Shown: piece by piece, positions 1 to 34,480 of the stretch | Layout of the letters: the number at the start of each line of letters is the position of its first letter | Numbering within the stretch: the first letter of the stretch is position 1 | Assembly: GCA_019241285.1 (NCBI GenBank) | Contig: JAFAXD010000504.1 | Coordinates: forward strand, 1 to 34,480 | DNA length: 34,480 bases | Source of the DNA: Xanthobacteraceae bacterium | Lineage (GTDB): Bacteria; Pseudomonadota; Alphaproteobacteria; Rhizobiales; Xanthobacteraceae | Direction: 5' to 3' | Position numbers and translations under genes: made by a program | The notes under the pieces: generated by a model | The model's database searches: none | Seen by the model: the letters and a program-made list of their open reading frames with translations, nothing else | Told to the model about the DNA's origin: nothing

Positions 1-126
1 CCGGCGTGCGAATATATCCGCGGTTGGCTGCTGTACTGTTTGACTGCCTACCTGCGGCTCTCACGCCAGTGCCCGGATTGGTTCGACCCGGGCCGACCGG
101 CGGCAGTCGCCTGAGGAGTTGGTTGA

Positions 127-3100
127 TTATTGGATCGCTTCGATCAGCAACTGCGCATCAGCGACGTCAGGCCGCGTGCAACGCGCGTCGAATGTTTGGT
201 AGATATTCACCAGAACATCGTTCGCTTCAACGCGCTGGCCCCCTTCGGACAGGAGGCGGGCGAGGCTCGTGCCGGTCCGCAGCTCGAACCATCGCGACCC
301 TTGCTCCCGCGCGAGGTCAATCGCGCGCTTGTATCTGCTGATCGCCGCAGCCGGATTGCCGCAACGGACCAGGAGGTCGCCATAGAGGCGATGAATTTCC
401 GGTTCGGCCCATCGCTCGCCTGTACCGGCTGTGATCCGCAGGGCTTCGCGAAATCGTTGATCGGCGAGGTCGCGCTGATCAGCCGCCGCGTGCGCATCCG
501 CAAGAAACGCGAGGCAAATCGGCCGAAAGATACGTGACCCGGTCTTTGCCCAAAGTTCGAGTCCGCTGTGAAACAATTCTACGGCCGTCATGGCGTGACC
601 TGTGCGCGCCACGCGCCAGCCGCGCAGGAAGTGTGCCAGCGCCTGCCAATAAGGGAGACCGCGGTCATTGGCGAACTCCATGAGCTCGCTGTCGATCGCT
701 GCCACCCGTTCGGCATCGCGCAACAGCACGAAGGCCATCCCGGCGTGCCAAAGAGCATAGAACCGCGACTGGTCGTCGCGGTCGAGCCCGCTGCTTTGAG
801 CGAGCGCAGTGTCCGCGGACTGTTCCGCCTCCGCGGGCCGGCCGGCTAGCGCCAACGCCCAGGATCGATATGCGTAGATCCCTATCCCGACATCCTGGCC
901 AAAACGCGCCCGCAGGTTCTGTCCCGTTCTCGAATTGGCGCCATGCTTGCCAGGATCGTAGCGCATGAGTGCCTGATCGAGTGAAGCGATTGCACGGGAC
1001 ATGTAGCCCATGATCAGATGTGATGTTCCGACCAGTCGATGGCCGACTAATATCGGGCCTCCTTCGTCCTGACCTTCGGCGACGGTTAGGAATTCTTCAG
1101 CTTGCTCCAGCATTGCGGCAGGCTTGCCACGGACATAGTGGTGAGCCCAAAGCCCGTACAGGATCGCGAGATGCATTCCCGGGTCATCGACGTGCCCGGA
1201 TAGCTCGCGCGCCTTGGCATAAGCATCGCCGACCTGCCGATCCGCATATCCGCGTTGCTCCAGCAGGGTCCTGGCAAGCGCGATCTGCAACCTCAATTCA
1301 TCGCGCGTGCGCGTCGCGTCGGCGGGTAAACAGACAATTTGCTGCAATGCCTGCGTGATGTTTTCGTGTGCCTCTGTCAAGGCGGAACGCGACAACGCGC
1401 GGTCCCCGGCAATAGACAAATAGCGCACGAATTTCGGCAGATCGTCTGCATGGCGGTAGTGATGCGCGATCAGCTCCGGTTGCGTGTCGACGATCTCTGG
1501 GAAACCCTCTTCCAATGCCCGGGCGATGCGTTGATGGAGTTGTTTTTTGCGAGTGCGGAGCAACATTTTCTCGGCGGCGTCGCGGACCAACGCATGCTTG
1601 AACACATAGGTGTTATCCCCGGACGCGTCTCTACAGTAGACGAGCTCCGAGGCCAGCAGCCGATCCAGCGCGGCATCCAGCACCTGTGCCGGAATGCCGG
1701 CAACGGCGCGCAGGAGCTCGTAGGAGAATTCGCGTCCGATGACGGCCCCGATCTGTGCGATCTCTTTGCCGGGACCCAAACGGTCGAGTCGGGCGAGTAG
1801 CGATTCCTGTAACGTCGCTGGGATCGTCTGCAGATGGACGCCGGCGAGCTCATAGCGCTCCTGATCTTCCCGCAGGACTCCTGCTTCCAGCACCGTCTTG
1901 GTCAGCTCTTCGATAAATAGAGGCACTCCATCGGTGCGGGCCAGAATCTCGCTCAACACCGGCGAGGGCATCGGCTTGCCCCCGGTTACGTGCTCGACCA
2001 ATGCGGCACCGTACTGATGGCCGAGCGGCATCAGCCGAATCGTCGTGATGCGCGGGTCATCGTGCCAGGGGGGAGTGAACTCGGGTCGGGTCGTGATGAG
2101 CAGGAGAACGCGAAGGCGCGCGATGCGCTGAACCAGGAGCGAGAGCTGCTGCAACGAAGTCGGGTCGATCCAATGGGCGTCTTCAAAAATCAGATAGACC
2201 GGTTGCTCCAAAGCTAATGCTTCGAGCTGTGCCAGCAATGCGGCTAACGTCTTTTGCTTGCATTCCGCCGGGCTAAGCTCGTGCAAGCCAAAACTATCTC
2301 TGATCGGCAATTGCAGAAGGTTTGCAATGATTGCAACCTGCTCGGGTGTTGCTGCTGATCGTGCCAAGAGAGCCTCGAGCTTGTCGAGCTTGCCGGCCGG
2401 CGAGTCGTTGCGGTCAAATCCTGCAGCATGTTCAAGCTGGCCAATGATCGGGAACAGCGCCGTATGGGTATGATGCATCGAGCAGAAATAACGCAGCGTG
2501 ATGTGCGGCTCGTTTCTCAGCCTCTCATCGAGCGCGAGCGCGATATGCGATTTACCGATCCCTGGTTCGCCGCAAAGTATTACGACGCACCCTTCGTTGC
2601 GCCGGGCGTCGCGCCACTTGCTCAGCAGCAATTCCATTTCGCTGTCGCGGCCCAACAGCGGCGGCAGTTTACTCTTGTGCCTGGCTTCGAAGCGGCTCTT
2701 CACGTCAGTGGCGCCGATGACATGCCAGACCCTTATTGGGTCGGGCCAGCCTTTCAGGGTGCGAAGCCCGAGATCGCTGTAATCGAAATGGCCGCCGGTC
2801 AACCGCTGTGAATTCGCGTCGATCAGCACCGTCCCCGGGCTTGCCATTTTCTGCAGGCGCGCCGCCAGGTTCGGCGTTTGTCCGATGGCGGCCTGCTCCC
2901 GGACCATGCCGTCGCCCACGAGATCGCCGACCACGACCACGCCTGTGGCAATCCCAATACGGACCCGCAATCCCACGCCAATCTCAGCTTGCAGCGCCCC
3001 GACCGCATCAATCAGCGCCAGGCCTGCCCGGGTCGCCTGGACTGCACTCTCCTCTTCAGCTTGCGGGTAGCCGAAATAGGCAAGCACGCCGTCCCCCATG

Positions 3101-3489
3101 TAGCGGACGACGTTTCCGTTGTGACGGCGCACGACGTCCGTGACGCGGGTGTTGTAGGCGATGAGTACGCGCCGGAAGTCTTCGGGGTCGAGACGAGCCG
3201 AGAGCGCCGAGGAACCAACGAGATCACAGAACATGATTGTCAGCTGGCGTCGCTCGGCATCGTTGAGCGGTGCGGCGTCAGTGGGCATGGGAAGCTCGGT
3301 CCGGCCAGCCCCGCTCCATCGCGCAATGGCGTCCAGAATTTGCAAGCGATGCTGTGCCGGGATCTTGAGATTTTGCAGGTCTTGCTCGGTGAGCCGATGC
3401 ACGTCCGAGACGTCGATGGCGTTCTCGGCGAAGCGTTGGGCGTACTCGGTGAGGCCGATCGATCTTAGCCAGTCGGCAATGCCCTGCAT
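127..3489 (-). CDS. SAM-domain / class III adenylate-guanylate cyclase / AAA ATPase / TPR signalling protein
   Basis: 1120-aa ORF. N-terminal SAM-like segment (IADWLRSIGLTEYAQRFAENAID), cyclase homology domain (LTIMFCDLVGSSALSARLDPEDFR...VRYMGDGVLAYFGYPQAEE), Walker A (GEPGIGKSH), then TPR-like C-terminus. Confidence 0.93.
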   Translation of the reverse strand: MQGIADWLRSIGLTEYAQRFAENAIDVSDVHRLTEQDLQNLKIPAQHRLQILDAIARWSGAGRTELPMPTDAAPLNDAERRQLTIMFCDLVGSSALSARLDPEDFRRVLIAYNTRVTDVVRRHNGNVVRYMGDGVLAYFGYPQAEEESAVQATRAGLALIDAVGALQAEIGVGLRVRIGIATGVVVVGDLVGDGMVREQAAIGQTPNLAARLQKMASPGTVLIDANSQRLTGGHFDYSDLGLRTLKGWPDPIRVWHVIGATDVKSRFEARHKSKLPPLLGRDSEMELLLSKWRDARRNEGCVVILCGEPGIGKSHIALALDERLRNEPHITLRYFCSMHHTHTALFPIIGQLEHAAGFDRNDSPAGKLDKLEALLARSAATPEQVAIIANLLQLPIRDSFGLHELSPAECKQKTLAALLAQLEALALEQPVYLIFEDAHWIDPTSLQQLSLLVQRIARLRVLLLITTRPEFTPPWHDDPRITTIRLMPLGHQYGAALVEHVTGGKPMPSPVLSEILARTDGVPLFIEELTKTVLEAGVLREDQERYELAGVHLQTIPATLQESLLARLDRLGPGKEIAQIGAVIGREFSYELLRAVAGIPAQVLDAALDRLLASELVYCRDASGDNTYVFKHALVRDAAEKMLLRTRKKQLHQRIARALEEGFPEIVDTQPELIAHHYRHADDLPKFVRYLSIAGDRALSRSALTEAHENITQALQQIVCLPADATRTRDELRLQIALARTLLEQRGYADRQVGDAYAKARELSGHVDDPGMHLAILYGLWAHHYVRGKPAAMLEQAEEFLTVAEGQDEGGPILVGHRLVGTSHLIMGYMSRAIASLDQALMRYDPGKHGANSRTGQNLRARFGQDVGIGIYAYRSWALALAGRPAEAEQSADTALAQSSGLDRDDQSRFYALWHAGMAFVLLRDAERVAAIDSELMEFANDRGLPYWQALAHFLRGWRVARTGHAMTAVELFHSGLELWAKTGSRIFRPICLAFLADAHAAADQRDLADQRFREALRITAGTGERWAEPEIHRLYGDLLVRCGNPAAAISRYKRAIDLAREQGSRWFELRTGTSLARLLSEGGQRVEANDVLVNIYQTFDARCTRPDVADAQLLIEAIQ

Positions 3490-3721
3490 ACCAATCCCAT
3501 CGCACCCACGTCATCTTAACACAAATGACGGTTGCGAACACACCACGGTTGCTCAGCTTAGGGACGATTCGCTCTAACGAAGCCAGTCTCGGCGCCGCCT
3601 ACACGCGCTTAACGCGAATTAAAGTATGAGGCGCGTACTGATATATGCAATCACCATCGCTGGTGACCAATCGAATACGCGCGAAATCCGACAGCGGCCG
3701 CAATACCGCGTGCCGCGGCTC

Positions 3722-4912
3722 TCAGCGTTGCGAGATGGTGCGATGCCGCCCAGCGTCGTGATCCTGGTCGACGGTCCGCACCGCGTCTCCCGGCCTCACC
3801 CCGTCCGGTGGGTTCTCGACCACACGATCGTCGGAGTTGAGGCCTGAGGCGACTTCGATCTCGTTGCCGAGATCGCGCGCGACAGTGATTTGCCTGAGCA
3901 CAATCCGATTGTTGTCGTCGACGACGGCGACGCGCAGCCCGTGTTGATCGAAGATGAGCGCGCTTGCCGGGATGTTGATGGCGACATCGGGATGCGGCAG
4001 TTCGAACGTGACTGTGGCGAATGCGCCTGTCATCAGCTCCCGCTTGCTGTTGTCGACGATGAGCAGCATCCGGGTTGTTCCCGACGCAACATCGACGGCT
4101 TGAGCGGACGCCTCTACGGTCGCCGGGAAGCGGCGTCCCGGATATTCAGGCACCGAGATTTGCGCACGTGTGCCGATCGCTATGCTGGGCACGTAATTTT
4201 GCGGAACGTTGACGTAGACGCGCAATTTGCTGGTGTCCGACACGATGAACAAAGCCGCCCCGCCGCCGGCACCTGCGTTGATCAACGCGCCTACATCGGT
4301 ATTGCGGGCGGTGACTAATCCGTCGAAGGGCGCGGTGATGCGCTTGTATTGTTCCAACACGCGCAGACGATCGAGATTGGCCTGGGCCGACTTCACGAGC
4401 CCTTCCTTGTTCGAGGCATCGGCGGTGCGCTGGTCGAGGTCTTGCTTGGCCAGACTCCCGGTCGTGATGAGTTGCTGGCCCCTCAGCAGCGTCGCCTGTG
4501 CGAGCTTGAGGTTCGCCTGTGCGGCGGTGAGATCGGCCGCGGCCTGCATGATCTGCTGGTCGAGGTCCGGCGCATCGATCTCGCCAAGCAGCTGGCCAGC
4601 TTTCACTGGTGTGCCGATGTCGGCCTGCCAGCTTTTCAGGTAGCCGCTGACCCGCGCGAAGATCGGCGCCTGCACGTAAGCCTCGAGCCTGCCTGGCAGA
4701 TCCAATGTCGTACGCTGGCCGCGGGTGTCCGGCTTGGCAACGCCAACCACGGGCACGGCCTGTGCCTCGGTCCACGCGGACAGCTTGGCATCCGCCATCT
4801 TGCGCGTGGTGAGACCCATGGTGACCAGCACGGCACAGACCGCGACGGCGAGGATGCCGGCGAAACGCAGTCGCCGGCGGGAAATAGCCGGGGGCGTGGA
4901 CTCAGGCTGCAT
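3722..4912 (-). CDS. RND efflux transporter periplasmic adaptor (HlyD/MFP family)
   Basis: ORF with N-terminal TM segment, lipoyl/hairpin pattern (GYLKSWQADIGTPVKAGQLLGEIDAPDLDQQ) and RITAPFDGLVTARNTDVG. Start moved to MQPESTPP at 4912, overlapping the permease stop by 11 bp; the ORF track extends to 5011. Confidence 0.92.
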   Translation of the reverse strand: MQPESTPPAISRRRLRFAGILAVAVCAVLVTMGLTTRKMADAKLSAWTEAQAVPVVGVAKPDTRGQRTTLDLPGRLEAYVQAPIFARVSGYLKSWQADIGTPVKAGQLLGEIDAPDLDQQIMQAAADLTAAQANLKLAQATLLRGQQLITTGSLAKQDLDQRTADASNKEGLVKSAQANLDRLRVLEQYKRITAPFDGLVTARNTDVGALINAGAGGGAALFIVSDTSKLRVYVNVPQNYVPSIAIGTRAQISVPEYPGRRFPATVEASAQAVDVASGTTRMLLIVDNSKRELMTGAFATVTFELPHPDVAINIPASALIFDQHGLRVAVVDDNNRIVLRQITVARDLGNEIEVASGLNSDDRVVENPPDGVRPGDAVRTVDQDHDAGRHRTISQR

Positions 4913-7900
4913 GGGGTTCTCCGACGGGCTCAATCGCCGGCGCGGGCGCGCGCCGACCATGGAGCAGGCTGAAAACAACAGGGACGAAGATGAGCGTTGC
5001 GACCGTGGCAAAGATCAGGCCGCCGACCACGGCGCGCCCAAGAGGAGCGTTCTGCTCGCCGCCTTCACCAAGGCCGAGCGACATCGGCAGCATGCCGATG
5101 ACCATGGCTAGCGCAGTCATGAGCACCGGGCGGAAGCGCACAAACCCGGCTTCGAGCGCGGCAGCAACCGGATCGCCGAGCGCGTCGAGCCGCTCGCGCG
5201 CAAAGCTGATCACGAGGACGCTGTTCGCGGTGGCGACGCCCATGCACATGATGGCACCCGTGAGCGCCGGCACCGACAGCGTCGTTCCGGTCGCGAACAG
5301 CATCCAGACAATGCCGGCAAGCGCCGCTGGAAGTGCCGTGATGATGACGAACGGATCGGTCCAGGACTGAAAGTTGACGACGATCAGCAAATAGATGAGG
5401 ACGACGGCTCCGAGCAATCCGAACAGCAGTCCCGAAAACGCGCTGTTCATGGTGTTGACCTGTCCCAGCATCGCGACCTGCACGCCTTTCGGGCGAAGGC
5501 TGGCCGTTTCATCCAGGACTTTCTGAACGTCGGCCGCCACTGCACCGAGGTCGCGGCCCTGGGTCGTGCCGTAGATCTGCACCATATTCTGGATGTTGTA
5601 TTGCGACACGACCGCGGGCGTGCCGGTGCGGTTGATGTCGGCGATCGCGCCCAACGTTTGCGCGCCCGCGCCCGGGGCCGTAATCGGCAAGTTCCTGAGC
5701 GCGCTCAGTGAGTCCATTTGGTATTGCGGCGTCTGCATGACGATGGAGTACTGCACGCCGTTCTCGGGATTGAGCCAGAACGTGGGCGCAACCTGGCTAC
5801 TGCCGGCGAGATTCACGACCATGCTGTTCGTTACATCGCGCTCGGTGACGCCGACATATTCGGCGCGGGTGCGGTCAACGTCGACATTGAAACTCGGTCC
5901 TCGGTCTGATTGCTGGATGCGAACATCGACAAGGCCGGGGACGTGCCGCAGCCGGCGCAGCAGCTCATCGGCGTAGGCATAGTCTGCATCGAGGCGCGGA
6001 CCGCGAATCTGTACGTCGATTGGAGCCGGTGCGCCGAAGTTGAGAATCTGGCTGATGATGTCGGGCGGAAGAAACGAGAAGGTCGTTCCCGGAAAGTGTG
6101 CCGGCAGCTCTTCTCGCAGCTGGCGCACGTAAGTCGCCGTCGGCTTGTGCTCCTCGGTGAGCTTGATCTGGATGTCGCCGTCCTGCGAACCGATGATTCC
6201 GGTGTTGTTGTAGGTCATATTGATGCCGCTGACCGGAACGCCGATATTGTCGACGATCGTTGCCAGCTCGTTTGCCGGCACGATTTCGCGGATGGCTTTT
6301 TCGATCGCGGCGAATTCCTCGGCGCCGACCTCGACACGGGTGCCGACCGGCGTGCGCACGTGCATCAGGATTTGGCCGGCATCAACCGACGGGAAGAAAT
6401 CGCGGCCCAGATAAGGCGCGAGTGCAAATGACGCGACGATGGCGCCCAGAAAGCCGATGACGAAAACGGCCCGTCGGCGCAGCGCCATTCCCAACAGGGC
6501 GCAATAAAAGGCCCGAAAACCCTCGAATCCCCGCTCGAACCAGCGTTGAAAGCGCACGAACGGATTGCGTGAAGGCGGCATCGCCCCATCAAGGCCATGC
6601 ATGTCCGTATGTGGCGCGTGGGGCTTGAGCAAATACATGGCCATGGTCGGGACGAGGGTTCGGGACAGGATGAACGACCAGACCATGGCCGACATGACGG
6701 CTTCCGCCATGGGCACGAACAGAAATCGCGGTACGCCGGTGAGAAAGAACATCGGTATGAACACGATGCAGATGCACAGCATCGAGACAAAGGCGGGCAC
6801 CACGATCTGCGCGGCGCCATCCATGATGGCGGTCTCGACGTCCTTGCCCTGCTCCAGATGCCAGTTGATGTTTTCGATCGTCACCGTTGCTTCATCGACC
6901 AGAATGCCGACGGCAAGTGCGAGCCCGCCCAGGGTCATAATGTTGAGGGTCTCACCCAATGCCCAAAGGGTTGCGATCGAGCCCAGCACCGACAGCGGGA
7001 TGGATGTTGCAATGATGAGGGTCGAGCGCACGCTTCCCAGGAACAAAAGAATCATCACGCTGGTGAGCGCGGCGGCGATAAGCCCTTCGCGGATCACGCC
7101 ACCGATCGCGGCGTTGATGAAAATCGACTGATCGCCGAGCAGTGCGATGTTGAGATTTTCGGGCAGGATCTCCTTGAGCTCCTGCACCTTCTTCTTGATC
7201 CCTTCGATGATCGCTAATGTCGACACCGAACCATTCTTGAGCACCTGCATCAGGACGGAGCGGCTGCCGTCCACGTGCACGATATTGGTTTGCGGCGAAT
7301 TGCCGTCACGCACGTGGGCGACGTCCCGGATGTAGACCATCGCGCCGTCGACGCTCTTGATCGGCAGGTCGGCGAGCTCGTTGATCAGCGAGGGCGCGTT
7401 ATTGAGCTTGATGGTGTACTCGAACCGACCAATCTTCTCGGTGCCAACCGGGGTGATCAGGTTCTGCGCCGCCAAGGCGTTGGCGACGTCCTGGCTCGAC
7501 AAGCTCCGCGCCTGCATCGCAGCCGAGTCGAGATCGATCTGAACCTGGCGGGATTTGCCGCCATACGGATAAGGGATTGCCGCACCCGGAACGGTAATGA
7601 GCGGCGTGCGGACCACATAGAGGCCAAGGTCCGCCAGTTGCTGCTCCGACAAGCCCTGTCCGGCCAGCGCTAGTTGAATGATCGGAACGGTGGTCGCGTT
7701 GTAGTTGAGGATCAGCGGTGGCGTGGTGCCCGGCGGCATTTGCTTGAGCACCGTCTGCGACACCGACGTGACCTGCGCATTGGCAATGCGGATGTCGGCA
7801 CCGGGTTGAAAGAAAACCTTAACGATGCCGAGTCCGTTGTACGAGGTCGCCTCGACATGCTCGATGTCATTGACCGTCGTCGTCAACACTCGCTGATATT

Positions 7901-8099
7901 GGGACACCATGCGGCCGGCCATCTGATCGGGCGACAGGCCGGTGTACTGCCAAATGGCAGCGATGATCGGGATGCGGATTTCTGGAAAAATATCGATGGG
8001 CGCGCGCAAGGCCGCGAGCGAGCCGGTGATCAGAATGAGCAGGGCGAGCACGACAAACGTGTACGGCCGCCGCAACGCGATGCGGACCAGGGCAACCAT
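4902..8099 (-). CDS. RND efflux transporter permease (AcrB/HAE1-like)
   Basis: 1065-aa ORF, MVALVRIALRRPYTFVVLALLILITGSLAALRAPIDIFPEIRIPII, two large periplasmic loops and 12-TM pattern, GGLALAVGILVDEATVTIENI. Confidence 0.95.
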   Translation of the reverse strand: MVALVRIALRRPYTFVVLALLILITGSLAALRAPIDIFPEIRIPIIAAIWQYTGLSPDQMAGRMVSQYQRVLTTTVNDIEHVEATSYNGLGIVKVFFQPGADIRIANAQVTSVSQTVLKQMPPGTTPPLILNYNATTVPIIQLALAGQGLSEQQLADLGLYVVRTPLITVPGAAIPYPYGGKSRQVQIDLDSAAMQARSLSSQDVANALAAQNLITPVGTEKIGRFEYTIKLNNAPSLINELADLPIKSVDGAMVYIRDVAHVRDGNSPQTNIVHVDGSRSVLMQVLKNGSVSTLAIIEGIKKKVQELKEILPENLNIALLGDQSIFINAAIGGVIREGLIAAALTSVMILLFLGSVRSTLIIATSIPLSVLGSIATLWALGETLNIMTLGGLALAVGILVDEATVTIENINWHLEQGKDVETAIMDGAAQIVVPAFVSMLCICIVFIPMFFLTGVPRFLFVPMAEAVMSAMVWSFILSRTLVPTMAMYLLKPHAPHTDMHGLDGAMPPSRNPFVRFQRWFERGFEGFRAFYCALLGMALRRRAVFVIGFLGAIVASFALAPYLGRDFFPSVDAGQILMHVRTPVGTRVEVGAEEFAAIEKAIREIVPANELATIVDNIGVPVSGINMTYNNTGIIGSQDGDIQIKLTEEHKPTATYVRQLREELPAHFPGTTFSFLPPDIISQILNFGAPAPIDVQIRGPRLDADYAYADELLRRLRHVPGLVDVRIQQSDRGPSFNVDVDRTRAEYVGVTERDVTNSMVVNLAGSSQVAPTFWLNPENGVQYSIVMQTPQYQMDSLSALRNLPITAPGAGAQTLGAIADINRTGTPAVVSQYNIQNMVQIYGTTQGRDLGAVAADVQKVLDETASLRPKGVQVAMLGQVNTMNSAFSGLLFGLLGAVVLIYLLIVVNFQSWTDPFVIITALPAALAGIVWMLFATGTTLSVPALTGAIMCMGVATANSVLVISFARERLDALGDPVAAALEAGFVRFRPVLMTALAMVIGMLPMSLGLGEGGEQNAPLGRAVVGGLIFATVATLIFVPVVFSLLHGRRAPAPAIEPVGEPHAA

Positions 8100-8508
8100 G
8101 CGATAAAATGTTCCCGCTCTTTTCTTGACATGCCTCGCCGCGTCCGGCTCAAGCCAGAAGCAACACGGCTCGCGCAGTCACCCCCAACGAGACTCCGCTC
8201 GTTGCAGTGCAACATACTCGGGTTCGCGTCCGAGACAATTCACAAATATGTATGGGGCCTCTCCGCATTCAGCATTTCTCGACGCGGAATAACAAGATTT
8301 TGCCACATCAAGACGCATCGCGTGACATTTTGCGCAACGCGCTGCTCAGCGTTCAGGCAATGCGGCAGGTTGCTTGCGAGTATGCGCGCGCGGTGCGGAA
8401 GGATTCCATGCTCGCGCACGATTCGCGGGATGATTTTCTTCCGATCATTACACCGTTGTAACTTTGATTTGAGTCTAACAGTTGAACAACGTACAATCGC
8501 GGCTGAGA

Positions 8509-9183
8509 TCACGCTTGGCTTGCGATGGTAAGTACCAGCGACACGGCGCCGACCAGCACGAGGCTCGCGGCCCATACCGAGTCGAGGTTGAACCAGCTGC
8601 GCGACAGGAAGCGCAGGCCCAAGTAACGATACACAAGCCACGCCAGGATGCCGCCGGCCGTGATCATCGCCAGGGCATGGACGACGGCGACCAGCACCGC
8701 CATGGTCAGGTTCGCATCGATCAGCGTACCGGCAGCTTCATGACCGGGGTCGAGATCAGCCGTGCGGCACAGTCCCAGATAGATTGGCACGAGCATCAGT
8801 CCGGCGCCGTGGGCGATCGCAACAACAAATGACCATAGCGCGAGCTGGGTCGGCGGAATGCGCGCTAGCACGCGGGGGTGGCGCTGGTTGATCAGGCGAA
8901 AGACGCCGAAAGCGATGACGATCAGGCTGGCGGCGATCTGGATCGGCTGCCGCCATTCGACGAGCGCGAGCAGCAGCGCGAAGGGCAGAATGACCAACAA
9001 GATTGCCAGCAGATGGCCGAGGGTCAGCGGTCCAAGCGCCGTCACGAGGGCGCGCGCGTTGCGTTCGAGCAGTCCGGCCGAGACCGCGAGCGGCCACCCC
9101 ATCCCGGGATTGAGCCCGTGATAGATACCGCTCGCGACGACTGCGAGCCACAGGCCCGCCGGTGTCCAATCCGCGTCCGGCAA
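8509..9183 (-). CDS. Multi-pass integral membrane protein of unknown function
   Basis: 224-aa hydrophobic ORF, with GIYHGLNPGMGWPLAVSAGLLE near the N-terminus and about 6 TM segments. Ends 2 bp after the upstream SBP56 gene stop, so likely co-transcribed. Confidence 0.8.
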   Translation of the reverse strand: MPDADWTPAGLWLAVVASGIYHGLNPGMGWPLAVSAGLLERNARALVTALGPLTLGHLLAILLVILPFALLLALVEWRQPIQIAASLIVIAFGVFRLINQRHPRVLARIPPTQLALWSFVVAIAHGAGLMLVPIYLGLCRTADLDPGHEAAGTLIDANLTMAVLVAVVHALAMITAGGILAWLVYRYLGLRFLSRSWFNLDSVWAASLVLVGAVSLVLTIASQA

Positions 9184-9185
9184 CT

Positions 9186-10589
9186 TTACTGGACCGACGG
9201 ATAACAGAAGGAATCCGTCGAGCAGTCTCCGCCTTCGAGCCGCACCTGGTGCGTGCGGTAGCCGTCGGGGAAACTCACCCAGAAGTCCTTGGCGAGCTCG
9301 AGGCCACCGTTCGGTTTGGCATGCGCCATGACCTGGGCGGCTGGCACACCACTCGGGTAGAACTGATTGTCCCAGGTCGAATAAAGCGAGTTCGTCCAGT
9401 AGACGCGCTTGCCGTCGCGGCTGATCTCAACCATTTGCGGGCCGCCGGTATATTTGTTGCCACTCGGGTGCGGGGTACGGCGGGCAATGCCGCCGACATG
9501 CACTGATCCGGTGAGCTTGGGCTTGCGCGGGTCGCTGACATCGTACTGACGCATCTCGCCGGTGCCCCAGCAGGCGACGTAGAGGAAGCGATCATCCATG
9601 GAGAGATCAATGTCGGTCACGAGCGGCGGCACCGCGCCAAAGCCCTGCAGCAGCGGCGGCAGATCGTCCTTGGCGGCCGGCTCCGGCGGGATGGTCGCGG
9701 TCTTCTCGATGTGGAACTTGCTGCCGTCGCGCCACCAGGTCCAGATCGAGCCCTCCAGATTGGTCGTATCTACCACGACGCCGAGGAAGCCGTATTCGCG
9801 AACCGGATCGTGCGCGGGCCGCACCTCCAGCGCCATCTGGTGATTGGCACCGAGATCGATGGTCTGCACGTTCCTCCGCGCGCGCAGATCCCAGAAATGG
9901 ATCCGGTGCCCGTATTTGTTTGATAGCAAGTCTTCCGGGACGATGCCATTCTCGAACTGCGGCGGCAGCGCCCATTCGCTGGTCACCATGTAGTCGCGCG
10001 GCAGGTTCCACCAGAAATCATAATGCAGTTGCTGCGGCCCGCGGTCGATTTCCCAGCGGCCGAGCACCTCGAAGCTCTCGCAATCCATGATGAACACGCC
10101 GGGCGGGCCGCCGGTGCCGTCCTTGCCGCTGCCGCCGAGTGTGCTGATGTAGATCCCTTCCGGGCCGCAATGGACCGTGTGCGGACGCGAGTAGCCGGTT
10201 TTCTTGAACACTTCCTCGGGCTGGATGACCTTGTGGATCTTGGGCTTGGTCGGATCGGGCTTGGTGTCGACGATATAGATGCGCGAGGAACGAAGTCCCG
10301 GGATGATGAGATAACGCCGCTCCAGGAACGCGTGGCCGGTGAGCGGAGACAGGGAGGACGAGCAGGCGTTCCAGCCGAAATGATGAAACTCATCCCCCGC
10401 GTAAGGCATGGTCAGCGTGTCGATGACTTTGCTGAACGTCGGCGATCCTTGCTTGACGTCGACGACGGCGAGGGCATCGGGCTTGGAGAAATCAGGGCTG
10501 AGCAGCAACGTGTAGGCGAGCGTCTCGGGTGGCGCTTCCATCGCCAGCTTGGGGGATGCGTAAAAGGTCGGATCGGGCCTCATTGTCAT
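9186..10589 (-). CDS. Selenium-binding protein (SBP56) family / putative methanethiol oxidase
   Basis: 467-aa ORF with the SBP56 hallmark DEFHHFGWNACSS, followed by RYLIIPGLRSSRIYIVDTKPDPTKPKIHKVI and HTVHCGPEGIYISTLGG. Confidence 0.92.
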   Translation of the reverse strand: MTMRPDPTFYASPKLAMEAPPETLAYTLLLSPDFSKPDALAVVDVKQGSPTFSKVIDTLTMPYAGDEFHHFGWNACSSSLSPLTGHAFLERRYLIIPGLRSSRIYIVDTKPDPTKPKIHKVIQPEEVFKKTGYSRPHTVHCGPEGIYISTLGGSGKDGTGGPPGVFIMDCESFEVLGRWEIDRGPQQLHYDFWWNLPRDYMVTSEWALPPQFENGIVPEDLLSNKYGHRIHFWDLRARRNVQTIDLGANHQMALEVRPAHDPVREYGFLGVVVDTTNLEGSIWTWWRDGSKFHIEKTATIPPEPAAKDDLPPLLQGFGAVPPLVTDIDLSMDDRFLYVACWGTGEMRQYDVSDPRKPKLTGSVHVGGIARRTPHPSGNKYTGGPQMVEISRDGKRVYWTNSLYSTWDNQFYPSGVPAAQVMAHAKPNGGLELAKDFWVSFPDGYRTHQVRLEGGDCSTDSFCYPSVQ

Positions 10590-10763
10590 TTGTTATCCTC
10601 CGTACCAAGGGGTGTAGGGCGCCTCTCTCGCAATCAGCATCGTATGCACGGATGATTATTTCATTTTTGCGACGATAAATCTTTAGGACCGGCTTTACGC
10701 GATGGACATTTCCGGAAGAATAACGATAGAGCGAAACAACGTTTCGAAGAAAAATCGTTCAGC

Positions 10764-11780
10764 TCAGGTCGAGACCCGCTCCAGCCGGCTACGGTATTGC
10801 CCAGGCGACTGATCGAACCAGCGCTTGCAGGCGCGGAAGAAACTGGCTTGGTCGGCGAAGCCGAGCAGGTAGGCGGTCTGGCCGAGCGACAAATGCAGGC
10901 GGCCGAGGTACTGCTCGGCGAGTTCGCGGCGCGTATCGTCCAGCAATTTCTGAAACGAGGTCCCCTCGTCCTCGAGCCGCCGCTGCAAGGTGCGCTCGCT
11001 CAAGTGCAACTCGCTCGCCACATCGGTGCGGCGCGGCTCGCCATCGGGCAGGCGGCGGATGATCACTTCGCGAGCCCGGTTGCTGATCTGGCCGTGATCG
11101 AACTGCCGCAGATAGTCGCCGGCGTAGCGGTCATGCAGCTCCAGCAGCCGCGGATTGCAGGTCGGTAGAGGTGCGGTCATGTCATCTTTGGCAAACAACA
11201 GGCTGGTGAGCGGCGCATCAAACGAGACCGGACAGCGCAAGGCGGCACGGTAGGGTGCGACATCCGCGGGCGCCGGATAGGGCAGGGCGATGGCGCGCGG
11301 GTAGACCTCGCGCCCGGCGATCCAGCGGCAGAAGCCGAGCAGCGTGGCGATGATGAACTCGCCCCGCTGGCGTGGCACCGGCCGGCTGCCGCCGAACAGT
11401 TCGAATGAAATGCGATAGCCAGCTTGTTCCTCGGTCAGGGTCATGGTGAACGCGTCGCTGAGGATCAGCATGTAGCGGATCAGCCGCTCGTAAGCGGTGC
11501 GTAGATCGCTGCATGACATCATCGCATAGCCGACGACATCGAAGCTTGCTGGGCGCGCGACGTCATGTTGGGCAAGTCCGATCGCCGGATTGCCGGACTG
11601 CTCGGCGGCGAGCTCCCATAGGCGGCTGATTTGTTCGGTGGCGATGCGCGACCCCGGCGCGTCCAGGCTTTTCGGGTCGATGCCGGCGCCTTCCAGCAGC
11701 GCCGCGACATCAAGCCCCTCGGCGGCAAGCATGTCGATGGTGCTTCTCACCCAGACGCCGGATGTCGCCAGTTTGCGCAA
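10764..11780 (-). CDS. AraC-family transcriptional regulator (arabinose-binding-like N-terminus, C-terminal HTH)
   Basis: 338-aa ORF; C-terminal HTH_18 pattern (DVASELHLSERTLQRRLEDEGTSFQKLLDDTRRELAEQYLGRLHLSLGQTAYLLGFADQASFFRACKRWFDQSPGQYR). Confidence 0.93.
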   Translation of the reverse strand: MRKLATSGVWVRSTIDMLAAEGLDVAALLEGAGIDPKSLDAPGSRIATEQISRLWELAAEQSGNPAIGLAQHDVARPASFDVVGYAMMSCSDLRTAYERLIRYMLILSDAFTMTLTEEQAGYRISFELFGGSRPVPRQRGEFIIATLLGFCRWIAGREVYPRAIALPYPAPADVAPYRAALRCPVSFDAPLTSLLFAKDDMTAPLPTCNPRLLELHDRYAGDYLRQFDHGQISNRAREVIIRRLPDGEPRRTDVASELHLSERTLQRRLEDEGTSFQKLLDDTRRELAEQYLGRLHLSLGQTAYLLGFADQASFFRACKRWFDQSPGQYRSRLERVST

Positions 11781-11939
11781 CCGTCTGCTCCTCCCGCAGC
11801 ACTATGGCTTCCCAGGCCAGCGAATTGGCCGCCCGCGTCACTGACACGACCCCTTGCCGGCTTTAGCCTTCTTGTCATCGAGGCTGCGCAACCCCGGAAA
11901 CACGGGCTCGCCGCTCGGCTTTTAGGGGAGGAACATGCC

Positions 11940-13634
11940 ATGGAACTGCAATACTCGCCAGCGACCTTGGAATGCACTGGAACCGCCAAGCGACCGGCCA
12001 GCAAACCCTGGCTCGCGACTTATGGTTCAGCAATTCCGGCCGAAATCGCCCCAGATGCCCATGCGTCGGTGACCGACATGCTGGTCGAGGCGATGCAACG
12101 GTTTGCCGAGAAGCCGGCCTTCCGCTGCTTCGGCCAGACACTGACCTACGCCGACACCGACCGGCTCTCTGGCAACTTCGCGGCCTATCTGCAGAACGCC
12201 CTGGGCGTGCGCAAAGGCGATCGCATCGCCGTGATGCTCCCCAACATCCCAGCCTTCCCGCTCGCCATGTTGGGCATCGTGCGCGCCGGCGCCGTCCAGG
12301 TGAATGTCAACCCGCTCTACACGCCGCGCGAGCTGGAGCATCAGCTCAACGATGCCGGGGTCGAGACGATCGTGATCTACAGCGGCGTGTCTGCAACACT
12401 CGCCGAGATCATCAACAAGACCGCGGTCAAGCACGTCATCGTAGCGTCACCGGGCGACGGCACCGGCGCCAAGCTTCCTGGTCCCCCCATTGATGCGCGC
12501 CTGGCCGGCACGACTGGATTTGCTGATGCCCTGCAGCAGGGAGCGGATCTCAAATTTAGCCCGGTGCGGCTCTGCGGCGATGATCTGCTGTTCCTGCAGT
12601 ACACGGGCGGCACGACCGGCCTTTCCAAAGGCGCGGCGCTCTCCCACCGCAACCTCGTCGCCAACACCGAGCAGTTCAAGGCATTCGTGCAGCCGCACGT
12701 GCGGCGGCCGGGCGAAGAGGTCGTGGTCACCGCGCTACCGCTCTATCATGTGTTCGCCCTGATGGTGAATTTCATCAGCTACTTCTCACTCGGCGCCGAG
12801 AACTGGCTCGTTCCTAATCCACGCGACATGGATGGTTTCGTCGGCATCCTGCGCGAAGCGCGCTGCACAGTCTTCACCGGCGTGAACACGTTGTTCGGCG
12901 GGCTGGTGATGCATCCGAAGATCGGCGAGGTCGATTTCACGACCCTGCGCGTGGCGATCGGCGGTGGCGCCTCCGTGCATCCGGCCACTTCGGCGAAGTG
13001 GAAAGCGCTGACCGGCGGCGACATCCTGGAGGGGTATGGCCTCTCGGAAACGTCGCCGATCCTCACACTCAATCCGATGCGGGCGGAGCCTTTCACCGCA
13101 ACCGTCGGCCTGCCGCTCCCGTCGACGGACATCAAGCTGCTCGACGAAAACGATCAGGAAGCGCGGCTCGGAGAGGCCGGAGAGATCTGCGCCAAGGGCC
13201 CGCAGGTGATGCGGGGCTATTGGCAAAAGCCCGACGCGAACGCCGCGGCGTTCACGGCAGATGGTTATTTCCGCACCGGCGACATCGGTGTGTTCAACGA
13301 GAAAGGCTATCTGAAAATCGTCGATCGCAAGAAGGATATGATCATCGTCTCCGGCTTCAACGTCTATCCGAACGAGGTGGAGGCCGTTGCCGCAGCGTGT
13401 GCGGGCGTCGCCGAATGCGCCTGCGTTGGCCGGCCGGACGAGAAGACCGGTGAAGCGGTACGGTTATTCGTGGCCAAAGCCCCTGGCACCAGCCTGAGCG
13501 AGGATGATCTGATCGCCCACTGCCGGCGCGAGCTTGCGGCCTACAAGGTTCCCAAGGATGTGCGCTTCCTCGACGCGCTGCCCAAGTCGACGGTCGGCAA
13601 AATCCTGCGCCGCGAGTTGCGCGATCAAGCATAG
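11940..13634 (+). CDS. Long-chain acyl-CoA ligase / AMP-dependent synthetase
   Basis: 564 aa from ATG 11940 preceded by AGGGGAGGAAC. Motifs: LQYTGGTTGLSKGAALSHRN, EGYGLSETSP, DGYFRTGDIGVFNEKGYLKIVDRKKDMIIVSGFNVYPNEVE, PKSTVGKILRRELR. Confidence 0.95.
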   Translation: MELQYSPATLECTGTAKRPASKPWLATYGSAIPAEIAPDAHASVTDMLVEAMQRFAEKPAFRCFGQTLTYADTDRLSGNFAAYLQNALGVRKGDRIAVMLPNIPAFPLAMLGIVRAGAVQVNVNPLYTPRELEHQLNDAGVETIVIYSGVSATLAEIINKTAVKHVIVASPGDGTGAKLPGPPIDARLAGTTGFADALQQGADLKFSPVRLCGDDLLFLQYTGGTTGLSKGAALSHRNLVANTEQFKAFVQPHVRRPGEEVVVTALPLYHVFALMVNFISYFSLGAENWLVPNPRDMDGFVGILREARCTVFTGVNTLFGGLVMHPKIGEVDFTTLRVAIGGGASVHPATSAKWKALTGGDILEGYGLSETSPILTLNPMRAEPFTATVGLPLPSTDIKLLDENDQEARLGEAGEICAKGPQVMRGYWQKPDANAAAFTADGYFRTGDIGVFNEKGYLKIVDRKKDMIIVSGFNVYPNEVEAVAAACAGVAECACVGRPDEKTGEAVRLFVAKAPGTSLSEDDLIAHCRRELAAYKVPKDVRFLDALPKSTVGKILRRELRDQA

Positions 13635-13642
13635 GTGCAATC

Positions 13643-14125
13643 ATGGCCATCCAGAATTACCACATGGACACGATCAGCCAGTTCGTCGGACGCGAGCTTG
13701 GTGTCTCGGACTGGGTCGAGATCACCCAGGACCGCATCAATCAATTCGCTGACTGCACCGGGGATCGGCAATGGATTCATGTCGACCCTGAGCGTGCGCG
13801 GCGCGAGAGCCCGTTCGGCGCCACCATCGCGCACGGCTATCTCACCTTGTCGCTGATTGGCGCGATGGTGCTCGAGCTGGGCGTTGTTCCGCCTGATGCG
13901 GCGAGCGGGCTCAATTACGGATTGGATAAAGCGCGGTTCATCGCACCTGTGAAAGCCGGCGCCCGCGTACGCACCCGTGCGAACCTGCTCTCGGCCGAGC
14001 CGCAGTCGGGCGGGCGCCATCTGCTCAAGCTGCAATGCACGCTCGAAATCGAAGGTGAAGCCAAACCCGCCCTGGTGGCCGAGGTGCTGTGCATGCTGAT
14101 CGGCAAACCGGCACCGGTGGCTTAA
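13643..14125 (+). CDS. MaoC-like (R)-enoyl-CoA hydratase / hotdog dehydratase
   Basis: 160-aa ORF 8 bp downstream of the acyl-CoA ligase; hydratase-2-like motif (DRINQFADCTGDRQWIHVDPERARRESPFGATIAHGYLTLSL). Confidence 0.92.
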   Translation: MAIQNYHMDTISQFVGRELGVSDWVEITQDRINQFADCTGDRQWIHVDPERARRESPFGATIAHGYLTLSLIGAMVLELGVVPPDAASGLNYGLDKARFIAPVKAGARVRTRANLLSAEPQSGGRHLLKLQCTLEIEGEAKPALVAEVLCMLIGKPAPVA

Positions 14126-14152
14126 CGCAGAACAAAAATTGGGAGGAACACC

Positions 14153-15853
14153 ATGGCAAGCGCCCAAGCGCAAGCGTTCGACCAGGACATCCGCGACCAG
14201 GCGGCGCAAAACACGCTCTCGGCAAACCCGCTGGTCGGCGTGCGAGGATATGACGTCATCGATGCGGCGCGGGTGCTGCTGGGGCGAATGGTGGCCAGTC
14301 CGCGGGTGACCACCGAGCTCTGCCTCTCTCTGCTCGGTGAGCTTGGGCGGATCGGCACTGGCACGTCCCAGATTGCGCCGGATCCACGCGACAAACGCTT
14401 TGCCGATCCAGCCTGGAAAGAGAGCTTTGCCTACCGTGCGCTGGCGCAGTCTTATCTGGCCTGGGCTGGTCTGCTCAATCAATTCGTCGACAAAGCCGTG
14501 CTGGAGAAACGCGACGCTGAGCGCGCGCGCTTCGTCGTGTCGTTGATCGTCGATGCGTTTGCGCCGACCAATGCGCTCGCCGGCAATCCGGCGGCGCTGA
14601 AGAAGCTCGTCGATACCGGCGGCGTGAGTTTCCTCAAGGGCCTTGAGAATTTTGTCGGCGATTTCGCCCGCAACGGCGGCATGCCGGCGCAGGTTGACAC
14701 GCGCAAATTCGCCGTCGGCACAAATCTGGCGACCACGCCGGGATCGGTCGTTTATCGCAGCCCGGTCATGGAGCTGATTCAGTACGGACCGGTGCGCCCG
14801 GAGGTTCACTCCCGTCCGCTGCTGATCGCGCCGCCGCAGATCAACAAATTCTATGTATTCGATCTCGAGCCGGACAAGAGCATCATCGGGCTCGCGCTCA
14901 AAGGCGACCTGCAGACATTCGCGATCAGCTGGAAGAACCCGACCGCCGCCGAGGCTCACTTTGGCCTCGACACCTATGTGGAAGCCGTCGAGGACGCGGT
15001 CGATGTGATCTGCGAGATCACGGGCAGTAAGGACGTCAATATCTGGGGCTCATGCTCCGGCGGCATCACCACATCTGCGTTCTTGGCAAACCTCGCAGCC
15101 CGCGGTCTGCCGAAGGTGCATAGCGCTACCATCGCGGTCTGCCTGCTCGATATGAGCGTCGCCCAGGGTACGACGGCCGGCATGTTCGTCACGCCGGAAT
15201 CGATTGTCGCTGCAAAGCGCGCGTCGCAACTCGCCGGCGTCGTCGAAGGGCAGGAACTGGCGCGCATGTTTGCCTGGATGCGCCCCAACGACCTGATCTG
15301 GAACTACTGGGTCAACAACTATCTGCTCGGTAATGCGCCACCCGCGTTCGACGTGCTCTACTGGAACAACGATACGACGCGCTTGCCGGCCCGGCTGCAC
15401 GGCGACTTCCTTGACCTGCTGACGACCAATCCGTTCGTCAATCCCGGCCGCCTGACGTTGCGCGGCACGCCGCTCGACATGCGTCGTCTCGATATGGACA
15501 GCTACGTGATTGCGGGTCTCTCCGATCACATCACGCCCTGGCAAGGCTGCTACAACACGGCGAAGCTTTACGGACCGCGCAGCACGTTCGTGCTCTCCAA
15601 CAGCGGCCACATCCAGAGCTTGCTCAATCCGCCGGGCAATCCCAAGGCGTCGTTCTGGGCCGGCGCCGCACACGCGGCAACGCCGGACGCGTGGCTGGGG
15701 CAAGCCGAGAAGCACAGCGGAAGCTGGTGGCCGCACTGGCTCGAATGGATCAAGGCGCGTTCAGGCGAACTGATGGCGGCCCCGGCGGCGCTGGGCAGCG
15801 CGCAAAATCCGCCGCTCGCACCGGCGCCCGGTCAATATGTGATGGAGCATTAA
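14153..15853 (+). CDS. phaC: Polyhydroxyalkanoate synthase, class II-like
   Basis: 566-aa ORF with lipase-box-like GSCSGG (15047-15064) in NIWGSCSGGITTSAFLANLAARG, late Asp in GLSDHITPW, and SNSGHIQSLLNPPGNPKASFW. RBS GGGAGGA upstream. Confidence 0.93.
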   Translation: MASAQAQAFDQDIRDQAAQNTLSANPLVGVRGYDVIDAARVLLGRMVASPRVTTELCLSLLGELGRIGTGTSQIAPDPRDKRFADPAWKESFAYRALAQSYLAWAGLLNQFVDKAVLEKRDAERARFVVSLIVDAFAPTNALAGNPAALKKLVDTGGVSFLKGLENFVGDFARNGGMPAQVDTRKFAVGTNLATTPGSVVYRSPVMELIQYGPVRPEVHSRPLLIAPPQINKFYVFDLEPDKSIIGLALKGDLQTFAISWKNPTAAEAHFGLDTYVEAVEDAVDVICEITGSKDVNIWGSCSGGITTSAFLANLAARGLPKVHSATIAVCLLDMSVAQGTTAGMFVTPESIVAAKRASQLAGVVEGQELARMFAWMRPNDLIWNYWVNNYLLGNAPPAFDVLYWNNDTTRLPARLHGDFLDLLTTNPFVNPGRLTLRGTPLDMRRLDMDSYVIAGLSDHITPWQGCYNTAKLYGPRSTFVLSNSGHIQSLLNPPGNPKASFWAGAAHAATPDAWLGQAEKHSGSWWPHWLEWIKARSGELMAAPAALGSAQNPPLAPAPGQYVMEH

Positions 15854-16642
15854 GTGCAGATCAGCACACACGACCTCGGCGGCCAAACCGTGCGGGTCGG
15901 CATCCGGCCCGGCGAAACCGACGGTCCGCCGCTGCTGTTGTTCAATGGCATTGGCGCCAATATCGAGCTGATGCAGCCGTTTGTTGACGCATTGGAAGGG
16001 CACGCGACGATCGTGTTCGACGTGCCCGGGGTGGGCGGATCACCCGCGCCATGGCTGCCGTATCGCCCCTCGAGCTTGGCGATCCTCAGCGCGCGGCTAC
16101 TCGATCGCTTGGGCTACGACCAGGTTGATGTGCTGGGAGTGTCCTGGGGTGGGGCGCTTGCTCAGCAATTCGCGTTCGCGCATGCCAAGCGCTGCCGCCG
16201 CCTCATTCTTGCTGCGACCTCGCCCGGCCACCTGATGGTTCCCGGCAAACTCTCCGCAATGCTCAAAATGGCGACGCCGCGTCGCTATAAGGACCCAGAT
16301 TACATGCGCCAGTTTGCCGGCGAGATCTATGGCGGCGCCTTGCGCGATGCGCCGGACCATGTCGGAGCGCATCTGCGCCATGTGCGCTGGTCGAGCGACT
16401 ATGGTTATTACCTGCAGCTGTTCGCCTGCTTCGGCTGGAGCAGCCTGCCGTGGCTTCCTTTTCTACGCCAGCCTACGCTGGTCATGGTGGGCGATGACGA
16501 TCCGCTGGTGCCGGTTGCCAACGGTCACATCCTGACGCGGCTCATCCCCGATGCACGCCTGGTCAGGATCGACGATGGTCACCTGTTTTTACTGACGAGT
16601 GCGGAGCAATCCGCGCGCATCGTTTCCGAATTTTTGAATTGA
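15854..16642 (+). CDS. phaZ: Alpha/beta hydrolase, medium-chain-length PHA depolymerase-like
   Basis: 262-aa ORF starting at GTG immediately after the phaC stop. LLLFNGIGANIELMQPFVDAL, FDVPGVGGSPAPWLPYR, nucleophile elbow GVSWGGALAQQFA, YGYYLQLFACFGWSSLPWL, GDDDPLVP, DDGHLFLLT. Confidence 0.88.
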   Translation: MQISTHDLGGQTVRVGIRPGETDGPPLLLFNGIGANIELMQPFVDALEGHATIVFDVPGVGGSPAPWLPYRPSSLAILSARLLDRLGYDQVDVLGVSWGGALAQQFAFAHAKRCRRLILAATSPGHLMVPGKLSAMLKMATPRRYKDPDYMRQFAGEIYGGALRDAPDHVGAHLRHVRWSSDYGYYLQLFACFGWSSLPWLPFLRQPTLVMVGDDDPLVPVANGHILTRLIPDARLVRIDDGHLFLLTSAEQSARIVSEFLN

Positions 16643-16746
16643 GGCGGTGCGCGTCGCAATGATCACGCGAGAGTGAGCGCAAGGATTTTCGCTCGTGGCT
16701 ATGCTGCGGCAAGTCTCGGCATAGTAACGACCGGAAGGCAGGGAGC

Positions 16747-17520
16747 ATGACCCCGATCTCACGCAGCTCGATCTCGTCCGCGGTAGCCTTTCTGGTTGTA
16801 TCAATGGTTAGCGCTGGTTGTTTCGCGCCCATCGCCGCTTTCGCGCAGGGTGCCCCTGACTACGCCGCGATCGTGGCCGCGCCGGACCGCAGCGACGCCG
16901 ATCGCAAGACCGACGAGCGCCGCGATCCGATCAAGCTCCTGGAGTTCAGCGGTGCACGCCCCGGCACGAAGGTGCTCGATATGGGTGCGGGCGGCGGCTA
17001 CAGTTCGGAGCTTATGGCGCGCGGGGTGGCGCCGGGCGGGACCGTCTACGCGCAGAATCCGCCCGATTTTCCCGAACGCGGCAAGGCGCGGTTCGATGCG
17101 CGGCTGCAGACGCCGGGCGGCAAGAACATCGTCGGCCTGACGCGGCCGTTCGACGATCCGGTGCCGGCGGATGTGCATGATCTCGATCTCATTACATTCC
17201 TGTTCTTCTATCACGACACGACCTACATGAATGTCGATCGTGCCGCGATGAACCGCAAGCTGTTCGACGCGCTCAAGCCCGGCGGCATTCTGATCATCGC
17301 TGATCATTCGGCGCGGCTCGGCGATGGCACCACCGTCGGCAAGACCTTGCATCGCATCGAGCAGGCCGCCGTGCAACGCGAGGTCGAGAACGCCGGATTC
17401 AAGCTCGTGGGCGAGGGCAACTTCTGGCGTCATCCGGAGGACCCGCGCGATTTCTCGATCCAGCCCGTCTCCGGCAAGCCGGTCGATGAGTTCGCGTTGA
17501 AGTTCCAGAAGCCGAACTAA
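16747..17520 (+). CDS. Class I SAM-dependent methyltransferase-fold protein with predicted signal peptide
   Basis: 257-aa ORF. N-terminus MTPISRSSISSAVAFLVVSMVSAGCFAPIAAFAQG resembles a signal peptide; SAM motif VLDMGAGGGYSSELMARGVAPGG; DHSARLGDGTTVG. Confidence 0.85.
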   Translation: MTPISRSSISSAVAFLVVSMVSAGCFAPIAAFAQGAPDYAAIVAAPDRSDADRKTDERRDPIKLLEFSGARPGTKVLDMGAGGGYSSELMARGVAPGGTVYAQNPPDFPERGKARFDARLQTPGGKNIVGLTRPFDDPVPADVHDLDLITFLFFYHDTTYMNVDRAAMNRKLFDALKPGGILIIADHSARLGDGTTVGKTLHRIEQAAVQREVENAGFKLVGEGNFWRHPEDPRDFSIQPVSGKPVDEFALKFQKPN

Positions 17521-17544
17521 ACTAAAAATTCGCCCGCCGATCCA

Positions 17545-17625
17545 CGTCATTGCGAGCGAAGCGAAGCAATCCAGTGCTGAGCCGCCACACTGGATTGCTT
17601 CGTCGCTGCGCTCCTCGCAACGACG
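17545..17625. repeat. Palindromic dispersed repeat, copy 1 (possible bidirectional terminator)
   Basis: CGTCATTGCGAGCGAAGCGAAGCAATCCAG ... CTGGATTGCTTCGTCGCTGCGCTCCTCGCAACGACG: long near-perfect inverted repeat, lying between two convergent genes. A second copy is at 32018-32099. Confidence 0.9.
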
Positions 17626-17673
17626 TAGATCGCCGGGACAGCTTGGTGATGACGGAAAGTCCCGGGAACGCGC

Positions 17674-18714
17674 CTACGCGGTCTGGCGCAGCGGCTGCGC
17701 AGCGCGCCGCCATTGCCTGGTGTTCAGGTAGGTCTCCAGCGTGAGTGGCTCGCCTTCGAACGGCGGGCGCTTGACCTCGACGCCGGTGAAGCCGGACGCC
17801 TCCTCGAACCAGCTCTTCGGCGGAGGGAAACCCCAGCGATTGCCGTTGGATTTGCCGTCCACCATGCAGGCGACCGGCTCGTCGTAGCGGTCGACAACCT
17901 GAATGGCTGGAAGCAACAACTCGGTGCGATGTCCGTCGGGATCGCGCAGGTAGACATAGTAGGAATGTCCATGCCCATGCCGTCCCGGGCCGTGCTCGAT
18001 GCGATCGGCAAAACCGATGTTGCCGGCGGTGTCGAGCCCGCGCACGATGTCATAGAGCGACTCGACCACATAGCCGCAATGATGAAAGCGCGGCCCCGAG
18101 CGATGCAGGAACACGATGTCCCACGGATTGCTCTTGCGGTAGAGAAACGTGCCGACGACCGCGCCGGCGCCCTGCACGACGATGTAGTCTGAAATGCGAA
18201 AGCCCAGGTCCATGTAGAACCTGGCGGCAGCAAGCACGTCGGGCACCAGCACTTGATAATGATCCATGCGCAGCGCACGGGCGCCCTGGTGCGTGTTCAC
18301 CTCGACATGGAGCCGCGGTTTGGTCTGCATGGTCGCGCAGAGCTCGACGGGCGTGCCCATGGCATCGAGAAAACGCAACGTACGCGTCTGAAACGGCACC
18401 TCGATGAATTTCGCCGGAACACCGGCCTGGTCGAAATGGAACTTGGCTTTGTCGAGGTCTTCCTCGCCAAACACGTGCATGCCGACACATTCGCAGGTCG
18501 GCTCGGCAGCCGTTTTCTTCAACGTGAGGCTATGATGTCCGCGCTCCTCGACGCCGCGCAAAAAGATCGTGTTGGCATCTTCGTCGCTGACCAGGAGGCC
18601 GAGCACTTGGGTATAGAAATCGCGGCTGGCGGGCAGGTCCTGCGCGGTCAGCACCAGATGGCTGGCGCGGGTGATGTTGAACGGCGGATTGAAATTGGTT
18701 TGCGGAATTACCAT
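17674..18714 (-). CDS. VOC-family extradiol ring-cleavage dioxygenase (catechol 2,3-dioxygenase-like)
   Basis: Two tandem VOC modules (ITRASHLVLTAQDLPASRDFYTQVLGLLVSDED and RMDHYQVLVPDVLAAARFYMDLGFRISDY), HHCGYVVESLYDIVRGLDTAG, YYVYLRDPDGHRTELL. Start set at MVIPQTNFNPPFN (18714) instead of 18837. Confidence 0.88.
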   Translation of the reverse strand: MVIPQTNFNPPFNITRASHLVLTAQDLPASRDFYTQVLGLLVSDEDANTIFLRGVEERGHHSLTLKKTAAEPTCECVGMHVFGEEDLDKAKFHFDQAGVPAKFIEVPFQTRTLRFLDAMGTPVELCATMQTKPRLHVEVNTHQGARALRMDHYQVLVPDVLAAARFYMDLGFRISDYIVVQGAGAVVGTFLYRKSNPWDIVFLHRSGPRFHHCGYVVESLYDIVRGLDTAGNIGFADRIEHGPGRHGHGHSYYVYLRDPDGHRTELLLPAIQVVDRYDEPVACMVDGKSNGNRWGFPPPKSWFEEASGFTGVEVKRPPFEGEPLTLETYLNTRQWRRAAQPLRQTA

Positions 18715-18932
18715 GGCGTGTTCCTTCCAAAATCGTGTTTTTGCTGCACCCAGAGCGCGTGAATTTTGCACAGACGGCCGCGCCGCGCCATGCGCGGCGA
18801 CAAAACCTGCGGCGACGAACGCGCGGCTCCCATTCACAAAGCCGATTTCCAGGTCGGGGAAACTTCCTCTAGAGTGGGTCCAAGCTCATGCACGACGCTG
18901 CCGGACTCCACGGCGGCGCGAGGGAGGAACAG

Positions 18933-20138
18933 ATGTCCATATCGCGCAAGGGCGGAATCTCCCGCCGCAGGTTCATGGCCACCAGCGCCGGCGTGGTGCT
19001 TGCCGCCAACTTTCCGGCTCCTGCGATCCTGGCGCAGTCCCGCGCCCCCCTGCGCCTCGGCAATCTCAACTCGTTCACCGGCGCCATCGCTTATTCGGCC
19101 GAGAACAATCTCAACGGCATGAACCTCTATTTCGACAGCATCGGCGGCTCGGTCGCCGGCCGTAAGGTCGAGATCATCAAGGAGGACGATCAGTTCAGTC
19201 CGCAGATCGGGTTGCAGAAGGCGAAGAAGCTCGTTGAGAGCGACAAGGTCGACATGCTGGTCGGCGTGCAGGCCAGCAATGTGGCGCTCGCCGTTCTCAA
19301 CTACGCCAAGCAGCAGAAGGCGTTCTACATCGTGTCCGGTGCGGGCACCGATGCGATCACCTGGGATCGCTATCCGTATCTCTTCCGCACCTCGATCTCC
19401 GCCTATCAGCTGAGCACGCCGATGGCGGGCTACGTCTACGACAATCTCGGCAAGGAGATCGTCACCACCGCTTCGGATTATGCGGGCGGGCGTGACGTGA
19501 TTGCCGAGTTCAAGGCGCCGTTCATTGCCAAGGGCGGCAAGGTGCTCAAAGAGATTTGGCCGCCGCTGAACACCACCGACTTCAGCCCGTATCTGGTCGA
19601 CATCAAGTCGATCAATCCGCCGGTGACCTACGACTTCATGCCGGGCGCGGATGCCATTCGCTTCATTCAGCAATATCACGAGTTCGGGTTGTTGGAGAAA
19701 ATGCCGCTCACCGGCTTCACCATCATCGATTCGCTCACCCTCAAGGCGCTGGGCAAGGCAGCGGTGGGCGTGATCTCTGCCACCACCTACACGGACACGG
19801 TGGACAACCCGGAGAGCCGGAAATTCGTCGCCGACTATCAGGCCAAATATAACGCACTTCCCGACATCTTCTCCGACTACGGCTACGTGGCGGCGCGCGC
19901 CATCGACGAGGCGCTCAAGCTCACCGATGGCGACACCTCGGACAAGGACAAGCTCGCTGAGGCCATGACCAAGATCAAGTTCAACGCGCCGCGCGGACCC
20001 TGGCGCATGGACCCGGTCGTGCACAATCCGATCCAGGATATTCACGTCTGCCAAGTGGTCGAGAAGGACGGAAAAGTCACCAGCAAGGTGCTGACGACCT
20101 TCAAGGATGTCGCCGATCCCGGCAAGAAGATGTACTGA
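18933..20138 (+). CDS. ABC transporter substrate-binding protein (branched-chain amino acid/aromatic type), Tat-like signal
   Basis: Start MSISRKGGISRRRFMATSAGVVLAANFPAPAILA with twin-arginine motif RRRFM; PLRLGNLNSFTGAIAY...NGMNLYFDSIGGSVAGRKVEIIKEDDQ typical of type I periplasmic binding proteins. Confidence 0.9.
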   Translation: MSISRKGGISRRRFMATSAGVVLAANFPAPAILAQSRAPLRLGNLNSFTGAIAYSAENNLNGMNLYFDSIGGSVAGRKVEIIKEDDQFSPQIGLQKAKKLVESDKVDMLVGVQASNVALAVLNYAKQQKAFYIVSGAGTDAITWDRYPYLFRTSISAYQLSTPMAGYVYDNLGKEIVTTASDYAGGRDVIAEFKAPFIAKGGKVLKEIWPPLNTTDFSPYLVDIKSINPPVTYDFMPGADAIRFIQQYHEFGLLEKMPLTGFTIIDSLTLKALGKAAVGVISATTYTDTVDNPESRKFVADYQAKYNALPDIFSDYGYVAARAIDEALKLTDGDTSDKDKLAEAMTKIKFNAPRGPWRMDPVVHNPIQDIHVCQVVEKDGKVTSKVLTTFKDVADPGKKMY

Positions 20139-20143
20139 ACACC

Positions 20144-21184
20144 ATGGACTTCGGCATTTTCGATCATCTCGATCGCAACGATCTGCCGCTCGCCGAGTAT
20201 TACGAGCATCGGCTGCGCATGACGCAGGCCTATGACGCCGCCGGCTTCTACTCCTACCATTTGGCCGAGCATCACTTCACGCCGCTCGGCATGGCGCCGT
20301 CGCCGAGCGTGTTCCTGGCGAGCGTGGCGCAGCGAACCAAAACCCTGCGCCTCGGTTCACTGGTCTATGCGTTGCCCATCCATCACCCGCTACGGGTGCT
20401 GGAAGAAATCTGCATGCTCGATCACTTGAGCAACGGCCGGCTCGACGTCGGTTTCGGCCGCGGTTCGGTTCCGTTCGAGATCACCTATTACGGCCAGGAT
20501 GCCGAACAGCGCGAGCGCATCTATCGCGAACGGCTCGACATCATCCTGCAGGCCTTCGGAGCGGATACGCTGACGTTCAACGGCGAGTTCGATCAGTTCG
20601 AGAACGTGCCGCTCGAGCTCAAGCCGTTGCAAAAACCACATCCGCCGATTTTCTACGGCGCGCATTCGCCCGATAGCGCTGAACGCGCGGCCCGCAAGGG
20701 CCTCAACATGATTAATAATGACTCACCGGATGTGACGGCCGCGTGTATTGCCCGGTTTCGCGAGGTGTGGCGCGCTGTGCAGCCCGGCCGCGCGCTGCCC
20801 AAGATGGGCGCGGCGCGCTTCGTGGTCGTGGCCGACACCGATGCCGAGGCGCTGGCGCTCGCTCGCCGCGCCTATCCCATGTGGTACCGCAGCTTCAATC
20901 ACCTGTTCTGGCTGCATAACACCACGCCCGGACAGTTCGCGCGGCCGCCGGTCTACGACGGGCACATTGATAAGGGGACCGGTGTTGCCGGGTCGCCGGC
21001 GACCGTCGCGGATGTCCTGGCGCGCCAGGTTGTCGAGACCGGCACCAATTACCTCGTGTGCCAGTTCGCGTTCGGAGACTTGAGCTTGCCCGAGGTGCGG
21101 CACTCGGTTGAGCTCTTCGCCGCCCACGTAATGCCGGCTTGCCGTGAGGCGGCATCCAGTGCACAGGAGCGGGAGCCGGCTTAG
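20144..21184 (+). CDS. LLM-class flavin-dependent oxidoreductase (luciferase-like monooxygenase)
   Basis: 346-aa ORF; YSYHLAEHHFTPLGMAPSPSVFLASVAQRTKTLRLGSLVYALPIHHPLRVLEEICMLDHLSNGRLDVGFGRGSVPFE. Starts 5 bp after the SBP gene stop. Confidence 0.93.
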   Translation: MDFGIFDHLDRNDLPLAEYYEHRLRMTQAYDAAGFYSYHLAEHHFTPLGMAPSPSVFLASVAQRTKTLRLGSLVYALPIHHPLRVLEEICMLDHLSNGRLDVGFGRGSVPFEITYYGQDAEQRERIYRERLDIILQAFGADTLTFNGEFDQFENVPLELKPLQKPHPPIFYGAHSPDSAERAARKGLNMINNDSPDVTAACIARFREVWRAVQPGRALPKMGAARFVVVADTDAEALALARRAYPMWYRSFNHLFWLHNTTPGQFARPPVYDGHIDKGTGVAGSPATVADVLARQVVETGTNYLVCQFAFGDLSLPEVRHSVELFAAHVMPACREAASSAQEREPA

Positions 21185-21334
21185 GAGTATCTATTCAATC
21201 ACGGATCGGCGGCGCACAACGCGCGCAAAAGAGTGAACGAAAGGACGCGCGAAAGCGTTAACTCGTCGGGGCGTCCCGTATAAGATTTCGGACTATAAGC
21301 CGTTCGTCCGTAGCGCATGAGGAGATGTGAGCCG

Positions 21335-22903
21335 ATGGACGCGCCCGACAGCACAATCGCAAAGCCTACGGACAAAGCCCTCGCAATGGCGACGTCGGGG
21401 CGAGCCGCCCCACCAGCGACAATCGTGATTTTTGGAGCGGCCGGCGACTTGACCAAGCGCCTATTGATGCCGGCCCTGTACAATCTGGCAAAGTCCGGCG
21501 CGCTGTCGGACAAGCTGGCCATTGTCGGTGTCGATCACAATGACCGGAGCACCGAGGATTGGATCCGTACGCTCAGTGAGCTGAGAGATCCAAAGACGCT
21601 GGATGCGGCCACGTGGTCGTGGCTCACGGGCCGCATGCAGTTTCTGCAGGGCGACTTTCTTGATCCCGACGCATACAAACGGTTGGGGCAGCTGCTCGCC
21701 AAGCGCCAGCAGGAGCACGGCGTCGGCAGCGCTCTCTTTTATATGGCAGTTGCTGACCGGTTCTTTGGCCCGATTATCGAACACCTCGGTAAAGCCGGGC
21801 TGGCGAACCAATCCGAGTCCGCGTGGCGGCGCGTGATCATCGAGAAACCGTTCGGACACGACCTCGCCTCCGCCAAGGCCCTCAACGCGCAGATCTTGAA
21901 GGTCCTGTCGGAAGATCAGATTTACCGGATCGATCATTTCCTCGGAAAGGAAACGGTTCAAAACATCCAGGTTCTGCGTTTTGCCAACGGCATCTTCGAG
22001 CCGCTATGGAATCGCGACCATATTGATCACGTCCAGATCACGGCCGCCGAGACGGTCGGTGTCGAGACTCGCGGGCGCTTCTATGAGCAGACAGGCGCGC
22101 TGCGTGACATGGTCCCGAGCCACCTGTTTCAATTGTTGGCGATGATCGGGATGGAACCTCCGTCCTCGTTCACGGCGAACGCGGTACGCAACAAGGAGAC
22201 GGAGCTCTTCCAGGCGATCCGCCCGGTTACGCCGAGCGACGCCGTGCGCGGGCAATACGGACCCGGCACGATCGATGGAAAGCCCGTCCCCGGCTATCGC
22301 CAAGAGCCCAATGTGGCGCCGGATTCTTCGACGGAGACCTACGTCGGGCTGAAGCTCGGAATAGATACGTGGCGCTGGGCTGGTGTTCCCTTCTATATGC
22401 GAACCGGAAAACGTCTTGCGACACGAACGACGGAAATTGCGGTTTGTTTTCGCCAAGCTCCCTATGGCTTGTTTCGCGACACCCCGGTTGAGCGCCTGCC
22501 GCCGAACATTCTCCTGCTGCGTATCCAGCCGGACGAAGGTCTGTCGATCAGCTTCAGCGCGAAACGGCCCGGGCCGGAGATCAAGATCGACGGCGTTGCA
22601 ATGGACTTCGCCTACAAGGACTATTTCGGCCCCCTGGCGGCAGTCGGGTATGAGACTCTGCTTTACGACTGCCTGCTGGGTGACGCGACGCTGTTTCGCC
22701 GCGCCGATGCGGTCGAAGTGTCCTGGTGCGCGGTTCAGGGACTGCTTGACGACTGGCCGCGCAACGCGCCTCAGGATTTTCCAAACTATGCCGCCGGTGG
22801 CAGCGGTCCCCAAGCTGCCGACGCGTTGCTCGCGCGCGATAACCGCGCATGGCTTCCGATCAAGCCAGAGCGCCGGCACTTGACCGCTTCGAATGTCTGC
22901 TGA
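21335..22903 (+). CDS. zwf: Glucose-6-phosphate 1-dehydrogenase
   Basis: IVIFGAAGDLTKRLLMPALYNLAKSG, YRIDHFLGKETVQNIQVLRFANGIFEPLWNRDHIDHVQIT, FYMRTGKRL. Start at MDAPDS (21335) with upstream GGAG. Confidence 0.97.
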   Translation: MDAPDSTIAKPTDKALAMATSGRAAPPATIVIFGAAGDLTKRLLMPALYNLAKSGALSDKLAIVGVDHNDRSTEDWIRTLSELRDPKTLDAATWSWLTGRMQFLQGDFLDPDAYKRLGQLLAKRQQEHGVGSALFYMAVADRFFGPIIEHLGKAGLANQSESAWRRVIIEKPFGHDLASAKALNAQILKVLSEDQIYRIDHFLGKETVQNIQVLRFANGIFEPLWNRDHIDHVQITAAETVGVETRGRFYEQTGALRDMVPSHLFQLLAMIGMEPPSSFTANAVRNKETELFQAIRPVTPSDAVRGQYGPGTIDGKPVPGYRQEPNVAPDSSTETYVGLKLGIDTWRWAGVPFYMRTGKRLATRTTEIAVCFRQAPYGLFRDTPVERLPPNILLLRIQPDEGLSISFSAKRPGPEIKIDGVAMDFAYKDYFGPLAAVGYETLLYDCLLGDATLFRRADAVEVSWCAVQGLLDDWPRNAPQDFPNYAAGGSGPQAADALLARDNRAWLPIKPERRHLTASNVC

Positions 22904-22928
22904 TCATTGCCAATCGCGAGGTGATGTC

Positions 22929-24014
22929 ATGAAAGCTACTCAGAAACTGCACGACCTTGGTCAGAGCATCTGGGTCGACAATATTTCCCGCGGCATGATC
23001 AAGAGCGGAACGCTGCGCCGCTACATCGACGAGCTGTCCGTGACCGGACTGACGTCGAACCCGACGATCTTCGATCATGCCGTCGGCAAGAGCGCCGACT
23101 ATGACGAGACGATCCGGCGCAAGGTCGCTCAGGGTCTCTCGGGGGAGAAGCTGTTCTTCGAGCTGGCACTCGAGGATCTGACGCAAGCCGCCGATATGTT
23201 CCGACCGATCCACGAGCGGACCGCAGGCCTCGACGGATTTGTTTCGCTCGAAGTCTCACCGCTGCTGGCGCACGATACGAAGAAGACGACGGCGGTCGCA
23301 AAGGCGCTGCACGAGCAGGGCCAGCGGTCAAACCTGTTCATCAAAATACCAGGTACGCCCGAAGGTCTGCCGGCGATCGAGGAATCGATCTTTGCGGGCG
23401 TGCCGATCAACGTGACGCTGCTGTTCTCGGCCGAGCAATACGTGGCGGCAGCCGATGCGTTCATGCGCGGGATTGAGCGGCGCATCGCGGCCGGCCTCCG
23501 GCCCCACGTGGCTTCGGTCGCGTCGATCTTTATCAGCCGATGGGATGTCGCGGTGAAGGACAAGGTGCCGTCGGCGCTGGTCAATCAGCTCGGCATTGCG
23601 GTCGGCAAACAGGCTTTCCGCGAATATCATAAGCTGCTCGATTCGCCGCGGTGGCAGCGTGCGTTCAATGAAGGCGCCCGGCCGCAGCGGCTTCTGTTTG
23701 CGAGCACCGGCACCAAGGATCCAAAGGCGTCCGACATCCTCTATGTCAAAGGGCTAGCTGCGCCGTTCACCGTCAACACGATGCCGGATGCGACCTTGCA
23801 GGCGTTTGCCGATCACGGCGATCTCGGCGCGCCGCTGCCGATTGATGGGGGCGATTGCGACAAGGTGCTGGCCGACTTCAGCAAAGCCGGGATCGATCTT
23901 GGTGCACTGGCGAACCAGCTCCAGGATGAAGGCGCCAAGTCCTTCGTAAAATCCTGGAACGATCTCATTGGCGTCATCGAGTCCAAATCGAATACGCTGC
24001 GGAAGGCTAGCTAG
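22929..24014 (+). CDS. tal: Transaldolase (long single-domain form)
   Basis: KLHDLGQSIWVDNISRGMIKSGTLRRYIDELSVTGLTSNPTIFDHAV, NLFIKIPGTPEGLPAIEE, GVPINVTLLFS. Confidence 0.95.
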   Translation: MKATQKLHDLGQSIWVDNISRGMIKSGTLRRYIDELSVTGLTSNPTIFDHAVGKSADYDETIRRKVAQGLSGEKLFFELALEDLTQAADMFRPIHERTAGLDGFVSLEVSPLLAHDTKKTTAVAKALHEQGQRSNLFIKIPGTPEGLPAIEESIFAGVPINVTLLFSAEQYVAAADAFMRGIERRIAAGLRPHVASVASIFISRWDVAVKDKVPSALVNQLGIAVGKQAFREYHKLLDSPRWQRAFNEGARPQRLLFASTGTKDPKASDILYVKGLAAPFTVNTMPDATLQAFADHGDLGAPLPIDGGDCDKVLADFSKAGIDLGALANQLQDEGAKSFVKSWNDLIGVIESKSNTLRKAS

Positions 24015-24033
24015 GGTGGATGTGAGACCGGTC

Positions 24034-24786
24034 ATGGACGACACGACGGCCGTGCGGCAAAGGCGCGCCGATGACGGCAAGCGCGTGCTGGTGATCGATA
24101 TCGGCGGCACGTCGGTGAAGCTTCTCGCCACGGGCGAGCCGGAGCGTCGGAGGTTCCCGTCGGGGCGCAAGATGACGCCGGGCATGATGGTGAAAAAAAC
24201 CATCAAGCTGGTTTCCGATTGGACCTATTCGGTGATCTCGATTGGCTATCCGGGCCCGGTGCTGCACGGCAAGCCGGTTTCCGAGCCCTATAATCTTGGC
24301 CCCGGATGGGTGGGCTTCGATTTCGCCGGCGCATTCGGACATCCGGTCAAGCTCGTCAACGACGCCGCCATGCAGGCGCTCGGTAGTTACAAGGGCGGCA
24401 AGATGCTGTTCCTGGGTCTCGGGACCGGGCTTGGCACCGCCATGATCGTCGACGGCATTATCGAGCCGATGGAGCTCGGGCATCTGCCGTACAAGAAGGG
24501 CACCTACGAGGACTATCTCGGCCGCGCCGGATTGGAGCGCGTGGGCAAGAAGCGCTGGCGTCACAACGTCGAAGAAGTTGTCGCGCGGCTGATGGCGGCG
24601 CTCGAACCGGACGACGTGGTCATCGGTGGTGGTAACGTCAAGAAATTAAAGCACCTGCCGCCCGGCTGCCGCGCCGGGAGCAATAACAATGCCTTCCTCG
24701 GTGGCTTCCGGCTCTGGGACGCGCCGCGCCCAACGGCGCGCGCGGGTGTTGCCGCGCTGACGCCGCAGCGCCGATCGAAAGGATAA
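24034..24786 (+). CDS. ppgK: ROK-family polyphosphate glucokinase-like
   Basis: [107 protein letters not shown]. Alternative GTG start at 24016. Confidence 0.82.
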
Positions 24787-24790
24787 CGCG

Positions 24791-26470
24791 ATGAGTGCCG
24801 AGCCTCAAACCGGCTCGCAGAACGGGCTGACAAAGTCGCCGGCCTGGCTTGCGCTGCAGCAACATTTTGCCAAGGTTCGCGAGCGCAGTCTGCACGCGCT
24901 GTTCGCGGAGGACTCCGCGCGCGGCGACCGTATGATCGTCGAGGCCGCGGGCCTCTACTTCGATTATTCGAAGAACCGCGCCACCGATGAGACGCTTGAC
25001 CTGCTGGTGCACCTGGCGCGCCAGGCTGGGCTGCCCGAACGCATCGAAGCAATGTTTCGCGGCGACAAGATCAATGTCACCGAGCATCGCGCGGTGCTGC
25101 ACGTGGCGCTGCGCGCCCCGAAAGGAACGTCGATCATCGTCGATGGTGAAAATGTCGTGCCGCAGGTGCATGAAGTGCTCGATCGGATGGCCGCGTTTTC
25201 CGAACGCGTGCGCAGCGGCGCCTGGAAGGGCCACACCGGCAAGCGCATCCGCAACGTGATCAATATCGGGATCGGCGGATCCGATCTCGGGCCGGTCATG
25301 GCCTACGAGGCGCTGAAGCATTACAGCGACCGCGCCATGACGTTCCGCTTCGTCTCCAACGTCGACGGCACGGATTTCGTCGAGGCGACGCGCGATCTCG
25401 ACCCGGCGGAAACGCTCTTTATCATCTCGTCGAAGACATTCACCACGTTGGAGACGATGACCAACGCGCACACCGCGCGCGAGTGGTCACTGCGCGCGCT
25501 CGGCGGCGATCAGGCCGCTGTGGCCCGGCATTTTGTCGCCGTGTCGACCAATGCCGCCAAGGTCGCCGAGTTCGGCATCGACACCGCCAACATGTTCGGC
25601 TTCTGGGATTGGGTCGGCGGCCGCTACTCGATGGACTCCGCCATCGGCCTTTCAACCATGCTGGCGATCGGTCCGGATAATTTCCGGGCCATGCTGGATG
25701 GCTTTCACCAGATGGACGAGCACTTTCGTACGACGCCGCTGCGACAGAACATACCGGTGCTGATGGGCCTGCTGGCCGTCTGGTATGGCGATTTCTTCGG
25801 TGCGGAGACGACCGGAGTTTTCCCCTACGAGCAATATCTCAAGCGGTTTCCGGCCTATCTCCAGCAACTCACCATGGAGAGTAACGGCAAACACATCACG
25901 CTCGACGGCCAGCGCGTCGATTATTCGACCGGCCAGATCTATTGGGGCGAGCCCGGCACCAATGGGCAACACTCGTTCTATCAGCTGATCCACCAGGGGA
26001 CCCGGCTCATCCCGTGCGATTTCATCGCCTTTGGGCAGTCGCTCAATCCACTCGGCCCGCACCATGACATGCTGATGGCGAACGTGATCGCGCAGGCCGA
26101 GGCGCTTGCATTTGGCAAAACGCCTGAGCAGGTTCGCGCCGAAGGCACACCGGAGTGGCTCGTTCCGCACCGCGTCTGCGAAGGCAACCGTCCGTCAAAC
26201 GTCATTCTCGCCGAACGACTGACGCCTACTACTTTGGGCAAACTGGTCGCCCTCTACGAGCACAGTGTGTTCACCCAAGGCACGATCTGGCACATCGATT
26301 CATTTGATCAGTGGGGGGTCGAGCTCGGCAAGCAGCTGGCCCAGCGCATTATCCCTGAGATTGCGAGCGAGACCGAGCCGAAGCTTAGCCACGACAGTTC
26401 CACCAACAATCTGATCAGGCGCAGTCGCCGGCTCAAGCAGTCAGGCAAGCCGCGCGCATCAGGGCCGTAA
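24791..26470 (+). CDS. pgi: Glucose-6-phosphate isomerase
   Basis: [76 protein letters not shown]. Confidence 0.97.
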
Positions 26471-27180
26471 TGAACGCCATGCCGCCGCACCGCGCGGTCA
26501 AGCTCGCGCCGTCCATCCTGGCGGCCGACTTTGCGCGTCTCGGCGATCAGGTCGCGGAAGCGGAGCGAGCGGGTGCAGATCGCATCCATATCGATGTGAT
26601 GGATGGACATTTCGTGCCCAATCTGTCGATGGGGCCGGAGGTCGTGCAGGCGTTGCGCCGGGTCACGCGCTTGCCGTTGGAAACGCACCTGATGATCTTG
26701 AACCCGGACCTGTTCATCGATGCGTTTCTCGATGCCGGCGCTGACGCCCTCATGGTGCACTGGGAAGGCAACAACGACCTCTCGCGCACGCTGCGCCAAG
26801 TGAAGGCACGCAAGAAGCGCGTCGGCGTCGCCATTAATCCGGCGACCCCGGCCGCCGTTCTGGAAGAGGTGCTGTCGGAGATCGACCAAGTGTTGGTCAT
26901 GACGGTCAATCCGGGGTTTGGACATCAGCACTTCATCGAGGCGACGCTGCCGAAGGTGAGGCGCGTGCGACAGATGATCGAGCAATCCGAGCGCCCTTGT
27001 CAGGTCGAGGTCGATGGCGGAATCGACCCGCAGACCGCGCCGCTCGCGGTCGCGGCTGGCGCCGACGTTCTGGTCGCTGGCTCGGCGATCTTCAATGAAA
27101 CGGAAAGCGTGACGGCTGCCATGCGCCGTTTGCAGGCTGCGGCGCACATGACGGAGAAAGCAAAATGCAACTCGGGATGA
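26470..27180 (+). CDS. rpe: Ribulose-phosphate 3-epimerase
   Basis: [89 protein letters not shown] overlap with pgi. Confidence 0.97.
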
Positions 27181-28181
27181 TTGGACTTGGCCGTATGGGC
27201 GGCAACATGGTGCGACGCCTGCTCAAGGCGGGGCACCAGTGTGTCGTGTTCGATAAGTTCACCAAGGCGGTCGACGACCTCGCGCGCGAGAAAGCGGTTG
27301 GGTCGTCCTCATTCGGCGACCTGGTGCAGAAACTCCAGGCGCCGCGCGCGGTGTGGTTGATGGTGCCGGCCGCTGTCGTTGACGAGACCATTCATGAGGT
27401 CGCGCCGCACCTCAAGCCCGGGGACATCCTGATCGACGGAGGCAACTCCTATTACGTGGATGACATCCGCCGCGCCAAGGAGCTCGCATCCAAACAAATC
27501 CACTATATCGACGTCGGCACCAGCGGCGGCGTGTGGGGCCTTGAGCGCGGTTACTGCATGATGATCGGCGGCCCGCAGCAAGCGGTACGCCACCTTGATC
27601 CGATCTTCAAAGCTCTGGCCCCCGGCATCGGCAACATTCCGCGCACGCCTGGGCGGGAGAAGCTCGATGGCACGGCGGAGCAGGGCTATCTGCATTGCGG
27701 TCAGAACGGCGCCGGCCACTTCGTCAAGATGGTGCACAACGGCATCGAATACGGCGTCATGGCCGCTTACGCGGAAGGAATGAACATTCTGCGTCATGCC
27801 AATATCGGCAAACAGCAGGCAACGATCGACGCGGAAACGACACCGCTGCGCGACCCCGAGCTCTATCAATACGATCTCGATTTGCGCGACATCGCCGAGG
27901 TCTGGCGCCGCGGCAGCGTGATCGCGTCGTGGCTTCTGGACCTCACCGCCTCCGCGCTCGCTCAGGACCCGCAGCTCTCCAAATTCGGCGGCCGCGTGTC
28001 CGACTCCGGCGAAGGCCGCTGGACCGTGAAGGCCGCAATCGACGAGGCGGTGCCGGCGCCCGTGCTCTCAACGGCGCTTTACGAGCGCTTCAGCTCGCGC
28101 GGCGAAGCAACGTTCGCGAACCAGCTTCTGTCGGCGATGCGGTACGAATTCGGAGGACACCTGGAGAAACCCAAGGAGTAG
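27165..28181 (+). CDS. gnd: 6-phosphogluconate dehydrogenase (decarboxylating), short form
   Basis: [82 protein letters not shown]; 338 aa. Confidence 0.95.
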
Positions 28182-28183
28182 TT

Positions 28184-28897
28184 GTGCGTATCGACGTTCT
28201 GCCCGATTCCGATGCGGCCGCGCGGAAAGCGGCCGCAATCATTGCCGGCGAGGTGCGAGCCGCCGCGTCGCGCGGCCGCTTTGTCATGGCGGTGAGTGGT
28301 GGGCACACGCCCTGGCAGATGCTGCGCGCGCTTGCGGCCGAGGATCTTCCTTGGGAACTGATCCACGTGCTGCAGGTCGATGAGCGTGTTGCCGCTGCGG
28401 GCGATCCGGACCGCAACCTCGTGCATCTGCGTGAGAGCCTGCTCGCACGCGCGCCGTTGCGCTCCGATCAGATTCACGGGATGCCGGTCGAAGCATCGGA
28501 TCTGCAGCGCGCAGCCCAGGATTATGCGGCGACGCTGGAGCAGCTCGCCGGGTCCCCGCCCGTGCTCGATCTCGTCCATCTCGGATTGGGGCCGGACGGC
28601 CACACGGCATCGCTGGTGCCCGGCGATCCGGTGCTGCGGGTCACTGACAAAGACGTCGCGCTGGCGGGACCGTACCAGGGACACCGCCGCATGACCCTGA
28701 CCTATCCGGTGATCAACCGCGCACGTTCGGTCCTGTGGCTTGTGACCGGGGCTGAGAAAGCGCCGGTGTTGCCACGGCTGCTGGCCGGCGATCAATCAAT
28801 CCCCGGCGGTCGCATTGCTCAGGAGCGCGCGGTGGTCATTGCCGACCGCGCAGCAGCAAGTCAGCTCGATGAGAGTAAGAAAGAGGTGCGTGCATGA
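28184..28897 (+). CDS. pgl: 6-phosphogluconolactonase
   Basis: GTG start at 28184 within the longer ORF track 27695..28897. RFVMAVSGGHTPWQMLRAL, VLQVDERV, LGLGPDGHTASLVPG, typical of DevB/Pgl. Confidence 0.92.
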   Translation: MRIDVLPDSDAAARKAAAIIAGEVRAAASRGRFVMAVSGGHTPWQMLRALAAEDLPWELIHVLQVDERVAAAGDPDRNLVHLRESLLARAPLRSDQIHGMPVEASDLQRAAQDYAATLEQLAGSPPVLDLVHLGLGPDGHTASLVPGDPVLRVTDKDVALAGPYQGHRRMTLTYPVINRARSVLWLVTGAEKAPVLPRLLAGDQSIPGGRIAQERAVVIADRAAASQLDESKKEVRA

Positions 28898-31005
28898 GCG
28901 AAACGCAAACCACCGCCAAACCCGCGGCGCAGAACCGTGACGCCGCCAGCATGGATCAGCTGGCGATCAACACCATCCGTACCCTCTCGATCGACGCCGT
29001 CCAGCAGGCAAAGTCCGGTCACCCCGGCACGCCGATGGCGCTCGCGCCGCTCGTCTACGTGATCTGGAACCGGATCATGCGGTTCGATCCGCAGGATCCG
29101 ATCTGGCCGAACCGGGATCGCTTCATTCTCTCCAACGGGCACGCATCGATGCTGCTGTGGTCGATGCTGCACCTGACGGGAACGCGCGCCGTCAACGCCG
29201 CGTACGAACGGCTGGGCGAACCATCCGTTACGCTCGATGACATCCGCCACTTCCGCCAGCTCGGCAGCAAGGCGCCCGGACATCCCGAATATCATCTCGT
29301 CTCCGGGGTCGAAGCCACGACCGGTCCGCTCGGGCAGGGCGTCGGCATGAGCGTCGGCATGGCGATGGCACAGAAGTGGCTCGCCGCGCGCTACAACAAG
29401 CCCAGTTTTCCGATCTTCGACTACAACATCTACACCATTTGCGGTGACGGCGACATGATGGAAGGGATCGCGTCAGAAGCCGCATCGCTCGCCGGCCATC
29501 TGCAACTCGACAACCTGTGCTGGATCTACGACAACAATCACATCACCATCGAGGGCAAGACCGAGATCACGTTTACCGAGGACATCGCGAGCCGCTTCCG
29601 CGCCTATGGCTGGAACGTGCTGCGCATCACCGATGCCAACGACCTCGGCATGATCGAGCAGGCACTCGATCAGTTCCGCAATACCAAGAGCCGGCCAACC
29701 TTCATCGTCCTCGACAGCCATATCGGCTACGGCGCGCCGCACAAACACGACACGGCCGCCGCCCACGGAGAGCCGCTGGGTGACGAGGAAGTGCGCCTGA
29801 CCAAGCGCGCCTATGGCTGGCCGGAGGACGCAAAATTCCTGGTGCCGGATGGGGTGCGCGAACACTTCGATGCCGGCATAGGCGCGCGTGGTGCCACGGC
29901 CCGCCGCCGCTGGGCCGAGTTGTTTGGTGCGTACCGCACCCAGCATGCGCCACTCGCGACCGAGATCGATCTGATGCAACGGCGCGAGCTGCCCGCCGGA
30001 TGGGATACGGGACTTCCTGTGTTCCCGGCCGATCCGAAGGGCATCGCCGGCCGCGAGGCCTCGGGCAAAGTGCTCAATGTGCTGGCCCAGAACATCCCCT
30101 GGTTCCTGGGCGGCTCGGCCGATCTCGGCACCTCCAACAAGACCACGCTGACGTTCTCCGGTGCCGGCGATTTCGAGCCGGGCAATTACGCCGGAAAGAA
30201 CCTGCATTTCGGGATTCGCGAACACGCCATGGCGGCGTCGGTGAATGGCTTGGCGCTCTCCAAGCTGCGGCCGTTCGGAGCCACGTTCTTCATTTTCACG
30301 GATTATGCGCGGCCGTCCATTCGCCTCGCTGCGCTGATGGAGATACCCTCCCTGTTCATCGTCACCCACGATGCCATGGGCGACGGCGAGGACGGCCCGA
30401 CCCATCAGCCGGTCGAGCAACTTGCCTCGTTCCGCGCCATGCCGGGCATCAGCGTGATCCGTCCCGCCGACGCCAACGAGGTCACGGAAGCCTATCGCCA
30501 TATATTGCAACTGCATCACAAGCCGACGCTGCTGGTCCTGTCGCGCCAAGCGCTGCCGACTTTGGACCGCAACACATACGCATCCGCCGCTGGTGTGGCG
30601 CGCGGGGCCTATGTGCTCGCCGACCCGCCCTCCGGCAATCCCGAAGTGATCATCATTGCGTCGGGCAGTGAGGTGAGCCTCGCCGCCACCGCCTATGAGC
30701 AGCTCAAGAGCCAGAATATTCGCGCGCGCGTGGTCTCCATGCCGTCGTGGGATATTTTTGATGAGCAATCGCAAGAGTATCGCGACAGCGTATTGCCGCC
30801 GCAGATTACGGCACGGGTCGCCGTCGAGCAGGCCTCGACCTTCGGCTGGGAGCGCTATGTCGGACAGCACGGCCGTGTGGTCGGTATGCACACGTTCGGC
30901 GCCTCCGCGCCTCTCAAGGAGCTGCTGCGCAAATATGGCTTCGAGCCGGAACGCCTGGTTGACGTCGTCAAACAAGTGCTGACCGCCACGCAGGCCCGAA
31001 CCTGA
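28894..31005 (+). CDS. tkt: Transketolase
   Basis: NTIRTLSIDAVQQAKSGHPGTPMALAPLVYVIWNRIMRFDP, GDGDMMEGIASEAASLAGHL, HDAMGDGEDGPTHQPVEQLASFRAMP; ATGA overlap with pgl. Confidence 0.97.
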   Translation: MSETQTTAKPAAQNRDAASMDQLAINTIRTLSIDAVQQAKSGHPGTPMALAPLVYVIWNRIMRFDPQDPIWPNRDRFILSNGHASMLLWSMLHLTGTRAVNAAYERLGEPSVTLDDIRHFRQLGSKAPGHPEYHLVSGVEATTGPLGQGVGMSVGMAMAQKWLAARYNKPSFPIFDYNIYTICGDGDMMEGIASEAASLAGHLQLDNLCWIYDNNHITIEGKTEITFTEDIASRFRAYGWNVLRITDANDLGMIEQALDQFRNTKSRPTFIVLDSHIGYGAPHKHDTAAAHGEPLGDEEVRLTKRAYGWPEDAKFLVPDGVREHFDAGIGARGATARRRWAELFGAYRTQHAPLATEIDLMQRRELPAGWDTGLPVFPADPKGIAGREASGKVLNVLAQNIPWFLGGSADLGTSNKTTLTFSGAGDFEPGNYAGKNLHFGIREHAMAASVNGLALSKLRPFGATFFIFTDYARPSIRLAALMEIPSLFIVTHDAMGDGEDGPTHQPVEQLASFRAMPGISVIRPADANEVTEAYRHILQLHHKPTLLVLSRQALPTLDRNTYASAAGVARGAYVLADPPSGNPEVIIIASGSEVSLAATAYEQLKSQNIRARVVSMPSWDIFDEQSQEYRDSVLPPQITARVAVEQASTFGWERYVGQHGRVVGMHTFGASAPLKELLRKYGFEPERLVDVVKQVLTATQART

Positions 31006-31019
31006 CGGTCGCGCCGCAC

Positions 31020-31697
31020 ATGAGCACACCCGACATCGTCTTCCTGTTCGATATCGACAACACGCTGGTCAACAATGACCACGTCCAGGCCGATCTCAAA
31101 CAGCACCTCGCAACGACGTACGGCCCGGAGGCGCGCGATCGCTATTGGGAGATCCTGGAGCAGAAGCGGACTGAGCTCGGATATGTCGACTATCTCGGTG
31201 CATTGGAACGCTACCGGGAGGAATCGATGCACCGGCCGGAAATCCTGCGCATGGCGAACTGGCTGATCGACTACCCGTTCGCCGACCGCGTATATCCGGG
31301 CGCCCTGGATGCCGTGCGGCACGTGCGCCAATGGGGGCTGCCCGTCGTGCTGTCCGACGGTGACGCCGTGTTTCAGCCGCGCAAAGTGGAGCGCTCCGGG
31401 GTCTGGAACGAATTCGAGGGGCGGGTGCTGATCTATATTCACAAGGAGGAGGAGCTTGACGACGTCGAGCGCCTCTATCCGGCGCGCCATTACGTGCTGA
31501 TCGATGACAAGCTGCGCATTCTGGCGTCGGTCAAGAAAGCCTGGGGCGACCGCGTCACCACCGTGTTCCCCAAACAGGGGCATTACGCGCTCGATCCGGC
31601 GACGCTCGCCGAATATCCGCCCGCCGATGTCGAGTTGGCGGCGATCGGGGATTTGGTGAAGTTTGATCTGAAGCAGCTGGTAAAGCAACGGACATAG
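31020..31697 (+). CDS. HAD-superfamily hydrolase
   Basis: HAD motif I FLFDIDNTLVNND, motif II VVLSDGDAV, motif IV VLIDDKLRI; last gene of the PPP cluster. Confidence 0.88.
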   Translation: MSTPDIVFLFDIDNTLVNNDHVQADLKQHLATTYGPEARDRYWEILEQKRTELGYVDYLGALERYREESMHRPEILRMANWLIDYPFADRVYPGALDAVRHVRQWGLPVVLSDGDAVFQPRKVERSGVWNEFEGRVLIYIHKEEELDDVERLYPARHYVLIDDKLRILASVKKAWGDRVTTVFPKQGHYALDPATLAEYPPADVELAAIGDLVKFDLKQLVKQRT

Positions 31698-31818
31698 TCG
31701 CAGTCCACGTCTCAGACTGGATTCTGCTCACAAGTCGCAACTGCGTTCTTGACTTGGCGAAAGCAAAACGGATTGTCTGTTTGCTCTCGTGCAACGGCGC
31801 GACGACATGTGCGCTCGG

Positions 31819-31862
31819 CCATTTCGAGACGCATGCGCGCGCGCATGCTCCTCAGGATGAGG
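31819..31862 (-). repeat. CCTCATCCTGAGG...GCGTCTCGAAATGG-type dispersed repeat (inverted copy)
   Basis: CCATTTCGAGACGCATGCGCGCGCGCATGCTCCTCAGGATGAGG is the reverse complement of the element type seen at 31918 and 34430. Confidence 0.85.
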
Positions 31863-31917
31863 TCTGAGTTTGTTGAAGCGCTGCCGAGATTGTTCATGCG
31901 CAGTCACGCACCGCCGC

Positions 31918-31968
31918 CCTCATCCTGAGGACCATGCGTGCGCAGCACGCATGCGTCTCGAAGGATGG
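31918..31968 (+). repeat. CCTCATCCTGAGG...GCGTCTCGAAGGATGG-type dispersed repeat (direct copy)
   Basis: CCCTCATCCTGAGGACCATGCGTGCGCAGCACGCATGCGTCTCGAAGGATGG, with a stem GCATGCGT/ATGCGTGC inside. Confidence 0.88.
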
Positions 31969-31983
31969 CAGCGAGTTCGGGAC

Positions 31984-32380
31984 GTCATCTATGAAGAAAC
32001 GTCATCTATGGCAGAATCGTCATTTGCGAGCGTAGCGAAGCAATCCAGTGCGGCCCCTCCGCACTGGATTGCTTCGTCGCTTCGCTCCTCGCAATGACGA
32101 GTCTAATCGCGCCGAGCGCGGTTGCTGCCGGCCCATTCATCGGGCCTGGATCGAGCACGACGTCATGTATGGGGAACTACGTCATCAATGACGTGTCACG
32201 TCATCTATGAGATTCCAACGTCATGTATGGCCGAACCGGCGAACCTGTACCTAGGACCGCGAGAACTCGCAACGCCATCGCCGGCATACCAATTTGCGGC
32301 GTCATCTATGACGGGCGATGTCATCTATGGGGAAGGGTCACCTATCGGGAGAGGTCACCTATGGGAAAATGACATCTATG
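31984..32380 (+). repeat. Interrupted array of GTCATCTATG-like decamers (11 copies, three sub-clusters)
   Basis: Cores at 31984, 32001 / 32162, 32181, 32200, 32220 / 32301, 32320, 32337, 32354, 32371. Within sub-clusters the start-to-start spacing is 17-20 bp. Confidence 0.85.
32018..32099. repeat. Palindromic dispersed repeat, copy 2
   Basis: CGTCATTTGCGAGCGTAGCGAAGCAATCCAGTGCGGCCCCTCCGCACTGGATTGCTTCGTCGCTTCGCTCCTCGCAATGACG, near-perfect inverted repeat and same family as 17545-17625. Confidence 0.92.
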
Positions 32381-32468
32381 CGAGACCCCAACACGTTGCG
32401 GGCCGCGGGCACGTGCGCATCGCGCAGCACGCCCGCAGCCCGCACCGATCAGGATAAGCCGGACGGCC

Positions 32469-32756
32469 TCAGCGGCGGCCGTGCGAATAGTAGTAGTTCG
32501 GCGCCAGCACGCCCTGGCTCGTGATCAGCGAGGGGGCCGACACCGGGCCGCGGTTCACGCCCAGGCCGAGCACGGGGTTGCCGCCTCCGCCTCCCGCGCC
32601 CATAGCGAGTGCGCGGACCATGTCGTCGGGATCGGCAAGGCTCGAACCAAACCCACCGGCCCCGCTGGAGACGATGGTGAAGGCAGACGCACTATAGGCA
32701 GACAGCAGCAAGGCAGCCGCTGCCACGGCGAGCGAGAGCGTTCGCATGGAAGTCAC
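32469..32756 (-). CDS. Small exported glycine-rich hypothetical protein
   Basis: 95-aa ORF with signal peptide MRTLSLAVAAAALLLSAYSASAF, then a GAGGGGGNP segment and C-terminal NYYYSHGRR. Confidence 0.6.
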   Translation of the reverse strand: MTSMRTLSLAVAAAALLLSAYSASAFTIVSSGAGGFGSSLADPDDMVRALAMGAGGGGGNPVLGLGVNRGPVSAPSLITSQGVLAPNYYYSHGRR

Positions 32757-32856
32757 TCCGATTTACGCCGCTATTCTACCGCAATGCCGACCGAAATACC
32801 GTTGCAGTGAAGCAACGCTCGGAAATGATTTGTTGGAGCAGCGCCCACCGATCGCG

Positions 32857-33360
32857 CTACCCGCCGTAAAAGACGTTGTCGCCGAGGTCCTTCATTTCGA
32901 GGATCGCAGTGTCGGGTCGTCCGGAGATCGGGCGATTAAGGTGGGCCTCGATCACTTCGCCGACCACGATGTGATGGTCGCCCTGGGCAATGATCTCGGT
33001 CACCCGGCATTCCACCGCACCGGGCGCATCGGCCAGGATCGGCGCGCCGGAATCCCCTTTGCGGTACGCCTGTCCGCTGAGCTTGCCGTCCGTCACATCC
33101 ACCGGCCGGAAAAAGGTGAAGGCGAGGTTCTTCTGGTCCTTGCCCAGCATGTTGAGCGCAAAGACGCGAGCGGCCTTCACGGTCTCATAGGTGCCGGAGT
33201 CGGCCTTCACGCCCACGACCACTAGCGGCGGTGCAAAGGCGCTCTGGGTCACCCAGTTCACGGTCGCCGCCGCGACGTTCCCTTTGCCGTCGTCGGCCGT
33301 AAGTACGTAGATTCCATATGGAATCATACGCAGAACCGCTTTTTTCGCATCGTTATTCAT
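32857..33360 (-). CDS. Flavin reductase-like domain protein
   Basis: 167-aa ORF; IPYGIYVLTADDGKGNVAAATVNWVTQSAFAPPLVVVGVK, HHIVVGEVIEA typical of the FMN-binding flavin reductase family. Confidence 0.9.
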   Translation of the reverse strand: MNNDAKKAVLRMIPYGIYVLTADDGKGNVAAATVNWVTQSAFAPPLVVVGVKADSGTYETVKAARVFALNMLGKDQKNLAFTFFRPVDVTDGKLSGQAYRKGDSGAPILADAPGAVECRVTEIIAQGDHHIVVGEVIEAHLNRPISGRPDTAILEMKDLGDNVFYGG

Positions 33361-33583
33361 CGGAAGCCCTCCTCCTGTACCCGCGATCGCTGCAAACTAT
33401 CGGGCTCGCATAACGCCGGTCAATGTGAGGGAAGCGACTGTTGCAGCGCGGCAGACGCGCGCGAGCGATACCATCCTCACGTCGCGCTCACAAACTTGTG
33501 TCTACGCTTGCGAACGCGATGGCGCATTTTGGCGGCGGCTTCCGCGGGCGAGGGGCGCCCGCCGTGAAGGAATGGGGTATCAG

Positions 33584-34069
33584 ATGACGACACACGCCTT
33601 TGACAATACTCAGCGTTCTGCGCCGGGACTGCTGAGCGGTCTCGATGCATTTGCAAGAGAGCACCAGGATACGCTGCTTTTGATCGGCCGAATCCTGATC
33701 GGACTCATCTTCCTGCGCAGCGGCTCCGACAAGCTCATGAACATCGACGGCTTCGCCGCGGGGCTCGCCCGTGGCGGCGTTCCGATGCCCACCTTCTTTG
33801 CGTGGCTCGGGGCACCGGTCGAGTTCATCAGCGGTGCTGCAATCGTGTTCGGTTTTGCCACCCGCTACGCGGCCATCTTGATGACCGCGTTCGTGATCGT
33901 GGCAACTTTGATCTCGCACCGCTACTGGGAATATACCGACGTTGCCATGCGACGTGCGAACGACATCAACTTCTACAAGAATGTCGCCATCATCGGCGGC
34001 GCGTTCTATGTGTTTGTGACCGGCAGCGGACGCTACGCGCTTGACACGCTGCTGCGCCGCAAAGGGTGA
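33584..34069 (+). CDS. DoxX-family membrane protein
   Basis: LLIGRILIGLIFLRSGSDKLMNIDGFAAGLARGGVPMPTFFAWLGAPVEFISGAAIVFGFATRYAAILM; DoxX-like 4-TM pattern. Start at 33584 or 33572 preferred over 33425. Confidence 0.9.
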   Translation: MTTHAFDNTQRSAPGLLSGLDAFAREHQDTLLLIGRILIGLIFLRSGSDKLMNIDGFAAGLARGGVPMPTFFAWLGAPVEFISGAAIVFGFATRYAAILMTAFVIVATLISHRYWEYTDVAMRRANDINFYKNVAIIGGAFYVFVTGSGRYALDTLLRRKG

Positions 34070-34085
34070 GGTTCATGAGTTTGCT

Positions 34086-34236
34086 GTAGGGTGGGCATTG
34101 CGCCTGCTCGGCAGCCGTCCTTGACGATACCCCTCGGGCGCAATGTCCACGCTGTTGCTACTCTCGACAGCGTGGGCACGGCGCTTGTACGCGCCGTACG
34201 TCAGGTGAGGCCTTGCGTGCGCCGTGCCCACCCTAC
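34086..34236. repeat. About 150-bp element bounded by GTAGGGTGGGCA / TGCCCACCCTAC inverted repeats
   Basis: 12-bp perfect terminal inverted repeats, plus internal arms GGGCATTGCGCC/GGGCGCAATGTCC and GTGGGCACGGCGC/GCGCCGTGCCCAC; no coding capacity. Confidence 0.75.
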
Positions 34237-34429
34237 GCACTGACCTACAGACCCGCGACCGCGAGTCGCGTCGTGCGCACTGCGCCCGACGTGACCGGGC
34301 ATAGCGGTGTCGGGATCGGCGTCGTCACAAATGCCGGCTTGCCGTCGTTCAAATATCTGGCCGCGCCGCTGAGCCCGGCGCAACTCGATGAGGTAATTCA
34401 GATACCGGGAGCTAATTGAATCCTCGGGG

Positions 34430-34480
34430 CCCTCATCCTGAGGAGCACGCGGGCTCTGCCCGCGTGCGTCTCGAAGGATG
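34430..34480 (+). repeat. CCTCATCCTGAGG...GCGTCTCGAAGGATG dispersed repeat, reaching the window edge
   Basis: CCCTCATCCTGAGGAGCACGCGGGCTCTGCCCGCGTGCGTCTCGAAGGATG; same family as 31918-31968. Confidence 0.88.

Follow-up and report, generated by a model that had tools for sequence, protein, structure and literature searches.

The window, that is, the whole stretch of 34,480 nucleotides that was analysed, contains an intergenic region in which eleven GTCATCTATG-like decamers occur on one strand (Table 1). The region is bordered by a gene for a HAD-like hydrolase, the 3' end of which faces the array, and by a convergent ORF resembling a small secreted protein, for which no match was found in Pfam. 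All eleven units lie where a sequence-only reading of this DNA had placed them, and its description of the variant units (GTCATCAATG at 32181, GTCACCTATC at 32337, GTCACCTATG at 32354 and GACATCTATG at 32371) and of their spacing (17-20 bp inside the sub-clusters, exactly 17 bp for the last four units) is borne out. When up to two mismatches are allowed, GTCATSTATG has 56 matches in the window, where dinucleotide shuffles give 35.0 +/- 6.4. Eleven of the 56 are the same-strand array units, all inside 400 bp. The gaps around the sub-clusters contain two palindromic repeat elements, e1 and e2, which that reading had overlooked; the e2 element has many copies elsewhere in the genome, at 82-93% identity.

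Table 1. Features of the decamer array region of the window, and inverted modules at other loci (given as locus:positions).
Feature	Position	Strand	Remarks
Upstream gene, HAD-like hydrolase	31020..31697	+	Pfam PF00702, E 2e-7; 3' end towards array
Promoter-like leader block, TTGACT...GCAAAAC	31749..31780	+	R1 match 31747-31819
Palindromic REP-type element e1, CATCCTTCGAGACGC arms	31823..31962	.	inverted repeats I1 and I3; upstream of sub-cluster 1
Decamer sub-cluster 1	31984..32010	+	units 31984, 32001; spacing 17
Palindromic REP-type element e2, GTCATTTGCGAGCG...CGCAATGACG	32019..32104	.	perfect 18-bp inverted repeat I2; between sub-clusters 1 and 2
Decamer sub-cluster 2	32162..32229	+	units 32162, 32181, 32200, 32220
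Decamer sub-cluster 3	32301..32380	+	units 32301, 32320, 32337, 32354, 32371
Convergent small secreted-protein-like ORF	32469..32756	-	stop 88 bp past last decamer
Inverted modules	L117:4900-4970 and 5142-5212; L124:7837-7907; L103:4680-4750
Inverted modules, continued	L126:5587-5656 and 5711-5782; L098:1663-1734 and 1789-1859; L146, L147, L148

The home genome (G000) is one fragmented MAG of 6.63 Mb in 680 contigs (92.7% complete, 3.5% contamination). A motif scan over the whole of it returned 277 matches to ACGTCATSTATGR when one mismatch was allowed, as against two for the reversed pattern, and 157 phased pairs of the form GTCAYSWATG-N6-12-GTCAYSWATG, as against none for the reversed control, and the motif thus stands far above background. 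At least 59 arrays were mapped, with 364 exact units (from about 60 loci); at least three exact units were needed for an array to be counted, and because of how the clusters were built all units of an array share a strand; units on the opposite strand are rare at the mapped arrays. The arrays are intergenic and 47-735 bp long, with intervals between units of 17-19 bp in 138 cases and 9 bp in 14. The 7-9 bp spacers are nearly all distinct (124/137) and on the decamer strand contain only 2-9% T at most positions (e.g. L112:734-781). The unit has a core with dyad symmetry, CAT-NN-ATG, and its common variants GTCATGTATG and GTCATCAATG differ at the centre only. Stop codons are fewer on the unit strand (379, versus 823 on the other, in about 17,000 codons each) because the spacers are poor in T, and a coding function was rejected since the 17/19-bp spacing breaks any frame. 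Searches of the window and five leader or module loci with the Rfam covariance models gave no match at gathering scores, weak SAH and miRNA matches on the palindromes being taken as chance, and neither inspection by eye nor a scan for intrinsic terminators revealed a consistent signal at the array ends.

The arrays are strongly polarised with respect to their neighbours. In 24 of the 31 arrays that face a convergent gene, the last unit (in the GTCATCTATG direction) is no more than 40 bp away from that gene's stop codon, whereas on the opposite side of the array a gene end is found within 40 bp in only 3/27 cases (Fisher p 3e-7). In several arrays the stop codon falls inside the last unit, the complement of which, CATAGATGAC, contains both TAG and TGA. 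The neighbouring genes themselves are diverse, with 128 Pfam families in 83 flanking proteins and no family in more than three, and arrays occur in convergent, tandem and divergent gene contexts. The earlier suggestions of an iteron-like array and of a multi-site operator accord poorly with these observations: the at least 59 arrays are dispersed and no linkage to rep genes was seen, and the diversity of flanking genes and orientations does not accord with an operator for one gene.

Palindromic elements are interleaved with the units. Most are e1, of about 145 bp with CATCCTTCGAGACGC arms, or e2 (GTCATTGCGAGCG); of 121 e1 arms, 74 have a decamer no more than 60 bp away. The e1 family was matched in 41/60 relatives, in which phased decamers are almost absent, and the decamers are therefore a lineage-specific addition. 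Elements of the same general sort have been published as the Br-REPs of Bradyrhizobium (PMC5082802). Br-REP1, Br-REP2 and the other Bradyrhizobium REPs are likewise palindromic, intergenic, located in 3' regions and family-wide (PMC5082802), but the decamer array is made up of direct repeats and is absent from the REP-carrying relatives. Modules of 70-73 bp with inverted decamer ends (GTCATCTATGGCTAAGnnATTGAA..ATTTT..CATAGATTCCATAGATGAC) were also observed on about nine contigs, mostly at the array end distal to the leader described below and often two or three in series, in which case the GCTAAG type precedes the ATGAAG type. The 71-bp head-to-head modules were considered as structured RNAs and rejected, as the only structure that alifold returned was a decamer stem of 8 bp in which one pair covaries.

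At the gene-distal ends of the arrays a further sequence, GGGCTRTTTGAYA, was noticed, with 32 matches in about 80 loci, all of them in one orientation and at most 300 bp from a unit. The aligned leaders consist of TTGACA, 15-16 bp, GCAAAA, a variable stretch, a hairpin and the block GGGCTRTTTGAYAnnGTGAATCAGA. A leader model (R1) was built from 28 leaders, which it then recovers, and is sequence-only because the hairpin lengths are too variable to be aligned as a structured covariance model. R1 identified 37 leaders at E<1e-5 in the loci analysed, and at least 38 leaders in all lie ahead of arrays. Behind 37/37 leaders at least two same-strand units follow within 700 bp, and the units around them number 280 downstream on the same strand, 16 downstream on the opposite strand and 16 upstream in all. 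The motif was found by inspecting arrays, and independent support comes only from the rRNA leaders and relatives presented below and from C228, a contig new to the analysis that was picked out by R1 alone and has seven same-strand units behind its leader. Twenty-four of the 59 arrays, including that of the window, have no R1 match on their 5' side, and in a few of these, L073 for example, the leader is located within the cluster. The hairpin directly before the block scores 8.33, compared to 5.82 +/- 0.34 in mononucleotide shuffles, while TTGACA..GCAAAA has the full score of 12/12 in 11/33 leaders, a value never attained by shuffles, of which 0.1% reach 11. In neither the window region nor L112 did a consensus promoter scanner report a sigma-70 promoter, and no consensus -10 was found there. 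The possibility that the leader drives an adjacent protein gene was also considered, and was rejected on gene orientation, which for the upstream gene is divided 15 to 17, while the downstream gene is convergent at 23/30 home-genome leaders.

The GGGCTGTTTGACAAnTGAATC block, with an abutting hairpin, is also found a few hundred bases before the 16S rRNA (recognised by GAGAGTTTGATCCTGGCTCAG in L224 and L225) of the two relatives G158 and G207, and GGGCTRTTTGAYAnnGTGAATC is therefore, as far as sequence can tell, the rRNA boxA antiterminator of the family. The leader boxA fits GYTCTTTAANA, a consensus drawn from the gamma-proteobacteria (PMC5725501), at 9/11 positions. Matches to R1 were obtained in 88/300 same-family genomes, mostly through the half comprising the hairpin and GGGCTGTTTGACA, and other relatives carry boxA at many places outside rRNA operons. 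One of them (G104, loci L206-L218) carries a conserved non-coding element, no shorter than 330 bp, in 13 or more copies; this element ends in a hairpin and an rRNA-type boxA, runs mostly towards a convergent gene end and gave no Rfam match in the copies tested. The downstream gene is convergent in 22/28 of the relatives' orphan boxA loci. Given this shared convergent setting, orphan boxA units look old in the family, and the decamer arrays look like a filling of such units peculiar to one lineage.

The leader copy of the window itself is incomplete. Its R1 match (16.1 bits, E 0.0025) covers model positions 2-68 only; TTGACT...GCAAAAC proper spans 31749-31769 and e1 comes directly after, occupying the position where boxA would come next. 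The boxA part, present in 37 other loci, is missing, and by comparison with L078 the gap resembles, by eye, a deletion between short CGG repeats. As the promoter-like block is retained without boxA, the window array is probably a relic or degenerate member of the family, and its role is thus to be judged on the intact loci.

Beyond the home genome the arrays are very rare. Among 199 same-family genomes, which include no further genome of the home genus, phased pairs number four in G091 and one each in two others. Across 84,980 species genomes a comparable array was found in one other MAG only, Hyphomicrobiales CP_BM_RX_14 (the same G091), the other nine matches looking like chance or unrelated repeats. 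This array (L129:68-392, JAFAUQ010000074.1) has its 5' side cut by the contig end. The MAG that carries it, 66% complete, is of another genus than the home genome, and the array may be native to it or a contaminant. A phage or plasmid origin was rejected, as no viral contig in IMG/VR contained a phased pair and the plasmid search yielded no match to the array.

A typical locus thus consists of the promoter-like block TTGACA-N15/16-GCAAAA, a hairpin, boxA and same-strand units with purine-rich, T-poor spacers and interleaved REP-type palindromes, and it often ends directly at a convergent gene's stop codon. This order, with over half of the arrays behind rRNA-type leaders, suggests that the arrays are transcribed into a kind of long non-coding RNA that has yet to be described; no description of such arrays was found in the open-access literature searched, although this absence is not proof of novelty. 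We assign a probability of about 0.5 to the reading that these loci are boxA-led non-coding transcription units in which the decamer has a binding role. RNA polymerase would start at the leader, Nus factors would load on boxA and render the polymerase resistant to Rho, and the entire untranslated array would be transcribed, as with rRNA and the CRISPR precursor. The array RNA would then offer many GUCAUCUAUG sites to a putative RNA-binding protein, as a scaffold or a sponge. It is established that boxA occurs before long non-coding RNAs and CRISPR arrays, where it helps RNA polymerase to cross untranslated arrays (PMC7862264 and Stringer 2020, cited there). The earlier reading is right in that the multi-site array is real, and an array bound by protein is possible, but the standard leader, with its promoter-like and boxA sequences, points to transcription of the array and to binding at the RNA level. 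Against a transcription unit speak the missing consensus -10, the 24 arrays that have no R1 match on their 5' side, the discovery of the motif by inspection, the fit of boxA to the gamma-proteobacterial consensus at only 9/11 positions and the variable length of the arrays, as in mobile repeats.

The strongest competing explanation, itself tentative, is an intergenic mosaic at the DNA level comparable to the NIMEs (dRS3 and RS repeats), in which the decamer would be a recombinase or transposase site, the palindromes passengers and the leader a carried rRNA-type fragment without RNA function. In NIMEs, too, short repeats by the hundred flank larger repeats of various kinds, the intergenic arrays are a few hundred bp long, and both systems are confined to one lineage. 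NIMEs are reported to contain dRS3 in about 700 copies and to form arrays 200-2700 bp long (PMC3898611), and the size and intergenic position of the decamer arrays, the several kinds of larger repeat flanked by short ones, the proximity of e1 arms to decamers and the patchy, lineage-specific decamer distribution all accord with such a mosaic. The unit here is GTCATCTATG, however, and not the dRS3 sequence ATTCCC(N8)GGGAAT (PMC3898611), and the arrays are unidirectional, often with a promoter/boxA-like leader at one end, and anchored at convergent stops. A fixed leader at one end, strict strand polarity and stop-codon anchoring are not expected of passive mosaics; moreover, no recombinase gene is among the common families beside the arrays and no decamer was found with a gene-carrying insertion.

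That the decamers are sites for a DNA-binding protein, a regulator or nucleoid protein, with each array acting on its neighbours, is improbable. Direct repeats phased at 17-19 bp and sometimes at 9 bp, variable spacers and a dyad core altered only at the centre in GTCATGTATG and GTCATCAATG would suit such a protein, but the neighbour genes are unrelated, convergent, tandem and divergent positions are used alike, and the leader is left unexplained. Very unlikely indeed is an origin as insertion sequence ends with subterminal transposase-binding repeats, which had been suggested from the window array. The 70-73 bp modules with inverted decamer ends recall such remnants, but nothing lies inside them, those left ends that were found pair only at 70-73 bp and never with a longer element, and no target-site duplication was seen. 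Transposase and integrase genes are absent from the 25 most frequent of the 128 families in the 83 flanking genes, and with flanking genes so diverse and no transposase standing out, the idea of a decayed insertion sequence fails.

The boxA-led transcription unit can also be set beside known RNA systems. boxA antitermination is known mainly from rRNA operons, some mRNAs and CRISPR arrays, and rRNA operon leaders comprise a promoter, boxB, boxA and boxC. The array leaders share with these the order of parts, with a promoter-like block, a hairpin and boxA, and a boxA block that matches the 16S leaders of relatives, but have no rRNA behind them, and boxA mostly follows the promoter-like block at 52-126 bp as against about 180 bp in the 16S leaders of G158 and G207. 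CRISPR arrays, with repeats of 23-47 bp and unique spacers of similar size, resemble the decamer arrays where a boxA leader, with a promoter in CRISPR and a promoter-like block here, is followed by same-strand untranslated repeats. They differ in that the decamer arrays combine a unit of 10 bp with spacers of 7-9 bp, which are far too short for targets, as against about 30/30 in CRISPR, and are dispersed over many loci with REP palindromes inside; no link to cas genes was seen among the 25 most frequent of the 128 flanking families. CsrB/RsmZ-type sponges, in which one RNA carries many copies of a short motif, are a functional analogy only, the motif here not being GGA, the loci numbering dozens and no sign of a CsrA-like partner having been seen.

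In a more specific form of the same reading, put forward here as a tentative proposal, the arrays would be non-coding genes peculiar to the lineage, about 40-60 in number. Each would have a promoter and an rRNA-type boxA to itself and would yield a long Rho-resistant RNA in which many copies of the decamer bind a dedicated partner. Such a repeat-RNA system, spread over many loci, would differ from CRISPR, from CsrB-type sponges and from REP elements, and would build on orphan boxA units that are older and occur across the family. If boxA-led transcription is correct, the dozens of orphan boxA leaders in this genome, all of them ahead of an oriented repeat array that mostly runs towards a convergent gene end, together with the further orphan boxA loci in many relatives, would show that bacteria maintain a substantial group of protected non-coding transcription units unseen by gene annotation and Rfam.

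Elsewhere in the window, extra e2 and e1 copies occur at 17545-17625 and 34400-34480, away from decamer arrays. Positions 21317-31005 hold, on ORF reading only, a pentose-phosphate gene cluster with genes for glucose-6-phosphate dehydrogenase, transaldolase, phosphoglucose isomerase, ribulose-phosphate epimerase, 6-phosphogluconate dehydrogenase, 6-phosphogluconolactonase and transketolase.
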